From assembly GCA_902769875.1 (NCBI GenBank), contig CACXQV010000008.1, positions 1 through 64,000 on the forward strand: 64,000 bases of DNA, read 5' to 3'. Each line of letters begins with the position of its first letter. The stretch's first letter is position 1. The position numbers and the translations under genes were made by a program. Below, in pieces: positions 1 to 64,000 of the stretch. The DNA comes from an uncultured Bacteroidia bacterium. GTDB lineage: Bacteria; Bacteroidota; Bacteroidia; Bacteroidales; F082. The notes beneath the pieces were generated by a model. That model saw only the letters and a program-made list of their open reading frames with translations, was not told the DNA's origin and did not search any database.

Positions 1-2678
1 TCGTCGTGGTCGTTGATGGTGAGGAAGAGCGTGACCTCGCTGTCGCAGCCGAAGTTGTTGACATAGTGGTGCGTGTAGGTGGTGCTTTCGCTGAAGGTCA
101 TGTCCACGTTGTAGACGTCGTTTTTCCAGCGGTAGGTGTCGCAGCTGGTGACTCTTTCTTCGATGTCGTAGCTGGGTCTCAGTTCAAGGTTGAGCACCAC
201 GGTGCTGTCGCACGAGCCCGAATACGATATGGTGTCGTAGTAAACACCTGATTCATAATAGGTGTGTCCGTTTGAGGCCCAAGTGTATTCTTCGGCGCAA
301 AGCGAAACGTTGTAGGTCTTTGAGTTGTACTCGGCTTCCTCGATGGTGAGGAAGACAACGCTGTCGCAGCCGTGTGTCGTTTCAAACACCAATATGTTGG
401 GAAATGGGCTGGGCGGGAAATAGATGTCGAGAGGGGCGAAGTAATAGCCGGGGCCGCCTTCGCATGTCGACTCGGTGAGGAATACTTCGTAAACGGGGTC
501 TTGCGTGAGGCTGAGGCGGATGACGCTGTCGCAGCCGTGTACCGATTCCAAGGTGTGGTAATAAATGCCGCTGCCATACAGGTTTTGGTCAAAGAAATGG
601 TAGGTCTCGCCTTGGCAGAAGCGGTCGCTGATGGCTGTCTCGTAGGTCTGCCAGTTGTCCAAGTGCAGATGGATGATGCTGTCGCAGCCAAACTGGGTTT
701 CAAGCGTGTGGCTATACTCGCCTGGGGTTTGCAGGTCTTGTCCAAAGAAGTTGTAGGAGCTGTTTTCACAGATGGTTTCAAAGATGTCGACTTCTTCGTT
801 GGGATGCACGGTGATGGTGACACTGACGTTCTGTCCCGTGATGCCATCGCTGACGGCACAAGTGTAGGTTGTGGTGCCGACAGGCGGTGTGGCAACCGGG
901 TTTTGCGAAGTCGGGTCGTCTAAGGTGTTGGCAGGTGTCCAGTTGAAGGTGTAGTTGCCCGTGCCCCCCGAAGGCTGTGCATGCAGCGCGGTGGATTGGC
1001 CTTCGCAAAGCTCGTTTTGGTCGGCCATGGCAAACGCGCTCATGTTGGAGCCTTCCATGTTCACCGTCACTTGTGCGGTGCTGTTGCATCCGCCTTGGGG
1101 GTTGGTGACGGTCACGGTGTAAGTCTGTGTGGCTTGCAGCGGAACGGTTTGCGTGGTTTGGCTGTTCGGGTTGACCACCATGTCGGCGGGCTCCCAATGG
1201 AAATTGAACGAACCTGTCGTGCCGGCATTGGCCGTCAGGGTGGAGGTGCCGCCATAGATGACCGTGCTGGGCTGTGCGGTGGCGGAAGCAACGGGAGCGG
1301 CATAAACGGGAACGGTGTTGGTCTTTTGGCTGGTGCAATGGCCGCCACAAGAAACGGTAAGGGTCACCGTGTAGTTGCCCGCTTGGGCATAAGTGTGGTT
1401 GACGGTTGGGCCTGTCCCGGTCTGCCCGTCGCCGAAGTTCCAGTTGTATGTTTGGATTTGTTGCCCGCTTGGGTTGGTCGTCGAGGTGCTGGTGAACTGG
1501 GTGGGCGTGCCTCGGCATACCGAGGTGTAGGTGAAGTTGGCCGTAGGTTGTGGAATGACGACCACTTCGGTAGTCGCGCTGTTGGTTTGGCTGCCCACCG
1601 TGATGGTGCAGGTGTAGATGCCTGCCATTTGCATCGTGCAGTTCGGGCGCGTGGGGTTTTGCTGGGTGGAGGTGAAGCCTCCGGGTCCCGTCCAGCTGTA
1701 GGTGGCGCCTGCTTGGCCATTCGCGCTCAGGTTGATGGTTTCGCCTACGCAATACGGCCCCGTGTTTTCGACCAACGGTGGCATGATGCCGCAGTCGGTG
1801 GTGCCGGTCCCGACGTTTTCGAAAATGATGTTGCACGCTTGGTTGCCATAGTTCGTCAGTAGAAGGATGTAGTATTTTCCCACCACGGCATTGTTGATGT
1901 GGCAAAACTCGTCGGCAGAGCCGCCTGCATAACTGCAGTCAACGATGTTGCTGCACGACAATTGGCTACAGGCAATCAGAGGGTCGTCGAAAGGCCCCCA
2001 GCAGTCGAAATCGATGTCGTATCTTGGACTGCTGTAGATTTTGATGTTCAGGTTGCCGGTGGTGGCTATTTTCAGGTAATAAAATGCCGGATTGGGGGCC
2101 GTGTAAAGGCAGTTTGTCGACTGTCCGGGCGTTCCTGTGCATTTGTAGGGCTCGGAGCAACTCGCGTTATACGTTGATCCGCATGGCGACCCCGAATTGA
2201 CGCCGGCAGGGAACGAGTAGGCGCCATTGTCGGTGCAGAACGGCAATGCCGTTTCGCAAGTGGCGTTTTCGGTGGCTATTTCCCTTATGAAATCCTCGTA
2301 GATGAACCGAAACAGCTCATCATCCAATTCTTGCCTCCACTGTATGAACAGCTCGCCTCGCAGGCTCTTGTCCAAATTGCTGAAATCGGGGAGCTCGTTG
2401 TAATAAAGGTTGTCGAAAAAGAAATCGAAATCCGAGAGCTCTTCCGAAGCGTCCGATGGGATGTAGACATCGACGGTGTTGGGCTTGACGGCGTTTCTGT
2501 AGCAGTAATAGCCTTTTTCGAGGACCGAATGCAGGAGAAACGTCCTTTCCTCTATCGTACCAATGTTTTGAAATCCGAACTCCGAAACCTTGATTTGGCT
2601 TCGTTCCTGCCCCCATTGCTTCATCGGCACGACAAGCAGCATGGCGACCACAATAATCGTCTTTGTGAACTGTTTCAT
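1..2678 (-). CDS. Large secreted PKD/Ig-like repeat protein, partial (C-terminus beyond left edge)
   Basis: The reading frame opens at the ATG at 2678 and stays open to base 1, giving at least 892 residues. Residues 1-22 form a signal peptide (MKQFTKTIIVVAMLLVVPMK). A Cys-rich N-terminal half is followed by Ig-like segments and a PKD domain near residues 370-440 (WNFGDG motif). From about residue 660 come at least five modules ending in GCDS plus a hydrophobic strand, a pattern common in Bacteroidota surface proteins. It is a paralogue of the gene at 2719-5577, which lies 40 bp upstream on the same strand, so the two probably share a transcript. That protein ends in a T9SS sorting domain, so this one is expected to as well, but its end is outside the window. 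No enzymatic domain is visible; adhesion or a surface-layer role is inference. Confidence 0.85.
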   Translation of the reverse strand, partial: MKQFTKTIIVVAMLLVVPMKQWGQERSQIKVSEFGFQNIGTIEERTFLLHSVLEKGYYCYRNAVKPNTVDVYIPSDASEELSDFDFFFDNLYYNELPDFSNLDKSLRGELFIQWRQELDDELFRFIYEDFIREIATENATCETALPFCTDNGAYSFPAGVNSGSPCGSTYNASCSEPYKCTGTPGQSTNCLYTAPNPAFYYLKIATTGNLNIKIYSSPRYDIDFDCWGPFDDPLIACSQLSCSNIVDCSYAGGSADEFCHINNAVVGKYYILLLTNYGNQACNIIFENVGTGTTDCGIMPPLVENTGPYCVGETINLSANGQAGATYSWTGPGGFTSTQQNPTRPNCTMQMAGIYTCTITVGSQTNSATTEVVVIPQPTANFTYTSVCRGTPTQFTSTSTTNPSGQQIQTYNWNFGDGQTGTGPTVNHTYAQAGNYTVTLTVSCGGHCTSQKTNTVPVYAAPVASATAQPSTVIYGGTSTLTANAGTTGSFNFHWEPADMVVNPNSQTTQTVPLQATQTYTVTVTNPQGGCNSTAQVTVNMEGSNMSAFAMADQNELCEGQSTALHAQPSGGTGNYTFNWTPANTLDDPTSQNPVATPPVGTTTYTCAVSDGITGQNVSVTITVHPNEEVDIFETICENSSYNFFGQDLQTPGEYSHTLETQFGCDSIIHLHLDNWQTYETAISDRFCQGETYHFFDQNLYGSGIYYHTLESVHGCDSVIRLSLTQDPVYEVFLTESTCEGGPGYYFAPLDIYFPPSPFPNILVFETTHGCDSVVFLTIEEAEYNSKTYNVSLCAEEYTWASNGHTYYESGVYYDTISYSGSCDSTVVLNLELRPSYDIEERVTSCDTYRWKNDVYNVDMTFSESTTYTHHYVNNFGCDSEVTLFLTINDHD

Positions 2679-2718
2679 GGTGAAAGCTGTTTTAATGTGT
2701 TGTTATTGTATTCCTTTT

Positions 2719-5577
2719 TTATTCGATGATGACCTTCTTGGCCAGCGTTCCTTCCTTGCCTGTGGCTACGAAGAAATAGATTCCGCTTGCCTTTGTCTTC
2801 ATTTGGTAGTCGTATGTGTTGGTTCCTTCGTCGTTGAAGGTCTCAAACTTGTCGATGAGTGTGCCTTTCATGTCGTAAACCTTCATTTCGAGTTTGCCGC
2901 TGAGGTGTTCGAAACCCAAGGTCATTTGTCCGTTGTTTGGGTTGGGTGTTACGGTGAAATTGGATTGGGTTTGGTTTTCGTCCACGCCGTAGAACGAGCA
3001 CACGAGCCAATATTTCTGCTCCACGCCTTCCTCGGCGCAGCGGTTGTAGGCCCTCGCCCTGAGCCAGACGGTGTCGTCCACATGGTTGAGCACATACACC
3101 TTGCATGACTTGCCACGATCGCCGAAAGGCTCAAGCACCCAGCTGGCGTCGGGGTTGCACGACCAAAGCACGGTGTCCCAATGGCAGTTCGGGTTTTCGT
3201 CCCACAGGTAGTAGTCGTAGGTGTTGATCTGGAACTCGGTCGATGTCACAACCCAGTGGGGAGCGGTGTCGTCGGGGTCTGCCGGATAGATGGGCGTCGG
3301 GGTGGGGGTGTATTCGAAGTCGACGGTCATCGTGACGATGCTGTCGCAGTCCGATTGGTTCTTGTATGTCCTTTGGTAAACGCCCGACTCGGTGTAAACC
3401 AATCCTTCGTGGTCGGTGGCGATGATTTCGTGGCCTTCGGGATCCCAGAAGTATTCGTTGCAGTTTTCGGCATCGCTTACGGTGAAGCCGTATTCGTCGT
3501 GGTCGTTGATGCCGAGGTGAAGCGTGATGAGGCTGTCGCAGCCGTACACGGTTTGCAGCATGTGATGATAAACGCCTTCGGAGTTCAGGATTTGTCCGAA
3601 GAAGTTGTAGGAGGTGCCTTCGCAAATGGTGCGTTGGATTTCGGTGGCCTCTTTGGGATGTACGGTGATGGTGACGCTCACGTCGGCATCGACGATGCCG
3701 TCGCTCACATGGCAAAAGTAGGTGGTGGTGCCCACTTCGGGCGAAGCCACGGGATTCTGTATGTTGGGGTTGCTCAGGGTGTTGGCGGGCGACCAGCTGT
3801 AGGTGTATTGCCCCGTGCCGGCTATGGGCAGGGCGTGCAGTGTGGTCGATCCGTCTTCGCAAATCTCGAATTGGTCGGCGGTGGCCGTGGCGGTCATGTC
3901 GGAACCGGCCATGATCACGGTGCCTTGCGTCGAGCTGGTGCAGCCGCCTTCGTTGTTGGTGACGGTCACGGTGAACACTTGGGTCTCAGTCAGCGGAACG
4001 GTCTGTGTGGTTTGGCTGTTGGGGCTGACCACCATGTTGGCGGGCTCCCAGTGGTAGCTGAACGAGCCTTCCACGCCCGGGTCGGCGGTGAGGGTGGCCA
4101 CGCCCGAATATTCCACACTGGCCGGGTCGGCGATGATGGTGGGCACCGGCATGGCATTGACGGTCACGGTGCGCGTCGTCAGGTCGGAGCAGAGCCCTGA
4201 GCCGTTGGCCACTGAGAGGGTCACTTGATAGCTTCCGGCTCCCGCGTAGGTGTGCGAAACGGTTGCTCCGGTGGCGGTTTCGCCGTCGCCGAAGTCCCAA
4301 ACATAGCTCTCGATGTCTTGTCCGGCGGGGTCGGTGGTGGAGGTGCTGGTGAATTGTGTGGTCTCGCCCTCGCAGGTCGGGGAGTAGCTGAAGTCGGCGA
4401 TGGGCATGGGATAAATCACCACGTCGGTCGTGCCTGTGGTGGTTTCGCCGTCGACGGCGGTGATGCAGGTGTAGGTGCCTGCCATCTCCAACGTGCAGTT
4501 GGGAATCACGGGGTTCTGCTGGTTCGACATGAATCCGTTGGGGCCGGTCCATGTGTAGGTCGCACCGGCTTGGGTGGTTATGGTCAGATTGATGGTTTGG
4601 CCTACGCAATAGGGCCCGTCGTTGTTGGCGATGCCGGGCAGGATGCCGCAGTCGGTGGTGCCGGGCCCCGAACCCTCGGTCTTGGTGAACGAAATCGTGC
4701 AAGGTTGCTGCGAGTAGTTGGTGATCATCAGGATGTAATACTCGCCGGTTTCAGGCATGTGATAGTTGATGGTGCCGTGGCTGGCGTCGTGGTAGTGCTG
4801 GTCGGCGGGATAGCCCATGAAGATGTCTTCCGAATAGGAAGCCGAATAGTTGCAGTCGATGATTTTGTTGGTGGTCAGTTGCAGCACGCAGGGCGCTACG
4901 GGGTCGTCGTAGGGGCCCCAAATGCAGAAGTCGATGTCCCTGTCGGTGTAGTTGTTGGGGTCGTGGCCTTCCATGTGGATGATGAACTGGCCGGGCGTGT
5001 TGATTCTCATGTGATACCACGACGGGTTGTAGGAAGAGCCGATGCAGCCGTCGTCGAAGGGGTCGCTTTCGAGTTGGTCGGCGGTTTGGCTGGTGTTGGC
5101 CGCGTCGAAGGTGATGACGTCGGAGGTGCAGAAGGGGTCGGAATCAACGCAATGGTTGTTCAGGGTGATGGCGCGGCTGATGGCGAGGTCCATCGTTATC
5201 GAGGTGAAGGCCGCAGGCGCAACGCTGGCTTTCCACATCGGGAAAAGGTCGTAAATCTCGTGTTTCGTGAGGAGCTGGAAATCGGCGAGGGCGTTGCCAT
5301 AGAACGCATCGAAAGCGTCGGTGAAGCCGACGCCGAAGCTGTCGTCGCTTGGGGTGACCACAAACAGCCCGTTTTCGTCCTCGGCAATGAGGCTGAAACG
5401 GTCGTCGAGGCTGAGATGGTAGAGCAGGTAAAGCCTGAAGTCGACGTTACCTATTTCGAAGAAGTTGAGCGTGATGCCGTCGTCGGCAAAAGGATGATAG
5501 GGTTGTTGGGCGATTTGCCTCAAGGGCAGCGCGGCAAACAGCAAGGCTGCCAGAATGGTTTTGAAGTATTTTCTCAT
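2719..5577 (-). CDS. T9SS-secreted PKD/Ig-like repeat protein
   Basis: 952 residues. The start at 5577 gives a signal peptide (MRKYFKTILAALLFAALPLR), and a Bacteroidota -7 box lies about 30 bp upstream. The open frame extends 35 codons further upstream, but that extension has no signal peptide and crosses the promoter. Features in order: an N-terminal region with Cys pairs, an Ig-like segment, a PKD domain around residues 390-465 (WDFGDG), another Ig-like region, and GCDS/CDSI modules from about 645. The last ~80 residues are a T9SS type A sorting domain (TVTPNPNNG start, KVYDMKG, GIYFF, KKVIIE end). The protein is therefore exported by Sec and then T9SS, and anchored or released at the surface. 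It is a tandem paralogue of the downstream gene at 1-2678. No enzymatic domain is recognisable. Confidence 0.9.
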   Translation of the reverse strand: MRKYFKTILAALLFAALPLRQIAQQPYHPFADDGITLNFFEIGNVDFRLYLLYHLSLDDRFSLIAEDENGLFVVTPSDDSFGVGFTDAFDAFYGNALADFQLLTKHEIYDLFPMWKASVAPAAFTSITMDLAISRAITLNNHCVDSDPFCTSDVITFDAANTSQTADQLESDPFDDGCIGSSYNPSWYHMRINTPGQFIIHMEGHDPNNYTDRDIDFCIWGPYDDPVAPCVLQLTTNKIIDCNYSASYSEDIFMGYPADQHYHDASHGTINYHMPETGEYYILMITNYSQQPCTISFTKTEGSGPGTTDCGILPGIANNDGPYCVGQTINLTITTQAGATYTWTGPNGFMSNQQNPVIPNCTLEMAGTYTCITAVDGETTTGTTDVVIYPMPIADFSYSPTCEGETTQFTSTSTTDPAGQDIESYVWDFGDGETATGATVSHTYAGAGSYQVTLSVANGSGLCSDLTTRTVTVNAMPVPTIIADPASVEYSGVATLTADPGVEGSFSYHWEPANMVVSPNSQTTQTVPLTETQVFTVTVTNNEGGCTSSTQGTVIMAGSDMTATATADQFEICEDGSTTLHALPIAGTGQYTYSWSPANTLSNPNIQNPVASPEVGTTTYFCHVSDGIVDADVSVTITVHPKEATEIQRTICEGTSYNFFGQILNSEGVYHHMLQTVYGCDSLITLHLGINDHDEYGFTVSDAENCNEYFWDPEGHEIIATDHEGLVYTESGVYQRTYKNQSDCDSIVTMTVDFEYTPTPTPIYPADPDDTAPHWVVTSTEFQINTYDYYLWDENPNCHWDTVLWSCNPDASWVLEPFGDRGKSCKVYVLNHVDDTVWLRARAYNRCAEEGVEQKYWLVCSFYGVDENQTQSNFTVTPNPNNGQMTLGFEHLSGKLEMKVYDMKGTLIDKFETFNDEGTNTYDYQMKTKASGIYFFVATGKEGTLAKKVIIE

Positions 5578-5608
5578 GTCACAAAATGATTTCTGAAATT
5601 TTAACCGC

Positions 5609-5616
5609 CAAAAGTA
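5609..5616 (-). promoter_or_regulatory. Bacteroidota -7 box (TACTTTTG on minus strand)
   Basis: CAAAAGTA on the plus strand matches TAnnTTTG and lies about 30 bp upstream of the ATG at 5577. It probably drives the two-gene PKD protein unit. Confidence 0.55.
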
Positions 5617-5722
5617 GTGTTTTTTTCTTGAAAACCAACAAAAAATGGCTTTTTTGTGGAAAAAAATCCACCCAAAAGCCAAATAATGCCATGAAACGAC
5701 ACGGATTGCACCGTTTTTCGCT

Positions 5723-7291
5723 TCATTCCTTCACCACCTTGTCCGTAAATGTGTCGCCGCCTTCCATCGTGACCTTCATCACATATTGCCCTGTGGCCAA
5801 GCCTTGCAAGTTGAGGCTTTCGAGATGGTCGTTTTGTGTGCGCACAAGGCGGCCTTGCAGGTCGTAGAGCTCGATTTGCTTGGGCTGCACGTCGGGCGAG
5901 TATTGCAGGTGGAGCGCATCGTGGGCCGGGTTGGGGTAGCAGGCGTAGGGGCGTACCTCCACCACGTCGTTTTCACCGACGCCCACCGTGCCGTCATGAT
6001 TGAGGAAAAAGTGTACCAAGCCAGGTTTGTTGTCACTTGTCCTAGTGCCATACCCTGACCAGACTATGCCTTTCTCGTTGCCTTTCTCGTCTTCATACAT
6101 ATTTAAAAAATAGAAAAGCGGACTCATATTGATGTCGCCTGTCTTGCAGAGGCGTTTCCATTCTACGTTCAGGTCGGTGTCCATCTTCACGATGGTGACA
6201 CTCTCTTCGGGGTCGGGATGCTCTTTATAGGCGAAATAGACCGTGCTGTCCGTCATCATCCAGAGTCCCATGCATTGCCCCCTGTTGTAATATCCCGTAT
6301 GGTCATTGAAGGCGACATAGTCTTTCAGTTGCATTGTGCGGGCGTCGTATTTGGCCACCGCAACGCCATATTCAGCCGTCATACCATTGAAATTGGTGTC
6401 GATATGGTAAGATGCGGCCACCAAGATGTCGTCGCCGCCAATGGGAATCACCTCCGTTTCGTAGTTGTGGAACACGAGATATTCACGCGCTTTGACCAAG
6501 GATAAGGAATCGAGCGTTTCTTCTCTCAGGATCTTGTTGAAAATCTTGGTGTTTTTGTGGAAGAGCGAGTCCATCACTATAACGCCGAGGTTGCCGTACA
6601 AATCCTCTGTGTCTATCTCTTCCCATTGGTAGTATTGCAACGGTGATTCCTTGAACACTCGAAACGGGCCATCATCCCATATCACGTTTTCAGACAACAG
6701 GGCCTGGTGTTTCAGTGTGCCGTCGAGGCCAAAACGGGCAATGTATACGTCTACGATTCCATCGGGTCGCTCCTTGTGATACTTCATAATCAGGTCGCCC
6801 CTGCAATCGAACAGTGTGGAGAAAAGGACATTCCAAATATAACCTTCGCATACGGGTGTTACAATATCCTCTTCAGGATTTGAGTGGAGGTCACTGTCAG
6901 TGAAATGGGAGATGCGCAAAAACGAGCTGTCGCAGTCCTCGTGATATTCGAAGTTGGCCCTAATGTTGCCCTCTCCACGAGGGTCGCGTCCCATAAGGAA
7001 GGTGCGTTGTGTCGTGTCTTCCATGAAAACAGAATCGGTAATAGTGAGAGTGGCTGGGGAGATTTTGCAGAACATGTTTCCAAACGGGGAGCCCATATAA
7101 GGGTCTCCATAATTCTCTAAAACGTATATGTATACGGCTAAATCCCCGTCGCGCTGTTGCATCACATTGTGGAGATTATAGAAATATTCTGTGCCTTGTT
7201 TATGAAACATAAACGAATACAAGTTGTTGTCCTGGGCTATGGCAGCCGATGTAATGAATGCTATGACGAACAGTAACAGATGCTTTTTCAT
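5723..7291 (-). CDS. T9SS-sorted secreted protein, copy A
   Basis: 522 residues. The start at 7291 gives signal peptide MKKHLLLFVIAFITSAAIAQ; 20 in-frame codons upstream lack any signal character. The central ~400 residues are rich in aromatic and acidic residues with repeated short beta-strand-like segments, which may be a beta-propeller-like fold (inference). The final ~76 residues are a T9SS type A sorting domain (CYPNPAHD, IELYDLQGRLV, GQYVMKV, KVVKE). This domain differs from that of the paralogue at 8431-9942 at only two positions, although the rest of the proteins have diverged strongly. It is the last gene of a minus-strand run beginning at 11416, 81 bp after its lipoprotein neighbour. 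Function unknown. Confidence 0.85.
   Translation of the reverse strand: MKKHLLLFVIAFITSAAIAQDNNLYSFMFHKQGTEYFYNLHNVMQQRDGDLAVYIYVLENYGDPYMGSPFGNMFCKISPATLTITDSVFMEDTTQRTFLMGRDPRGEGNIRANFEYHEDCDSSFLRISHFTDSDLHSNPEEDIVTPVCEGYIWNVLFSTLFDCRGDLIMKYHKERPDGIVDVYIARFGLDGTLKHQALLSENVIWDDGPFRVFKESPLQYYQWEEIDTEDLYGNLGVIVMDSLFHKNTKIFNKILREETLDSLSLVKAREYLVFHNYETEVIPIGGDDILVAASYHIDTNFNGMTAEYGVAVAKYDARTMQLKDYVAFNDHTGYYNRGQCMGLWMMTDSTVYFAYKEHPDPEESVTIVKMDTDLNVEWKRLCKTGDINMSPLFYFLNMYEDEKGNEKGIVWSGYGTRTSDNKPGLVHFFLNHDGTVGVGENDVVEVRPYACYPNPAHDALHLQYSPDVQPKQIELYDLQGRLVRTQNDHLESLNLQGLATGQYVMKVTMEGGDTFTDKVVKE
5725..5953 (-). repeat. Near-identical 229-bp repeat encoding a T9SS sorting domain (copy 1 of 2)
   Basis: By eye this matches 8433-8661 base for base except for about five substitutions. 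It covers the sorting domain of copy A from RPYACYPNPAH to the last codons. Confidence 0.9.
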
Positions 7292-7372
7292 GGTATGGGT
7301 GTTTTTGTTTGCTGCATAGTTATAAAAACAATCTATAGTTTTCTTAAACAAGTAGTCTTTTTATGGTGTTGC

Positions 7373-8398
7373 TTATTTGTCATAAGGTGAAGGAGGAGTT
7401 ATTGAGGTGATTTGGCCGTATTGTACGTGCAATTGATGATAGTTATACTTCGTGTTGTTAAGAATGGTAATTGCAGAATTAACCGTCCAAGAGACTGGAT
7501 GTTCGCGGACGTACAGATGATCGCTGATGTAGTCGTAGCCCAAACCAAGATATGAATCAAGGCAATAGCACATTTCCATAAGTCCAAGATTGTAACTCGT
7601 ATTGAAATTACCAAAACTCTTGGCAAAGACCCTTGAGTTGTTAAGATAATAATTCGGGGTACCATACTGATCGTAGGTGTTGGTATAATCAAAAGTGTGG
7701 TTTCGAGTAGGCACGAAAATTGTTACTGATTCATTTGAATGGTTTTCGAAAAGATTGAGAACTCGTTGCAATTCGCTTGCAGCAAGACTATTCCAAACAT
7801 AGACCGAATCTCCACTGAAATACTCGTCACAGTTATATTGGGCATCCCACTCATCATCGACATACCAAGTGTGATCTATCAAGTCCTTTGCAACAGAAGT
7901 GAACGATGTCATCAAGGCAATCTTTGCATTGCCATCATCGCCGACGGACACATTAATAAAATACAGGTTTTGGTCGCGATGTTTGAACTCATTCTTGAAT
8001 TGATGGATTTTGGTCCGCATTTGCTCATAAGCAGCTCCAAGGCCATTCAGCTGCATAGAACCATCCACAATTTCTACTATCATATCAATCGTGTCAAACA
8101 GGAAGTCATTGTGTTTTACGTTGATGTTACAGAAATCCATATTGGCCAAACAAGCAAGGTGCCAAGCCGCATCGTTGAGATTGAAGGATTCGTTATCCTT
8201 ACTTTCTTTTATTCTCTTTTTGAAGTCAGTAAAATAAGCTACCTTATCTTCAATCTGTCGGTAATCAAAAGCCAGTGTGTTGTCCTGGGCTTTTGGGTTT
8301 AAAGTGTTTCCGTTTTCCTTTTTGCAGGACACTACCATAACTGCTATGGCCACAATTGCCATAACCAAAGATGTAAAGTTAATTTTGTTGTTTTTCAT
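7373..8398 (-). CDS. Putative lipoprotein, copy A of a duplicated module
   Basis: 341 residues. The start at 8398 gives MKNNKINFTSLVMAIVAIAV followed by a lipobox (VVSC), so it is predicted to be lipidated and membrane anchored. A long in-frame extension to 8950 is an artefact that runs through the neighbouring T9SS gene. The mature part carries a conserved LNDAAWHLACLANMDF segment and a C-terminal MCYCLDSYLGLGYDYI motif, both shared with the lipoprotein at 9976-10989 (LEDAAWHLSSLANYDF and MCYCIDSYAGLGYQYM). No family is recognised. It lies 32 bp after the T9SS gene at 8431-9942 and 81 bp before that at 5723-7291. The repeated pairing suggests that the lipoprotein and the secreted protein work together (inference). 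Confidence 0.85.
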   Translation of the reverse strand: MKNNKINFTSLVMAIVAIAVMVVSCKKENGNTLNPKAQDNTLAFDYRQIEDKVAYFTDFKKRIKESKDNESFNLNDAAWHLACLANMDFCNINVKHNDFLFDTIDMIVEIVDGSMQLNGLGAAYEQMRTKIHQFKNEFKHRDQNLYFINVSVGDDGNAKIALMTSFTSVAKDLIDHTWYVDDEWDAQYNCDEYFSGDSVYVWNSLAASELQRVLNLFENHSNESVTIFVPTRNHTFDYTNTYDQYGTPNYYLNNSRVFAKSFGNFNTSYNLGLMEMCYCLDSYLGLGYDYISDHLYVREHPVSWTVNSAITILNNTKYNYHQLHVQYGQITSITPPSPYDK

Positions 8399-8430
8399 TG
8401 TTGTAAGTTTTGGAGGTTTTTTTATGGTGT

Positions 8431-9942
8431 TTATTCCTTCACCACCTTGTCCGTAAATGTGTCGCCGCCTTCCATCGTGACCTTCATCACATATTGCCCT
8501 GCGGCCAAGCCTTGCAAGTTGAGGCTTTCGAGATGGTCGTTTTGTGTGCGCACAAGGCGGCCTTGCAGGTCGTAGAGTTCGATTTGGGTGGGCTGCACGT
8601 CGGGCGAGTATTGCAGGTGGAGCGCGTCGTGGGCCGGGTTGGGGTAGCAGGCGTAGGGGCGGAAGTTGCAGGCTTGCTCGTGAACACGCTCGTGGCCGTC
8701 GTCGTTCAGGATGAGGTAAAACGCCTCCGTGCCGTTGTACACGTTTCCCATGATGGCCACCCCATTGTCGTCGAGCACTTTCATAAATGCAAGTTCCTTG
8801 CCCCAACCCGATGCAAGGCAGCAACGCTGCCAGATGACATTCATGTCGCGGTCCAGCTTCATCACGCATATCGTGCCGTCGTCGCTTGACGATGTCGTAT
8901 AGCTGAAATACAAATTGCCGTCCAAGCTCCACTCCAGCCCAATGGGCCATTCGTAGGGGGAAGATGACGACCCGGGCGACGGGAAAACGACATGCTTCAA
9001 CTTGTTGCCCTCGCTGTCGAACCTGACGAGCATCATCCCCGACCCTCCTTGTATAGACGCACTGTTGTCGTAGGCCGCCCCTACCAATATCGTGCCGCTT
9101 TCCTCTCCCAACACTTGTGCGTTCCTCGAGAATTGGAGGGCATACGTTTGATAAGGCAACTGCGGTGCATTGGAGATTTGGCCATATATCGAATAGGTTG
9201 CTGTGAGATGGAGCAACGAATCCAGCACATAGCAGTCAAGGCACTGTATCTGGCCATTAGTGTTCACCCCCCAACAGGCGTAACGCAATGGCGAAGTGCC
9301 AAAAACCTTGGGGCCAATCAAAGGCAGACCGAATTGGATTTGTTCGAATGGGTAGGTCTCATGGAGCTTTATCGTCCCATCCAGCCCGACTTGCGCCAAA
9401 TGCACGGTTTCGGGGTGGGTTGCGTCGTATTCAAAATCATAGAAGGCGAGCACGAGGTCACCTTCCTCGTCGAGCAGCATGCAGGGCTCGGCTCCTTTTA
9501 CGGGCTTTTCGCATAGGGCTACTTCGGCTAATGTGTCGTCGAAATGCAGTTGGTCGTCGAAATGCTGGATGCGGAGGATGCTTTGCCCGTCCACGAAGTC
9601 ACCCAATTCGGCATGGACGTTCCCCTGCCCGAAAGGGTACTTGCCGGTGAAATGCGACGGGAAGTGCTTGTAGTTGATGAATGTGGTGTCGGTAATCCGG
9701 GCGCCGTGTCGCGTTAGTTTCTGCATCAAATATCCTTCCGAATACATATAGTAGTCGCTTGTGAAGTTCAGCAGGTGAAACCCTCCGACGACGCTGCTGT
9801 CGGCCATTTGCATGATGGTTTTGGGGTACGCATAGGCGTAAGGGCCGAAAGAGTGATGCGGAATGCTGTCCATTGACTGGGCTTGCACGGATGCCGAATA
9901 GAGCAAGCCAAAAAACAGTAAGATAATCGTCTTGTTTCTCAT
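8431..9942 (-). CDS. T9SS-sorted secreted protein, copy B
   Basis: 503 residues with signal peptide MRNKTIILLFFGLLYSASVQAQ. The body resembles that of the gene at 5723-7291 in length and in its repetitive strand pattern (repeated LDGTIKLHE-, LDRDMNVIW-like segments), but sequence identity is low. The C-terminal sorting domain is almost identical to that of copy A. It would be exported by Sec and then T9SS. It lies in the minus-strand unit starting at 11416, 33 bp after the lipoprotein gene at 9976-10989. Function unknown. Confidence 0.88.
   Translation of the reverse strand: MRNKTIILLFFGLLYSASVQAQSMDSIPHHSFGPYAYAYPKTIMQMADSSVVGGFHLLNFTSDYYMYSEGYLMQKLTRHGARITDTTFINYKHFPSHFTGKYPFGQGNVHAELGDFVDGQSILRIQHFDDQLHFDDTLAEVALCEKPVKGAEPCMLLDEEGDLVLAFYDFEYDATHPETVHLAQVGLDGTIKLHETYPFEQIQFGLPLIGPKVFGTSPLRYACWGVNTNGQIQCLDCYVLDSLLHLTATYSIYGQISNAPQLPYQTYALQFSRNAQVLGEESGTILVGAAYDNSASIQGGSGMMLVRFDSEGNKLKHVVFPSPGSSSSPYEWPIGLEWSLDGNLYFSYTTSSSDDGTICVMKLDRDMNVIWQRCCLASGWGKELAFMKVLDDNGVAIMGNVYNGTEAFYLILNDDGHERVHEQACNFRPYACYPNPAHDALHLQYSPDVQPTQIELYDLQGRLVRTQNDHLESLNLQGLAAGQYVMKVTMEGGDTFTDKVVKE
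8433..8661 (-). repeat. Near-identical 229-bp repeat encoding a T9SS sorting domain (copy 2 of 2)
   Basis: Partner of 5725-5953, with about five differences by eye. The similarity falls away abruptly beyond the sorting domain. Confidence 0.9.
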
Positions 9943-9975
9943 GACATGGAGGTTTTGGATTGTTATTGGTGATTT

Positions 9976-10989
9976 TTAGTCTTGGGTAGAGTTTCCCGAT
10001 CCAATATTGTATTGCGCATACGTCACTGTGAGATTATGATAATAGCTCCACCAATGATACTGGAAATAACCGTTGCCTGAAGTCACCAACCAACACGCAG
10101 GGTGTTCATTGTTCACCAATGGATAATCTATCATATATTGGTAACCTAAACCAGCATAAGAATCAATACAATAACACATCTGGTCAACGGACAAATCGTG
10201 ATAAGGGTTACCCCAAGAATAAAGCCTCGAATTCAATGCAAATGGAGAACCGTATGGATCCTCCCATTGATAGAATTTGAATTCGACATCCCTTGTTTTG
10301 GTATAGTATACGTGTGCTGACGGAACACTTGATATGTTATGATGCTCAATTAAGTTAAGAATGCGATTGAGTTCGCTAACAGCGGTAGTGTTCCACGTGT
10401 AAATTGAGTCCTCGCTAAGTAACACATCGCAGATGGAATCGGCTTCGAAAACGTCATCATAATACCAAACATGATCCAAAACTGTATATGTGGTGATTAG
10501 TCTGATGGTCATTTCTCCGTCAGTGGCAACAGTTATGTCAATAAAACGAAAATGTTTGTTGGCATTGTCAAGACTTTGGTAGAATGTATCAATATCTTCG
10601 GAGATTGTGGCATAGGCTGCGCTTAGCTGCGACAGAGAGACTGTTCCTTGGTTGACTTCCAAATGACCATATATCGTGTCAATTCGGATGTCAGAATAGT
10701 CTACGTTGACATGGCCAAAATCATAGTTCGCCAGACTTGATAGATGCCAAGCGGCATCTTCGAGAGAGAGCGTTTCATCATTACCTTTGACTGCCGTTTG
10801 TATTTTCTGCTTGAAATCTTTCAAATAGGCATCCATATCTTCAATTTTGTTGGGATTGAAGGATTGAACTGTAGGGTTTTTGTCGTTAGATGGTTCATTT
10901 GTTGTCTCTTTTTTACAGGACACTACCATAATTGCTATGGCTACAATTGCCATAGCTAAAGACGCGAAGTGAATTTTGTTGTTTTTCAT
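9976..10989 (-). CDS. Putative lipoprotein, copy B of a duplicated module
   Basis: 337 residues: MKNNKIHFASLAMAIVAIAI signal and lipobox VVSC, so a predicted lipoprotein. It is a paralogue of 7373-8398, with the same signal, the same AAWHL motif near residue 85 and the same MCYC-DSY-GLGY motif near the C-terminus. It is followed 33 bp later by the T9SS protein of the pair and preceded 49 bp upstream by the DUF3244 gene, so it is probably co-transcribed with both. No catalytic motif is visible; family unknown. Confidence 0.85.
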   Translation of the reverse strand: MKNNKIHFASLAMAIVAIAIMVVSCKKETTNEPSNDKNPTVQSFNPNKIEDMDAYLKDFKQKIQTAVKGNDETLSLEDAAWHLSSLANYDFGHVNVDYSDIRIDTIYGHLEVNQGTVSLSQLSAAYATISEDIDTFYQSLDNANKHFRFIDITVATDGEMTIRLITTYTVLDHVWYYDDVFEADSICDVLLSEDSIYTWNTTAVSELNRILNLIEHHNISSVPSAHVYYTKTRDVEFKFYQWEDPYGSPFALNSRLYSWGNPYHDLSVDQMCYCIDSYAGLGYQYMIDYPLVNNEHPACWLVTSGNGYFQYHWWSYYHNLTVTYAQYNIGSGNSTQD

Positions 10990-11038
10990 CGTTGTAAGTT
11001 TTTTAAGGGTTAAAAATAAATGGTTTCAATAAGCCGTT

Positions 11039-11416
11039 TTAATCTGTTATGGTAAATTCTCCGTAATATTCATCCCCGTTGGGCAGGGTGAAGGTGACGA
11101 TGTAATCCCCGGCAAGGGGTACGTAGATGTTCACGCCATTGGGCGTTTGGGTGGAGATGCAGTCCACTGGGCTGCCTGTGGCGGTGGCAACTTCCACCAG
11201 CACTTGGCCGAGGTTCTCGGTGAAGACTACCGTAAGTGTGTGGCCACTGATGGAGGCTTGGATGGAGGAGCCTTTGGGCATACCTTGTACTGTTGCCTCT
11301 TTTACATTGATATGGCTATAGCCATCTATAGAATTGGTGTTATTGGCAATGCACCATGCCGCTGACACCATCATGCCGAAAAGCAGAACGAATTGTTTGA
11401 ATGATGTGTTTCGCAT
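11039..11416 (-). CDS. DUF3244-like small secreted protein
   Basis: 125 residues: a signal peptide (about residues 1-25, ending AAWCIA) and one ~90-residue beta-sandwich-like domain ending GDEYYGEFTITD. Length, signal and the GDYIVTFTLPNGDEY ending fit the DUF3244 family of small exported Bacteroidales proteins of unknown function. A -7 box at 11442-11449 suggests it is the first gene of the unit running down to 5723. Confidence 0.7.
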   Translation of the reverse strand: MRNTSFKQFVLLFGMMVSAAWCIANNTNSIDGYSHINVKEATVQGMPKGSSIQASISGHTLTVVFTENLGQVLVEVATATGSPVDCISTQTPNGVNIYVPLAGDYIVTFTLPNGDEYYGEFTITD

Positions 11417-11441
11417 AACTTTTACATTTTAAAGTTCGTTG

Positions 11442-11449
11442 CAAATGTA
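11442..11449 (-). promoter_or_regulatory. Bacteroidota -7 box (TACATTTG on minus strand)
   Basis: It lies about 25 bp upstream of the ATG at 11416. I see no other good box before the next four minus-strand genes, whose gaps are 49, 33, 32 and 81 bp, so it may serve the whole five-gene unit. Confidence 0.5.
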
Positions 11450-11521
11450 CATGTCGAAAAACACATTTGTCAAGAATTTCCGAATTCGGATTTTTCGGAT
11501 TTTCCTATAAGAACTTGATTT

Positions 11522-13357
11522 TCAATTCGTCATAATGCCATGCAAGAGGATGGCGATTTTGTCGTTGGAGCCAAAAATCTTTTGCAAACGTTTCTCTCGT
11601 TCCCAAATGGTGCTGGATGAATGTTGAAGCAAAACGGCTATCTGTACGTTATCCAACCCAAGCAGACACAAGTAACAATAGAGAAGGTCTTTATCCTTCA
11701 ATTCAGGATGCTGTTCTTTCAGTTTTTCAAATAGTTCACCATAGTATCTTGTGGCAGCTTGTTTCAACTGCGCCTTTTGCGCATCGTCAAGGGCGATGTT
11801 GGTATATGCGGAAACGGGCACGGTGGATTTGATGGGATTATGCTTGTTGTTGCATACCATTAGAATATGCCGACAAATGGCTTCATCGGCATAGTTTCCA
11901 ACAGGTTTTTGCTGCTGTAGGTCCTTTGGCACGGTGACTTCTTGTGTTGTTTTAAGCACTTTGAGGGCAGAGTTGCTCCGTTTCAATCGTCCCGCGAGGG
12001 CGGCTTGTTGCATTTTGTGAGAGTGCCTTTCGGCTTCCAACAGTTTTTCTGTATCTTTGTGTCTAATCACAAGACTTTGGTGGCGTTTATTGTTCACAAG
12101 ATAAAGGATGGTCACAACTATAATAATACCAAACAGCAACCCTATCGCCCTATTTACTTTTTTATGGTTTTTCTCTATACTTTTTTGATGTATAATTTCC
12201 AACCTTTTCTGTTCATATTCATTGCAATGCTCTGTAAGCTGTGATTTCAAATGACTATGATTTTCATTCAAATTGGCAAACGGCACCAAAAAATCAGCAT
12301 ATTCAAAAACTTTTGTAAGTTTGTCTTGTATCTTACAGATTTCCATCAACCATTCAGCGGCTTGTTTCTTGGAATTGATGCTTTCGCATTCCTGAAACAC
12401 TCTGTTCAAATAAACCCATGCCGAATCAAATTTTTTTTCGTGATAATAGATTTCACCTACTATCGCATACCGAGATAACAACTCTTTTTTGGTTACTGAT
12501 TGCTCAGATAGTTGCCGCAAACGATTCAACGAAGTCATAGGGGATTTCCCCGTTTTATAGGAAAGAAAAGCAATATGCGTGGCAATATCCCTGAATGTCA
12601 AGTTGTTGGTATCGGGCAAAACCATTAGACTTTTGTGGTAATAAAAACCTGCGCTGTCATAATTATCCATCATGTCGTAATGAGCCCCCATCTCTTCCAA
12701 AATCCATGCTATATGCCAAGGTGTTGCATCGTATTTTCGGTAATACTTCAATGCCATTTTCCCAAAATAGAGAGCCTGCTCATGAAGATAATAGTCGGAA
12801 AACAAACCTTCTACATGCGTATAAGTCAACGCCATAAACTTCGCCTTTTTCCCCACCATTTCCTTCTCCTCAAACCGCCCTTCTATGATTTCCAATGCCT
12901 TCAGGTATTCGCGGCAGGCGGGCACGGCACTGTCGTTTTCGTAGTAGCCCACCCCGTGGATGTAATGGGCGCGGGCATCCAAAAACGCTACGGTTTTGGC
13001 GGAGGCATCGCGCTTGCCCGCCGCCTGCACCAACGAATCGAAATACGCCACCGCCTGCCGCAAGGCGGGTCGGTTGGTTTGGGCGTAGTCGTTCTTGTAG
13101 AGCAATTCGGCCAAAAGCAGGTTGGCGTAATGGCCGTCGTGTGTTTCCGCCGTAGAGACGTTTCCCGAAACGTCTCTACAGGTGTCGAAATAGGGCAGAA
13201 GGCGCATCAAGGCGCTGTCGGGTTGCGTCCACATCAGGCTGTCGATGGACGACAATTCGGGCGATGGCGTTTCGGCAGGCTCAACGACCCTCAGCGGCCG
13301 GTGGCAGGCAGCCAAGGCCAGCAGCAAAAACGATGCTATGAGATAATGCCGTTTCAT
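11522..13357 (-). CDS. TPR lipoprotein with transmembrane segment and C-terminal LuxR-like helix-turn-helix
   Basis: 611 residues. The start at 13357 gives MKRHYLIASFLLLALAAC with a lipobox Cys at 18. Residues ~30-390 are helical TPR-like repeats (YYHKSL, EEMGAHYDMMDNYDSAGFYY, YHEKKFDSAWVYLNRVF). A membrane helix follows (AIGLLFGIIIVVTILYLV, about 410-430), then a coiled coil (HKDTEKLLEAERHSHKMQQ). The C-terminal ~60 residues are a LuxR-type HTH (LLGLDNVQIAVLLQHSSSTIWERE). This is the common Bacteroidales layout in which a periplasmic TPR sensor is tied to a cytoplasmic DNA-binding domain. What it senses is unknown; the adjacent surface-protein unit is a possible target (inference). The -7 box TACTTTTG ends only 5 bp before the ATG. 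Confidence 0.8.
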   Translation of the reverse strand: MKRHYLIASFLLLALAACHRPLRVVEPAETPSPELSSIDSLMWTQPDSALMRLLPYFDTCRDVSGNVSTAETHDGHYANLLLAELLYKNDYAQTNRPALRQAVAYFDSLVQAAGKRDASAKTVAFLDARAHYIHGVGYYENDSAVPACREYLKALEIIEGRFEEKEMVGKKAKFMALTYTHVEGLFSDYYLHEQALYFGKMALKYYRKYDATPWHIAWILEEMGAHYDMMDNYDSAGFYYHKSLMVLPDTNNLTFRDIATHIAFLSYKTGKSPMTSLNRLRQLSEQSVTKKELLSRYAIVGEIYYHEKKFDSAWVYLNRVFQECESINSKKQAAEWLMEICKIQDKLTKVFEYADFLVPFANLNENHSHLKSQLTEHCNEYEQKRLEIIHQKSIEKNHKKVNRAIGLLFGIIIVVTILYLVNNKRHQSLVIRHKDTEKLLEAERHSHKMQQAALAGRLKRSNSALKVLKTTQEVTVPKDLQQQKPVGNYADEAICRHILMVCNNKHNPIKSTVPVSAYTNIALDDAQKAQLKQAATRYYGELFEKLKEQHPELKDKDLLYCYLCLLGLDNVQIAVLLQHSSSTIWEREKRLQKIFGSNDKIAILLHGIMTN

Positions 13358-13362
13358 GCTTG

Positions 13363-13370
13363 CAAAAGTA
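13363..13370 (-). promoter_or_regulatory. -7 box (TACTTTTG, minus) almost abutting the start codon
   Basis: Only five bases separate the box from the ATG at 13357, so the transcript would have a leader of about 2-4 nt. Confidence 0.5.
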
Positions 13371-13403
13371 CGGAAAAAAAGGGAGAACCACAAACAATGC
13401 AAA

Positions 13404-13431
13404 AAAAGAGTCGCCCAAGGGCAACTCTTTT
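13404..13431 (-). terminator. Rho-independent terminator of the rnf operon
   Basis: AAAAGAGTTGCCC-TT-GGGCGACTCTTTT on the minus strand, followed by further Ts: a strong hairpin with a T-tract about 130 bp after the rnfA stop codon. Confidence 0.7.
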
Positions 13432-13563
13432 CGGTTCAGGCCAGTCCCGTAGGGACGGCATATCAGTAAGCAGGCGACGTAAGTCCCTGCCCATCCGCCA
13501 CGCCAATCCCTTCTTATCCGTAGGGACGGCACCTTCCCCCTTTTTAAAGGGGGGTAGGGGGGA
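13432..13563. repeat. Intergenic remnant repeats (GTAGGGACGGCA and AAAGGGGGGTAGGGGGGATT)
   Basis: The short gap holds two copies of CCGTAGGGACGGCA (near 13447 and 13518) and a G-rich AAAGGGGGGTAGGGGGGATT block directly after the rnfA stop. They look like dispersed intergenic repeats; no gene is supported here. Confidence 0.5.
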
Positions 13564-14166
13564 TTAAACAACACCCGTGAATCCCATGAACGCCATGGCT
13601 AAGATGCCGGCGGTGATGAGGGCGATGGGCGTGCCTTTCATGCCCTTCGGGGCTTCCATCAGCTCGATGTGCTCGCGGATGCCGGCGAAGATGACCAAAG
13701 CCAACGCAAAACCCAAGGCGATGCCGACGGCATACACCACTGACTCGCCAAGGCTCAGCATGTGGGCCACGCCGCCATAGTTGAACTCCTTGGTGACCAC
13801 GGTCAAGGCCACGCCCAAAACGGCGCAGTTGGTCGTAATCAGCGGCAAAAACACGCCCAAGGCCGTATACAGCGACGGGCTGATTTTCTTCAGGATGATT
13901 TCCACCATCTGCACCAAGGCGGCGATGATGAGGATGAAGGCGATGGTTTGCATGAACTTGTCCAAGCCCAACGGAATCAGGATGTACTGGTTCACAAGCC
14001 ATGTGACGAGGGTGGCCAAGGTCAGCACGAAGATGACGGCGGCGCCCATGCCCAAGGCCGTGGAAGTCTTCTTGGATGTGCCCAAAAAGGGGCAAATGCC
14101 TAAGAACTGGCTGAAGATCACATTGTTGACCAAGATGGTCGAAAGTATGATGATAAGGTATTTCAT
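13564..14166 (-). CDS. rnfA: Rnf complex subunit RnfA
   Basis: 200 residues, the family length, with six predicted membrane helices and the family's N-terminal signature (NNVIFSQFLGICPFLG). RnfA and RnfE form the membrane core of the Rnf complex, which couples electron transfer between ferredoxin and NAD to Na+ or H+ translocation; their conserved Cys residues hold a membrane-embedded iron-sulfur centre. It is the last gene of the rnfB-C-D-G-E-A operon, 3 bp after rnfE. Confidence 0.95.
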   Translation of the reverse strand: MKYLIIILSTILVNNVIFSQFLGICPFLGTSKKTSTALGMGAAVIFVLTLATLVTWLVNQYILIPLGLDKFMQTIAFILIIAALVQMVEIILKKISPSLYTALGVFLPLITTNCAVLGVALTVVTKEFNYGGVAHMLSLGESVVYAVGIALGFALALVIFAGIREHIELMEAPKGMKGTPIALITAGILAMAFMGFTGVV

Positions 14167-14169
14167 GGC

Positions 14170-14763
14170 TTAGTGGTTTTCTTTCTTGAATTGGTTGACG
14201 ATGGCGATGAGGAATCCGAGGCAGATGAACGCGCCCGGAGGCAGGATGAAGAGCAGGATGTTGGCCGTTTCGGGCAGGATGCGGAAACCGAACATGGAGC
14301 CGCTTCCAAGGAGTTCGCGGATGCAGCCCAAAATGGTCAGGGCCAAGGTGAAGCCCAAGCCCATACCCGCGCCGTCGAGAATGGAAGGCCACACGGGGTT
14401 CTTCGAGGCAAAGGCCTCGGCGCGACCGAGAACGATGCAGTTCACCACGATGAGCGGGATGAACAGGCCCAAGGTCTCATAGATGTCAGGAACGTAGGCC
14501 TGCATCACCAATTGGACGATGGTCACAAACGAGGCGATGACCACGATGAAGCAGGGGATGCGAACCTTGTCGGGGATGAAGTTCTTGAGCAGCGAAATCA
14601 CCAAATTCGACATGATGAGGACGAAAGTGGTGGCCAAGCCCATCGACATGCCGTTGATGGCGCTGGTGGTGGTGGCCAAAGTCGGGCAGCAGCCCAACAG
14701 CAATACCAAGATGGGGTTCTCCTTGATGAGGCCCTTGGTGAAGGTTTTCAGGTTGTTACTCAT
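14170..14763 (-). CDS. rnfE: Rnf complex subunit RnfE
   Basis: 197 residues. The start at 14763 (MSNNLKTFTKGLIKENPILV) overlaps the rnfG stop by 4 bp (ATGA); the longer open frame upstream lies inside rnfG. The family signature LLGCCPTLATTTSAINGMSMG is present near residues 22-42, with six membrane helices. It pairs pseudo-symmetrically with RnfA in the membrane core. Confidence 0.95.
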   Translation of the reverse strand: MSNNLKTFTKGLIKENPILVLLLGCCPTLATTTSAINGMSMGLATTFVLIMSNLVISLLKNFIPDKVRIPCFIVVIASFVTIVQLVMQAYVPDIYETLGLFIPLIVVNCIVLGRAEAFASKNPVWPSILDGAGMGLGFTLALTILGCIRELLGSGSMFGFRILPETANILLFILPPGAFICLGFLIAIVNQFKKENH

Positions 14764-15347
14764 TGTGCGTTTCCTCCTTTCATGAATTCTCTCTTGTGGG
14801 CCTCGAAGCTGTCGCAAGCCAAGCGCACGGCGCCGCTGAAGGCGCGTGAGCTGATGGTGGCCGCCGTGATGGCGTCGACGTCGCCGCCGTCTTTGGTGAC
14901 GGTCAGGTTATACGAGGCTGGGTTTTTGCCGTTGAATTGGTCTTTGAATTTCGGGTTCACCATATTGGCGCCCAAGCCGGGCGTTTCGCTCTGCGAGAGC
15001 ACCGACACGGCGTTGATGGTGCCGTCGGCAAGCAGGCCGACCATCAGTTCGATGCGGCCATTGAAGCCTGCATTGGAATAGGTCTTCACGGCTGCGCCAA
15101 TGAGGTTGCCTTGGGCATCGTAGGCGAGGTTGCAGGGCAACTCGTCGATGGTGGCCTCTTGGAGATGGTCGATGGGTGTGTCGCATTGGAGCACTGCCTC
15201 AATGGCGGCTTGGTTTTTCTTCAAGTCGACCTCGGCGATGGCGTCTTTTGTCATGCCATAAACAAGGCCGAGCAAGCCGCCCGAAACCGCCGTGATGACG
15301 AGCAGGGCGACGAGCATATTAATCAGAGTGGATGGTTTCTTTGCCAT
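14760..15347 (-). CDS. rnfG: Rnf complex subunit RnfG (FMN-binding)
   Basis: 195 residues: one N-terminal membrane helix (about 8-30) and an extracytoplasmic FMN-binding domain. The ETPGLGANMVNPKF block is typical. The site for covalent FMN attachment reads DAITAATISSRAF at about 159-170. The family motif is [S/T]GA[T/S]x[S/T], so the usual Gly is Ala here and the acceptor would be Ser166. It lies 5 bp after rnfD and overlaps rnfE by 4 bp. Confidence 0.93.
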   Translation of the reverse strand: MAKKPSTLINMLVALLVITAVSGGLLGLVYGMTKDAIAEVDLKKNQAAIEAVLQCDTPIDHLQEATIDELPCNLAYDAQGNLIGAAVKTYSNAGFNGRIELMVGLLADGTINAVSVLSQSETPGLGANMVNPKFKDQFNGKNPASYNLTVTKDGGDVDAITAATISSRAFSGAVRLACDSFEAHKREFMKGGNAQ

Positions 15348-15352
15348 GGCGA

Positions 15353-16348
15353 TCAGTTTTTAGAGGGTTTGACGACACCGAAAACGTAGGGCTTGAAAGC
15401 CTTGTTGATGAGCGGCGTGAAGGCGTTCATGATGAGGATGGCAAACGAAACGCCTTCGGGATAGGCACCCCAAAGACGAATCACCACCGTAATCACACCG
15501 ATGCCGAAGCCGAACAGGATTTTGCCTCGAATGGTCATCGGCGAAGTCACCATGTCGGTGGCCATGAAGAAGGCACCGAGGATGAGGCCGCCATAGACGA
15601 GATGATACCACGGCGCGATGAAGTTGGCCGGGCTGATGAGGTGGCAAATTCCCGTGAAAATGAACACCGTGAGCAGGATGGTCAAAGGTGTCACGAATTC
15701 GATGACGCGGCGGGCTAAAAGGTAAATCGCACCAAGCAGCAGGGCGATGGCGCAAACCTCGCCAAAGGCGCCGCCACGGTTGCCGAGAACCATGTCAAGG
15801 AACTGCATGTCGCCTGTCTCAGCCAACGAACCCACGCCGGATTCCTTCAATATGCCGAGCGGGGTGGGACCCGTGACGGCGTCGGCGAAAAAGCCTTTCT
15901 CGAAGATGGGCTGGGCTTGCGGCCAAGTGGTCATGGCGGTCGGGAACGACACGAGCATGAACACACGGCCTACCAAGGCGGGATTGAAGGGGTTTTTGCC
16001 CAAGCCGCCGAAGGCCATCTTGCCCACGCCGATGGCGACGATGCTGCCCACGATGGCCATCCAGATGGGAAGGTTGGCGGGCACGTTGAAGGCAAGGAGC
16101 AAACCCGTCAGCGCGGCTGAGCCGTCATTGATGGTCAAAGGCCCCTTGATGAGGAATTTCTGGATGAGCCATTCGGTCAGCATGCAGGCGGCTATCGAAA
16201 CGATGGTCAGCCTGAGCGCATACCAGCCGAAATAGTACAAAGCCACAAGCAAGGCGGGAACCAAGGCGAGAATCACGCGATACATGATTTTCTGCGTGTT
16301 TTCCGTCGAGTGTACATGCGGCGAACCTGATATTGTGTATTTGTTCAT
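15353..16348 (-). CDS. rnfD: Rnf complex subunit RnfD
   Basis: 331 residues with eight to ten membrane helices, homologous to NqrB. It keeps GKNPFNPALVGRVFML (about 117-132). The covalent FMN site is DAVTGPTPLG (about 156-165), with Thr162 as acceptor; Pro replaces the more usual Ala of the SGAT-type motif. It carries electrons across the membrane between RnfC/B and RnfG. It is separated from rnfC by 31 bp of AT-rich simple sequence. Confidence 0.95.
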   Translation of the reverse strand: MNKYTISGSPHVHSTENTQKIMYRVILALVPALLVALYYFGWYALRLTIVSIAACMLTEWLIQKFLIKGPLTINDGSAALTGLLLAFNVPANLPIWMAIVGSIVAIGVGKMAFGGLGKNPFNPALVGRVFMLVSFPTAMTTWPQAQPIFEKGFFADAVTGPTPLGILKESGVGSLAETGDMQFLDMVLGNRGGAFGEVCAIALLLGAIYLLARRVIEFVTPLTILLTVFIFTGICHLISPANFIAPWYHLVYGGLILGAFFMATDMVTSPMTIRGKILFGFGIGVITVVIRLWGAYPEGVSFAILIMNAFTPLINKAFKPYVFGVVKPSKN

Positions 16349-16379
16349 AATTTCAAATTTAAGATTTAAAATTTAAAAT

Positions 16380-17735
16380 TCATTTTTGGTTTCTTGCACG
16401 GATGATGGCACCCGTCTTGGCCTTGCCGTAGCGGATGTAGTCGAGCAGCGGGATGTTGGCGGGACAGGTGAACTCGCACGAGCCACATTCGATGCAGTCC
16501 ATGATGTGGTTCGTTTCCGTCTCGTCGAAATTGTTCTGCTTGGCCAACTTGTGGAGCAGGAACGGTTGCAAGCCCATCGGGCAGGCCATCGCGCAACGAC
16601 CGCAACGGATGCAGTTGGTCTGGCGACGGTCTTGGGCCTCGTTCAAGGTCATCAGGAGGATGCCGGAAGTGCCTTTGATGCACGGGAAGTTGGTGACCGA
16701 CACCGACTTGCCCATCATCGGGCCGCCGTTGATGACGTCGGTGATGCCTTCGGGCAGACCGCCAGCGGCCTCGATGAGGAGGTCGGCGGGCGTGCCGAAA
16801 CGCACACGGAAGTTGCCTGGCTTCTTGACCGACTTGCCCGTCACGGTGACGATGCGCTCAATCAAGGGCTTGTTCTTTTGCACGGCCTCGTAAATGGCGT
16901 AGGTCGATGCCACATTGACCACGACGCAACCCGTCTCGATGGGCAGTTTGCCCGACGGCACTTCACGCCCTGTAACGGCCTTAATCAATTGCTTTTCACC
17001 GCCTTGCGGATATTTGGTCTTCAAGGGTTGCACCTCGATGCCTTTGTAAAGGTCGCGGTGCTCGTTGATGGTCTTGTCGAGCAACTCGATGGCTTCCATC
17101 TTGTTTTCCTCGATGCCGATGATGCCCTTGTCGGTGTTGACGGCCTTCATCAGGATTTTCACGCCGACGAGGAATTCTTGCGTTTTCTCCAACAGTAGGC
17201 GAAAGTCGCAGGTGAGGTAAGGCTCACATTCGGCGGCATTAATAATAATGTATTCGGCTTTCTTGCCTTCGGGAACCATCAGTTTGACGTGGGTGGGGAA
17301 GGTGGCGCCGCCCATGCCGACGATGCCACATTCTTTCACCTTGTCGATGATTTGCTTGGAATCCAATTTGATGTCGGTAATCAGTTCATCGGTGTCAATG
17401 TAGCCCTCGATCCATTCGTCTTGGTCTTCGCGGTCGATGAAGACGGCGGGTTTGTAATATCCCGTGTGGTCCATCACAACATCGACTTTGGCGACAATGC
17501 CCGTGGCAGGCGAGTGGACGTTGGCCGAAACAAAGCCCTTGGCCGTGCCGATGAGTTGTCCCGTCAAAACGCGGTCGCCTTTCTTGACGATGCATTCAGC
17601 CGGTGCGCCAAGGCATTGTCCGAGCGGGACGATGATTTGCTTGGGCATCGGGAAGTCTTGTATGGGCAGGTGAGCCGAGAGTTTGTTCTCTTCGGGATGC
17701 ACGCCGCCTTTTTGGAAAGTCTTTATCGGGTTCAT
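16380..17735 (-). CDS. rnfC: Rnf complex subunit RnfC (NADH/FMN, two 4Fe-4S)
   Basis: 451 residues. The N-terminal barrel-sandwich domain (GGVHPEENK at 10-18) is followed by an NADH/FMN-binding Rossmann-like domain (GIVGMGGATFPTHVKL) and a SLBB-like segment. Near 370-430 are two 4Fe-4S motifs (CIRCGRCAMACPMG and CIECGSCEFTCPANIP). RnfC is the cytoplasmic NAD(H)-reacting subunit. It overlaps the rnfB stop by 4 bp, indicating translational coupling. Confidence 0.95.
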   Translation of the reverse strand: MNPIKTFQKGGVHPEENKLSAHLPIQDFPMPKQIIVPLGQCLGAPAECIVKKGDRVLTGQLIGTAKGFVSANVHSPATGIVAKVDVVMDHTGYYKPAVFIDREDQDEWIEGYIDTDELITDIKLDSKQIIDKVKECGIVGMGGATFPTHVKLMVPEGKKAEYIIINAAECEPYLTCDFRLLLEKTQEFLVGVKILMKAVNTDKGIIGIEENKMEAIELLDKTINEHRDLYKGIEVQPLKTKYPQGGEKQLIKAVTGREVPSGKLPIETGCVVVNVASTYAIYEAVQKNKPLIERIVTVTGKSVKKPGNFRVRFGTPADLLIEAAGGLPEGITDVINGGPMMGKSVSVTNFPCIKGTSGILLMTLNEAQDRRQTNCIRCGRCAMACPMGLQPFLLHKLAKQNNFDETETNHIMDCIECGSCEFTCPANIPLLDYIRYGKAKTGAIIRARNQK

Positions 17736-18679
17736 GCTTTGACGGTGTTTTCGGGTTTGACTTCAGTTTTTACCTCAACCGGTTCGGGTTTCGGCTGCGG
17801 CTTCACGACGGGTTCTGCGCCTTGCAAAACCTTCGGGTCTTCGGTCTTCGGCTTGCGAGGCGGGAAGTTGATGGCGTGGATGCTGCCTCTTGGACAGACC
17901 TCAACACACTTGCCACAAGCCTTGCACTTGGCCGGGTCGATGTAGGCCAAGTTGCCGCGCATTTCGATGGCCTCGAAGGGGCACTCTTTCAGGCACTTCT
18001 GGCAGCCAATGCAGCCCACCGAGCAGTTCTTGACGACCAAGGCACCTTTGTCGGTGTTGACGCAGCACACAAACACGCGGCGGTCTTTTTTGCCACGCGG
18101 GCGCACTTCGATGATTCCACGCGGACAATTCTTGGCGCATACGCCGCAGCCCACGCACTTGTCGGGGTCGACGACGGGCAGGCCCGTTTCCTTGTCGATG
18201 TGGATTGCATCAAAGTTGCACTTCTTCACGCAGTCGCCGAGGCCGAGGCAGCCTTTGGAGCAGCCGCCTTCGCCAGCATACAAAGTATTGGCGAAAGCGC
18301 AAATGTCGGCGCCTTCGTAATGCACCTTGGAGGGTGAGTTTTGGCAACTGCCGTTGCAACGCACCACCGCAATCTTAGGTTCGAAGGCAGCGGCGGTCAG
18401 TCCGAGGACGGCGGCCACCTTGCCCATGTCGGTGCCGGGGCAAGCCAGTCCGTCGATGTTGCCTTTTTCGGCGGCTTGCTTCACGCAGGCCTCGGCCAAG
18501 GCTCGGCAGCCCGCGAAGCCGCAGCCGCCGCAGTTGGCGCCGGGCAAACAAGCCTCCGCTTCGTCAATCAGCGGGTTCTCCTCGACCTTGAACTTCTGTG
18601 CCACGAAGTACAGAACCACGGCAAGCACACCGCCCAAGATTCCGAGAACCGCAAGAGAAATAAATAAAGTGTTACTCAT
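17732..18679 (-). CDS. rnfB: Rnf complex subunit RnfB (ferredoxin-interacting iron-sulfur protein)
   Basis: 315 residues. An N-terminal membrane anchor (about 5-27) precedes the RnfB cluster motif CLPGANCGGCGFAGC, with further Cys downstream (LACPG). Three ferredoxin-type 4Fe-4S motifs follow (CVGCGVCAKNCPRG, CIGCQKCLKECP, CKACGKCVEVCPRG). A charged Pro/Lys/Glu tail ends the protein. It is the entry point for electrons from ferredoxin and the first gene of the operon, with a -7 box at 18720-18727. Confidence 0.95.
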   Translation of the reverse strand: MSNTLFISLAVLGILGGVLAVVLYFVAQKFKVEENPLIDEAEACLPGANCGGCGFAGCRALAEACVKQAAEKGNIDGLACPGTDMGKVAAVLGLTAAAFEPKIAVVRCNGSCQNSPSKVHYEGADICAFANTLYAGEGGCSKGCLGLGDCVKKCNFDAIHIDKETGLPVVDPDKCVGCGVCAKNCPRGIIEVRPRGKKDRRVFVCCVNTDKGALVVKNCSVGCIGCQKCLKECPFEAIEMRGNLAYIDPAKCKACGKCVEVCPRGSIHAINFPPRKPKTEDPKVLQGAEPVVKPQPKPEPVEVKTEVKPENTVKA

Positions 18680-18719
18680 TTAATGAATGGATTTTGAGTT
18701 TGTTTTCGATTTGAACCCG

Positions 18720-18727
18720 CAAAAATA
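18720..18727 (-). promoter_or_regulatory. -7 box of the rnf operon (TATTTTTG, minus)
   Basis: CAAAAATA on the plus strand is a perfect TAnnTTTG match 40 bp upstream of the rnfB ATG. Confidence 0.6.
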
Positions 18728-18780
18728 CGGAATATCGTTTTTTTGGCAAAGGAATTTTTTGGAATTTTGAAGGAAAGTGC

Positions 18781-19917
18781 CTATTCCTTTCCTCCAATCC
18801 GCTTCAAATACATCCTGAACAACACATCAGGAATGGAATAAACGCCCTCGAAGAAGGTGACATAATCGGTTTCCATCAGTTTCCTGACCGACGATTGCAC
18901 GGCGCTTGCGGAAGGCAGGCTGTAGCGCCGGATGAACTGAGTTCCCATGATTTTCTCGGCCTTGCCCGCATCGGCGATGGCGAACAGAACCTCCTTTTGG
19001 CGGTCGGGGATGAGTGAAAGCATTTGTCTGTAACCATTGCTTTGTTCTTCAATCATACCATCGATGATGCGGGGCAGCAAGTTGGTGTCGCAAGTCTCGC
19101 CTTCAAGGGTGTTCTCGAAAAGTTCGTGCAGCGTCTTATGTATATAATAGGTGTTGCGCTCCATAACTTGATAGATTTGCGCAATAAGTTGAGGGTCAAT
19201 CTGTTTTGAGAAACGGTTGAACCAATAGGTTGCGAATTTGGTGTACTCTTCAAGGCCGATGGCATCGAGAGTGAAGGATGTTGTACTGTTGTAGAAAGGT
19301 CGAGCGTATGAGTAGAACATCTGCGTGATCAGGTGTCGCGAACTGCCCGAGAAGATGAAATTGGCGTTGCCGAGATGTTGGATATGGCCGCGCAGCAGGG
19401 CTTCAATGTTCTTTTCGGGATAGTTGGCGATTTGCTGGAACTCGTCGAAACAAACGATGCAAGGCTTGTCGGCCTGCTCCAAGGCCTTGAAGATTTCCTC
19501 AAGCGTGAACTCTGGGTTGTGGACATCGCCGAGCGAAAGGCTGAATTTGGGCATCCCCGTCGAAGGGTCGAAACCGAAGTCGGCACTGAGAGATTTCAAT
19601 GCCTGCACAAACCAAAGTGCCATTTTCTGGCTTTTGCTCTTTAGTGTGCTAAACACTTGACGACCAAAAGTATAGGTGAATTCCCTAAGGCTTGTGGTAT
19701 GGAAAATGTCGATGTAAAAGCAGTAATAGTCGGAGCAAAGCGGCTCTTGGTCGTAGCAGAATTGGATGAGTTTCGACTTGCCCATGCGTCGTGGCGACAT
19801 GAGGCAAACGTTTTCGCCATTGGTGAGCATTTGGATGAGCTTTTTGCTCTCCTCTTTCCTGTCGCAAAAATATTCCGAAGGAATATCGCCGTTGATGATG
19901 AATGGATTCGTAATCAT
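18781..19917 (-). CDS. AAA-type ATPase of the archaeal-ATPase/DUF234-like group
   Basis: 378 residues from the ATG at 19917 (MITNPFIINGDIPSEYFCDR, the usual opening of this Bacteroidales family); an upstream ATG at 19938 overlaps the promoter. The Walker A-like loop is SPRRMGKS (about 41-48) and Walker B is PCIVCFDEFQQI (about 152-163). A sensor-like FSGSSRH follows, and the C-terminal ~70 residues look like a winged helix (RRYSLPSASAVQSSVRKL). Members are stand-alone, lineage-specific ATPases of unknown role. It sits between rseC and rnfB, two genes commonly adjacent in Bacteroidales, so it looks like an insertion. Its promoter region has an inverted repeat. Confidence 0.8.
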   Translation of the reverse strand: MITNPFIINGDIPSEYFCDRKEESKKLIQMLTNGENVCLMSPRRMGKSKLIQFCYDQEPLCSDYYCFYIDIFHTTSLREFTYTFGRQVFSTLKSKSQKMALWFVQALKSLSADFGFDPSTGMPKFSLSLGDVHNPEFTLEEIFKALEQADKPCIVCFDEFQQIANYPEKNIEALLRGHIQHLGNANFIFSGSSRHLITQMFYSYARPFYNSTTSFTLDAIGLEEYTKFATYWFNRFSKQIDPQLIAQIYQVMERNTYYIHKTLHELFENTLEGETCDTNLLPRIIDGMIEEQSNGYRQMLSLIPDRQKEVLFAIADAGKAEKIMGTQFIRRYSLPSASAVQSSVRKLMETDYVTFFEGVYSIPDVLFRMYLKRIGGKE

Positions 19918-19935
19918 AATGCGCTGATTTTGCGG

Positions 19936-19943
19936 CAAAGATA
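19936..19943 (-). promoter_or_regulatory. -7 box of the ATPase gene (TATCTTTG, minus)
   Basis: CAAAGATA on the plus strand, 18 bp upstream of the ATG at 19917. Confidence 0.6.
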
Positions 19944-19962
19944 CGAAAATTATTCAAATTGC

Positions 19963-19987
19963 ATTACAAAATTATGCATTTTGTATT
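19963..19987. promoter_or_regulatory. Inverted repeat upstream of the ATPase promoter
   Basis: ATTACAAAAT-TATGC-ATTTTGTATT: 10-bp arms with one mismatch, 20-45 bp upstream of the -7 box. This is a plausible operator or activator site. Confidence 0.4.
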
Positions 19988-20029
19988 ATATGAATTGTAT
20001 AAAATCTTAAAAATCATAGTAATTAGTTA

Positions 20030-20449
20030 TTATTCAATAATATACAAAAACTGTTTCTTTAATTTTTCTCGCTTCAGATAGAGTATAATATAATAAGGTA
20101 TCAGCGCGACGATGGCGATGAGTGCCGAAAGGCCTTCGTTCAGCCCAAGGCCGAGGCATACGAAAAGTATGGCCAAAAGCAGAAGAATCGGGATGAGATA
20201 GGCCAAAACCGCCGCCTTGTTGCCCTGCCCAATGGCCATTTTCACGTTCACTTTTTGGTTCAGCGCGAAGTCCTGACCTTTGGGTCGCGGCACGGTGAGG
20301 ATTTTCTCTGCCTGTTCGCCCATGCCGCAGGCGCTTTTGGCGTGGCAAGCCGCACACGCGCTTTGCGCCAATATCTTGATTTCCAGTTCGTCATCCGTGA
20401 TTTTCGTGACGATGCCCTCGTGGGAGATGGTGTTGCTTTCGTTAGTCAT
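20030..20449 (-). CDS. rseC: RseC/MucC family membrane protein
   Basis: 139 residues. It has an N-terminal soluble domain with the four-Cys pattern CAACHAKSACGM (about 32-43) and two membrane helices (VLAYLIPILLLLAILFVCLG and ALIAIVALIPYYIILYL). RseC proteins accompany the Rnf/SoxR-reducing complex and sigma-E control, and in Bacteroidales the gene usually directly precedes rnfB. Here a separate ATPase gene intervenes. The -7 box ends 7 bp before the ATG. Confidence 0.88.
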   Translation of the reverse strand: MTNESNTISHEGIVTKITDDELEIKILAQSACAACHAKSACGMGEQAEKILTVPRPKGQDFALNQKVNVKMAIGQGNKAAVLAYLIPILLLLAILFVCLGLGLNEGLSALIAIVALIPYYIILYLKREKLKKQFLYIIE

Positions 20450-20456
20450 AATGCCG

Positions 20457-20464
20457 CAAAAATA
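20457..20464 (-). promoter_or_regulatory. -7 box of rseC (TATTTTTG, minus)
   Basis: CAAAAATA lies 7 bp upstream of the rseC ATG and faces the divergent box at 20497-20504. Confidence 0.55.
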
Positions 20465-20496
20465 GGATTTTTATCGGCTCATTACAACAAAACCCG

Positions 20497-20504
20497 TATT
20501 TTTG
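20497..20504 (+). promoter_or_regulatory. -7 box of the YihY-family gene (TATTTTTG)
   Basis: It lies 18 bp before the ATG at 20523, supporting that start over the in-frame codon at 20502, which would overlap the box. Confidence 0.6.
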
Positions 20505-20522
20505 CGCCGTAAAATTCGGTTT

Positions 20523-21818
20523 ATGCCCAACAAAGAAAAAAAAGACGGAAAAATGGCAATCTGGCTGCAAGCCAAGACGCTTGCGGTGAAGGAGTGGTAC
20601 AACCGCGACGACAACTTCTTGCGGAAAGTGCGTTTCCCTGGCACGAAGTTGCCGCTGATGGACGTGCTCATCGACTTCTTCAAGCTGTTCACCAAAGGCC
20701 GCACCGTCGACCGCGCCGCCGGCGTTGCGTTCAATTTCTTTGTCGCGCTCTTTCCGCTGATTCTCTTTTTCTTCACGCTGATACCTTACATCCCCATCCC
20801 AAACCTTTACGAAAGGGTGATGTTGGCCTTGGACGATTTCCTTATCCCTTCAGGGACAATGGATTATGTGAAAGACACCATCGATGGCATCATGAACCGT
20901 CCCCACGATGGCTTGCTTTCCATCAGCATCGTTTTGTGCTTGGTGTTCGGCTCAAGCGGCATCGTGGCAGTGTTCAACGGCTTTCGCAACGTTTATGCCG
21001 ACTACCTCACTTTCAAGGGCTTGGGGCTGAAAGGCTGGGTGATTCAGCGGCTGTTTGCCATCATTATGCTCATCATCATCGGGGCTTTGCTGGTGGTTTC
21101 GGTTTTGCTGATTGCTTTGGGCGGCACGGCTCTGAAATATTTGGTCACAAACGAAATCATCGAAGGAGGTTCGTTTACCTTCTTCTTGTTTATGGTATTG
21201 CGTTGGGTGATTGGCATTTTTGCCCTAAGTGTGGGCATTTCGTTGCTCTATTATTTCGGCAATGTCAAGTTCGACGAGCATTATCGGGTGGAAAAGAAAC
21301 GCCTTGGTCCGAATGGAGAGAAACGTTATCGCAACTTTGTGGTTTTCAGCCCCGGAACGATTTTGGCCACCACGCTTTTCGTCCTCGGCACGGTGGGCTT
21401 CAACACTTATATTTCCAATTTTTCGCGCTATAACGTGCTGTATGGCTCCATCGGAACGCTTATCATCTTGATGCTCTGGATTTGGGTCGTATCCATCCTG
21501 ATTCTTGCTGGCAACGACCTGAACTCAGGCATACGCCGCCGCCAAATGAAGCTGTCGACGAAAGAGGAAAAGAGCCGCCGCAAGCAAATAGTCATTGACG
21601 ACCTGAGAAAGCACATCGCTAATTACCAAAGCGCCATCGGCTTTCGGCAGGAGCGGATTGATGCTTTGCGCAAAACCATCAAGGAGGAGCAGGCTTTGAT
21701 TGACGATTTGATGGAGAAAAACAAGGATTATGAATTGATTATCAAGGCTTACCAAGATTTTGCCGAGGCTGAACGCCGTAGCGCCGACCAGCAATATCTT
21801 GATACGGAGGAGAAATGA
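20523..21818 (+). CDS. YihY/BrkB family inner-membrane protein
   Basis: 431 residues. The YihY core runs from about residue 45 to 330, with six membrane helices and the conserved RAAGVAFNFFVALFPLILFF start. The family was once misannotated as ribonuclease BN; its true function is unknown, with lipid or envelope transport often proposed. After the membrane core the protein has a ~90-residue charged coiled-coil tail (QIVIDDLRKHIANYQSAIGF ... EEK). The flippase gene begins 1 bp after its stop codon, so the two are probably co-translated. Confidence 0.85.
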   Translation: MPNKEKKDGKMAIWLQAKTLAVKEWYNRDDNFLRKVRFPGTKLPLMDVLIDFFKLFTKGRTVDRAAGVAFNFFVALFPLILFFFTLIPYIPIPNLYERVMLALDDFLIPSGTMDYVKDTIDGIMNRPHDGLLSISIVLCLVFGSSGIVAVFNGFRNVYADYLTFKGLGLKGWVIQRLFAIIMLIIIGALLVVSVLLIALGGTALKYLVTNEIIEGGSFTFFLFMVLRWVIGIFALSVGISLLYYFGNVKFDEHYRVEKKRLGPNGEKRYRNFVVFSPGTILATTLFVLGTVGFNTYISNFSRYNVLYGSIGTLIILMLWIWVVSILILAGNDLNSGIRRRQMKLSTKEEKSRRKQIVIDDLRKHIANYQSAIGFRQERIDALRKTIKEEQALIDDLMEKNKDYELIIKAYQDFAEAERRSADQQYLDTEEK

Positions 21819-21819
21819 A

Positions 21820-23346
21820 ATGGGCATCGTAGCGAGACAGAGCATCAAAGGCACCATAGCCACCTATTTCGGGGTGGCCGTGGGCATCGTCACGACTTTC
21901 TTCGTGCAGACGAAAGCCCTTCAGCCTGAGCAAATTGGCCTCATCGACATTTTGTTGCAATGCTCCTTGTTGTTTGGCGGTTTGGCCCAGTTGGGCACCA
22001 ACTCGTCTGCCATGCGCTACTATCCTTTCTTCAAGGACGAAGAGCATCGTGACCACGGCTTTTTCGGTTGGACTTTGATTGTTCCGCTGATTGGTTTCAC
22101 GTTTTTTTTGCTGGCGTTTTTCCTTTTTAAGGGCACGATAGTCAATTTCTTTACGAAAGATTCCGAAGTGGGTGCAGATTTGTTCGCAAAATATGTGAAT
22201 TTCGTCATTCCGCTGGCGTTTTTTATGCTTTATATCTCTGTTTTTGAGACGAATAGCAACCTGTTGCTCCGCATTGTGCTGCCCAAGTTCATCCGCGAGG
22301 TCGGGTTGCGCGTGGGAACTTTGGCAATTTATCTGCTTTATTTCTACAAAATCATTGATTTTGATGGTGTTATCATCTCGTTTTGTATCCTTTACGGATT
22401 TGCCACCTTAATTAATATTGTCTATCTGCTCACGCTGAAACGGGTTTCGTTCAAGATTGAGTGGGACTACATCAAGCCGCAACTGAGGCGCGATTTCCTG
22501 TTCTACACCTTGTTTATGATTACGGCGGCCTTGGCGGGCAACGTGATTCCGATGTTGAGCAAATTCTTCGTGGCGGGCAAGACGGGCTTCCATTTGGCGG
22601 GCGTGTTCACCATTGCCACCGACATTGCGGCGGTCGTCGAGATGCCTTACCGCTCGTTGGGCGCGATTTCGAGACCCCATATTTCCGATGCGATGGCCAA
22701 ACAGGACATCAAAACGGCTGATGCTTTGTGCAAAAATGTGGCTCTGCATCAGTTCATTGCGGGCAGTTTCGTGTTTTTCGTCGTGTGGATTAACATAGAT
22801 TTCCTCTTTGACTTGTTGCCCAATGGCGACATTTACCGTTTGGGCAAATGGGCGGTACTCATCCTTTCGTTGAGCCGCCTCATCTATTCCACGCTCGGCG
22901 TGATAACCACAGCGTTGAGTTATTCAAAGTATTACTATTATTCGCTGGTTTTCACCATTTTGCTGGCTGCGATGTCCATCGTACTGAACAGTTGGTTAGT
23001 GCCAAGATGGGACATCACAGGCGGTGCCTTGGCCAATGTTGGGTCCTATTTGGTGTATTTCGTCTTGCTTTTGGCCTTCATCAAGTGGAAAATCGGCGTG
23101 ATGCCGCTGTCGAAGAAACTAATCCCCGTGGCGGCGATTGTGTTGGCTTTGTTTGCGCTCAATTGGCTGTGGACGTGCGTATTAACACCATTGTTCGCCA
23201 ACTTTTTCGAGAATCCCATTTTTGGCTTGGCCATCAATGCAGCCCTGAAATCAACCCTGTTCCTTGCCTTGGGAATGGTGGCGTTATACAAATTGAAGGT
23301 TTCGCAGTCGGTGAATGATTTGATCGACAGGATTATAAAGCGCTAG
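21820..23346 (+). CDS. Polysaccharide/lipid-linked oligosaccharide flippase (MATE/Wzx-like)
   Basis: 508 residues with 12-14 predicted membrane helices, beginning MGIVARQSIKGTIATYFGVA, the typical start of Bacteroidota oligosaccharide flippases. It probably moves a lipid-linked sugar precursor across the inner membrane for capsule, O-antigen or S-layer glycan. It starts 1 bp after the YihY gene and overlaps the convergent glycosyltransferase at 23333-24490 by 14 bp at their 3' ends. Confidence 0.85.
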   Translation: MGIVARQSIKGTIATYFGVAVGIVTTFFVQTKALQPEQIGLIDILLQCSLLFGGLAQLGTNSSAMRYYPFFKDEEHRDHGFFGWTLIVPLIGFTFFLLAFFLFKGTIVNFFTKDSEVGADLFAKYVNFVIPLAFFMLYISVFETNSNLLLRIVLPKFIREVGLRVGTLAIYLLYFYKIIDFDGVIISFCILYGFATLINIVYLLTLKRVSFKIEWDYIKPQLRRDFLFYTLFMITAALAGNVIPMLSKFFVAGKTGFHLAGVFTIATDIAAVVEMPYRSLGAISRPHISDAMAKQDIKTADALCKNVALHQFIAGSFVFFVVWINIDFLFDLLPNGDIYRLGKWAVLILSLSRLIYSTLGVITTALSYSKYYYYSLVFTILLAAMSIVLNSWLVPRWDITGGALANVGSYLVYFVLLLAFIKWKIGVMPLSKKLIPVAAIVLALFALNWLWTCVLTPLFANFFENPIFGLAINAALKSTLFLALGMVALYKLKVSQSVNDLIDRIIKR

Positions 23347-24490
23347 TTCCAGAAAGCAACATCTTATAAAATTTCACCAGTTTCTCGCTTTCCTTTTCCC
23401 AATTAAAATCCTCCTCGATGGCCGTGCGACCGTTTTTTCCCATTTCAATAGCCTGGTCGGGATGCGTTTTGATCCAATTGATAGCCTCGCTGATTTCGTC
23501 GGGGCATTCTGGATTTACGCAAATGGCGAAATGGTATTTTTCATTCATTTTTTGCGCAAATTCCGTGTTGGATATAATGACGGGCAATTCCATAGCCATA
23601 TAATCGTAAACCTTGGTGGGGAAGGTGTCGATTTTGTCGTATTGGCCTATGTTCAGCAAAGTGGAAGCCCCAATGTTGGCCTGTTCCAGTAGGGCGACCA
23701 TACCCTCCTTGTTGAGAAATCCTTTGTAGTCAACACATTGGTATTCTGGTTTTTGCTCCAATTCATTTCTATAGGTTTTTGGAATAAAAACCCCTGCTAA
23801 TGAAAGCCTTGCCCCAGTTTGATAGGCTGCTTCGACTAATTGTGTTACGCCCCGTTCTTTGGTAATGCCGCCAATCATGGCTATTGAAATGCCATCTGAG
23901 AAATCGACGAGAGTTTTCCTCCTATAATCGGTTGAGTTTGGCAAGTTTCTGATAAACAATGATTTTTTGCATCTTTTTGCGAAGTAATCCACGCCGTTCA
24001 TAGTGCAAACTTGAATCACCGCGTCAATGCGTTTGCAAATGCGTGCTTCGTAATGCATATACAGTTTTCCAAGGATTCTCATGAAAGTAGGAGACACTTT
24101 CACAATCTTTATTTTGTGGATGTTGTCGCGCAATTGCCATCCGTAGAACTCATGGCTGTCGAAAATGACAATTTTACCTTTCCGTTTCAATTTCATTCCC
24201 ACAGGGAGCAGCTCAGGCTCGTGGATATGGTATAAAGTGGCATCAACCTCCAAAGCGGCATTGTAAATCAATTTGTTACGCTTTCTCAAAAGTTCAAGAT
24301 TGTTTTTAATCGGGCAATACAAACTGATGCAATGCACACCGTCAATGGTTTCGGTTTTGGCGGTTTCTCCAAAACCAATCAGCGTGACATCAAAACCACC
24401 TTTCGCCAGCGACTTACACTCTTTTTCGAAAATGCGCATGTCGTTCATCTTGTGGTGGCAGGCCAAGTGGCAGACTTTTATTGCTTTCAT
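23333..24490 (-). CDS. Glycosyltransferase, GT4 type (GT-B fold)
   Basis: 385 residues. The N-terminal Rossmann half begins KVCHLACHHKMNDMRIFEKE. DSHEFYGWQ (about 112-120) is typical of this Bacteroidota subgroup. The C-terminal half has IAMIGGITKERG and the donor-site region KVYDYMAMELPVI (about 305-317). It is the last gene of a minus-strand unit with 24493-25794, YfhO and DUF4834; the gap to the previous gene is 2 bp. The sugar and acceptor are unknown. Confidence 0.87.
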   Translation of the reverse strand: MKAIKVCHLACHHKMNDMRIFEKECKSLAKGGFDVTLIGFGETAKTETIDGVHCISLYCPIKNNLELLRKRNKLIYNAALEVDATLYHIHEPELLPVGMKLKRKGKIVIFDSHEFYGWQLRDNIHKIKIVKVSPTFMRILGKLYMHYEARICKRIDAVIQVCTMNGVDYFAKRCKKSLFIRNLPNSTDYRRKTLVDFSDGISIAMIGGITKERGVTQLVEAAYQTGARLSLAGVFIPKTYRNELEQKPEYQCVDYKGFLNKEGMVALLEQANIGASTLLNIGQYDKIDTFPTKVYDYMAMELPVIISNTEFAQKMNEKYHFAICVNPECPDEISEAINWIKTHPDQAIEMGKNGRTAIEEDFNWEKESEKLVKFYKMLLSGTSAL

Positions 24491-24492
24491 CG

Positions 24493-25794
24493 TTAAATCT
24501 TGTTTAAGATTTTCGCATATTCCCCCGCCAAAGCTCTCCGCGAATATTTCTCGATTTCCTTGTTTGTGTTGGTGGGCAAGCCGTCATCCAAATACTTCTG
24601 GTATAGGTCTTTAATGACTTCCTTCATTTTCTCCTTGTCCTCGAAATTGACGGTTTGTCCGGCATGGGTTTCCTTCAGGATATGCGCCGCGTCGCCGTCT
24701 TCGGGACCGATGCAAAGAATGGGACGGCCAGAGGCAAGATACTCGAAAATTTTCCCGGTCAGTATGCCTTTTGCGTTAGGTGTGTGGTTGATGAACAGTA
24801 GCAAGACCTGAGAAGAGGCTTGAACCTGTTGGATTTGGTTGTGAGGGACATAAGGAATCAATTCTGTGTTCTCTTTAAGATGGTTCTCGTTTATGGATTT
24901 AAGAACAGATTGATCCACCTGACCGATTAGTTTGATTCTCAGTTTTTTCGAGAATTCTGGATAGGCTGCTTTCAACTCACATAAAGCTGCCCAAAACTGA
25001 TGCTCATTGCGATTGGCTCCGATAATCCCAACATGAGCCAATGTGAATTCCGATAAGATAGGCGATTCTGACGGCGCAACATTCGCATCCCAGTCGAAGC
25101 CGTTGGGAATGACTCGGACGTTGCGGTTGCCCAATCTGCCTAGACTTTTTGCGCACTCCCAACCTATTGTGACCACCTTGTCGGCCTTGGTCAGCACTTC
25201 GCGCTCCAATCGGTGGTGCTTGCGGTCGGCCCAACGGGTGAGGTGCAAGTCGTCATAATAGTCGATTTCGGTCCAAGGGTCGCGGAAGTCGGCAATCCAA
25301 GGGATGCCCAATTCTTCCTTCAACTTCATGGCAATCAAGTGCATGGAGTGGGGCGGACCTGTGCTGATGATGGCATCCACAGGATGCTCTTTCAGATAGC
25401 TTTTCAGGTAGCGCACCGAAGGTTTCACCCACCAGCATCGCGCATCGGGGATGAACAGGTTGCCACGAATCCAGATGGAGAGCCTTTCCTTCCACGCTTT
25501 GTGATTTCCTGTTTCATTGATGAAGCCAGCCTTCACTCTTTGCTCTTTCTTGATGCCCAAAAACTTCTTGTAAAAACCGTAAGGTTCAATGATGGGGCGG
25601 CGGATGACTTCGGCTTCGGGGCAGACATCCTTTTCCAGGGAAAGGTCTTCAACGGGATATTCGGCATTTTCGGCGGTGTAAATCACAGGTTGCCAGCCAT
25701 TTTCGGGCAGGTATTTCGACATCTTCAACCATCGTTGAACGCCGCTGCCGCCCGAAGGTGGCCAATAGTATGTGATGATGAGGACGCGCTTCAT
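24493..25794 (-). CDS. Glycosyltransferase, GT4 type
   Basis: 433 residues. The start at 25794 (MKRVLIITYYWPPSGGSGVQ) overlaps the YfhO gene's stop codon by 4 bp; the longer open frame upstream lies inside that gene. It has the N-terminal Gly-rich acceptor loop PPSGGSGVQR, ISTGPPHSMH and IADFRDPW, then HVGIIGANRN and the donor-site motif GKIFEYLASGRPIL (about 346-359). Envelope or exopolysaccharide glycan synthesis is likely; specificity unknown. Confidence 0.9.
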   Translation of the reverse strand: MKRVLIITYYWPPSGGSGVQRWLKMSKYLPENGWQPVIYTAENAEYPVEDLSLEKDVCPEAEVIRRPIIEPYGFYKKFLGIKKEQRVKAGFINETGNHKAWKERLSIWIRGNLFIPDARCWWVKPSVRYLKSYLKEHPVDAIISTGPPHSMHLIAMKLKEELGIPWIADFRDPWTEIDYYDDLHLTRWADRKHHRLEREVLTKADKVVTIGWECAKSLGRLGNRNVRVIPNGFDWDANVAPSESPILSEFTLAHVGIIGANRNEHQFWAALCELKAAYPEFSKKLRIKLIGQVDQSVLKSINENHLKENTELIPYVPHNQIQQVQASSQVLLLFINHTPNAKGILTGKIFEYLASGRPILCIGPEDGDAAHILKETHAGQTVNFEDKEKMKEVIKDLYQKYLDDGLPTNTNKEIEKYSRRALAGEYAKILNKI

Positions 25795-28292
25795 GCTTTT
25801 TGTTTTTTCTTTCCAACGGAGAATAGAATGGCAGCGGCAAGTCCTAAAAGCAGGAATGATGAACTGACGAGCTGTAAAGTGTTGCCCACCTTCCAAATAC
25901 CGGGGGCGTATTCCATCACGATTTGGTGCCCACCACTTGGAATCAAGGCACAGCGCAACAGGTAGTTCGCCCTAAGCAAAGGAAACTCTTGACCATCAAC
26001 ATACAACTTCCATCCGGTGTCGCTCCAGATTTCGGAGAAAACCACAAGCTGTTCATTCGTTGCTTTGTAGTTGTAGGTGAGTCTGTTGGGCCTATAGTCA
26101 ATCAGAGTTACCTGTCCAGGGACACTGTCTGAGAAAGCGTAATCCCCGACCTGCTGTTGGAACTCCTTGTGGAGAATGGCGGTATGGCGAAGGTCGGTGG
26201 TGGCGATAGCTTCAAATTCTTCATTTGGGGTGTCAACCCATCGGACACTGTTCACTACCCAAGCGTTGCCAAAGGCGCAGGGGTTCTCTAATGGCTCTGC
26301 TTCAGGGTTGTAGATGATATATTTGGTGTTCAACATATTGAGGACTTTTTGCTGTTGCAGGCCTGAGATGAGGCTTGCCTCGGAATTGGCGTTCTTGAAT
26401 ATGTTGCTGAACTGCTTGACTTCCCGTCCAAGGTATTGGTTGATGACATCCTGATAGCGACGCAGCTTGGCACCGTGATAGCCGCCTACCGACTTGTGGA
26501 AATAGGAGGTGCTGGCGTCGTTGAACACATCTTTCGTGAGATTCAGTACCCTGAAGTCGGGTGCTTCGTCCTTTAGTATGTATTTGTCGGCATTGGTTTC
26601 TGTGAATGGTTTTTCCTGTAGCTTCTTTGGAATGAAGTCGTCGTTATCCAAATAGCGTTTGTCAATTGCGAACAGGTCAATAACTACCAATGCTGCAATG
26701 ATGGGGAAAGCTATCTGACCCTTCAACTTGCCATTGCCATAGAGGAATAATGGAATGGCTGCAAGTATGATAAACAATAGGCTGCGGAGCGTGTCTTTGC
26801 GGAAAATGGCTATGCGGACATTTTCAAGTTGGGTGGCGAACGAAGCGTAAAGGGCTCCGTCCTTGCCTTTGCTCATCGAAGCGAATTGTTCGGCCTCACC
26901 CTGGCTGAGGAAGCTGAAAAACAGCTTCGGGGCAATGTAGAACAATAGGCAAATTCCGGCTGAGATACCTAAGGCGACGAAAAACATCTTCCGGTTTTGC
27001 TTGAAAACGTCGGGGCTTTTTGCAATCTCAGCCAAGCCCAACAAGCCAAGTAGGGGAATGGTGACTTCGGCAATCACCAAAGTCATTGAGACTGCCCGGA
27101 ACTTGTTGTAGCCCGGAACATAATCGATGAAAAAGTCGGAGAACCACTGTAGGTTTTTGCCCCAACTGAGCAAGATGGAGAGCAGGGTGGCCGACAGCAA
27201 TGCCCATTTCAGAGGGCCTTTAACGGTCAATGCACCTAACACGAACAGGAAAACGATGATGGCTCCTACGTACACCGGCCCGCTGGTGAAAGGCTGGTCG
27301 CCCCAGTAGGCATTGCTTTGAGCGATGCTGTCGCGGTATTGGCGGTCGACATTTTCGAGGGCGGGGTTTTGTTTGCCGATCAAGGCCGAACCTCCGCCTT
27401 TGGCATTGGGAATCATCAAGCTCCAAGTCTCGCCTTTGCCGTAGCTCCACTGGGTGATATAGTCGCGGTCAAGCCCCTTGGTTTGGTTTGAGGCATCTTG
27501 TACCAGCACGGGTTTTCCGCGTGTGGTGTCTGCACTATATTTGTAGTTGGCATATAATGTTGTCGTATTGGTTAGGATGCTGAATACTGTGGCAATAAGC
27601 AAAAACGCTGTGGCTTTAAAGAATTGTCCGAGTCGTTTCTCCTTGAAATCGTTGAAAAATTGTGCAATGGCCAAAATCACAACGATAAGTAACAGATAAT
27701 AAGTAATCTGTAGGTGCCCGGCGCGTATTTCCAATGCTAAGGCAATAGCGGTCAAAACGCAGCCCCAAAGGTGTTTTCCTTTGTATGTAAGCAACATTCC
27801 GGCAATTACCGGAGCCATATAAGCCATTGCCATAGCCTTGCTGTTGTGTCCCGCCCCAATGACAATGAGAAGGTAGGATGTCAATCCGTATGCAACGCCT
27901 CCTATGAAACCGATCCATACGCTGCAATCCAGCACCAGCAACAAAATGAAGAAGCCTAACATACTGATGAACACGGCGCCTATAGGATGGGGGAAGCCTA
28001 AAGTGAGTATTCGATGTATGGGTTTCATCAGGTTGCTGTTGTTGGTGACAGAGATATTCCATGCCGGCATGCCGCCAAACATAGAGTTGGTCCACAAAGT
28101 CTGTTCACCGGTGGCTTCGCGGTAATCCACAATCTCTTTCGACATGCCTTTGTACATCTCGATGTCATGTTGCTTGATGCGTTTCCCCTCCAATATGGGG
28201 CTGAAATAAACCAAAGTGATGGCGGCAAAGGCAATAATGGCCGCCACGATGCCCAATAGGTTTTTGTTTTTCAGGAAAAAGTTATTCTTCAT
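25791..28292 (-). CDS. YfhO-family polytopic membrane protein
   Basis: 833 residues with about 12 membrane helices in the N-terminal two-thirds and a soluble C-terminal domain, then a final helix (LLGLAAAILFSVG). N-terminal signatures WTNSMFGGMPAW and GYNKFRAVSM fit the YfhO/GT-C-like family, which is linked to lipid-linked sugar transfer and glycosylation of lipoteichoic acid in Firmicutes. In Bacteroidota these genes often sit beside GT4 genes, as here. The start at 28292 is preferred; nine in-frame codons upstream run into the DUF4834 stop. Confidence 0.88.
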   Translation of the reverse strand: MKNNFFLKNKNLLGIVAAIIAFAAITLVYFSPILEGKRIKQHDIEMYKGMSKEIVDYREATGEQTLWTNSMFGGMPAWNISVTNNSNLMKPIHRILTLGFPHPIGAVFISMLGFFILLLVLDCSVWIGFIGGVAYGLTSYLLIVIGAGHNSKAMAMAYMAPVIAGMLLTYKGKHLWGCVLTAIALALEIRAGHLQITYYLLLIVVILAIAQFFNDFKEKRLGQFFKATAFLLIATVFSILTNTTTLYANYKYSADTTRGKPVLVQDASNQTKGLDRDYITQWSYGKGETWSLMIPNAKGGGSALIGKQNPALENVDRQYRDSIAQSNAYWGDQPFTSGPVYVGAIIVFLFVLGALTVKGPLKWALLSATLLSILLSWGKNLQWFSDFFIDYVPGYNKFRAVSMTLVIAEVTIPLLGLLGLAEIAKSPDVFKQNRKMFFVALGISAGICLLFYIAPKLFFSFLSQGEAEQFASMSKGKDGALYASFATQLENVRIAIFRKDTLRSLLFIILAAIPLFLYGNGKLKGQIAFPIIAALVVIDLFAIDKRYLDNDDFIPKKLQEKPFTETNADKYILKDEAPDFRVLNLTKDVFNDASTSYFHKSVGGYHGAKLRRYQDVINQYLGREVKQFSNIFKNANSEASLISGLQQQKVLNMLNTKYIIYNPEAEPLENPCAFGNAWVVNSVRWVDTPNEEFEAIATTDLRHTAILHKEFQQQVGDYAFSDSVPGQVTLIDYRPNRLTYNYKATNEQLVVFSEIWSDTGWKLYVDGQEFPLLRANYLLRCALIPSGGHQIVMEYAPGIWKVGNTLQLVSSSFLLLGLAAAILFSVGKKKQKA

Positions 28293-28302
28293 CGTATTAA
28301 AA

Positions 28303-28515
28303 CTATTCAATTTCTTCAAAATCAGTGTATTCTCCTATGTTTGGATTGATATGCGGCTTCTTCTGCGCTTGGGTAGGGGCTTCATCGTTGTCTGTGAATG
28401 TTTGCTCCATCTGGCGATTCAGTTTCTTGATTTTCCGATTGAAAATCAGTTTGATAACCAAGCTAAAAGCGTAAAAGAGCAAGATGACGACGAGTAAAAT
28501 CCTGAGAAGTCCCAT
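28303..28515 (-). CDS. DUF4834 family small membrane protein
   Basis: 70 residues: an N-terminal membrane helix (LLRILLVVILLFYAFSLVIK), then a basic and a glutamine/acidic segment ending NIGEYTDFEEIE, characteristic of DUF4834. It is 10 bp upstream of the YfhO gene and probably co-transcribed with it. Function unknown. A longer frame to 29055 is only the antisense of the neighbouring glycosyltransferase. Confidence 0.75.
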   Translation of the reverse strand: MGLLRILLVVILLFYAFSLVIKLIFNRKIKKLNRQMEQTFTDNDEAPTQAQKKPHINPNIGEYTDFEEIE

Positions 28516-28611
28516 AGATTGTCCAATTTGAAAATATGCTGCGAAAGTACGAAAAAAAACGTTTCTGTCTGTTGAAATCGACATTTTATGTGTAGGCTCC
28601 GTTTTTTTTAA

Positions 28612-28619
28612 TAACTTTG
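28612..28619 (+). promoter_or_regulatory. -7 box (TAACTTTG)
   Basis: It matches TAnnTTTG 52 bp upstream of the glycosyltransferase ATG at 28672. Confidence 0.55.
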
Positions 28620-28671
28620 CCCCGAATTGAAGTTGGCAACAAACCTCATCGTTTATTGAAAGTAAACCATT

Positions 28672-29793
28672 ATGGGTAAGATAGTTATATTGGGAACGGC
28701 TCATCCGTATCGCGGCGGAATCGCTGCCTTCAATGAACGTTTGGCGCGTCAGTTTCAGGCTGATGGCCACGAGGTTTCTGTTGTCACTTTCACTTTGCAA
28801 TATCCGAGTTTCCTGTTTCCTGGGAAGACGCAATACACAACCGCTCCCGTCCCTGATGGCCTTTCCATCGAGCGGGGCGTGAATTCCATTAGTCCGCTCA
28901 ATTGGCTGAAAATCGGGAGGAAGCTCAATAAAGGGAACTACGATATGGTGGTGTTTGCCTATTGGATGTCGTTTTTCGCGCCTTGTTACGGCACGATTGC
29001 CCGACAAATCAAAAACGCCCGATGCATCGCATTGATTCATAATATGATGCCCCATGAAGGCTCACTGCTCGACAGGTTGCTGACTCCTTTTTTCGTGAAG
29101 TCGATGGACGGCTTTGTATCGTTGTCGAAGTCGGTGTTGGGCGAGGTGGAGCGTTTCGACAAGCACGACAAGCCCAAGGCTTGGGCTCCGCATCCCATCT
29201 ACGACCATTATGGCCCGAAGGAAGCACGGGAAATGGCTTTGCAACGGCTTGGACTTGACAAAGGTTTCAGATATTTGCTGTTTTTTGGCTTGGTGCGTGC
29301 CTACAAAGGTTTGGACTGGCTTTTGTCGGCTTTTTCTGATGAGCGATTGAGGGCATTTCCATTGAAATTGCTGGTGGTCGGCGAGTTTTATGACGACAAG
29401 GCACCTTATTTGGAACAAATACGGTCGCTTGGCTTGCAAGATAAGGTGGTCATCGTCGATCAGTTTGTCCCTGACGAACAGGTGAAGAACTATTTCAACG
29501 TCGCCGACATAATTGTGCAGCCTTACAAGTCGGCAACGCAAAGCGGGGTGACGCAGATAGCCTATCATTTCGAGAAGCCTATGTTGGTGACCGATGTCGG
29601 AGGTCTGAGTGAGATTGTCCCGAATGGCGTGGTGGGTTATGCTACCCAGCCCAATCCCTCCTCAATCGCAGATGCGCTCGTTGATTTTTATGAAAACTCG
29701 AGGGCTGAGGGTTTTGTGAAAAACATAGCTGTCGAAAAGAAAAAGTATTCGTGGGAACGTATGGCAGAGGCCATAATGTCCGTTGCCAAATAG
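28672..29793 (+). CDS. Glycosyltransferase, GT4 type
   Basis: 373 residues. The N-terminal TAHPYRGGIAAFNERLAR carries the Gly-rich loop. IHNMMPHE and VSLSKSV are typical acceptor-domain elements, LLFFGLVRAYKGLDWLL opens the donor domain, and VQPYKSATQSGVTQIAYHFEKPMLVTDVGGL (about 286-316) includes the nucleotide-sugar-binding stretch. It belongs to the wider polysaccharide locus. It is followed 15 bp later by a methyltransferase gene on the same strand. Confidence 0.9.
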   Translation: MGKIVILGTAHPYRGGIAAFNERLARQFQADGHEVSVVTFTLQYPSFLFPGKTQYTTAPVPDGLSIERGVNSISPLNWLKIGRKLNKGNYDMVVFAYWMSFFAPCYGTIARQIKNARCIALIHNMMPHEGSLLDRLLTPFFVKSMDGFVSLSKSVLGEVERFDKHDKPKAWAPHPIYDHYGPKEAREMALQRLGLDKGFRYLLFFGLVRAYKGLDWLLSAFSDERLRAFPLKLLVVGEFYDDKAPYLEQIRSLGLQDKVVIVDQFVPDEQVKNYFNVADIIVQPYKSATQSGVTQIAYHFEKPMLVTDVGGLSEIVPNGVVGYATQPNPSSIADALVDFYENSRAEGFVKNIAVEKKKYSWERMAEAIMSVAK

Positions 29794-29808
29794 TTTAATT
29801 TAGTAATT

Positions 29809-30579
29809 ATGAAGAAGTTAATATCTGTTTTTACCAAAATCTTTCCCCGCCAGTGGCTCATCAAATTGAGCTACTTGTTCAGCCTTTTGGTGCGTCCGTT
29901 CTATATCGGAAACAAAGTGGAATGCCCTGTTTGCGGCGGGCATTTCCGAAAGTTCTTGCCTTACGGTTATGGCAAGGCTATGGATAATCGTTTGTGCCCC
30001 AAATGTTTGTCGCTTGAGAGGCATCGCTTGCTATGGCTATATCTGAAGGAAAAAACGGATTTCTTCACCGCGCCATTGAAGGTTTTGCATTTTGCGCCCG
30101 AACAGCCGTTTTTGAAACGTTTTCGTGCCTTGAAAAACCTCGACTATACCACTGCCGACCTCGATTCGCCCATCGCCGACCTCCATTTGGACGTGACCGC
30201 CATCGACCAGCCGAGCGGAACTTACGACGTGGTCATCTGCAACCATGTCCTTGAGCACGTCGGTGATGCAAACAAGGCTTTTTCCGAAATCAAGCGAATC
30301 CTGAAACCGGGTGGCTGGGCGATTCTCCTTGTACCCATCAATCCTGATGTGGACACTTTCGAAGACCCTACCATCACCGACCCGAAGGAACGCGAGCGTT
30401 TGTTTGGGCAATATGACCATGTGAGGCAGTTTGGCCGCGATTATGCCGATGTGCTGCGCAAGGCGGGCTTCAAGGTGACGGAAGACAAGATTTACTATGA
30501 GATTTCAGCCGAACAGCGTGAGCGGATGCACTTGGCTCGTAGGGGGGAGGAAATCATCTACCGTTGCTCCTTGTCGTGA
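29809..30579 (+). CDS. Zinc-ribbon SAM-dependent methyltransferase
   Basis: 256 residues. A putative zinc ribbon (CPVC at 39-42 and CPKC at 63-66) is followed by ERHRLLWLYLK and a class I methyltransferase fold. Motif I is degenerate (VLHFAPEQPFLKRF); VVICNHVLEHVGDANKAFSE is the familiar type 11 segment, followed by LKPGGWAILLVP. Such proteins occur in Bacteroidota polysaccharide loci and may methylate sugars. Its last codons and stop (TTGTCGTGA) coincide with the first unit of the repeat array at 30578. Confidence 0.83.
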   Translation: MKKLISVFTKIFPRQWLIKLSYLFSLLVRPFYIGNKVECPVCGGHFRKFLPYGYGKAMDNRLCPKCLSLERHRLLWLYLKEKTDFFTAPLKVLHFAPEQPFLKRFRALKNLDYTTADLDSPIADLHLDVTAIDQPSGTYDVVICNHVLEHVGDANKAFSEIKRILKPGGWAILLVPINPDVDTFEDPTITDPKERERLFGQYDHVRQFGRDYADVLRKAGFKVTEDKIYYEISAEQRERMHLARRGEEIIYRCSLS

Positions 30580-30745
30580 ACTGCGTCCCCGCAGTTCAAA
30601 TGTTTTCTTGTCGCGAACTGCGTCCTCGCAGTTCGAGTGGCTTCTTGTTTTGAACTGCATCCTCGCAATTCAAATGATTTCTTGTCGTGAACTGCGTCCC
30701 CGCAATTCAAATGTTTTTTTGTCGTGAACTGCGTCCTCGCAGTTC
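30578..30745. repeat. Palindromic repeat array, left half: five units of 37 bp
   Basis: Units centred on GAACTGCGTCCYCGCAGTTC start at about 30579, 30615, 30652, 30689 and 30726, joined by a CAAATGTTTTCTTGTCGT-type linker. Each unit can form a hairpin. Third and fourth units carry single changes in an arm. Confidence 0.92.
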
Positions 30746-30767
30746 AAAAACAGCCTTATATTCAATC

Positions 30768-30909
30768 CAAACTGCGGGACGCAGTTTGTTACAGTGAAAT
30801 ACAATCCAAACTGCGAGGACGCAGTTTGGTACAGTGAAATACAATCCAAACTGCGAGGACGCAGTTTGGTACAGTGAAATACAATCCAAACTGCAGGACG
30901 CAGTTTGTT
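30768..30909. repeat. Palindromic repeat array, right half: four units of about 40 bp
   Basis: Units AAACTGCGAGGACGCAGTTT start at about 30769, 30808, 30848 and 30888, with the linker GGTACAGTGAAATACAATCC. The core is the reverse complement of the left-half core, so the two halves face each other. Two units lack one base in the loop. Confidence 0.92.
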
Positions 30910-30926
30910 ACAGGGAAAATCAACAA

Positions 30927-30953
30927 AAGGCGATTCCCTTTTGGGGTCGCCTT
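30927..30953 (-). terminator. Hairpin downstream of rpmH
   Basis: AAGGCGA-TT-CCC-TTTT-GGGG-TCGCCTT, about 40 bp after the rpmH stop codon on the minus strand. A good stem, with only a short T-run (TTTTGTTG) after it on the minus strand. Confidence 0.5.
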
Positions 30954-30990
30954 CGTTACCTTAAATAAGAAATATAACGGCTTCAGAAAA

Positions 30991-31137
30991 TCAATATTCG
31001 TCAGAAACTGTAAGTTTCTTTCTGCCTTTGGCTCTTCTGCGGGCCAAAACTTTACGGCCGTTAGCCGTTGACATTCTTTCTCTGAAACCGTGTTTGTTTC
31101 TACGTTTTCTGTTCGATGGTTGATAAGTGCGCTTCAT
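30991..31137 (-). CDS. rpmH: Ribosomal protein bL34
   Basis: 48 residues, [20 protein letters not shown]..., with the invariant bL34 motifs ([30 protein letters not shown]). It is a component of the 50S subunit near the peptide exit tunnel. A -7 box lies 54 bp upstream. The dnaA/rnpA neighbours typical of other phyla are absent on both sides. Confidence 0.97.
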
Positions 31138-31190
31138 CTCTGTATCTTTTTATTTGTTATTTTTCGCTAAAATCCCTTTGTTTTGGGCTG

Positions 31191-31198
31191 CAAAGGTA
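31191..31198 (-). promoter_or_regulatory. -7 box of rpmH (TACCTTTG, minus)
   Basis: CAAAGGTA on the plus strand, 54 bp upstream of the rpmH ATG. Confidence 0.55.
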
Positions 31199-31239
31199 CG
31201 AATAATTTCTTTTGGTTCAGCACTTTTTGCAAAAAAAAT

Positions 31240-31275
31240 GAAAAAGGCAAAATCTATTTTGGTTTCGCCTTTTTC
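31240..31275 (-). terminator. Rho-independent terminator of pepD
   Basis: GAAAAAGGCGAAACC...GCCTTTTTC on the minus strand, about 20 bp after the pepD stop, with a 9-bp perfect outer stem and a T-tract. Confidence 0.65.
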
Positions 31276-31296
31276 AAATTGTTGATTACAAGCTGT

Positions 31297-32763
31297 TTAC
31301 GCAATGGCTTCCTTTTCGGGGATGTTCTTCAAGGTCTCGACGAGAAAGTCCCAGAAGGGCTGCACGCTCTCGATGAGGAGGGCTTCGTCGGGCGAATGGG
31401 GGTGTACCAAAGTGGGGCCAAAGCTCACCATATCCCAATTCGGATATTTCGAGCCGAGGATGCCGCATTCCAATCCGGCGTGGATTACCATCACCTTGGG
31501 CTCTTTCCCGAACTTGTCGTGATAGACCTTCTTCATCAGGTTGAGGATGGTCGAGTTGATGTTGGGCTTCCAGCCGGGATAGTCGCCGGTGGAGTAGGCC
31601 TCGGCGCCGTTTTCGGTGAGGTTCTTGCGGATTTGTTCGGCTAACTTGTCCTTGTCGGCATCGACGAGGCTGCGGGTGAGTGCTGCACAGGTGATTTTGC
31701 CGTCTTGCATCTTCACCGTGGCGAGGTTGCTCGAAGTCTCGGTAGTGCCTTCGAAGTCGCTCGACATGGCGATGACGCCGTTGGGATAGCGGGCAATGGC
31801 GCAAAACATATTGTTTTGTGTCTTTGTGTCGATGACCTGTTTGGGCATCTCGGCGGGCTCGCAGATGATGGCCAATTCGGGTTCGGTTTGGGCAAATTCT
31901 TCTTTGCAAATGGCCTCATATTCAGCGGCAAATTTTGCAAACTCTTCATTGTTGCAAGTAGGGACTGCCACGATGGCTTCGGCTTCTCTTGGGATGGCGT
32001 TGCGCAGGCTGCCGCCGTCGATGCAGGCAAGGCGCAAGCCATATTTCTCAGCCGCCATCAGCAGCATGGTGTTCAACACTTTGTTGGCGTTGGCGCGACC
32101 CAAGTTGATGTCCATGCCGGAGTGACCGCCTTTCAGGCCTTTCACGAAGATGCGATAGGCAGTCATGCCGGTGGGCACGTCCTCAAATGTGGGTGTCCAA
32201 GTGCCGATGGTGTCGACGCCGCCGGCGCAACCCACATAAAGCTCGCCTTCGGTTTCGGAGTCCATGTTCATCAGGATGTCGCCTTGCAGCAGACCGGGTT
32301 TCAGCAGGTTGGCACCTGTCATGCCCGTTTCTTCGTCGATGGTGAAGAGGGCTTCAATGGGGCCGTGTTGCAGGTCGGTGGCTTCGAGTACGGCCATGGC
32401 AGCGGCAGCTCCCAGACCATCGTCGGCGCCGAGGGTGGTTCCGTTGGCTTTCACCCAGCCGTCTTCGATGTGGGTCTCAATCGGGTCGGCCTCGAAATCG
32501 TGTTTCTTGTCGGCGTTCTTTTGCGGAACCATGTCCAAATGGGCTTGCAGGATGACGCCTTTGCGGTTTTCCATCCCAGGCGTGGCGGGCTTGCGCATAA
32601 TGACGTTGCCGCAGTCTTCAATGATGGTTTCCAGTCCGTGTTCTTCGCCCCATTGTTTCATGAAAGCGATCACTTTGGCTTCTTTCTTCGAAGGGCGCGG
32701 AATCTGGGTGAGACTGTAGAAGTTTTTCCACACGCCATTCGGTTGCAAATCTTTGATTGTCAT
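31297..32763 (-). CDS. pepD: Cytosolic aminoacyl-histidine dipeptidase (M20 family)
   Basis: 488 residues, the full family length. Metal-binding and catalytic motifs are AHLDMVPQ (His75, Asp77), GADDGLG (Asp114/115), DEETGMTG (Glu144/145), NMDSE and, near the C-terminus, HAGLECG. It hydrolyses Xaa-His and other dipeptides in the cytoplasm, using zinc. It is monocistronic: a terminator lies downstream and a long non-coding gap upstream. Confidence 0.93.
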   Translation of the reverse strand: MTIKDLQPNGVWKNFYSLTQIPRPSKKEAKVIAFMKQWGEEHGLETIIEDCGNVIMRKPATPGMENRKGVILQAHLDMVPQKNADKKHDFEADPIETHIEDGWVKANGTTLGADDGLGAAAAMAVLEATDLQHGPIEALFTIDEETGMTGANLLKPGLLQGDILMNMDSETEGELYVGCAGGVDTIGTWTPTFEDVPTGMTAYRIFVKGLKGGHSGMDINLGRANANKVLNTMLLMAAEKYGLRLACIDGGSLRNAIPREAEAIVAVPTCNNEEFAKFAAEYEAICKEEFAQTEPELAIICEPAEMPKQVIDTKTQNNMFCAIARYPNGVIAMSSDFEGTTETSSNLATVKMQDGKITCAALTRSLVDADKDKLAEQIRKNLTENGAEAYSTGDYPGWKPNINSTILNLMKKVYHDKFGKEPKVMVIHAGLECGILGSKYPNWDMVSFGPTLVHPHSPDEALLIESVQPFWDFLVETLKNIPEKEAIA

Positions 32764-33142
32764 TTGTCGATGATTTATAGTTTAATTGTTTAACTGTTGA
32801 TTCTTTGTGTGTTGCGGATGTTCGAAGTTGTCTGTCAAACAATTAAACAGCTCAACTGCCAACAACTCTGCAACAAAAAGTTCGGCTAAAATACAACTTT
32901 TTTCTTTCGGTTTTAAAGATGGGATGAGTTTTTTCGTTTTGCCGTGGCGCCTCACTGTCGATCAACGGCTTTCGCCAATCGCTTCGACAAAGGCTTTTTG
33001 GGAGTCGGCTGCTAATAGACCTATTCTTTTGAAAGTTTGCCCTAATGAAGTTAATGTGTTTATAATGAGCTTGATAAGGATTGAAAAAGACTTTTTTATG
33101 CTACATGGGTTTCTTTTTTCAGTCAATAAAGAAAAATAGTCT
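32764..33142. other. Intergenic region without a supported gene
   Basis: About 380 bp between the divergent pepD and a small lipoprotein gene. It contains an inverted repeat (GTTTAATTGTTT at 32780-32791 and AAACAATTAAAC at 32837-32848, 45-bp loop). An open frame at 32807-33139 (plus) has no family resemblance, no membrane or signal pattern and no promoter, and I do not call it. Confidence 0.5.
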
Positions 33143-33150
33143 TATTTTTG
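33143..33150 (+). promoter_or_regulatory. -7 box (TATTTTTG)
   Basis: 19 bp before the ATG of the small lipoprotein gene at 33170. Confidence 0.6.
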
Positions 33151-33169
33151 CGGCCAAATCAATTGAACG

Positions 33170-33529
33170 ATGAAAAAAGCATTACCTATTTTATTATTAA
33201 TGATGCTCGCTTTTGCGGGTTGCGATACGGAACCTGCTGTTTATGAGCTTGCCGAAAATCCGCGTCAGCTGTGCGAAAATGCTGAAAAATTCGCCAATCA
33301 AGTGTCCAAGAAGTCAAAGCATTACGATGCCGAAGATTGGGAATTCGCCATCAAGGAGTTCGTCAAGATGGGCAAAAATGGCGTGGAGTTTTCCAATGCA
33401 ATGAGCACAGAGGAGCAAATCAGGTTCGACAATGCCCGCATGAAATTTGTCGGTGCCATTGATGCCAAGCGCGACGAAGCCCTGTCTCTCCACATGAAGG
33501 AAGAGTACGCGAAGATTTATGGGAACTAA
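33170..33529 (+). CDS. Small putative lipoprotein
   Basis: 119 residues: signal MKKALPILLLMMLAFAG with lipobox Cys18, then ~100 residues of charged helical sequence (YDAEDWEFAIKEFVKMGKNG) and no Cys pairs. A DUF6565-like or other helical lipoprotein is possible, but I do not recognise the family with confidence. Its end faces the convergent metallopeptidase with a 6-bp gap. Confidence 0.75.
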   Translation: MKKALPILLLMMLAFAGCDTEPAVYELAENPRQLCENAEKFANQVSKKSKHYDAEDWEFAIKEFVKMGKNGVEFSNAMSTEEQIRFDNARMKFVGAIDAKRDEALSLHMKEEYAKIYGN

Positions 33530-33535
33530 GGGGCT

Positions 33536-34210
33536 TTATTTCCTGCTACCCAGCCCGATGTAATAAAGCAACGAGGCCAATGCCGACAAGGCTGCTACCA
33601 CGTAAGTGCTGGCTGCCCAAGTCAAGGCTTCCTTGGCCTGCGCCAATTCTTGTTGGCTTAGGGTGTTGGACGACTCCAACCACGCCAACGCCCTGCGCGA
33701 TGCGTTGAACTCAACGGGCAGGGTCACCACGCTGAAGAGCAACACTATGGCAAACATCGCGATGCCTAACCAAAAGAGGGCAGGGAAGACGTTGATGATC
33801 AGCAATCCTATTATGATGACAAACATCGCCAATCTGGAGGATACGTTGACGGCTGGCACCAATGCCGAGCGCAGTTTCAGAGGCGAATAGCCCACCTTGT
33901 GCTGCACCGCGTGCCCGCATTCGTGAGCCGCCACCGCTGCTGCCGAAACGCTGTTCGTCCTAAAGACATCCTCGCTCAGGTTGACGGTCTTTTTCGTCGG
34001 GTCATAATGGTCGGTGAGTTGGCCATTGATGCAGGTGACATTCACGTCGAAAATGCCGTTGTCGTTCAGCATCTTCTGTGCGATTTGGGCTCCGGTAAGC
34101 CCGCCGGGCGAGAGCACTTTCGAATATTTTGCAAAGACGCTTTTGAGTTTCCATTGGACAATGAGCCCAACAATTCCGATGACGATAATAAGAATCCAGC
34201 TTACGTTCAT
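33536..34210 (-). CDS. Membrane zinc metallopeptidase, YugP/Zn_peptidase_2 type
   Basis: 224 residues: an N-terminal helix (ILIIVIGIVGLIVQW), the zinc-binding HECGH at 96-100 (SAAAVAAHECGHAVQH), and three further membrane helices (AMFVIIIGLLIINV, LGIAMFAIVLLFSVV, YVVAALSALASLLYY). It is the standard size for the family, whose substrates are unknown. The start overlaps the upstream glycosyltransferase stop by 4 bp. Confidence 0.9.
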   Translation of the reverse strand: MNVSWILIIVIGIVGLIVQWKLKSVFAKYSKVLSPGGLTGAQIAQKMLNDNGIFDVNVTCINGQLTDHYDPTKKTVNLSEDVFRTNSVSAAAVAAHECGHAVQHKVGYSPLKLRSALVPAVNVSSRLAMFVIIIGLLIINVFPALFWLGIAMFAIVLLFSVVTLPVEFNASRRALAWLESSNTLSQQELAQAKEALTWAASTYVVAALSALASLLYYIGLGSRK

Positions 34211-35394
34211 TTTGCTTTGGAGGTTTTAGGGATTTGTATCAGTTTTTTCTTTGAAATCAGTCTGTTGTAGCGGTCCAACACTTCGTCGACGACATCTTCC
34301 CACGAGCGGACGATGGAATGTGAGGCTTGCAGCCCCACACGATGCACACGCTCAGGGTCGCCGACCAATTCGCGTATGCGGTTGGCGAAGGCGTCCAAGT
34401 CGTTGGGCGACAGAAAACCGTTCTCGCCCTCGGTGATGATGGAGGCCGCCGTGGCCGTCTCGAGCAGCAAGGAAGGTGTTCTCAGCGCAGCCGCTTCTTT
34501 GACGACAAGGCCGTCGGTGTCGTAGAGCGACGGGAAAAGGAACAAGTCGGCAGCCGCGTAATATTGCTTGATGGTGTTGCGGTCGGTGATGGTGCCCACA
34601 AAGGTGACCTGACCGTCAAGACCTTTCTCGGTCACCATTTCCTTCATTGCTTCAGCGGCATAACCGTTGCCGACGAAGAACATCTTGAAAGGTGTGTCTT
34701 TCACTTTTTCAAGGGCTTCGATGATGAGTTTCACGTTTTTCTGCCAAATGTGCTGCCCCACGAAAAGCATGACGAAGTCATTCGGCCCGATGCCCAATTG
34801 CTGTCGTGCTTCGGCAAAATAGGCCTCTGGATAATCGGCTACAAGGTCGCTGCCGTTGGCCACCACTTCCACGTTCCCTTTGTAGCCATACTCTTTGATT
34901 ACCTCGGCGACTGACTTTTGCGGCACCCAAACTTCGTCGGCGCGTTCATAGAAGCTGACGATGCGCTTGATGATTTGGTCCACCACGACTTTTGACGGAA
35001 TGGTTTGGCTGAAATCGTCGCGATACTTGGAATGGAACGTGGCGACCATAGGGATGTTGAGCTTTTTGGCGATATTGGCTGCCGCCATTCCAGCCGCAAA
35101 CGGCGAATGGGCATGCACGATTTTGAAAGGCCGCTTCGCTATCTTCAGCAGAAATGCAGGGTCAACTTCCGCAATGCCAGTGACATAAGGCTGGCGGAAG
35201 GGCACCGGCACGGAGAAATAGTCCAACACTTCATATTCGTATTGGCTGTAGTCCGCTCCTGGCACGTTTGGGGTGACTACGGTGACGCCGCCCACTTTTT
35301 TCTGCATCCAATAGGCATAGTTCTGTAGGCAAATGGCTACCCCATCCATCACGGGTGGGAAACTTTCGTTGAAAAGTCCGATATTCGATTCCAT
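34207..35394 (-). CDS. Glycosyltransferase, GT4 type
   Basis: 395 residues from the ATG at 35394; a second ATG codon immediately upstream at 35397 is equally possible. The N-terminal acceptor loop is ESFPPVMDGVAICLQNYAYW. HAHSPFAAGMAA and ATFHSKYRDDF are typical of PimB/MgdA-like diacylglycerol or lipid glucosyltransferases; the donor domain has FVGQHIWQKN and PSLYDTDGLVVKEAAALRTPSL. A glycolipid-forming role is inference. -7 box at 35411-35418. Confidence 0.88.
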   Translation of the reverse strand: MESNIGLFNESFPPVMDGVAICLQNYAYWMQKKVGGVTVVTPNVPGADYSQYEYEVLDYFSVPVPFRQPYVTGIAEVDPAFLLKIAKRPFKIVHAHSPFAAGMAAANIAKKLNIPMVATFHSKYRDDFSQTIPSKVVVDQIIKRIVSFYERADEVWVPQKSVAEVIKEYGYKGNVEVVANGSDLVADYPEAYFAEARQQLGIGPNDFVMLFVGQHIWQKNVKLIIEALEKVKDTPFKMFFVGNGYAAEAMKEMVTEKGLDGQVTFVGTITDRNTIKQYYAAADLFLFPSLYDTDGLVVKEAAALRTPSLLLETATAASIITEGENGFLSPNDLDAFANRIRELVGDPERVHRVGLQASHSIVRSWEDVVDEVLDRYNRLISKKKLIQIPKTSKAK

Positions 35395-35410
35395 CATTTT
35401 GATTTTGGCG

Positions 35411-35418
35411 CAAAATTA
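35411..35418 (-). promoter_or_regulatory. -7 box (TAATTTTG, minus)
   Basis: CAAAATTA on the plus strand, about 15 bp upstream of the glycosyltransferase start. Confidence 0.55.
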
Positions 35419-35515
35419 CACAATTATCTTCGTTTTCGGATGTTATTTGGGGCATAATATAGATAGTTTTTCTGCCCTTTGAGTGAAAAATGGCTTTCCT
35501 GAAAGGATTTTTCCC

Positions 35516-35523
35516 TATTTTTG
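35516..35523 (+). promoter_or_regulatory. -7 box of the putative steroid-reduction operon (TATTTTTG)
   Basis: 17 bp before the ATG at 35541. It supports that start rather than 35490, which lies upstream of the box. Confidence 0.6.
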
Positions 35524-35540
35524 AAACAAAAATCATTGGT

Positions 35541-36308
35541 ATGACTTTGCACTATTTCAATGTGTTTCTGATAGTTATGGCCGTTGTTGCCGTGGTGGTG
35601 TTTGTGGCATTGTTTTTCGTGGATGCTGGCTACGGCAAGTTCTACGACAAGAAATGGGGGTTCGCCGTCAACAACAAGCTCGGTTGGGTGTTGATGGAAT
35701 CGCCGGTGTTTGTGACGATGTTGCTGCTCTGGCTCTTTTCCGAACGGCGCGACGATTTGGTGCGGTTGGCCTTTCTGTTCCTCTTCGAACTGCATTACAT
35801 CCATCGTTCATTCGTGTTCCCGTTGCGCCTGCGCGGAAACAACCTGATGCCTCTTTCAATCATCCTTATGGGAGTGGTTTTCAATGTGTTGAATGCAATG
35901 ATGCAAGGCGGCTGGATTTTCTACCTTTCGCCCGCCGATTATTATCCAGCCGATTGGCTCACCGACCCAAGATTCATCGCCGGATTTGTCGTTTTCATTT
36001 TTGGTATGTTTGTCAACATCTCGTCCGACGACATCATTCGCAACTTGCGAAAGGACGGCGACACGCGGCACTATCTCCCCAAAGAGGGTATGTTCCGCTA
36101 TGTCACTTCGGCCAATTATTTCGGCGAGATCGTTGAATGGGTGGGCTTCGCCATCCTCACTTGGTCGTGGGCTGGCGCGGTGTTTGCCCTCTGGACCTTC
36201 GCCAACTTGGCCCCACGCGCTTCGCGGATTTATGACCGATACCAAGCTGAGTTTGGCGACGAGTTGGACACGAAAAAAACAAAGAGAATCATACCTTTTA
36301 TCTTTTGA
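35541..36308 (+). CDS. Steroid 5-alpha-reductase family protein (SRD5A-like)
   Basis: 255 residues with about six to seven membrane helices, almost exactly the length of human SRD5A2. The vertebrate enzyme's motifs are visible: LMESPVF carries Glu53 (SRD5A2 Glu57), HYIHRSFVFPLRLRG carries Tyr86 (SRD5A2 Tyr91), and NISSDDIIRNLRK, YVTSANYFGEIVEWVGFA and the C-terminal IPFIF match the NADPH-binding half. The predicted reaction is NADPH-dependent reduction of the delta4 double bond of a 3-oxo-steroid to the 5-alpha product, in the membrane. It is followed 3 bp later by an Old Yellow Enzyme gene and then an SDR gene. A non-steroid enone substrate cannot be excluded. Confidence 0.9.
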   Translation: MTLHYFNVFLIVMAVVAVVVFVALFFVDAGYGKFYDKKWGFAVNNKLGWVLMESPVFVTMLLLWLFSERRDDLVRLAFLFLFELHYIHRSFVFPLRLRGNNLMPLSIILMGVVFNVLNAMMQGGWIFYLSPADYYPADWLTDPRFIAGFVVFIFGMFVNISSDDIIRNLRKDGDTRHYLPKEGMFRYVTSANYFGEIVEWVGFAILTWSWAGAVFALWTFANLAPRASRIYDRYQAEFGDELDTKKTKRIIPFIF

Positions 36309-36311
36309 ACT

Positions 36312-37547
36312 ATGGAAAACTCTACGATATTCACTCCTTGTGAGATTGGGCCTGTCACTTTGCGCAACAGGGTGATACGCTCGGCTGCCTTCGAGAATAT
36401 GGCCTACGGCAACCGTCCATCCGACGATTTGTTCAACTATCACACGGCGGTGGCGCGTGGTGGTGTAGGGATGACGACGGTGGCCTACGCTGCCGTCAGT
36501 CGCTCCGGGCTTTCGTTCAACGGCCAGCTTTGGATGCGCGAGGAAATCGTCCCCGACCTGAAACGCCTCACCGATTCGGTTCATTCCTACGGCGCCAAAG
36601 CGTCAATCCAGCTTGGGCATTGCGGCAATATGACCCATCGTTCCACCTGCGGATGTATGCCCGTGGGCGCGTCGCGTGGGTTCAATCTTTATTCCCCGAC
36701 GCTTGTCAGGAAACTCAAGAAGTCGGAAATCTATGAGCTTGTCTTGGACTTCGGAAAGGCGGTCGGTTTGGCCCGTAAGGCAGGCTTCGATTGCGTTGAG
36801 ATTCATGCCGGCCATGGCTATCTGATCAGCCAGTTTTTGTCGCCTTACACCAACCATCGTCACGATGAGTTCGGTGGCACGCTCGACAATCGGATGCGTT
36901 TCATGAAACTCGTCATCGAAGAGGTGATGCGTGCTGCGGGCAACGATTTGGCCGTAGTGGTTAAGGTGAACATGCACGATGGTTTCAGTAAGGGAATGCA
37001 TAAAGACGATTGCATCATAGTGGCGAAGGAGTTGGAGAAACTGGGCGTGCATGCGCTTGTGTTGTCGGCTGGTTTCGTCAGCAAGGCCCCGATGGAAGTG
37101 ATGCGTGGCGCGATGCCGCTCAAAACCTTGCGTTATTATATGGATCGGAAGAAATTCTGGTGGCTCAAGGCGGGTTTGGCCGTGTTTGGCCGCACCATGA
37201 TTCCAACCGTGCCATTTGCCGAAGCCTATTTCTTGGAGGATGCCAAGGAGTTTCGTGATGCGCTGAAAATGCCTTTGATTTACGTTGGCGGCATGGTTTC
37301 GCGAGAAAAGATGGAAGAAGTCCTCGATTCGGGCTTCGTCGCCTTGCAAATGGCCCGTGCCTTGATTAACGACACCGACTTTGTCAACAAGCTGCACAGA
37401 GGCGAGTTGACGCGCAGCGAGTGCAAGCATTCCAACTATTGCATCGGGCGTATGTACACATTGGAAATGAAGTGCCATCGTTGCGTCGATGAGGAACTGC
37501 CCAAGAGCATTCGCAAAGAAATCAGGAAAGCCGAAAAACGGGGTTGA
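36312..37547 (+). CDS. Old Yellow Enzyme-type NADH:flavin oxidoreductase
   Basis: 411 residues: an FMN-binding TIM barrel only, without the C-terminal FAD/NAD domain of BaiCD or dienoyl-CoA reductase. It has FTPCEIGPVTLRNRVIRSA at the N-terminus and the active-site block HAGHGYLISQFLSPYTNHR (about 165-183), continuing DEFGGTLDNR. The C-terminus keeps four Cys (371, 377, 388, 391) in a C-x5-C-x10-C-x2-C pattern that differs from the 4Fe-4S motif of long members. Predicted reaction: reduction of an activated C=C bond, perhaps as the 5-beta or another enone reductase partner of the SRD5A-like protein. It ends 1 bp before the SDR start. Confidence 0.88.
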   Translation: MENSTIFTPCEIGPVTLRNRVIRSAAFENMAYGNRPSDDLFNYHTAVARGGVGMTTVAYAAVSRSGLSFNGQLWMREEIVPDLKRLTDSVHSYGAKASIQLGHCGNMTHRSTCGCMPVGASRGFNLYSPTLVRKLKKSEIYELVLDFGKAVGLARKAGFDCVEIHAGHGYLISQFLSPYTNHRHDEFGGTLDNRMRFMKLVIEEVMRAAGNDLAVVVKVNMHDGFSKGMHKDDCIIVAKELEKLGVHALVLSAGFVSKAPMEVMRGAMPLKTLRYYMDRKKFWWLKAGLAVFGRTMIPTVPFAEAYFLEDAKEFRDALKMPLIYVGGMVSREKMEEVLDSGFVALQMARALINDTDFVNKLHRGELTRSECKHSNYCIGRMYTLEMKCHRCVDEELPKSIRKEIRKAEKRG

Positions 37548-37548
37548 A

Positions 37549-38364
37549 ATGGGTTTGGACAAGTGGAACCGGCGTTTTCAAGAGGCATTTGGGCATCAGC
37601 CTTGTGCCTTGGTGACGGGCGGCAGCTCTGGAATGGGCTTGGAATATGCCCGACAATTGGCTGAAATCGGGTGCAATTTGTTGTTGGTCAGCAATCAAGA
37701 AGAGGAACTTGGTAAAGCGTCTGAGTCGTTGTCAGGCCGGTTTTCCGTGCAAGTAATGACGCATTTTCAGGACTTGTCCAATGAATTGGCGGCTGACGAA
37801 CTGCTGGCGTTTTGCAAAAGTGAAAATCTCCAAATCGACATCCTCATCAACAATGCAGGAATGTTTTTCTTTGAGGAATTGACACCCGAAAACGAAGCCA
37901 AAGCCTTGACGATGATGCGGTTGCATGTGTTCACCCCGATGCGGCTCTGTGTCTTGTTTGGCGACGAAATGAAACAACGTGGCTGTGGATACATCGTGAA
38001 CATGTCGTCGATGGCGGCCAATTTGCCTTGCCCTGGCATTACCGTCTATTCGGCCACGAAAGCCTATCTGAAGAGTTTTGGCAAGTCGCTCTATTTCGAG
38101 ATGCGCCCTTATGGCGTGGGGGTCACAACGGTTTGTCCCGCAGCCATCGCCACCCCACTTTATAAGCTGAAACCCAGTTTGTTGCGCCTTGGAGTGAAAA
38201 TCGGACTGATTGGGACGCCGCAATGGCTGGTGCGCAAGGCGTTGAAAGGCATGGCACGGAAGAAAAGGGTGGTGAAGCCGGGCTTCATGAACGTTTATCT
38301 TCCCCCTTTGATCGCTGTTTTGCCCAAAAGATTGGTCAGTTTCCTGTGGCAAAAGCTCAAATGA
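37549..38364 (+). CDS. Short-chain dehydrogenase/reductase (candidate hydroxysteroid dehydrogenase)
   Basis: 271 residues, classical-SDR fold. TGGSSGMG (23-30) is the cofactor loop, NNAG is at 101-104, the catalytic Ser is at 153/154, and the YSATK motif gives Tyr167 and Lys171. The C-terminal extension (RLVSFLWQKL) is hydrophobic, as in 17-beta-HSD12/3-ketoacyl-like SDRs. The start at 37549 follows the upstream stop by 1 bp. In context it may interconvert a 3-keto and 3-hydroxy steroid, but fatty 3-oxoacyl substrates are also possible. I see no terminator within the next 150 bp. Confidence 0.88.
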   Translation: MGLDKWNRRFQEAFGHQPCALVTGGSSGMGLEYARQLAEIGCNLLLVSNQEEELGKASESLSGRFSVQVMTHFQDLSNELAADELLAFCKSENLQIDILINNAGMFFFEELTPENEAKALTMMRLHVFTPMRLCVLFGDEMKQRGCGYIVNMSSMAANLPCPGITVYSATKAYLKSFGKSLYFEMRPYGVGVTTVCPAAIATPLYKLKPSLLRLGVKIGLIGTPQWLVRKALKGMARKKRVVKPGFMNVYLPPLIAVLPKRLVSFLWQKLK

Positions 38365-38520
38365 CCATTGAAAGTTTTTCGTTGAAAAGAAGCATTGGCT
38401 GTTGCCGATGATTCTGTAAATCATACTGTTATGCTGGATTTGACATCAAGCAACCAAGCCATTCAAGTTTCAACGAAATGAAAATTCAACGTAGGTAAAC
38501 CAACTTTCCAAAATTTTTCC

Positions 38521-38528
38521 TATTTTTG
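38521..38528 (+). promoter_or_regulatory. -7 box (TATTTTTG)
   Basis: 37 bp before the ATG of the DUF5606 gene at 38566. Confidence 0.6.
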
Positions 38529-38565
38529 CAGCCGTTTTTTGACAACCTAATAATTTGAATTGACT

Positions 38566-39015
38566 ATGGATTTAACTAAGATTGTTTCGATTTCCGGCAA
38601 ACCGGGACTCTATATCATAAAGTCTCAAACCGTTGGCAGACTGATTGTTGAATCGGTTGCTGAAGGCAAGTGTATTCCTGCTTTCGCCCGCGACCGTATG
38701 AGCTCGTTGGAGGAGATTTCGATTTTCTCGACAGGCGACGACCGTCCGCTGAAGGAAGTCTTCATGATGATTCACGAAAAGATGGGCGACAAGGTCGATT
38801 TCGACTTCAAGAAGGCATCGAATGACGAATTGCGCGAGAAGTTCGCTTTCATTATGCCTGACTATGACGAGGATGCCGTTTATCCTTCCGATATGAAGAA
38901 AGTGTTTCAATGGTATCAAATGTTGGTCGACAGGAACCTGCTCGATTTCACGGTTGAGGAGGAAAAGCCGGAGGTTGAAACCCCTGAAGCCCAACCAGAG
39001 GAAAAAGAAGGTTGA
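38566..39015 (+). CDS. DUF5606 family protein
   Basis: 149 residues, beginning MDLTKIVSISGKPGLYIIKS, the signature opening of this Bacteroidota-wide soluble family. The C-terminus is an acidic Pro/Glu tail. Function unknown; DNA or RNA binding has been guessed only from its compact beta-rich N-terminus. Monocistronic, with its own -7 box and a terminator at 39057-39079. Confidence 0.85.
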   Translation: MDLTKIVSISGKPGLYIIKSQTVGRLIVESVAEGKCIPAFARDRMSSLEEISIFSTGDDRPLKEVFMMIHEKMGDKVDFDFKKASNDELREKFAFIMPDYDEDAVYPSDMKKVFQWYQMLVDRNLLDFTVEEEKPEVETPEAQPEEKEG

Positions 39016-39056
39016 TTTTTTTCATTTTATATTTAAATGTTTAATATTTAATGGTA

Positions 39057-39079
39057 AGCCGCTCTATGCGGCTTTTTTT
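39057..39079 (+). terminator. Rho-independent terminator after the DUF5606 gene
   Basis: AGCCGC-TCTAT-GCGGCT followed by a run of seven Ts: a textbook terminator directly upstream of the pyrK promoter. Confidence 0.88.
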
Positions 39080-39080
39080 G

Positions 39081-39088
39081 TATTTTTG
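39081..39088 (+). promoter_or_regulatory. -7 box of pyrK-pyrD (TATTTTTG)
   Basis: 18 bp before the pyrK ATG at 39107; it supports this start over the in-frame open extension to 38954. Confidence 0.6.
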
Positions 39089-39106
39089 TGCATTCAATTC
39101 GAAACT

Positions 39107-39868
39107 ATGAAACAGATTGTTGACTTCAAATTGGTAGAAAAACGCGATTTCGGACGCTCCGTTTTGCTGAGGTTGCGCTCTGGTCAGTCACTGCCTGAGA
39201 TGCTGCCAGGTCAGTTCGTCCAAGTGCGTGTGGATGGCTCGCCAAACACTTATCTGCGCCGCCCCATATCCATTCATGACGTGGATTCGGCCCAAAACGA
39301 AATTTCGCTTATGGTGCAGCGGGTGGGCGAGGGGACTCGACATCTCGCCGATATGCGGGAAGGACACCTTATTAGTATTGTTTTGCCTTTGGGCAATGGC
39401 TTTACGCTGCCCAAAATCGGTGAACGAATCTTGCTCGTCGGTGGCGGCATCGGCATTGCGCCATTGTTTTATTTCGCCAAAGTTTTGAACGCGAAGGACA
39501 TAAGACCGACTTTGCTTTTGGGCGGAAAATCCGAATCGGACTTGCTGCGACTAAATGATTATCGGCAATTTGGAGAAACTTTCGTTACCACCGAAGACGG
39601 CTCGTTGGGCGAAAAAGGCTTCGTGACGATGCATTCAGTGTGGAACGAAAAGCAATTTGACAAGGTTTATGTTTGCGGTCCCAAGCCAATGATGAAAGCC
39701 GTTGCGAAACTGGCCGCCGAGAAAGGCGTTTGGTGCGAGGTTTCGCTCGAAAATTTGATGGCTTGCGGATTGGGTGCTTGTCTCTGCTGCGTGGAGGACA
39801 CCATCGATGGCAATGTATGCGTCTGCAAAGAAGGACCGGTATTTAACACAAGGAGGTTGAAATGGTGA
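39107..39868 (+). CDS. pyrK: Dihydroorotate dehydrogenase electron-transfer subunit PyrK
   Basis: 253 residues: a ferredoxin-reductase-type FAD domain (RRPISIHD, about 45-52), an NAD-binding domain ([30 protein letters not shown]) and a C-terminal 2Fe-2S site with four Cys in CGLGACLCC...CVC (about 222-242). It passes electrons from dihydroorotate oxidation to NAD+. It overlaps pyrD by 7 bp, and an AGGAGG at 39851 serves pyrD. Confidence 0.95.
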
Positions 39869-40776
39869 ATACGACAATAGATTTGGGTCGCGGCTTGGTG
39901 CTGCGCAACCCCGTGATGACGGCTTCGGGCACCTTCGGCTACGGCGAGGAATACACTGATTTCGTTGATTTGTCGCATCTTGGCGGCATCATCGTGAAAG
40001 GAACGACTTTGCATCCGCGCGAGGGCAATCCCTATCCGCGCATGGCTGAAACTGCTTCGGGGATGCTGAACTGCGTCGGACTGCAAAACAAAGGTGTCCA
40101 ATACTTCATCGACTCGATTTATCCGCGCATCAAGGACTTCGATACCAACATTTTGCTTAATCTTTCCGGCTCCACTTTGGAGGATTATGTGCGTGGCGCG
40201 GAGATGGTGAATGAATTGGACAAGATTCCTGCCATCGAGTTGAATGTGTCATGCCCCAACGTGAAGCAAGGCGGTATGGCTTTCGGCGTAACTATCACGG
40301 GCATCTCGCAGGTGGTTTCCGAGGTGCGCAAGGTCTATCATAAACACCTGATGGTCAAGCTGTCGCCGAATGTGACCAACATCGCCGAAATTGCCTTGGC
40401 AGCCGAGGCTGCTGGTGCCGATTCGGTCTCGCTCATCAACACTTTGATGGGCATGGCCATTGACGCGGAGCGGCGCAAGCCAAAACTTTCCGTGATAACA
40501 GGCGGATTGTCAGGTGCTTGCGTGAAGCCCGTGGCCTTGCGTATGGTTTGGCAGGTGGCCAAGGCGGTGAAGATTCCTGTGGTCGGCTTGGGCGGCATTT
40601 CCAACGCCACTGATGCCGTGGAGTTCATGCTGGCTGGTGCCTCCGCTATCGAAATCGGGACGGCCAATTTCATTGATCCGGACGTTTCCGAAAAAGTAGC
40701 CTTCGGCATAACCGACTACTGCGAAAGGAATGGCTTCCAAAAAGTTACCGAGTTGATTGGTGCTTTGGAATGCTAA
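39862..40776 (+). CDS. pyrD: Dihydroorotate dehydrogenase, catalytic subunit (class 1B)
   Basis: 304 residues, an FMN TIM barrel. [12 protein letters not shown] places the class 1 catalytic Cys at 131; [13 protein letters not shown] and [20 protein letters not shown] bind FMN. It catalyses the fourth step of pyrimidine synthesis and forms the heterotetramer with PyrK. It has a strong Shine-Dalgarno (AGGAGG), unusual in this window. The first double palindrome of the repeat family starts at its stop codon. Confidence 0.96.
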
Positions 40777-40807
40777 AGTAATGGACATTACCGTAATGGC
40801 CATTACT
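40777..40807. repeat. Double palindrome, copy A
   Basis: AGTAATGGACATTAC-C-GTAATGGCCATTACT: two adjacent GTAAT-nnnn-ATTAC palindromes, directly after the pyrD stop. Confidence 0.9.
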
Positions 40808-40868
40808 ATTTTTATGTAAAAATCGAAGAAAAATTTGTGCAAACGCTTGCAGTTCCGAAAATTATGCG

Positions 40869-40876
40869 TACTTTTG
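40869..40876 (+). promoter_or_regulatory. -7 box of the ATPase gene (TACTTTTG)
   Basis: The predicted start of transcription falls at or just before double palindrome copy B. Confidence 0.55.
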
Positions 40877-40882
40877 CAGAAT

Positions 40883-40914
40883 GGTAATGAGTATTACCGT
40901 AATGATGATTACTA
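40883..40914. promoter_or_regulatory. Double palindrome, copy B, over the start of the ATPase transcript
   Basis: GGTAATGAGTATTAC-C-GTAATGATGATTACT: the same layout as copies A and C with changed loops. It covers roughly +1 to +32 of the ATPase transcript and is a candidate operator or RNA structure. Confidence 0.7.
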
Positions 40915-40945
40915 TTTGTTGAAACAACTCGAAAACTGATGCGGT

Positions 40946-42262
40946 ATGAAGTTCTACAATCGTGAAAATGAAAAAGCGCAACTCTATAAAGTGCTGCAAC
41001 AGAGTAAGAAAGAAGCACAGATGACCGTGCTGATGGGTCGCAGGCGCATTGGAAAGACCGAACTTTCGTTGCAATGTGGCGACGAAAAAATACTCTATTT
41101 TTTCGTCGGAAAGAAGACGGAACAGCTGCTTTGCCACGATTATTTGGAAGAAATCAGTTTCAAATTGGGCGTTCCCATCATTGGGCAACTTTCCTCGTTT
41201 TCGGAAGTGTTCAGATATGTGCTTCAATTGGCTGAAAGACAGCCTTTCACGTTGGTTATCGACGAGTTTCAGAACTTCCTGAAAATCAATCCTTCCGTGT
41301 TCAGCGATATGCAGCGCGATTGGGACTTGCACAAGCGCACAAGCCATTTGAACCTCATCATCAGCGGCTCAGTGTTCACGTTGATGAAGCGGATTTTCGA
41401 GGACTATGAAGAGCCGCTTTTCGGTCGCGCCACAGAACGGCTACTGCTTAAGCCCTTCTCAACCAGCGTTTTGAAGGAAATCTTGGCCGACTACAATCCC
41501 AATTATACGCCCGAGGACTTGTTGGCCTTGTTTAGCATCACGGGCGGCGTGCCGTGGTATGTTGCGCTTTTGCTCGATAAAGGTTATGTCACTAAAGACC
41601 AAATGCTTACCGCCTTGACAGAGGAAAATTCACCCTTCATCAATGAAGGCAAAAACATCCTCATTGAGGAGTTCGGCACCGACTATGTCACTTATTTCTC
41701 CATCTTGACCTGCATCGCGGGCGGACTGAAAACGCGTGCCGAGATTGAAGGCGAGTTGGGCATCGGCAACATCGGGAGTTATCTGGCGCGGTTGGAGAAA
41801 TATTACAACCTCGTCAGCAAGTCGCTGCCCATTTTCTCGAAGGAAAACAGCAAGAAAATGCGCTACCAACTCAACGACTGCTTCCTGATTTTCTGGTTCC
41901 GCTTCTTCTACAAGTATCAGGCACTTGTCGAAAATCGTGCGTTGAAGTCGCTGGAAACCATTATCTTGCGCGACTATAGCACGGTTTCTGGCTTTATGAT
42001 GGAGCGTTATTTCGCCCGCAAGTTTGAGGAGGAAGGCAAGTACATCATCGGCAAGTGGTGGGATCGCAAAGGCGAGAACGAGATAGAGCTCATCGTGGCC
42101 GACCCAATCAAAAAGGAGGCTTGGGTTTATGAACTGAAGAAACAAGGCGAGCGTTACGAGGCCAAGGTTTTGAAAGAGAAAGTGAAAACGATGGTAACCC
42201 AAACGCCCGAGTTGGCAAAAATGAAATTGCATCTTGGTTCTTTAACCCTTGAAGATATGTAA
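40946..42262 (+). CDS. DUF234-type AAA ATPase with C-terminal nuclease-like domain
   Basis: 438 residues. Walker A is GRRRIGKT (31-38), Walker B FTLVIDEFQNF (101-111), and sensor region NLIISGSVFTLMKRIF. A winged-helix segment (TRAEIEGELGIGNIGSYLARL) precedes a DUF234-type C-terminal domain. In that domain, WDRKGENEIELIV and VYELKKQGE resemble the acidic/E-x-K core of PD-(D/E)xK nucleases. The biological role of this widespread family is unknown. It stands alone between convergent murB and pyrD, with double palindromes at both ends. Confidence 0.85.
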   Translation: MKFYNRENEKAQLYKVLQQSKKEAQMTVLMGRRRIGKTELSLQCGDEKILYFFVGKKTEQLLCHDYLEEISFKLGVPIIGQLSSFSEVFRYVLQLAERQPFTLVIDEFQNFLKINPSVFSDMQRDWDLHKRTSHLNLIISGSVFTLMKRIFEDYEEPLFGRATERLLLKPFSTSVLKEILADYNPNYTPEDLLALFSITGGVPWYVALLLDKGYVTKDQMLTALTEENSPFINEGKNILIEEFGTDYVTYFSILTCIAGGLKTRAEIEGELGIGNIGSYLARLEKYYNLVSKSLPIFSKENSKKMRYQLNDCFLIFWFRFFYKYQALVENRALKSLETIILRDYSTVSGFMMERYFARKFEEEGKYIIGKWWDRKGENEIELIVADPIKKEAWVYELKKQGERYEAKVLKEKVKTMVTQTPELAKMKLHLGSLTLEDM

Positions 42263-42301
42263 TTAATTGAAAATCAAATCGTTTTTGTTTTATTCTAAAA
42301 A

Positions 42302-42335
42302 TGGTAATAGCCATTACCGTAATGGCTGTTACTAT
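42302..42335. repeat. Double palindrome, copy C
   Basis: TGGTAATAGCCATTAC-C-GTAATGGCTGTTACT, 40 bp after the ATPase stop and 22 bp before the murB stop. Confidence 0.88.
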
Positions 42336-42357
42336 TTTGTTTTCCGCCACAATTTGA

Positions 42358-43371
42358 CTAAATAAAATTGACCTCCGGGCTAATCCGAATCCCGAACTTG
42401 GCCTCCACGGAGTCTTGGATTTTGCGGGCAAGTTCCACAATGTCTTGTCCCGTTCCGCCGCCGTAATGCACGAGGACGAGGGCTTGTTTGTCATAAACTC
42501 CGACGTGTTCGTTGCGCCAGCCTTTCCAGCCAGCTTGCTCGATGAGCCATCCGGCGGGGACTTTCACCTTGCCATTAGGCTCGTCATAATGTGGAATGTT
42601 TGGAAATTCTTTTTGCAAAGCTGCAAATTGCGCCGCCTCAATGACAGGATTCTTGAAAAAACTGCCCGCGCTGCCAATCTGCTTTACATCAGGCAGTTTG
42701 GCGTTGCGGATGGCGCAAATGGCGTCGTGGAGTTGCAGTAAAGTTGGTTTTTCTATACCGTTTTGCTCCAAATAGGCTTTAATGTTGCCGTAATCGAGGT
42801 GGAGTGGGGCATTTTTTTTCAACAAGAAGTCCACCGAAGTGATGATGAATTGGCCTTTCAGTTCGTTTTTGAAAATGCTTTCACGGTAGCCGAAACGACA
42901 TCCTTCTTTGCCGAAAACCTTGGTTTTGCCCGTTTCCAATTCAAAGGCTTCGCATTGCAAGAAGCTGTCTTTCAACTCTATACCGTATGCACCAATGTTT
43001 TGCACGGGTGCCGCTCCGACCTTTCCGGGAATGTGGGCAAGGTTCTCCAAACCATACCAACCTTTGCAGACCGTAAACTTCACGAAATCAGGCCAATCCT
43101 CGCCAGCTTGGGCGCGGATGACGACTTTGTTTCTGTCTTCCTGAAGGATTTCGATGCCTTTCGTGTTGATGAAGATGACCAAACCGTCAAAAACATCGTC
43201 TTGGAACAAGACATTGTTGCCGCCGCTCAAGACAAGATGCTTTTCTTGCTTGAAAACATCGGTTGAAACCAATGTTTCAAGTTGCTGAATGTCATCGATT
43301 TCGATGAAATATTTAGCCACAGTATCGAAGCCGAAGCTGTTATACTGCTGGAGGTTGAAGTTGTTTTTCAT
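42358..43371 (-). CDS. murB: UDP-N-acetylenolpyruvoylglucosamine reductase MurB
   Basis: 337 residues, type I MurB. It has an FAD-binding PP-loop (LSGGNNVLF), the conserved IPGKVGAAPVQNIGAYG (about 114-130), YRESIFK, GSAGSFFKNP with the catalytic Ser, and a C-terminal catalytic Glu (ISPEVNFI). It reduces enolpyruvyl-UDP-GlcNAc to UDP-MurNAc with NADPH for peptidoglycan synthesis. The start at 43371 is preferred; the -7 box (43377-43384) ends 5 bp before it. Confidence 0.96.
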   Translation of the reverse strand: MKNNFNLQQYNSFGFDTVAKYFIEIDDIQQLETLVSTDVFKQEKHLVLSGGNNVLFQDDVFDGLVIFINTKGIEILQEDRNKVVIRAQAGEDWPDFVKFTVCKGWYGLENLAHIPGKVGAAPVQNIGAYGIELKDSFLQCEAFELETGKTKVFGKEGCRFGYRESIFKNELKGQFIITSVDFLLKKNAPLHLDYGNIKAYLEQNGIEKPTLLQLHDAICAIRNAKLPDVKQIGSAGSFFKNPVIEAAQFAALQKEFPNIPHYDEPNGKVKVPAGWLIEQAGWKGWRNEHVGVYDKQALVLVHYGGGTGQDIVELARKIQDSVEAKFGIRISPEVNFI

Positions 43372-43376
43372 AGGGG

Positions 43377-43384
43377 CAAAAATA
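43377..43384 (-). promoter_or_regulatory. -7 box of murB (TATTTTTG, minus)
   Basis: CAAAAATA with just five bases between box and ATG, so the leader is predicted to be only a few nucleotides. Confidence 0.55.
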
Positions 43385-43425
43385 CACAATAGAATCGTAA
43401 TAATTGAGGTTTAAGGAAAACTTTG

Positions 43426-43433
43426 TACCTTTG
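43426..43433 (+). promoter_or_regulatory. -7 box of the divergent glycosyltransferase (TACCTTTG)
   Basis: Only four bases (CCGT) separate the box from the ATG at 43438. Confidence 0.55.
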
Positions 43434-43437
43434 CCGT

Positions 43438-44559
43438 ATGAAACGCGCCATCGTATCGGTTATCAACGACTTGGTTACTGACCAGCGGGTCAATAAGTCG
43501 TGCTTGGCTTTGCAAAAGGCTGGGTATGAGGTGCTTTTGGTTGGAAGAAAGCAACGAAAAAGTCCGCCGATGGACGAAAGACCTTACGGCACGAAAAGAA
43601 TGAAACTGCTTTTCGAGAAAGGGCCGTCTTTCTATGCCGAATACAACATCCGCTTGTTTTTCTTTTTGCTGTTTCATCGTGCCAATTTGTTGCTTTCCAA
43701 TGACTTGGATACAGTTTTGCCCAACTATTTCATTTCGCGTTTGAAGGGTAGCAAAATGGTTTTCGACAGCCACGAGTATTTTACCGAAACGCCTGAATTG
43801 GTGAATCGGCCCAAGGTGCAGCGCGTTTGGAAACAAATTGAAGGCTTCGTGGTGCCCAAGTTGGACGAAATGATTACGGTTTGCGACAGCATCGCCGAAC
43901 TTTTTCGTGAGAAATATGGTGTCAAAGTTCACGTTATCAGGAATATACCGCCACGAAAGGCTTTGCCACCGAAAGGCGACAAAGCGGCTTTGGGCTTGCC
44001 TGCCGACAAACACCTATTAATATTGCAAGGCTCTGGCATCAACATCCAGCGCGGGGCGGAGGAATTGGTGCAGGCGATGACGCTTTTGGACGACTGCTTC
44101 CTAATGATTATCGGAGGCGGCGACGTGTTGCCTATCTTGAAACAAATGGTTGAGGAACAGAAAATTACAGACCGTGTGCGTTTCTTCCCTCGTATGCCTT
44201 ACCAACAAATGATGGCCTACACACAATTGGCCGAATTGGGCTTCTGTTTGGACAAAGACACCAACCTAAATTACCGTTTCAGCCTGCCCAACAAACTCTT
44301 TGATTTCATCCAAGCGGGAGTGCCAATTGTAGCTTCACATCTGACTGAAATTGAGAAGATTATCCGTCAATATGACATTGGAACTTTCATTGAAAACCAC
44401 GAACCGTCGACTATTGCGGCGATCATCAAAGAGGCCTTGTCGGATAAGGATAGGTTGGCGGTTTGGAAGCAACATTTGGCGGTTGCAGCACAGGATTTGT
44501 GTTGGGAGAATGAGGAGAAGAAACTGCTGCCGATTTATTTGGGAACCAAGGAGGAATAG
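43438..44559 (+). CDS. Glycosyltransferase, GT4-like
   Basis: 373 residues. It begins MKRAIVSVINDLVTDQRVNK, the standard opening of a Bacteroidota glycosyltransferase subgroup. DSHEYFTETPEL (about 108-119) parallels the DSHE motif of the gene at 23333. The donor domain has LQGSGINIQRGAEELVQAM, MIIGGGDVLP and the sugar-nucleotide region NKLFDFIQAGVPIVAS (about 282-297). The acceptor is unknown. Divergent from murB with overlapping promoter space. Confidence 0.88.
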   Translation: MKRAIVSVINDLVTDQRVNKSCLALQKAGYEVLLVGRKQRKSPPMDERPYGTKRMKLLFEKGPSFYAEYNIRLFFFLLFHRANLLLSNDLDTVLPNYFISRLKGSKMVFDSHEYFTETPELVNRPKVQRVWKQIEGFVVPKLDEMITVCDSIAELFREKYGVKVHVIRNIPPRKALPPKGDKAALGLPADKHLLILQGSGINIQRGAEELVQAMTLLDDCFLMIIGGGDVLPILKQMVEEQKITDRVRFFPRMPYQQMMAYTQLAELGFCLDKDTNLNYRFSLPNKLFDFIQAGVPIVASHLTEIEKIIRQYDIGTFIENHEPSTIAAIIKEALSDKDRLAVWKQHLAVAAQDLCWENEEKKLLPIYLGTKEE

Positions 44560-44567
44560 CCTTTCGC

Positions 44568-45467
44568 CTACTCAATCGAGAGGAAATAGCCTAATTTGTA
44601 AGCATTTAGCCATCCGATTTTGGGCTTGTTTCCAGTCAGGTTTTGACGTAGCCGTTTCGCTGTTTTTTTGAAAACAAAACGTGCCAAAGGTAGCAATCCC
44701 GTTTTTTTAATCACATTGGCAGTTGAAAGCAAAGGTGAATATTCGGTCAATTCATTTTGCATTTCGTGGAGCGTGTGCATAGCGTCCTCTAACTTGGATA
44801 TGTATTTTTCGTTGGACTCAAATTGCATCATAACAACTGGATTGTCAATATGTTGAATACTGATTTTGGCATCGCACAAGCGTTTCCCAAATAGTACATC
44901 CTCATAGCCGTATTTGGCAATGGTCTCATCAAAAGGATGGGCCAGCATCACCTCGCGCCGAGCTATGAAATTGGTGGTTCGGAAACTTTGGTAGGGATGC
45001 GTTTGCCGTTGTTGGGCAGTGTGCTGAGGGGCAATTTTTTTCTCGTATTTGTAGCGAAGATTGTGGATTGAAAGAGATTCGTTTTGGTCGATGGCGATAC
45101 CTCCGTTCACCACTTGGGCTGTGTCTGCCAAAAGATAGTTTTTGATGAAATCCTTATCGGGGAAGCCCACATTGCAATCGAGGAAAAGCAGCCATTCATA
45201 TTGTGCTTGTCGGGCGAGGAAGTTCCGATTGGCGGCTCGGCCAAGGTTCTCATCGTGTCGAATCAAGGAACAATGCGTTATTTCATTGATCAATGCGTTT
45301 TGTCGGAGCGATTCCTCGTCGGTGGAGGCATCGTCGGAAACGATGATTTCGAATTGAAGTCCTTTAATGCTTGAAGCCATCTGATGCAATTCGCGAACTT
45401 GTTTCAGGCAAATGTCGTTGCGTGTTGGAATCAGTATGGAAAGTTCTTGAATCATAAGCACTTTCAT
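44568..45467 (-). CDS. Family 2 glycosyltransferase
   Basis: 299 residues from the ATG at 45467, which overlaps the ftsE stop (ATGA); an ATG four codons later (45455) is an alternative start. It has the GT-A nucleotide-binding core: LSILIPTRND, IIVSDDASTDEES, GRAANRNF, and LLFLDCNVGF in place of a strict DxD. YGYEDVLFGKRL is the typical acceptor-side motif. It probably adds sugars to an envelope glycan. Translational coupling to ftsE is unusual company. Confidence 0.87.
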   Translation of the reverse strand: MKVLMIQELSILIPTRNDICLKQVRELHQMASSIKGLQFEIIVSDDASTDEESLRQNALINEITHCSLIRHDENLGRAANRNFLARQAQYEWLLFLDCNVGFPDKDFIKNYLLADTAQVVNGGIAIDQNESLSIHNLRYKYEKKIAPQHTAQQRQTHPYQSFRTTNFIARREVMLAHPFDETIAKYGYEDVLFGKRLCDAKISIQHIDNPVVMMQFESNEKYISKLEDAMHTLHEMQNELTEYSPLLSTANVIKKTGLLPLARFVFKKTAKRLRQNLTGNKPKIGWLNAYKLGYFLSIE

Positions 45468-46141
45468 TCCATTTCGGAACAAATCACCGTCCCATTTTTG
45501 CAATTCGCGATGCGTGAAGGATATTTCTGCATCAAAGTGTAGTTGTGCGTGGCCATCAGCACGGCTTGACCGTTTTCGCTGATGCGGCGCAAGAGTTTCA
45601 TCACTTCAAGGGTGGTGTCGGGGTCGAGGTTGCCTGTTGGCTCGTCGGCGATGATGACATCGGGGTCGTTGAGTAGGGCGCGGGCGATGGCAACGCCTTG
45701 TTGCTCGCCTCCTGACATCTGGTGCGGCATACTTTTGCGCTTGTCGCTTAGCCCGACTTTGGCCAAAACTTCATCAATTCGGCGCGAAATCTCGGCTTTT
45801 TCTGTCCATCCCGTGGCACCCAGCACAAACTCCAAGTTTTTCTCCACGCTGCGGTCGAAAAGGAGTTGGAAGTCCTGAAACACGATGCCGATTTTGCGCC
45901 TCAGATAGGGAATGTCTTTCTTGCGCAGGCGGGTGAGGTCGTAGCCAGCCACGTTGAAGTAGCCGTCGCGGGCGGGCAATTCGCCGTACAAAGTCTTTAA
46001 TAGTGAGGATTTTCCGCTTCCCGTGCGGCCAATGAGATAGATGAATTCGCCCTTGTCTAAGGTGAGGTTCACGTTGGACAAAACGAGGTTCTCCCGCTGG
46101 AAAATGGAGGCGTTTCTGATTTCTATAATGGGTTCTGACAT
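45464..46141 (-). CDS. ftsE: Cell-division ABC ATPase FtsE
   Basis: 225 residues. Walker [10 protein letters not shown] (about 38-46), Q-loop FQDFQLL, signature MSGGEQQ, Walker [15 protein letters not shown]-loop MATHN. The FtsE-type segment [20 protein letters not shown] separates it from other ABC ATPases. With FtsX it controls septal peptidoglycan hydrolases; ftsX is not beside it here. The GT2 gene overlaps its stop codon. Confidence 0.9.
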
Positions 46142-46253
46142 TTATTGTTTTAAGATTTCAAATTTCAAGATTTCAAGATTTCTCGGCTGCCACGGTGTGA
46201 CAGTCCTACAATTCCCAACTCCCAACTCCTAACTGTAAACTATCAACTGCAAA

Positions 46254-47039
46254 CTACCAGCTTCCCGATGCGCCGCCGCCACCGAAACCTCCTCCGCCAA
46301 AGCCGCCAAAGCCTCCACCGCCAAAACTGCCGCCACCACTACTTCCTCCAAAACTGCTACCGCCGAAGCCGCCCATCGGAATCCAGATGGTGCGGGTGCC
46401 GCCGCCGGAATAGTTCTGGTTGCCATTGCTGGAGCGGAAAATGAGGATGAGAGCAATCATAAAAATGAGGATAAGCCAAATGGGTATGCCTTCGCCGCCA
46501 TTGGTGTATTCGTCTTGGGTAAACTTGCCCGAACAGAGGTCCATAATGACATTGACGGCGTTGTCGATGCCCGTGTAGTAGTCGTCTTCCTTGAAAGCGG
46601 GAATCATCTCCTTTTCGATGATGCGCTTGGCCGTGGCATCGGTGACATATTCCTCGATGCCGTAGCCTGTGTTGATGTTCACTTGGCCGCGCTCGCTGCC
46701 TTTCTTGGGCTTCACGAGGATGACCGCGCCATTGTTTTTGCCCTTTTGTCCCACGCCCCAACTGTGCCCGATTTCAGTGGCATACTGCTCCACGCTATAG
46801 CCCTGTAAATCATCGACAAGGAGGACGAGGATTTGAGTCGAAGTGCTGTCGTTATAGGCCACTAATTTATGCTCTAAAACATTGACTTGGTGGGCAGTAA
46901 GCGTACCTGTGTAGTCGTTCACCAAGCGTGGCGGGTTGGGCGGACTCGGCAATTGGGCTTTCAGTGTTGTGCCGAAAGTAAGCAAAACGAGAAGCAAACC
47001 GAATAAAAGCGTAAGTTTATGTCTATCAATTGTTTTCAT
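46254..47039 (-). CDS. TPM-domain membrane protein with Gly-rich tail
   Basis: 261 residues: signal peptide or anchor (1-28), a TPM (DUF477) domain (about 35-180: LVNDYTGTLTAHQVNVLEHK, NTGYGIEEYVTDATAKRII), one membrane helix (IPIWLILIFMIALILIF), and a ~60-residue glycine/serine/phenylalanine-rich tail ending in Trp. It starts inside the preceding TPM gene (14-bp overlap). TPM proteins have been linked to photosystem repair in plants and to envelope functions in bacteria; the exact role here is unknown. Confidence 0.87.
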   Translation of the reverse strand: MKTIDRHKLTLLFGLLLVLLTFGTTLKAQLPSPPNPPRLVNDYTGTLTAHQVNVLEHKLVAYNDSTSTQILVLLVDDLQGYSVEQYATEIGHSWGVGQKGKNNGAVILVKPKKGSERGQVNINTGYGIEEYVTDATAKRIIEKEMIPAFKEDDYYTGIDNAVNVIMDLCSGKFTQDEYTNGGEGIPIWLILIFMIALILIFRSSNGNQNYSGGGTRTIWIPMGGFGGSSFGGSSGGGSFGGGGFGGFGGGGFGGGGASGSW

Positions 47040-47469
47040 AGGAGATTTCGTCGGGGATTTCGTTAACATCATCGGATTGGTAGGGGAAATATGTCTTGAG
47101 TTTCTCGCCGCAGCGCATAATGCCTTCCACAAGGCCATCGGCGAAACGGCCTTCGCGGAAATGGCTCAACATCAGGTCTTTCACGTCGTTCCAGAAGTTG
47201 TCTTCCACTACATTGTTGATGCCTTCGTCGCCGAGGATGGCAAACTTGTGGTCGCGGACGGCCAAATATATGAGTACACCGTTGCGCAATTGGGTCTCAT
47301 TGAGTTTCAATTTGTTGAAAACCACGAGGCTGCGTTTTTCCACGTCGCCTCGGCAAAGGTTTTCGATATGCACTTTTATTTCGCCCGAGGTGTTCTGTTC
47401 GGCTTGCTTGATGGCTTCCACCACGCGGCGGTCTTCCTCGCGGTTCAGTATGTTGATGGCGTTTGACAT
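47026..47469 (-). CDS. TPM-domain protein
   Basis: 147 residues, soluble, with a TPM (DUF477) domain (VEAIKQAEQNTSGEIKVHIE, RNGVLIYLAVRDHKFAILGD). In many Bacteroidota a lemA gene precedes this pair; none is present here. -7 box at 47487-47494. Confidence 0.87.
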   Translation of the reverse strand: MSNAINILNREEDRRVVEAIKQAEQNTSGEIKVHIENLCRGDVEKRSLVVFNKLKLNETQLRNGVLIYLAVRDHKFAILGDEGINNVVEDNFWNDVKDLMLSHFREGRFADGLVEGIMRCGEKLKTYFPYQSDDVNEIPDEISYENN

Positions 47470-47486
47470 AATCGTTCTTTTGACCG

Positions 47487-47494
47487 CAAAAATA
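47487..47494 (-). promoter_or_regulatory. -7 box of the TPM gene pair (TATTTTTG, minus)
   Basis: CAAAAATA, 17 bp upstream of the ATG at 47469. Confidence 0.55.
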
Positions 47495-47571
47495 GTCATT
47501 TTCCAGCCATTTGGCGTTTGTGAGGCGATTTTTTGTTTCTTTGCAACCTAAAATGACAAAAAAGAATGGGT

Positions 47572-48315
47572 ATGAACAGGTTAATCAAGTCGATAGCGGC
47601 CATTATGATGATGGTTTTCGCGGTCGGTTGCACTAAACCCGATGAACCGAACAATAGCGGAAATGAAGGCGAAAACGATAGCATTGTCGATAACGGTGGC
47701 ACTTTGAATGGCCACGAATTTGTTGACCTTGGCCTGCCGAGCGGCACTTTGTGGGCCACCTGCAACTTAGGTGCAGATACGCCCGAGGACTATGGCGATT
47801 ATTTTGCTTGGGGCGAGACCGCGCCCAAGGAAATCTATGACTGGAAAAGCTACCGTTATGGCCGATTTTTCAATGAGCGGTATGAGTTGAACAAGTATTG
47901 CACCAATCCCGATTTTGGACTCAATGGTTTTGTCGACAGCCTGACCGTATTGGAACCCGCTGACGACGTGGCCTTGGCGCAATGGGGCGCAGGCTGGCGC
48001 ATACCCACCATCGGCGAATGGGATGAGATGTTCCAAAACACCACTTCTGTATGGACGACTCAAAAGGGCGTGAATGGCTGGCGTTTCACAGCCGAGAATG
48101 GCAACAGCCTTTTCCTGCCCGCTGCCGGCTATTGGTGGGAAAGCGCGTTCAACGGTGCCGACCTCGGCGTTTATTGGTCGGTGACGCTCAACAAGGAGTT
48201 TCCATATCGTGCTTGGGGCTTCCACTTCAATTCGAGCCAATGCCACCTGTGCGGCAGCAGCGACCGAAATAGGGGGCAGACGGTTAGGGCGGTGGTGGGG
48301 AGAGATGATTTATAA
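47572..48315 (+). CDS. FISUMP-like lipoprotein, copy 1
   Basis: 247 residues: signal MNRLIKSIAAIMMMVFAVG with lipobox Cys20, an Asn/Gly/Glu-rich linker, then a C-type-lectin-like domain of the Fibrobacter succinogenes major paralogous type (VDLGLPSGTLWATCNLGA, YGDYFAWGET, WGAGWRIPTIGEWDEM, GNSLFLPAAGY, TVRAVVG). These domains are usually surface exposed and of unknown ligand. It is a paralogue of 48850-49671. An ATG two codons upstream (47566) is less likely. Confidence 0.87.
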   Translation: MNRLIKSIAAIMMMVFAVGCTKPDEPNNSGNEGENDSIVDNGGTLNGHEFVDLGLPSGTLWATCNLGADTPEDYGDYFAWGETAPKEIYDWKSYRYGRFFNERYELNKYCTNPDFGLNGFVDSLTVLEPADDVALAQWGAGWRIPTIGEWDEMFQNTTSVWTTQKGVNGWRFTAENGNSLFLPAAGYWWESAFNGADLGVYWSVTLNKEFPYRAWGFHFNSSQCHLCGSSDRNRGQTVRAVVGRDDL

Positions 48316-48441
48316 GTTTGTGAAATGTTTTTTGGGGTAGGCTGTCATCTCGTTCAGTCGGTTGGCGATGATACTCCAGTTAAAGTTTCCTTGCACCATA
48401 AAGAGATTCGTGCTTGTCTCGACTGTTTCCTTGTGTAGCAT
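48310..48441 (-). pseudogene. Internally deleted AbiEii-type toxin gene remnant
   Basis: A 43-codon frame starts at the ATG at 48441, inside the end of the DUF6922 gene, exactly as the intact toxin does at 62537. Its first eight residues (MLHKETVE) match that toxin (MLHKETID). The rest ends NWSIIANRLNEMTAYPKKHF, which aligns with the intact toxin's C-terminus (DWKSIEKRLLAMEKFPQKVF). The middle ~165 residues, including the nucleotidyltransferase GGTS and DxD motifs, are gone in an in-frame deletion. Its last bases overlap the end of the convergent lipoprotein gene. Confidence 0.75.
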
Positions 48442-48728
48442 AGCAGATCCTCCTTTTGCAAGTTGAAGTAATGGCAGACGAAATTGATGTCGATGTCCGA
48501 AAGGTGCGGGATGATCTTGATGACTTCGCGGAAGCCTTCAAAACCACCATAAAGGTCGAAAGCACCATAGAAATCCTCTGGCCAGCCTAATTCTATAACA
48601 CGCTGTGCCACCAAAGCCTTAGACCGTTGCCAATCAAAGGTGCTCATGTCGTATTCCCACAATAGCGAAGGGTTGATATGGTGGCCATTGGGGCGGTAGT
48701 TGGAGAATATCGTGTTGGATGTGGCCAT
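48354..48728 (-). CDS. Orphan DUF6922-type antitoxin
   Basis: 124 residues from the ATG at 48728. The region HINPSLLWEYDMSTFDWQRSK ... AQRVIELGWPEDFYGAFDLYGG ... DLLCYTRKQ closely parallels the antitoxin at 62265-62582 (PSLLWEFDLEKFDWQKM, CYTKKQ). Its partner toxin survives only as an internally deleted remnant, so it is probably non-functional or provides protection without its own toxin. The 3' end of the frame beyond CYTRKQ is set by the deletion junction. -7 box at 48753-48760. Confidence 0.75.
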   Translation of the reverse strand: MATSNTIFSNYRPNGHHINPSLLWEYDMSTFDWQRSKALVAQRVIELGWPEDFYGAFDLYGGFEGFREVIKIIPHLSDIDINFVCHYFNLQKEDLLCYTRKQSRQARISLWCKETLTGVSSPTD

Positions 48729-48752
48729 AGTTACTTTTTCTTGTTCTTGCTG

Positions 48753-48760
48753 CAAAAATA
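48753..48760 (-). promoter_or_regulatory. -7 box of the orphan antitoxin gene (TATTTTTG, minus)
   Basis: CAAAAATA, 24 bp upstream of the ATG at 48728. Confidence 0.55.
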
Positions 48761-48849
48761 ATCATTTTCCTCAAATTCGCATCACAAACTTGCCATATCG
48801 CGCTTTTTTTCGTTTCTTTGCAGTTTCAAACAACTAAAACATAATCGAT

Positions 48850-49671
48850 ATGAACAGAACTTTGAAGGCAACAGCAGTCCTAATGCTGATGATGGTTTTT
48901 GCGGTGGGCTGTACAAAACCGGAAGGCCCAAACAACGGAGGAAACAATAACGGTCAAAACGATAGTATTGTCAATCCAAATAACAATGGCGAAAATGATA
49001 GTATTGCCGATAACAGCGGTACTTTGAATGGCCACGATTTTGTTGACCTTGGTCTGCCGAGCGGTACGTTGTGGGCCACTTGCAATGTGGGCGCCGAGGT
49101 GCCTGAGGGCTATGGCGATTACTTCGCTTGGGGCGAGACGGAACCGAAAACGGTTTATGATTGGACTACCTACAAGTATTGCAATGGGGAATTCGACCAG
49201 TTGACCAAGTACTGCCAAAAAGCCAGCTGTGGCTATGATGGTTATACCGATGGTTTGTATGTTTTACAACCCTCGGATGACGCGGCCACGGTGAATTGGG
49301 GTGAAGGCTGGCGTATGCCCGATGCTGCGGAATCTTTGGAACTGCTGAACGAGTGCGATCATAGATGGAGTTCGATTAATGGGGTAAGTGGGCTGCTTGT
49401 TTTCGGGAATAATGGCAACACGCTTTTCTTGCCCGCTGCGGGGCTTAAAGGAGTATTTTCTTGGGAAGAAGATTTCCAAACCGAATTCAATCAAGCAGGT
49501 CACAGTGGACAGTATTGGATGAGAGAAAGAGGTAGAGCTTTCAATAACTTTAGTACTCCTGATGTTGATTATCTGGCCAATGAGTTTTATTTCCCATACG
49601 GATTTAACGGAGGAAGTCGTACTGAGCGGAGTCGAGGCTTGCCCATTCGGCCTGTGTGTTCCGCAAAATGA
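48850..49671 (+). CDS. FISUMP-like lipoprotein, copy 2
   Basis: 273 residues: signal MNRTLKATAVLMLMMVFAVG, lipobox Cys21, then a linker with repeated NDSI(V/A) and Asn/Gly runs longer than in copy 1. The FISUMP domain has VDLGLPSGTLWATCNVGA, YGDYFAWGET, WGEGWRMPDAAESLEL and GNTLFLPAAG. The shared promoter variant TTTCTTTG and signal peptide show that it arose by duplication with 47572-48315. A strong convergent terminator follows. Confidence 0.88.
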   Translation: MNRTLKATAVLMLMMVFAVGCTKPEGPNNGGNNNGQNDSIVNPNNNGENDSIADNSGTLNGHDFVDLGLPSGTLWATCNVGAEVPEGYGDYFAWGETEPKTVYDWTTYKYCNGEFDQLTKYCQKASCGYDGYTDGLYVLQPSDDAATVNWGEGWRMPDAAESLELLNECDHRWSSINGVSGLLVFGNNGNTLFLPAAGLKGVFSWEEDFQTEFNQAGHSGQYWMRERGRAFNNFSTPDVDYLANEFYFPYGFNGGSRTERSRGLPIRPVCSAK

Positions 49672-49692
49672 TTGAACCGGAATGTAATTGAA

Positions 49693-49726
49693 AATCCCTG
49701 CAACGCCAAATGGCATTGCAGGGATT
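49693..49726. terminator. Bidirectional terminator between the FISUMP lipoprotein and htpG
   Basis: AATCCCTGCAA-CGCCAAATGGCA-TTGCAGGGATT: an 11-bp perfect stem lying between two convergent genes. Confidence 0.75.
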
Positions 49727-49760
49727 ATTGTTTCTGATTCTCCAATCCTCCAATTCTTGA

Positions 49761-51680
49761 TCATAACTTCTCCATATTCCTCTTGACAAACTCGCTCAAA
49801 TCCTTGCCCTTCAGCAGGTTCTTCGAGAGCAATGCGAGGTCGTAAATTTGGCGAATCGTGGCTTCTTGTGCGGCTTCGTCCTTGTCCAAGAGGCCAGTGA
49901 TGACGGGGCTGTTCGTGTTGAGCATCAGCGTGTAGTTGTCGGGCATCGAGCCGTAGAACGACATTGGGCCGCCGCCCATCTGCTCCATCTCCTTCATACG
50001 GCGCATCCACTCGTTTTGGGTGACCTCCACGGGCGCGGCTTCGGCGCCTTCGTTGCTGAACTCCACGTTGAACTTCACCTTGTCGATGACCTTCTCGAAG
50101 GCGGTCTTCACAGTCTCCTTCTGCTTGTCGTCGAGGCCCGAGGCGGCTTCCTTGTCGTCCTTCACGATGAGCTTGTCGATGGTGTTGGAGTCCACACGGG
50201 CGAACATCGCGCGGCTGTCGTCGCCTTTCTCACCTTCCTTTTGCTCGTAGGCGCTGATGAAATGCGGGTCGAGGATGCCGTCCATCATCAAGACGTTGTA
50301 ACCCTTTGCCTTGGCATTCTCGATGTTGGTGTATTGGTCGTCCTTGTCGGTGGCATACAGATAGACTAGGGCCTTGTTCTTGTCGGTCTGGTTTTCCTTA
50401 ATCAAGGCTTTGTACTCCTCGATGGTGTAGTACTTGTCGTCGGTGTCCTTGAAGAGGAAGAACTTCTCGGCGCGCTCGTAGAACTTCGGGTCGCTCATCA
50501 TTCCGTATTCGATGAACACTCGGATGTCGTCCCAGTTTTTCTCGTAGGCCTCGCGGTCTTTCTTGAAGAGCTCTTCGAGTTTCTCGGCCACCTTCTTGGT
50601 GATATAGGTCGAGATTTTCTTCACGTTCTGGTCGCTTTGCAGGAACGAGCGGCTGACGTTCAGTGGGATGTCGGGCGAGTCGATGACGCCGTGCAGCAGC
50701 GAGAGGAACTCGGGCAGGATTCCTTCGACGCTGTCGGTGACGAAGACCTCGTTGCAGTAGAGTTGAATCTTGTTGCGCTGGAACTCGTAGCGGTTCTTTA
50801 CCTTCGGGAAATAGAGGATGCCCGTGAGGTTGAAGGGATAGTCCACGTTGAGGTGGATGTGGAACAGCGGCTCGCCGAAGTTCATCGGGTAGAGCGTGTG
50901 GTAAAAGTCGTTGTATTCCTCGTCCTTGATGTCGGTCGGGGCTTTCTTCCACAGCGGGGCCACGTCGTTGATGATCCAAGGCTTCTCCACTTCCTTGGTC
51001 TTCGGTTTGCCGTCCTTGTCGGTTTCGCCCTCGATTTCCTCTTGCACCTTGCGTGTGCCAAACTGAATCGGGATGGGCAGGAACTTGCAGTATTTGTTAA
51101 GCAGTTCGCGGATGCGGCCTTCTTCGAGGAACTCGGAGGCATCGTCGCTGATGTAAAGGATGACGTCGGTGCCGCGGTCGCCCTTCGGGATTTCGTTCAT
51201 CGTGTACTCAGGGCTGCCGTCGCATTCCCAGATGACGCCGTTAGCGCCTTCTTCCTTGCAGGACTTCGAAATTAAAGATACCTTCGAGGAAACCATAAAA
51301 GCGGAGTAGAAGCCCAAGCCAAAATGTCCGATGATATTGGCGGCTTCGGCCTCGCTTTGGGTCTTGAACTTGGCGATGAACTCCTCGGCACCTGAGAAAG
51401 CGATTTGGTTGATGTACTTATCGACCTCTTCGGCGTTCATACCGATGCCACGGTCGCGCACGGTGAGGGTCTTTTTCTTCTTGTCCACTTCCACCTTAAT
51501 AGTGAGGTCGCCCAGCTCGCCCTTAAACTCGCCCGAGGCGGCCAAGGCCTTCAACTTTTGCGTGGCGTCCACAGCGTTACTGATGATTTCGCGCAGGAAA
51601 ATCTCCTGATCCGAATAGAGGAACTTTTTGATGACAGGGAAAATGTTTTCTGTCTTTACTCCAATGTTACCGGTTTGCAT
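49761..51680 (-). CDS. htpG: Hsp90-type chaperone HtpG
   Basis: 639 residues. The N-terminal GHKL ATPase has EIISNAVDATQK, DRGIGM and GHFGLGFYSAFMV. The middle domain has FPKVKNRYEFQRNKIQLYCN and the catalytic Arg loop DIPLNVSRSFLQ, and a dimerisation domain is at the C-terminus (MEQMGGGPMSFYGSMPDNY...). It is a cytoplasmic ATP-dependent chaperone and a single gene with no clear -7 box. Confidence 0.96.
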   Translation of the reverse strand: MQTGNIGVKTENIFPVIKKFLYSDQEIFLREIISNAVDATQKLKALAASGEFKGELGDLTIKVEVDKKKKTLTVRDRGIGMNAEEVDKYINQIAFSGAEEFIAKFKTQSEAEAANIIGHFGLGFYSAFMVSSKVSLISKSCKEEGANGVIWECDGSPEYTMNEIPKGDRGTDVILYISDDASEFLEEGRIRELLNKYCKFLPIPIQFGTRKVQEEIEGETDKDGKPKTKEVEKPWIINDVAPLWKKAPTDIKDEEYNDFYHTLYPMNFGEPLFHIHLNVDYPFNLTGILYFPKVKNRYEFQRNKIQLYCNEVFVTDSVEGILPEFLSLLHGVIDSPDIPLNVSRSFLQSDQNVKKISTYITKKVAEKLEELFKKDREAYEKNWDDIRVFIEYGMMSDPKFYERAEKFFLFKDTDDKYYTIEEYKALIKENQTDKNKALVYLYATDKDDQYTNIENAKAKGYNVLMMDGILDPHFISAYEQKEGEKGDDSRAMFARVDSNTIDKLIVKDDKEAASGLDDKQKETVKTAFEKVIDKVKFNVEFSNEGAEAAPVEVTQNEWMRRMKEMEQMGGGPMSFYGSMPDNYTLMLNTNSPVITGLLDKDEAAQEATIRQIYDLALLSKNLLKGKDLSEFVKRNMEKL

Positions 51681-51985
51681 ATTTCGTTGTTTTTTAATGA
51701 TACCAATACTAATACCGTATGACTACAATTCTCCTCTCAAACAGTCATTGCGGACTTGATCCGCAATCTCCTAAGTATAAGGGACACCCTTTTGCACAGG
51801 AGATGGCGGATGCTCCTCCGCCATGACGGTAAAAGGCTGGATGTAGTCTTTTTCGGTCGGGTGTCGGTTTGTCAAATTGTGTGCCATTGGAAAAACTGAC
51901 ATTTTGGCAAAGTGCTGCTGTCTTGGTTGGTTGGAAAAATGTTTTGTTTTTGACAATAATTTCTTTTCATAAGGAGTTATCTGGG
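51681..51985. other. Intergenic region with two short hairpins
   Basis: About 305 bp upstream of htpG on one side and a membrane-protein gene on the other. It holds CATTGCGGACTTGATCCGCAAT (51748-51769) and a GGCGGA...TCCGCC hairpin near 51805. No gene is supported here. The GCGGACTTGATCCGC type is a common intergenic repeat in bacteria. Confidence 0.5.
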
Positions 51986-52636
51986 ATGATTAAATCGCAA
52001 AGCACGATGAAGAATATGACCAAAATACGCAGAATCCTGGGCATCACAACAGTGATGCTGTGGGTAATTGGTATAGTTCCCAAAATTATCCTTGGAAACA
52101 ATTGTAGATTGGTTTGGCAATTAGACAACTGGGCATTGTTTTTTGCTCCTGTTTTTACATTAGTTTATGCCGTCCTGTTGACCCTCTATTTTGCCAAAGG
52201 GAAGCGTTGGGCAATCAAATTGTTGGGATGGTTTGTTTTCGGGGTAGTTGCTATAGTATGCGTTGCCGTTTTCATCATTACAGGAGCTAATCTGAACTAT
52301 AAAATGTGGGGTAATAAAGATTATGTTGTTTATGATGAGTTTGGGGATTTCTCAACTCCATCTGTATATGTGTTGTATAAAAGGAATGGTATTGTTGATG
52401 ACAGATTGCGGTTTTTAAGATTGGGTGGATGGAGATATAATGGATGGCAGGCGATAGAAAAAGTTGAGTACAACATTTATGAACAGATTGATTTGATAAA
52501 AGAAGAAGCCGATGTAAGTATTGACGGCGATAGTACATACCATCTAACAACATTTTATCCTTTGAGTTACGAAAATGAATATGACCAAAGTCAGAACGAC
52601 TCACTTTTGAAATTGATAGATAATTACTACCACTAA
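51986..52636 (+). CDS. Membrane protein of unknown function
   Basis: 216 residues from the ATG at 51986, which has a Shine-Dalgarno (AAGGAG) 9 bp upstream; an ATG at 52007 is possible, and the open frame back to 51869 is not supported. It has three membrane helices near the N-terminus (VMLWVIGIVPKIILG, WALFFAPVFTLVYAVLLTLY, LLGWFVFGVVAIVCVAVFII), then a ~120-residue hydrophilic domain with many Tyr and acidic residues. I do not recognise the family. AT content is higher than in its neighbours. Confidence 0.65.
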   Translation: MIKSQSTMKNMTKIRRILGITTVMLWVIGIVPKIILGNNCRLVWQLDNWALFFAPVFTLVYAVLLTLYFAKGKRWAIKLLGWFVFGVVAIVCVAVFIITGANLNYKMWGNKDYVVYDEFGDFSTPSVYVLYKRNGIVDDRLRFLRLGGWRYNGWQAIEKVEYNIYEQIDLIKEEADVSIDGDSTYHLTTFYPLSYENEYDQSQNDSLLKLIDNYYH

Positions 52637-52686
52637 TACTATCAACCTCGATTCCTATAGAAGTGCTTATGGCCAACAATACGTTA

Positions 52687-52730
52687 TATCCAGCGATGAA
52701 ACGCTATTTTACCACATTCGCCGCTGGATA
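52687..52730. repeat. Inverted repeat 1 upstream of the third ATPase gene
   Basis: TATCCAGCG at 52687-52695 and CGCTGGATA at 52722-52730: 9-bp perfect arms, related to the stronger repeat that follows. Confidence 0.75.
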
Positions 52731-52769
52731 AAAGCATTTTTTTGGGGAAAAATAACAGAAAAAATGTGT

Positions 52770-52817
52770 TTTATTCAGCGGTGAACGTATGTTTTTGTAT
52801 CTTTGCCGCTGAATAAA
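52770..52817. promoter_or_regulatory. Inverted repeat 2 flanking the ATPase promoter
   Basis: TTTATTCAGCGG (52770-52781) and CCGCTGAATAAA (52806-52817): 12-bp perfect arms that bracket the -33 to +1 region, with the -7 box TATCTTTG at 52798-52805 abutting the right arm. An operator arrangement. Confidence 0.75.
52798..52805 (+). promoter_or_regulatory. -7 box of the third ATPase gene (TATCTTTG)
   Basis: 25 bp before the ATG at 52831. Confidence 0.6.
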
Positions 52818-52830
52818 ACGATGTTTTGTG

Positions 52831-54276
52831 ATGAATATCATTGGCAGAAAAGACGAAATTTATGAAATTAAGAGATTGTATTCCAGTAAGATGCCTCAGC
52901 TTTTAGCGGTATATGGCCGTCGCCGTGTGGGAAAGACTTTTCTTATTGACGAGGCACTGAAGGGGAAAATCACCTTCCGCCATTCGGGATTGTCGCCCGT
53001 GGACGAGCAAAACCACAAAAACAGCCTGAAAGAACAACTGAAGCACTTTTATTTGTCGTTGCAGCGGCAAGGCATGAAGAAAAGCAAATGCCCTACCTCG
53101 TGGCTCGAGGCTTTCTTTGTGCTTGAAATGCATTTGCAGGCCATAGATGATGGCTCGAGGCAAGTGGTATTCCTTGACGAGTTGCCTTGGATGGATACGC
53201 CGCGTTCGGGCTTTGTCACGGCTTTGGAGGCCTTGTGGAACGGTTGGGGCTGCCATCGCGACAATTTCATGCTGGTAGTCTGCGGATCGGCAACTTCGTG
53301 GATTACGGACAACCTTATTAATAACCATGGTGGCCTATACGGGAGGCTCACTTGTCAGTTGAGGCTGTCGCCCTTTACCCTCAACGAATGTGAACAGTTC
53401 TTTCACAGCAAGGGCATCCGAATGTCGCGTTACGACATCGTGCAAAGCTATATGATATTTGGTGGTGTGCCGTATTATCTGAGTCGTTTTGAGCCAAGTC
53501 GAAGCCTTGCGCAGAATGTTGATAATCTGTTTTTTAAGAAGAGTTCAGTTTTGGGTGATGAGTTCGACCGATTGTTTTCCTCCGTGTTTTCGAGGCCAGA
53601 GGAGATGAAGCGGATTGTGAAGGTTCTCGGCAACAGAAGGGCGGGCTATACCCAGGAGGAACTTGCAAAAGCAACAGGCCAGACTTTGGGAGGCTCATTC
53701 AGCACAATGCTTAAGGCTCTCGTCGCCAGCGATTTCATCGAGCCATACATTCCTTTCGGGAAAGGCAAACGCGAGAAACAATACAAACTGATAGACCATT
53801 TTTGCCTGTTTTACATGAAATTTGTGCAAGGCAGAAAGGAGATAGACCCAGAGTTTTGGATGCACAATGTGACTTCACAGGCGGTTTCGTCTTGGCGTGG
53901 CTTCGCGTTTGAGGAAGTTTGCTTTACGCATATTGCACAAATCAAAAAATCGCTTGACATACTTGGCGTTTCGTCAACACAGTCGGCATGGGCAGTGAAA
54001 GGTGACGACGGGACAGAAGGTTCGCAAATTGATATGTTGATCAATCGCAAAGACAATGTGGTGAATCTCTGCGAGATGAAGTTTTACAACGAGAAATTCA
54101 CGGTCAACAAGGCCTATTACTCAAAGGTTGTTCACCGACAGAACTTGCTGGGAGAGATGATTCCACGTCGGGCTGTTGTCCACAATGTGCTGGTGACCAC
54201 TGAAGGTCTGACTTACAATGAGTACAGTGGCGTTTTCCAAAATGTTGTCACCATAGATGATTTGTTTGAAAAGTAA
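52831..54276 (+). CDS. DUF234-type AAA ATPase with C-terminal nuclease-like domain
   Basis: 481 residues. Walker A GRRRVGKT (29-36), Walker B QVVFLDELPWMDT (111-123), sensor CGSATSWI. A winged-helix segment (YTQEELAKATGQTLGGSFSTMLKAL) is followed by a C-terminal domain with SQIDMLINRKD and VNLCEMKFY, a PD-(D/E)xK-like core. It is distantly related to 40946-42262; substrate and role unknown. Promoter bracketed by inverted repeats. The next gene has its own -7 box. Confidence 0.85.
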   Translation: MNIIGRKDEIYEIKRLYSSKMPQLLAVYGRRRVGKTFLIDEALKGKITFRHSGLSPVDEQNHKNSLKEQLKHFYLSLQRQGMKKSKCPTSWLEAFFVLEMHLQAIDDGSRQVVFLDELPWMDTPRSGFVTALEALWNGWGCHRDNFMLVVCGSATSWITDNLINNHGGLYGRLTCQLRLSPFTLNECEQFFHSKGIRMSRYDIVQSYMIFGGVPYYLSRFEPSRSLAQNVDNLFFKKSSVLGDEFDRLFSSVFSRPEEMKRIVKVLGNRRAGYTQEELAKATGQTLGGSFSTMLKALVASDFIEPYIPFGKGKREKQYKLIDHFCLFYMKFVQGRKEIDPEFWMHNVTSQAVSSWRGFAFEEVCFTHIAQIKKSLDILGVSSTQSAWAVKGDDGTEGSQIDMLINRKDNVVNLCEMKFYNEKFTVNKAYYSKVVHRQNLLGEMIPRRAVVHNVLVTTEGLTYNEYSGVFQNVVTIDDLFEK

Positions 54277-54283
54277 AAATATG

Positions 54284-54291
54284 TATTTTTG
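54284..54291 (+). promoter_or_regulatory. -7 box (TATTTTTG)
   Basis: Upstream of the AlbA_2 regulator; a Shine-Dalgarno (GAAGGAG) at 54324-54330 then selects the ATG at 54337 rather than 54322. Confidence 0.55.
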
Positions 54292-54336
54292 CCGTGAAAA
54301 TCAATCGTATGTGATTGTGTTATGAAGGAGAAGACT

Positions 54337-56229
54337 ATGACGGAAAGGAAATTTGATTTCAGCGAACTCAATGCCTATCGTGAAGACAATCAGTTGGAAG
54401 TGAAGGCGGCGCAGGGCGGCTTGCCTGATGCGTTGTGGGAGTCGTACTCGGCGTTTGCCAACACCGATGGCGGTTGCATTTTGCTCGGTGTGAAGGAACG
54501 CGCCGACGGATCGCTGTATGCTGCCGGACTGAAGGACGCGGAAAAACTCAAAATGGATTTTTGGAACGCGGTGAACAACCGCCAGAAAATCAGTGTGAAC
54601 CTGATGACGGAGCGGCGTGTGCGTGTGGAAACGATTGACGGGAAGGACATTCTTGTGCTTGAGGTGCCTCGTGCCGACCGTTCGGCGCGGCCAGTTTTCA
54701 AAGGCTTGGACCCACGAAATGGAACGTATCGCAGAAACGGTTCCGGCGACTACCGTTGCTCGTTGGAGGAGGTTTCGGCTTTGTTCCGCGACGCGGCTTT
54801 GGTGACGCAGGATGCCAAGGTGCTGAAGGGAATGGATTGGTCGGTGTTTTGTTTGGAAACGATTAGGAGTTACAGGCAGTTGTTCCGCACTTCGCATCCT
54901 GACCATATTTGGAATAACCTTGAGGATGAGGTGTTTATGCGTCGCATTGGTGCTATGGCACTTGCCGACGATGGCACATATCACCCTACTGCGGCGGGTT
55001 TGCTGATGTTTGGCTATGAGTATGAGATTACGAGGGAATTTCCGCAGTATTTCCTTGATTTTCAGGAGAACAGGCAGATGTACAGAACCCGTTGGACGGA
55101 CAGAATCGTTTCGACTTCGGGCGACTGGAGCGGCAATGTGTTTGACTTTGTTTTCAAGGTGGTGCCGAAGTTGACGGCTGATTTGAAGGTGCCTTTCGTG
55201 TTGAAGGGGATGAGCCGCATTGATGACACGCCTTTGCACAAGATTTTGCGTGAGGCGGTGACGAATACTTGTGTCCACGCTGATTTTTATGGTCGGCGCG
55301 GTTTGGTGATTCAGAAGAAGGAGGACGGTTTTGTGTTCTCGAATCCGGGCAGTATGCGTGTGGCCAAGCGTGTGGCTGTCGAGGGTGGTGTTTCAGACCC
55401 TCGCAATGGCGTGATGCTCAAGATTTTCTCATTGGTCGATTATGGCGAGCGTGCTGGGAGTGGCTTAAGCAGCATTATGTTTGTTTGGGAGCACGTGTTT
55501 CACGCTGCGGCCAAAATTGAGGAGGAGATGGGCGTTGAACGTGTCGTCCTGACCTTGAATAAAGACGGTCACGAACAGGATGTCAAGGCGATGTTGGAAC
55601 TCTATGACAATCCCGAGGAACTGACAATTGTTGGATATGATACCGTAAACGACAAATTTAACTCCGAGTTTATTGCGTGTGAGAGTCATCCTGATACCCA
55701 AAAACCAGAAAATGACCCCCAAAAGCTAGGATATGACATCCAAAAGCCCCAAAATGACCCACAAAAAGAGTCGGATGACCCCCATAATGATACCCAAAGC
55801 ATTAATGGTGATACCCAAAAAGGGTTGAATGACCCTCAATGTGACCCTCAAAATGGCGATGATGATACCCAAAAGCAAAAAAATGATACCCAAAACAAGA
55901 GGATTGATACCCAAAAAAGATTGAATGACCCTCAAAATGATACTCTAAATGGCGGTGATGATACCCAAAAACAAAAGAATGATACCCAAAACAAGAGAAT
56001 TGATATCCAAAATGATTCCAATGATACCCAATTTGACCCCAAAAGTAAAGAAATTGCATTGTTAGGTATCATCCGAGAGGTACAAACAATCAGTAAAATT
56101 GAAATAGCAAAAAAAATGAATGTGTCTCGGCCTACGGTCAGTAGATTGTTGAATAGTCTTAGAAAACTATACCGTGTCGAATGGGTAGGTGGTACAAGAA
56201 ATGGTCATTGGGAAGTGTCGGAGAAATAA
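54337..56229 (+). CDS. AlbA_2/Schlafen-like ATP-binding regulator with heptapeptide repeat array and C-terminal HTH
   Basis: 630 residues. The N-terminal AlbA_2 domain (about 15-120) includes YREDNQLEVKAAQGG and SAFANTDGGCILLGV. The middle holds a HATPase_c_4-like region (ILREAVTNTCVHADFYGRRG, about 305-325). Residues ~450-568 are a low-complexity array of units such as DTQKQKN, DTQNKRI and NDPQ, about 17 units with 7-residue spacing. The C-terminus is a winged helix (LLGIIREVQTISKIEIAKKMNVSRPTVSRLLNSL). The family is presumed to act as nucleic-acid-binding regulators; targets are unknown. Confidence 0.85.
   Translation: MTERKFDFSELNAYREDNQLEVKAAQGGLPDALWESYSAFANTDGGCILLGVKERADGSLYAAGLKDAEKLKMDFWNAVNNRQKISVNLMTERRVRVETIDGKDILVLEVPRADRSARPVFKGLDPRNGTYRRNGSGDYRCSLEEVSALFRDAALVTQDAKVLKGMDWSVFCLETIRSYRQLFRTSHPDHIWNNLEDEVFMRRIGAMALADDGTYHPTAAGLLMFGYEYEITREFPQYFLDFQENRQMYRTRWTDRIVSTSGDWSGNVFDFVFKVVPKLTADLKVPFVLKGMSRIDDTPLHKILREAVTNTCVHADFYGRRGLVIQKKEDGFVFSNPGSMRVAKRVAVEGGVSDPRNGVMLKIFSLVDYGERAGSGLSSIMFVWEHVFHAAAKIEEEMGVERVVLTLNKDGHEQDVKAMLELYDNPEELTIVGYDTVNDKFNSEFIACESHPDTQKPENDPQKLGYDIQKPQNDPQKESDDPHNDTQSINGDTQKGLNDPQCDPQNGDDDTQKQKNDTQNKRIDTQKRLNDPQNDTLNGGDDTQKQKNDTQNKRIDIQNDSNDTQFDPKSKEIALLGIIREVQTISKIEIAKKMNVSRPTVSRLLNSLRKLYRVEWVGGTRNGHWEVSEK
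55690..56040 (+). repeat. In-frame 21-bp (7-codon) repeat array
   Basis: Recurrent GATACCCAAAA / GACCCCCAAAA / GATATCCAAAA blocks every 21 bp or so, including two near-copies of GATACCCAAAA-CAAAA-AATGATACCC. It encodes the D-[T/P/I]-Q-K heptads. Confidence 0.88.
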
Positions 56230-56231
56230 AA

Positions 56232-56380
56232 ATGTCGATAAATGGCTGATAAATTGTCGATAAATTGGAAAAATGTCGATAAATTGGCCGATAAATGTCG
56301 ATAATACCACAAACTGTCGATAAATGGCCGATAAACTGTCGATAAAGTGTTGTCTGGCCGATAAATTGTCGATAAATGGC
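56232..56380. repeat. Iterated TGTCGATAAATGGCCGATAAA repeats
   Basis: About ten GTCGATAAA/GCCGATAAA units in ~150 bp between the regulator's stop and the methyltransferase. In one frame they read ADKLSING-type units, similar in period to the heptad array just upstream. No -7 box is visible. Confidence 0.85.
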
Positions 56381-56386
56381 CGAAAA

Positions 56387-57223
56387 ATGAAAACTATGAA
56401 CGAGATTTATGAATTTTACAACAACGGTGCTGAAATTGGCCGCTTGGAGCGTGGCCTGGGCATCGTGGAATTCCATCGGACGAAGGAAATCTTGTCGCGG
56501 TATATTGATAAAGGTATGGTGATTTACGACATCGGTGGCGGCATTGGGATGTATGCGGCTTGGTTGGCGAAGAAGGGCAACGAGGTTCATCTCATTGAGT
56601 TGGCCGAAAGTGCCGTGGAATATGCCAAAGCCAATATGATGCAGGATTGCCGTTTTGTTGCAGAAACGGGCAACGCCTTGCAAGTCAACCGTTCCGATGA
56701 GAGCGCGGATGTTGTTCTGCTGATGGGACCTTTGTATCATTTGCGCGATAGGGAAGAACGTTTGCAAGCACTTCGTGAAGCGTTTCGATTGTTGAAAAAA
56801 GGCGGCCTCTTGGTGGCGGCGGGTATTTCCAAGTTCAGTTCTATGACTTGGGCTTTGTCAGTGTATGGCGAGAAGAAGAACGAGAATCTCGTTGAATTTC
56901 TTGACGACCCTGTATTTTTCAATATGATTAAAAGTGAGATGACTATTGGCGACCACATCCGCCCGAAAGAATACCCAAAGTTCATTGCGGAGGCGTATTT
57001 CACGGCTTCCGAGGAGATGAAATCGGAAATTGCGGAAGTTGGTTTCGTAGTGGATAAAACCATTGCCGTGGAAGGTTGCATTTGGTTCACGCCGCACCTT
57101 CAAGAGAAATGGACGGACGAGGCCAGCCGTGAGCGGCTTTTGGACATCGTCAGGATGACGGAAACCGAGCCTGAAATGATGGGGATGAGTCCGCATTTCT
57201 TGGTGGTGGCGAGGAAAAAATAA
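56387..57223 (+). CDS. SAM-dependent methyltransferase (class I)
   Basis: 278 residues from the ATG at 56387; the ATG at 56396 is an equally good start. The in-frame extension to 56324 is repeat sequence. Motif I is VIYDIGGGIGMYAAWLA (about 43-59); motif II/III is DESADVVLLMGPLYHL, followed by LLKKGGLLVAAGISK. Ubiquinone/menaquinone-type or small-molecule methyltransferases have this shape. It follows the AlbA_2 regulator directly. Confidence 0.83.
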   Translation: MKTMNEIYEFYNNGAEIGRLERGLGIVEFHRTKEILSRYIDKGMVIYDIGGGIGMYAAWLAKKGNEVHLIELAESAVEYAKANMMQDCRFVAETGNALQVNRSDESADVVLLMGPLYHLRDREERLQALREAFRLLKKGGLLVAAGISKFSSMTWALSVYGEKKNENLVEFLDDPVFFNMIKSEMTIGDHIRPKEYPKFIAEAYFTASEEMKSEIAEVGFVVDKTIAVEGCIWFTPHLQEKWTDEASRERLLDIVRMTETEPEMMGMSPHFLVVARKK

Positions 57224-57254
57224 TGTAAGTTTTTTGGTGAGTGTCGTTTTTGCT

Positions 57255-57262
57255 TATATTTG
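57255..57262 (+). promoter_or_regulatory. -7 box (TATATTTG)
   Basis: 17 bp before the ATG of the DUF1016 gene at 57280. Confidence 0.6.
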
Positions 57263-57279
57263 CGGCTGATTTTTAACCA

Positions 57280-58419
57280 ATGTCATATAAAAAAATCATA
57301 CAATCTGTTGCAAATGAAGACACCTTGTTTCAGCGGGTTTCCGAACTGATAGAGGCAAGCCGTAAATATGTCAATAAGGCGATTGATACGGCTATGGTTT
57401 ACACCTATTTCGGTGTGGGTCAATATATTGTGGAGTATCAGCAGCACGGTAAATCTCGTGCGGAATATGGAAAAGGGGTTTTGAAAAGATTGTCGGAACG
57501 GCTTTCAGAAACATTTGGCAAGGGCTGGTCGGTGGATACGCTTGAAAAAGCAAGGAAGTTTTTCATTGTTTACTCAAATTCCGCTACACTGCAGCGGGTT
57601 TTGGAACACGGTGGAATTTCCGCTACACCGCAGCGGAAATCTGTTCCTTCAAGTTATGTAAACGCAAGTGACAACAATCGTCCTTTTACACTTTCTTGGA
57701 ACCATTACCAAATCTTGATGCGTATTGAAAACGCTCAAGCCCGCAACTTTTATGAGATTGAGGCTCACAAGCAAAACTGGAGTGTGCGCCAATTGCAACG
57801 CCAAGTGGCAAGCTGCCTTTATGAAAGATTGGCTTTGAGTCGCGACAAGGACGAAGTAATGCGCCTTGCCAACGAAGGCCAGACCATTGAAAAGCCTAGC
57901 GATTTGCTGAAAAATCCGCTTTCTTTGGAATTCCTCGGATTAAAGCCAGATGCCTCCTATTCAGAAAGCAAACTTGAGAGTGCTATTATTGACAAATTGC
58001 AGATGTTCCTCTTGGAATTGGGTAAGGGATTTCTTTTTGAAGGTCGCCAGAAACGCTTCACTTTTGAGGAGGACAATTTCTATGTTGACCTTGTGTTTTA
58101 TAACCGTTTGCTGCAATGCTATGTCCTTATTGACTTAAAAACCGACAAGTTGACCCATCAGGACTTGGGGCAGATGCAGATGTATGTCAACTATTTTGAC
58201 CGCTATGTGAGAACAGATTTTGAGAAACCTACCATTGGGATTTTGTTGTGCGAAACCAAAAACGATGCTCTTGTGGAACTGACTTTGCCCAAAGACGCCA
58301 ATATCTATGCCCAACAATACGCTCTCTGCCTGCCAGACAAGGTTCTTTTACAACAAAAACTGGCCGAATGGGTAGCAGAGTACAAGGAATTTGAGGAAAA
58401 CCATATAGAATCATTATAA
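57280..58419 (+). CDS. DUF1016 (YhcG-type) PD-(D/E)xK nuclease-family protein
   Basis: 379 residues. The N-terminal DUF1016 domain has YTYFGVGQYIVEYQQHGKSRAEYG, SWNHYQILMRIENAQARNFYEIEA and the NWSVRQLQRQVASCLYERL helix. The C-terminal nuclease domain has FTFEEDNFYVDLVFYNRLLQCYVLIDLKTDKL with a D-x(n)-D-L-K core. Members often sit beside restriction or mobile genes. A VLEHGGISATPQRKSVP insert near residues 108-124 is a variable loop. The T9SS gene begins 10 bp later. Confidence 0.9.
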   Translation: MSYKKIIQSVANEDTLFQRVSELIEASRKYVNKAIDTAMVYTYFGVGQYIVEYQQHGKSRAEYGKGVLKRLSERLSETFGKGWSVDTLEKARKFFIVYSNSATLQRVLEHGGISATPQRKSVPSSYVNASDNNRPFTLSWNHYQILMRIENAQARNFYEIEAHKQNWSVRQLQRQVASCLYERLALSRDKDEVMRLANEGQTIEKPSDLLKNPLSLEFLGLKPDASYSESKLESAIIDKLQMFLLELGKGFLFEGRQKRFTFEEDNFYVDLVFYNRLLQCYVLIDLKTDKLTHQDLGQMQMYVNYFDRYVRTDFEKPTIGILLCETKNDALVELTLPKDANIYAQQYALCLPDKVLLQQKLAEWVAEYKEFEENHIESL

Positions 58420-58429
58420 AAAAAGAAAT

Positions 58430-60922
58430 ATGAAAAAATTGTATGCTTTAATCGCGATGTGGCTTCTTGCAGGAAGTGCCTTCGCCCAAGTTCTTGTCAA
58501 TGAGACTTTTGAAAATGGTAATACTGTAGGCCAAACTCCGGTGGGCTGGATTGGCGATGGCGGCTGGAAGGCTGGTATCACCATCCCTGACGACAACGAA
58601 GCCCGTGGCAGAAAGCCGCATAGCGGCGACTGGTATATGTATGCCACCTATAACACCGATGTGTGGATTTACAAGGAAATCAATGTGACGGCTGGGAATT
58701 ATTACCGCGTTTCGTTCTGGTATGCCACTTGGCACGTCGACCACTTCAATTTGGAAGTAAAGGCAGGCGCGAGTGCCAATCCTTCTGCAATGACGGAAAC
58801 AGCAGTGTCGATGATGGTTGTTGATAATGAGGAGTTTGAGCAGACCTCGGGCGTGTTTCAGGCTGCCAGTTCAGGCTCTTACTATGTTGGCTTCCACAGC
58901 GTGGCCGACAATGGGCCTTGGTATTTATCTGTCGATGATGTTATCATTGAGCAAACCTCACAGTATAATTTTGAAATTGAACAACTTACGGCTGACACTT
59001 CTGTTTATTTCGGCGAGCCAGCCTATCTGCGTTTCCGCCTGAACAACACGGGTTCGGAGGCCGACACTTATCATTTCGACAATGTTAGCACGCTGCCCAT
59101 AGAGTTTTTCAAGGATGGCGTTGCGGTGACGGAAGTCACGGTGCCTTACAACGGCTCGGTTGAAATGGTTGCCAAGGCCACGTTGCCGATGAACCTGAAC
59201 AACAACGAAGTGGTTCACGCCACATTCGATGTCTATCCCTCCGCAATGGCACCCTCACAAAACGTTGATTTCTCGATTACTGCCTTGGCTCCTTTTGCCG
59301 ATTTCCCCTTGGATGAGGGCTTTGAAAACGACTTTGTTCCGTTTGGCTGGCAAAACAACATCACCAATGGCAATTATGCCTTCGACAGGCGTGAATCAAG
59401 TTCCACTCCGAGTGCCTTGCCTCACGACGGAAGCCAATATATGGCCCGGTTCTACACCTACACCAATCCCGAAGGCTGCTCGGCGGAGTTGGTTTCGCCC
59501 AAGATGGAGTTGAGCGAACACGACAATATTGTCCGTTTCTGGATGTTCCGCAACAGCAATCCCAACATCAATCGTCCCGACCGTATCAATGTGTATTACA
59601 ATTCGTTGCCTTGTTCTGAAGGCGGTCAGTTGCTCGGCACCATCCATCGCTGCACTTATATGGAACCTGTCGTGGCTGATGAGGATGATTGGTACGAACA
59701 TTCCTTCACTTTCGATTGCCCTGACAATTACGGTTTTATCATTTTCGAGGGCGTTAGCGGTTACGGTTGGGACCTCCTTATTGACGATATTTCCATTGAC
59801 AATTCCTCTATCGACAATGACCCGCCTACGATAGTTTCGGTAGCGGGAAATCAGACCTACGCCGATACTGAAATGAACCTCACGTTGCGCGTCCACGATG
59901 CCTCCAATATGCCCGCGACCTTGGCGGCTACCTATACGATTTGGGGCACGACCCACGATTTGACTTTCACAAGGGCTGGCAAGAATAGGGCTAACTACGA
60001 TTACACGGCCACCATTCCCGCCTACGACAACCACACTCACGGCACAATGACCGTGCAACTCGTTGACGCTTTGGGCAATAGTGCAACTTCGGAGGAAATC
60101 CCGATTCGTTGGGACTATCAAAGACCTTTGCTTTTTGAGACCTTTGAGAACACCGACGGCCTGTTTGGACTTCCCGAAGGCTGGACCACCGACGGCAACC
60201 CGACTTGGTGGGATTGGACCGTGCAAGGAACGGTATATTATACTGACTATTATGAGAATGACTTCGTGGTGAGTCCTCATCGCGGCAGCAAGCAGGCCGT
60301 GTTGGAATGGGACAACAGCGAAAGCCCTTCGGCACAAGACCAAACCTTGATTACCCCCGTGCTGACCATCACGCGCCCAACGGTGCTCCAATTCTGGACT
60401 TGGGTGCAGTACGGCACGGATGGCTATGACCATTTCGCCGTCAGGGTGTACGACACCTACAACGGCACTTGGGAGGACAAGTGGGATGCCGCCGATATGC
60501 CTTACGGACAAATCAATGCTTACAACGAACCGATTTCCATCAACTTGGATGAATACATCGGCAAGAACATCAAGATCGGCTTCAGGGGTTACAACGACTT
60601 TGGCGAGTTCTTGGCTTTCGACTGGTTTGTTGACGATGTGAAAGTGATTCCGACAGACACTACCGATGTGAATGTGAACGAGTTGGCCGCGCTGAAACTC
60701 AATGTCTATCCCAATCCTACAAAAGATGAAGTCCGTATTGAGGCTGCCAAAAACATCCAAAATGTGCAACTGATGAGCCTTACTGGTGCGCTTTTGGAGG
60801 AGAGAAAGACCAATGCGCAAAGCGTGAAACTGAATTTGGAAGGCTATTCCAAGGGCATTTATATGGTTCGCATCGTGACCAAAGACGGCGTTGCAACCAA
60901 AAAGATTAACCTGATTGAATAG
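58430..60922 (+). CDS. T9SS-sorted protein with choice-of-anchor/cleaved-adhesin domains
   Basis: 830 residues: signal MKKLYALIAMWLLAGSAFAQ. Three beta-sandwich modules follow, each opening with an F-E(N/D)xx pattern (VNETFENGNTVGQTPVGW, PLDEGFENDFVPFGWQ, LFETFENTDGLFGLPEGW) and ending in a VDDV/DDIS strand. This is characteristic of choice-of-anchor J/cleaved-adhesin domains; an Ig-like segment lies between modules two and three. The last ~75 residues are a T9SS type A sorting domain (LNVYPNPTKDEVRIE, GIYMVRIVTKDG, KKINLIE). It is probably a surface carbohydrate- or protein-binding adhesin. Confidence 0.9.
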   Translation: MKKLYALIAMWLLAGSAFAQVLVNETFENGNTVGQTPVGWIGDGGWKAGITIPDDNEARGRKPHSGDWYMYATYNTDVWIYKEINVTAGNYYRVSFWYATWHVDHFNLEVKAGASANPSAMTETAVSMMVVDNEEFEQTSGVFQAASSGSYYVGFHSVADNGPWYLSVDDVIIEQTSQYNFEIEQLTADTSVYFGEPAYLRFRLNNTGSEADTYHFDNVSTLPIEFFKDGVAVTEVTVPYNGSVEMVAKATLPMNLNNNEVVHATFDVYPSAMAPSQNVDFSITALAPFADFPLDEGFENDFVPFGWQNNITNGNYAFDRRESSSTPSALPHDGSQYMARFYTYTNPEGCSAELVSPKMELSEHDNIVRFWMFRNSNPNINRPDRINVYYNSLPCSEGGQLLGTIHRCTYMEPVVADEDDWYEHSFTFDCPDNYGFIIFEGVSGYGWDLLIDDISIDNSSIDNDPPTIVSVAGNQTYADTEMNLTLRVHDASNMPATLAATYTIWGTTHDLTFTRAGKNRANYDYTATIPAYDNHTHGTMTVQLVDALGNSATSEEIPIRWDYQRPLLFETFENTDGLFGLPEGWTTDGNPTWWDWTVQGTVYYTDYYENDFVVSPHRGSKQAVLEWDNSESPSAQDQTLITPVLTITRPTVLQFWTWVQYGTDGYDHFAVRVYDTYNGTWEDKWDAADMPYGQINAYNEPISINLDEYIGKNIKIGFRGYNDFGEFLAFDWFVDDVKVIPTDTTDVNVNELAALKLNVYPNPTKDEVRIEAAKNIQNVQLMSLTGALLEERKTNAQSVKLNLEGYSKGIYMVRIVTKDGVATKKINLIE

Positions 60923-62192
60923 GAGAGAAGCACATAGAAACCGTATCCCGCTCTATGCCAAGATTTTGCTTGGTATGGGCCTTGGCTTGGGTTTCGGCTT
61001 CTTGGCTATGGCCTTGCATTGGGAGGGGTTTGTGCATAATTGGGTGGCTCCGTTTGGGGCCATCTTTATGCGCTTGCTCAAACTGATTGCCGTGCCATTA
61101 GTGCTGGTGTCGCTTGTTTTGGGCGTGGTCAACCTGAAAGACATTCGGAATTTGTCGCGCATTGGGCTGAAAACCATATTGATATATGTTTGTACCACGA
61201 TTATTGCGGTCAGCATAGGCCTGACGATGGTCAGCCTCATCAAGCCGGGGCGGGTCTTCCCGAAAGACAAGCAAACGGAGTTTATGGAACGCTTCCAGCA
61301 GACCGTTGCGGAGCGTGAGGCACAGATGCAGCGGGTGCAGGACGATTCGCCGTTGCAGTTCGTGGTTGATATGGTGCCCGACAATATTTTCCAAGCCTTG
61401 GGCGACAACTCCAAGATGCTGCAAATCATCTTCTTTGCCTTGCTTTTCGGTGTGGCGTTGATTGTCGTTGGGTCGTCGAAAGTGCCATCAGTAGTCCGGT
61501 TTTTCCAACAGTTGGATCTTGTTTTGTTGAAAATCATCGACTTCATTATGGCTTTTGCGCCCATCGGGGTTTTTGCGCTGATGGCGGCCTTGATTGTGGA
61601 CTATGCGGGCGATGTGGGCATCATTTCCGCCTTGGGAATGTATGCGCTGACGGTCGTCTTGGCTTTGGCGGTCATCATCTTTTTGGTTTATCCCACGATT
61701 TTGAGGGTGTTCAGCAAGAAGAAGTTGGGGCAGTTTTTCCATGCCGTGTTTCCCGTGCAGATGCTGGCCTTTTCGACCAGTTCGAGTGCGGCCACCTTGC
61801 CCTTGACTTTGGAACGGACGCAAAAGCATCTCGGCGTTTCGGAGGAGGTGTCAAGTTTCGTGCTGCCTGTCGGCGTTACCATCAATATGGACGGCACGAG
61901 TTGCTATCAGGCAGTGGCGGCGGTATTTTTGGCTCAAGTGATAGGTTTGGATTTGACTTTCAGCCAAATGCTGCTCATTTTGGCCACGGCCACCATCTCG
62001 TCCATCGGAACGCCAGGCATTCCGGGAGGCTCCATTGTGATGCTGATGATTGTCCTCGATTCGGTCGGCATCCCGATTGAAGGTTTGGCCTTGATTTTGG
62101 GCATCGACAGGCCTTTGGATATGCTGCGCACCGTCGTAAATGTGACGGGCGACACTACGGTGGCTTGCGTTGTTGACGACACGAAGAAATAA
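60915..62192 (+). CDS. Dicarboxylate/amino acid:cation symporter (DAACS family)
   Basis: 425 residues with eight membrane helices and two re-entrant loops. Family motifs are AFSTSSSAATLPLTLE (Ser-rich hairpin 1), VGVTINMDGTSCYQ (helix 7), and GTPGIPGGSIVMLMIVLDSVGIP (hairpin 2), with GIDRPLDMLRTVVNVTGD in helix 8. It imports Na+- or H+-coupled C4-dicarboxylates or acidic amino acids. No in-frame ATG or GTG precedes helix 1; the first candidate is a TTG at 60915 overlapping the previous stop by 8 bp, so the start is uncertain. Confidence 0.85.
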   Translation: MNRREAHRNRIPLYAKILLGMGLGLGFGFLAMALHWEGFVHNWVAPFGAIFMRLLKLIAVPLVLVSLVLGVVNLKDIRNLSRIGLKTILIYVCTTIIAVSIGLTMVSLIKPGRVFPKDKQTEFMERFQQTVAEREAQMQRVQDDSPLQFVVDMVPDNIFQALGDNSKMLQIIFFALLFGVALIVVGSSKVPSVVRFFQQLDLVLLKIIDFIMAFAPIGVFALMAALIVDYAGDVGIISALGMYALTVVLALAVIIFLVYPTILRVFSKKKLGQFFHAVFPVQMLAFSTSSSAATLPLTLERTQKHLGVSEEVSSFVLPVGVTINMDGTSCYQAVAAVFLAQVIGLDLTFSQMLLILATATISSIGTPGIPGGSIVMLMIVLDSVGIPIEGLALILGIDRPLDMLRTVVNVTGDTTVACVVDDTKK

Positions 62193-62215
62193 GAGTTCAT
62201 TGTAAGGATTCTTTT

Positions 62216-62227
62216 AATTGTACAATT
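62216..62227. promoter_or_regulatory. Palindrome AATTGTACAATT upstream of the toxin-antitoxin promoter
   Basis: A perfect 12-bp palindrome 13 bp upstream of the -7 box, where a repressor would act. Confidence 0.5.
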
Positions 62228-62240
62228 CAAGGATTTTTCG

Positions 62241-62248
62241 TAATTTTG
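62241..62248 (+). promoter_or_regulatory. -7 box of the toxin-antitoxin operon (TAATTTTG)
   Basis: 16 bp before the antitoxin ATG at 62265. Confidence 0.55.
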
Positions 62249-62264
62249 CCAAAAATCTGATGCG

Positions 62265-62582
62265 ATGCCCTTTGAGGATTACCATAATCATAAAAACGCT
62301 GAAGTGAGGCCGAGTTTGCTTTGGGAATTCGACCTTGAGAAGTTCGATTGGCAAAAGATGCGCAATGAGGTTGTGCAGCGCGTGTTGGAACGCGGTCGGA
62401 TGGACGATTTCTATGCCATTCTCAACTTGTACGGCGTGGAGGGCGTGAAGGCAGCCTTGCGTGAAATCCCTTATATGAACGACAAGGATATGAACTTTGC
62501 CTGCATCGCGTTTGATTTGAGGAAGGAGGAACTGAAATGCTACACAAAGAAACAATCGATGCCGCTACATTGGAACTCCTGA
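62265..62582 (+). CDS. DUF6922-type antitoxin of an AbiEii-like system
   Basis: 105 residues, acidic and basic helical protein with PSLLWEFDLEKFDWQKM near the N-terminus and CYTKKQ near the C-terminus. It overlaps the toxin gene by 46 bp in another frame, typical of tightly coupled pairs. Antitoxin function is inferred from order and partner; the same arrangement is seen in the deleted locus at 48310-48728. Confidence 0.78.
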   Translation: MPFEDYHNHKNAEVRPSLLWEFDLEKFDWQKMRNEVVQRVLERGRMDDFYAILNLYGVEGVKAALREIPYMNDKDMNFACIAFDLRKEELKCYTKKQSMPLHWNS

Positions 62583-63172
62583 AAAGGCTGATGGGCGATG
62601 AACGTTTGCAAGGTTTTGAGCTTGTAGGCGGAACTTCACTTGCGCTCCAGATGGGGCATCGAATCAGCATTGATTTGGACTTGTTCACCGAAATAGAATT
62701 TGAGGCGGACGAGTTGCGTGAGTATTTGGAGCGAAACTATCATTTGCAAACGGATTATCAGGCTTTTGCGACGGTCAAAGGGGAAGTCGAGGGAGTGCAA
62801 GTGGATTGCATTGCCCACGCCTATCCTTGGTTGAAGCCTTTTGTTGTCGAGGAAGGCATTCGATTAGCCAGTTTAGAGGATATTTGTGCAATGAAGTTGA
62901 ATGCGATTGCGGGCAACGGCACAAGAATCAAGGATTTTGTGGATGTGGCTCACCTTTCTTCGAGGTTTTCGTTAGAGCAAATGCTGAAATTTTACGAAGA
63001 AAAGTATCAAGCCAACCCTTTGATGCCGTTGAAGGGAATCGTGTATTTCGCAGACATCAACAAGAATGCACCCATAAAAATGGCAAATGGAAAACCGTTG
63101 GACTGGAAAAGCATCGAGAAACGGCTTCTGGCAATGGAAAAGTTTCCGCAAAAAGTTTTCCCGCAGTTGTAA
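62537..63172 (+). CDS. AbiEii/AbiGii-type nucleotidyltransferase toxin
   Basis: 211 residues. VGGTSLALQMG (30-40) is the nucleotidyltransferase GG[T/S] loop, with IDLDLF (Asp46, Asp48) as the metal-binding pair. KLNAIAGNGTRIKDFVDV is the conserved helix of the AbiEii family, and the C-terminus is DWKSIEKRLLAMEKFP. Related toxins act by adding nucleotides to tRNA or proteins and give abortive infection or plasmid stabilisation. Intact, unlike its deleted relative at 48310-48441. Its stop codon overlaps the first GTAAAG half-site of the following regulatory region. Confidence 0.88.
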   Translation: MLHKETIDAATLELLKRLMGDERLQGFELVGGTSLALQMGHRISIDLDLFTEIEFEADELREYLERNYHLQTDYQAFATVKGEVEGVQVDCIAHAYPWLKPFVVEEGIRLASLEDICAMKLNAIAGNGTRIKDFVDVAHLSSRFSLEQMLKFYEEKYQANPLMPLKGIVYFADINKNAPIKMANGKPLDWKSIEKRLLAMEKFPQKVFPQL

Positions 63173-63223
63173 AGCACTGTAAAGTTTCTTTACACTCACT
63201 GTAAAGAATCTTTACACTTTACA
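63169..63223. promoter_or_regulatory. Tandem palindromes TGTAAAG-nnn-CTTTACA upstream of a sigma-54 promoter
   Basis: Two perfect 17-bp palindromes at 63178-63194 and 63200-63216 (22 bp apart, two helical turns), flanked by extra half-sites GTAAAG (63169) and CTTTACA (63217). Their centres lie about 110 and 90 bp upstream of the predicted transcription start, where sigma-54 activators bind. Confidence 0.7.
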
Positions 63224-63267
63224 AAAATAGGTTTTTGTAATTTATTGGTTTTTAATGTTTTACAAAT

Positions 63268-63284
63268 TTGGCACGCGGATTGCT
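63268..63284 (+). promoter_or_regulatory. Sigma-54 (RpoN) promoter of the TolC gene
   Basis: TTGGCACG-CGGA-TTGCT fits the -24/-12 consensus TGGCACG-N4-TTGC[A/T] exactly, 32 bp before the ATG at 63317. No -7 TAnnTTTG box is seen in this gap. Confidence 0.8.
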
Positions 63285-63316
63285 ATGCTATATGCAAATT
63301 TGTAAAATTGTAAAGT

Positions 63317-64000
63317 ATGAAAACCAACAAAATCGCAATTCTGACCACTTTGTTTTTGATGACGGGCGCAAATCTTACGGCGCAAGACACCGTCACGATG
63401 AACCTCAAGGAATGTATGCGCTATGCCGTGGAACACTCCACCAAAATGCGCATCCAGCAGACCGACAACCGCGACGCGCAAATCAACCGGCGCGATGCCA
63501 TTCTCGCGGCCTTCACGCCCTCGATTGACGCCGGCTCGTCGGCCTCGTTCAGTTTCGGTCGCTCCGTTGACCCCGAAACGAACACCTACATCCAAACGAC
63601 CTCTTTCGCCAATGGTTTCAGTGCCTCGGCAAGTATGGTCGTTTTCAACGGTTTTCAGGCCGTCAACAACCTGAAAATCACCAAGACGGCGCAGCAGATG
63701 GGCCTCACCAAGGCGCAGCAGATTGAAGACCAAATCTGTCTTGCCACGATGGAAGCCTACTGCAATGTGCTGTATTACACCGAAATGCAGAAAGCCCTCA
63801 AAGCGCAGGTGGCCACGGCGGAGAAGGCCGTGCAATTGGCCGCCAAACAAGAGCAATTGGGCCAAAAATCCCACGCCGATGTGGTGCAAGTGCAGAGCGA
63901 CCTCGCCGAGCGTCAATACCTGCTGACCCAATGCCGCAACCACCTCAACGACGCCTTCATCACCTTGAAGGATGTGATGTTTTGGCCTATCAAGGAACCG
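63317..64000 (+). CDS. TolC-family outer-membrane efflux protein, partial (3' end beyond window)
   Basis: 228 residues visible. Signal peptide MKTNKIAILTTLFLMTGANL, cleavage near TAQ. OEP domain start: MNLKECMRYAVEHSTKMRIQ, TPSIDAGSSASFSFGRSVDP, then long amphipathic helices (ATAEKAVQLAAKQEQLGQKS). Such Bacteroidota genes usually head an operon with a membrane-fusion protein and ABC or RND permease genes, which would lie beyond the right edge. It exports drugs, peptides or other small molecules from the periplasm. Regulated by the sigma-54 promoter just upstream. Confidence 0.92.
   Translation, partial: MKTNKIAILTTLFLMTGANLTAQDTVTMNLKECMRYAVEHSTKMRIQQTDNRDAQINRRDAILAAFTPSIDAGSSASFSFGRSVDPETNTYIQTTSFANGFSASASMVVFNGFQAVNNLKITKTAQQMGLTKAQQIEDQICLATMEAYCNVLYYTEMQKALKAQVATAEKAVQLAAKQEQLGQKSHADVVQVQSDLAERQYLLTQCRNHLNDAFITLKDVMFWPIKEP

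Follow-up and report, generated by a model that had tools for sequence, protein, structure and literature searches.

Three adjacent genes in an uncultured Bacteroidia bacterium are predicted to constitute one operon of the steroid A-ring isomerisation module known from gut Bacteroidota, a reading to which we assign a probability of about 0.72. The window, i.e. the whole stretch of 64,000 nucleotides analysed here (contig CACXQV010000008.1), carries these genes on the forward strand at 35541-38364 (Table 1). The operon belongs to an already described kind and is likened to the set of Parabacteroides merdae by its published description. The gene set is real and conserved, and its recurrence beyond chance is confirmed by the linkage, co-divergence and joint occurrence documented below.

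Gene layout and identity of the products

Recomputation of the open reading frames reproduced the three-gene layout proposed in the sequence-only reading, with intergenic gaps of 3 bp and then 1 bp and a TATTTTTG box upstream. Seventeen bases separate this box, which we take to be a Bacteroidota -7 element from its consensus, from the first ATG of the operon. On the forward strand, a further box is found inside the 5α-reductase (5AR) gene at 36005, and beyond the operon the next box is at 38521. Since the window holds 60 copies of the motif where 36 ± 6 are expected, a single box is weak evidence of a promoter. A scan for sigma-70 promoters and terminators was uninformative (5 versus 2.7 and 4 versus 4.6 in shuffles).

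Table 1. Features of the putative operon (window coordinates)
Feature	Position	Strand	Basis
Bacteroidota-type -7 box TATTTTTG (TAnnTTTG), putative operon promoter	35516..35523	+	Pattern TANNTTTG; role inferred
SRD5A-like membrane steroid 5α-reductase (5AR), predicted, 255 aa	35541..36308	+	PF02544, PDB, catalytic M52-E53-Y86
FMN-barrel flavoenzyme, putative 5BR, 411 aa	36312..37547	+	PF00724, structure model; H165, H168, Y170; Cys tail 371-391
Classical SDR, putative 3-hydroxysteroid dehydrogenase, 271 aa	37549..38364	+	PF00106; S154, Y167, K171

The sample of relatives comprised 80 loci, with no P. merdae record among them. Alignments contained 81 rows for the SRD5A-like protein, 75 for the flavoenzyme (OYE) and 68 for the SDR, window included; the OYE of locus L066, which has a stop inside the extended reading, and too-short matches were left out.

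The first product is a member of the Steroid_dh family (PF02544, 149.6 bits, cut-off 22.6), and the curated cut-off was also exceeded in a whole-genome profile search; its 5α-reductase activity is predicted from this homology. The relatives in the PDB are PbSRD5A (7c83, 1e-52) and SRD5A2 (7bw1, 4.8e-39), and the very-long-chain enoyl-CoA reductase is a much weaker match (7e-10). Clustering with fatty-enoyl reductases, which the sequence-only reading had named as the observation that would speak against it, was thus not seen, and such an enzyme is ruled out as nearest kin.

The claim that the protein keeps the vertebrate 5α-reductase motifs stood in part. Glu53 and Tyr86 align with Glu57 and Tyr91 of SRD5A2 (numbering counted by hand) and the C-terminus reads IPFIF, but Gln56 is replaced by Met52 and His231 by Ile230. 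M52, E53 and Y86 are invariant in 81/81 rows, window included; E53 and Y86 also occur in 40/40 rows of a second genome set, all of which carry Met in place of Gln56. A Q-E-Y signature including Gln56 characterizes the SRD5A enzymes studied in PMC7815742, where the substitutions Q56A/L are reported to abolish human SRD5A2 activity. Being a trait of the studied enzymes and not of the Pfam definition, its absence leaves the family assignment intact. Seven of the eight NADPH residues of SRD5A2 (N160, D164, R171, N193, E197, R227, H231 and Y235) are present in the window, as N159, D163, R170, N192, E196, R226 and Y234, each in 81/81 rows. The His231 position is Ile in 73/81 rows and His in 17 of the 20 second-class rows (for the classes, see the tree below). 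The steroid-pocket residue F114, equivalent to F118 of SRD5A2, is found in 81/81 rows and in 17/20 first-class rows of the second set.

The second product is a flavoenzyme whose sole Pfam domain is Oxidored_FMN (PF00724, 191 bits, cut-off 27). The protein has the proposed FMN barrel and the catalytic H-x2-H-x-Y motif. The BaiCD model NF041087 is the second-best NCBIfam match, at 188.9 bits below a cut-off of 825, and the Pfam scan of the 411 residues found no C-terminal FAD/NAD domain, the BaiCD model spanning 642 positions. The tail C-x5-C-x10-C-x2-C corresponds to C371, C377, C388 and C391. The first three of these cysteines are present in 75/75 rows, and position 391 is Cys in 60/75 and His in 11/75. 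Position 374 is Ser in 61/75 rows and Cys in none of the 75, and is Cys in distant homologues. The Fe-S motif that follows the barrel in dienoyl-CoA reductases is C-x2-C-x3-C-x11-C. In the structure model (mean pLDDT 88), the fold, including the post-barrel segment, agrees with the class of Fe-S flavoenzymes comprising dienoyl-CoA reductase, TMADH and BaiCD; the top structural matches were 2tmd, 6qkg, 6l6j, 3k30, 6de6 and 1ps9. Both the missing FAD/NAD domain and the unusual tail were noted correctly in the sequence-only reading. The distinct type of OYE suggested there was set aside because distant homologues align C-x2-C-x2-C-x10-C at the same place and because of these structural matches. 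The tail thus resembles a modified form of the Fe-S motif known from the BaiCD/dienoyl-CoA reductase class more than an entirely new type.

The third product was correctly recognized as a classical SDR with an intact catalytic triad (adh_short, PF00106, 136 bits, cut-off 26.6), and the triad is invariant in 68/68 rows, window included. None of the best 25 of 211 matched curated models reached its cut-off, the best among the matches listed being mycolate reductase, far below. A second SDR accompanies 48 of the 80 relatives and was not found in the genome under study. The best match there, at 29.5 bits, shows 32% identity over residues 2-139 only and was rejected as a different gene; with a genome completeness of 82.6%, the absence is not certain.

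Polyprenal and very-long-chain enoyl-CoA reductases belong to the same superfamily as SRD5A, and the substrate of the first protein might accordingly be an isoprenoid enal or a fatty enoyl compound, with the SDR and the flavoenzyme as partners in a non-steroid lipid pathway. Weak DUF1295/PEMT similarity in the first protein and the mycolate reductase model named above point in this direction. We nevertheless regard it as improbable, as the nearest structures are of the SRD5A type, in a comparison that held no SRD5A3-type sequence, E53, Y86 and F114 are retained in 81/81 rows, and linkage with a BaiCD-resembling OYE is tight. In addition, the first-class gene is patchy, being found in 52 genomes besides that of the window among about 392, and therefore fits a housekeeping lipid step poorly.

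Linkage and co-divergence among Bacteroidales

The SRD5A-like and flavoenzyme genes adjoin or lie close to each other in 78 of the 80 relatives, the flavoenzyme not being found nearby in L069 and L107, and an SDR of the window's kind is present in 68/80. From the stop of the reductase to the start of the flavoenzyme match the median distance is 15 bases (at most 60 in 73 of 77 cases). The three proteins co-diverge (r = 0.85, 0.88 and 0.92 over the 68 rows with all three, window included), with none of 2000 permutations giving values as high. An SRD5A-like gene occurs in 69 of 71 flavoenzyme-bearing genomes versus 94 of 392 Bacteroidales overall, a comparison not corrected for kinship; the exceptions, G287 and G285, carry the flavoenzyme without an SRD5A-like gene above 150 bits. 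Among the 52 first-class genomes the flavoenzyme match is weak in one, G036, and at 3/20 first-class loci of the second set no flavoenzyme was found in the fetched stretch. That three unrelated reductases are adjacent by accident is thus very unlikely given the conserved adjacency, co-divergence and joint occurrence, even though the SDR varies between loci in position and in identity to that of the window (37-83%).

In some genomes, a flavoenzyme-SDR pair also occurs at a site that lacks an SRD5A-like gene. A match to P0001 was not found in 15 of 35 same-genus genomes, many incomplete.

In the tree of 5AR-like proteins, the window protein groups with 51 further first-class rows on one branch (support 100/99), outside which the 20 second-class rows fall. 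For these 20, no flavoenzyme was found in the flanks retrieved, which measured about 5 kb to either side, and 14/20 loci encode an extended SDR resembling SdmB, HpnA or 3Beta_HSD. An OYE relative exists somewhere in 18 of 42 second-class genomes; in G107, G272 and G198 its distance is about 9-10 kb. The characterised PbSRD5A groups with the second-class rows and not with the window's clade, on a long branch of unsure placement.

Proposed pathway and candidate substrates

The bile acid cluster of 5AR, 5BR and 3β-HSDH genes in gut Bacteroidota was reportedly described by Sato et al. in 2021. According to the summary in PMC10382948 of studies by Honda and colleagues, this cluster occurs in P. merdae, Odoribacter laneus and Bacteroides dorei. 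In P. merdae, 5AR is clustered with a predicted 3β-HSDH and a BaiCD/BaiH-like flavin oxidoreductase, and its disruption stops the formation of alloLCA products (PMC10382948). The sequence-only reading had linked the window genes to this cluster, and the link agrees with the described make-up (PMC10382948, PMC9645264) and with the clade and synteny that they share with loci of Barnesiella, Alistipes, Sanguibacteroides and Heminiphilus. Its assignment of both reductases to Δ4 reduction had to be abandoned, as in the step order given in PMC9645264 5BR forms the Δ4 bond and 5AR removes it.

By analogy with the literature on relatives, from which the reaction direction, the stereochemistry of the SDR and the substrate (a bile acid or some other 3-keto steroid) are inferred, the flavoenzyme would work in the oxidative direction and precede the 5α-reductase. 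An SDR, the operon's own or another, would oxidise a 3-hydroxysteroid to the 3-ketone, and the flavoenzyme ("5BR") would take hydrogens off C4/C5 of the 5β-3-ketosteroid to give the 3-oxo-Δ4 form. The membrane 5α-reductase would then deliver a hydride from NADPH to the α face of C5, the C3 ketone being polarised by E53/Y86, and yield the flat 5α (allo) ketone, which the SDR would reduce at C3 to the (iso)allo product. The net effect would be a change of the A/B rings from cis to trans, in the course of which the steroid loses and regains hydrogen.

The same chemistry may serve another substrate, namely plant sterol-derived 4-en-3-ones or dietary steroids converted to 5α/5β-stanones and stanols by a module of a stomach lineage, with bile acids incidental; we consider this unlikely. 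Record titles of the 80 relatives, counted by eye, name a stomach compartment (rumen, reticulum, omasum or abomasum) in 21 cases and intestine or faeces in 11, and give no site in 48. Because the lineage occurs in stomach compartments, upstream of bile, bile acids are a less obvious substrate, and the module may act on plant sterols or other steroids instead. A convincing bile-salt hydrolase was not found in the 82.6% complete genome; the one choloylglycine-hydrolase-family (CBAH) match scored 41 against a 350-bit cut-off, lay nearer a C45 acyltransferase model and was rejected. Furthermore, 5α- and 5β-stanols are reported from livestock faeces, with stanones as intermediates of stanol formation (PMC5217961). 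Against this, no gene of the 3β-HSD/isomerase type was seen among the ten genes scanned in and around the operon, and a review names rumen microbes as participants in the metabolism of bile acids (PMC12944966). Rumen communities given bile acids convert them, gaining alloCA, isoLCA, 3-keto and 3β forms (PMC11193847). These are products that such a gene set could make, although that paper uses neither 5α-reductase nor 5β-reductase as a term.

More speculatively, and with rather low probability, the SRD5A-OYE-SDR set may serve Bacteroidales generally as an anaerobic redox module for the A/B rings of steroids. Such a module would predate bile acid metabolism and reach beyond it, and in rumen lineages it would turn plant sterols into 5α-/5β-stanones and stanols. 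The second form, SRD5A with an extended SDR, would then be a candidate for microbial 5α-stanol genes. With only three invariant cysteines and no FAD/NAD domain, the flavoenzyme would have its Fe-S cluster in a remodelled form and might need an external electron carrier.

Iso-allo bile acids from such clusters are inhibitory to Gram-positive bacteria of the gut (PMC10382948) and also have effects on regulatory T cells (PMC11271093). With an intact, co-diverging module in ruminant-stomach Bacteroidales, the known range comes to include sites above the bile duct, and the native substrate becomes a testable question. As sequence signatures, the M-E-Y motif and the altered Cys tail can help to sort Bacteroidales 5AR/5BR from look-alikes.

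Relation to known systems

Near full-length homology, equivalents of Glu57/Tyr91 and Phe118 and seven NADPH residues are shared by the first protein with SRD5A2 (7bw1) and PbSRD5A (7c83), from which it differs by Gln56 to Met52, His231 to Ile230 and Arg114 to Met110. The flavoenzyme has the FMN barrel and H-x2-H-x-Y motif of the BaiCD/ci2350-type 5β-reductases, as well as the NCBIfam match to BaiCD and the structural match to dienoyl-CoA reductase 1ps9, the structure used for ci2350 (PMC12238238). It differs from BaiCD in length and the FAD/NAD domain, in the score far below the model cut-off and in the altered Cys motif. By sequence, its closest PDB entry is of the YqjM type of Old Yellow Enzymes (1z41, 1.9e-35), with which it shares the catalytic His/His/Tyr. 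The P. merdae-type cluster, likened by its published description, combines the same three kinds of genes, here an SRD5A1-like gene, the flavoenzyme 3 bp behind it and an SDR with S/Y/K, whereas the window's nearest relatives are largely from ruminant stomachs and the second SDR of many of them is absent.

Layout and residues of the three-gene operon

As the sequence-only reading had it, the three genes lie on one strand, separated by only 3 and 1 bp, and a TAnnTTTG box stands 5' of the first ATG. An alternative start for the first ORF at 35490 would open an extension into which this box would fall; the alignment with a same-genus relative begins at 35541. The 5' neighbour is a glycosyltransferase gene on the opposite strand, and the DUF5606 gene on the 3' side is followed by genes for the dihydroorotate dehydrogenase electron-transfer subunit and then the catalytic subunit.

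Coordinates of the operon, its boxes and a comparison locus
Feature	Position	Strand	Remark
TAnnTTTG box	35516-35523		5' of first ATG
P0001, SRD5A-like gene	35541-36308	+	
P0002, flavoenzyme gene	36312-37547	+	
P0003, SDR gene	37549-38364	+	
Further TAnnTTTG box	38521		3' of operon, ahead of DUF5606 gene
Extended SDR example	L142:3977-4960		second-class locus

P0001 scores 149.6 bits against Pfam Steroid_dh and has three PDB matches (E up to 0.001): PbSRD5A (7c83, 1e-52), SRD5A2 (7bw1, 4.8e-39) and, far more weakly, a probable very-long-chain enoyl-CoA reductase (7e-10). In the PDB-match alignment, where SRD5A2 numbering was counted by hand as chain position less 4, E53, Y86, F114, N159, D163, R170, N192, E196, R226 and Y234 of P0001 correspond to SRD5A2 E57, Y91, F118, N160, D164, R171, N193, E197, R227 and Y235, for which residue roles were taken from PMC7591894 and PMC7815742. 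All ten are invariant in 81 aligned rows (the window and the best 80 of 586 loci); F114 is kept in 17 of 20 first-class rows (the higher-scoring SRD5A-like genes) from the Bacteroidales genome set. The claim that vertebrate 5-alpha-reductase motifs are retained stands for Glu53 and Tyr86 and falls for two other SRD5A2 residues, Gln56 and His231, which are Met and Ile in P0001. Met replaces Gln56 of the Q-E-Y signature in 81/81 of these rows and in 40/40 genome-set rows; Ile replaces His231 in 73 of the 81, while 17 of 20 second-class rows have His.

P0002 contains a Pfam Oxidored_FMN domain (191 bits) and no second Pfam domain was found in it; mycofactocin OYE and BaiCD score highest among the NCBIfam models, both far under cut-off. 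P0003 is a classical SDR for which none of the curated models among the best 25 of 211 exceeded its own cut-off. The predicted active sites hold in every row aligned from the best 80 of 586 loci plus the window, with H165, H168 and Y170 of the OYE block kept in 75/75 flavoenzyme rows and the SDR triad S154, Y167 and K171 in 68/68 SDR rows.

Conservation and two classes of SRD5A-like gene

A profile built from nine homologues yielded 586 confirmed candidates, the best 80 of which were used. The SRD-OYE pair occurs in 78 of these 80 loci and the SDR gene (SDR1) in 68, ahead of SRD in 12; three of the loci without SDR1 (L032, L050, L051) are cut by a contig edge. Identity of SDR1 to P0003 ranges from 37 to 83%, and because it falls to 37% the most distant SDR1 may be a different gene. 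Across 68 rows, the pairwise distances within each of the three proteins correlate between proteins at 0.85-0.92, a level reached in none of 2000 permutations. A second SDR lies near the cluster in 48/80 loci (for example L055:10816-11676, best model PRK06197, under cut-off); it does not adjoin the window's operon, and a search of the window's own genome revealed no close copy. In one locus (L066) extending the OYE match meets an in-frame stop, possibly a broken copy or an assembly error, and this sequence was left out of use. The SRD-OYE-SDR set is also present in L106 (JAMPAQ010000001.1), labelled Pseudoflavonifractor (Bacillota); its SRD branches with Heminiphilus in the tree, and the contig may belong to a Bacteroidales MAG under a wrong label instead of reflecting a transfer.

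In a set of 392 Bacteroidales genomes (completeness 90% or more), the strong SRD5A-like matches split into a first class (332-460 bits; 52 genomes and the window's own) and a second (197-268 bits; 41 genomes, plus one cut fragment at 156 bits). In 20 loci fetched per class, extending roughly 5 kb to each side unless the contig ended sooner, a flavoenzyme was nearby in 17/20 first-class versus 0/20 second-class loci. The first class forms one branch (support 100/99), and PbSRD5A, on a long branch, groups with the second. A flavoenzyme of at least 289 bits occurs in 71/392 genomes, 69 of which have an SRD of either class (51 first, 18 second) against 94/392 overall (Fisher 1e-52, kinship ignored). 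Five loci (L182, L183, L184, L185, L189) pair a flavoenzyme with an SDR1-like gene and have no adjoining SRD; L189 comes from G287, a genome without an SRD5A match among the matches listed. Three genomes of one family (G036, G148, G395) each carry two first-class genes on separate contigs, and no flavoenzyme was found in the stretches fetched around those of G036 (L167, L168).

At 14/20 second-class loci (L139-L158) an extended SDR is present. Of those examined, two show similarity to the Pfam families Epimerase and 3Beta_HSD, and one to the HpnA and sterol-demethylation SdmB models, under their cut-offs. Second-class SRD and extended SDR possibly constitute a second, unstudied steroid or terpenoid module.

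Habitat, putative substrate and the gut Bacteroidota cluster

Record titles of the best 80 of 586 relatives, sorted by eye, name a stomach compartment in 21, intestine or faeces in 11 and no site in 48. Bile enters at the duodenum, and rumen microorganisms are described as having a part in bile acid metabolism (review PMC12944966). Bile acids added to rumen communities, in vitro and in vivo, led to more alloCA, isoLCA, 3-keto and 3beta forms (PMC11193847); livestock faeces contain microbial 5alpha- and 5beta-stanols, with stanones as intermediates (PMC5217961). Our best single guess for the putative substrate is bile acids, for the module as a whole rather than this lineage in particular. The window's own genome encodes a C45/choloylglycine-hydrolase-family protein (L109:1219-2289, G000:C5), which matches two NCBIfam models, each under its cut-off.

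In the described gut system, the 3-oxo-delta4 form arises through 3alpha-HSDH and 5BR and is then reduced by 5AR and 3beta-HSDH (PMC9645264). Strains of P. merdae, Odoribacter laneus and Bacteroides dorei convert 3-oxo-delta4-LCA to isoalloLCA, and P. merdae no longer forms alloLCA derivatives once its 5AR is disrupted; the genes clustered with 5AR encode a predicted 3beta-HSDH and an NADH:flavin oxidoreductase resembling BaiCD/BaiH (PMC10382948). The interest of the window's operon lies mainly in its stomach range, the M-E-Y motif (M52-E53-Y86) and the altered Cys tail of P0002 (C371/C377/C388/C391). The operon stands as a genuine and conserved unit, and a known system accounts for it well. 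The proposed tie to gut Bacteroidota clusters is borne out: it has the same gene make-up as the 5AR cluster and falls in one clade with the loci of gut genera, and we therefore count it as a probable member of that kind.
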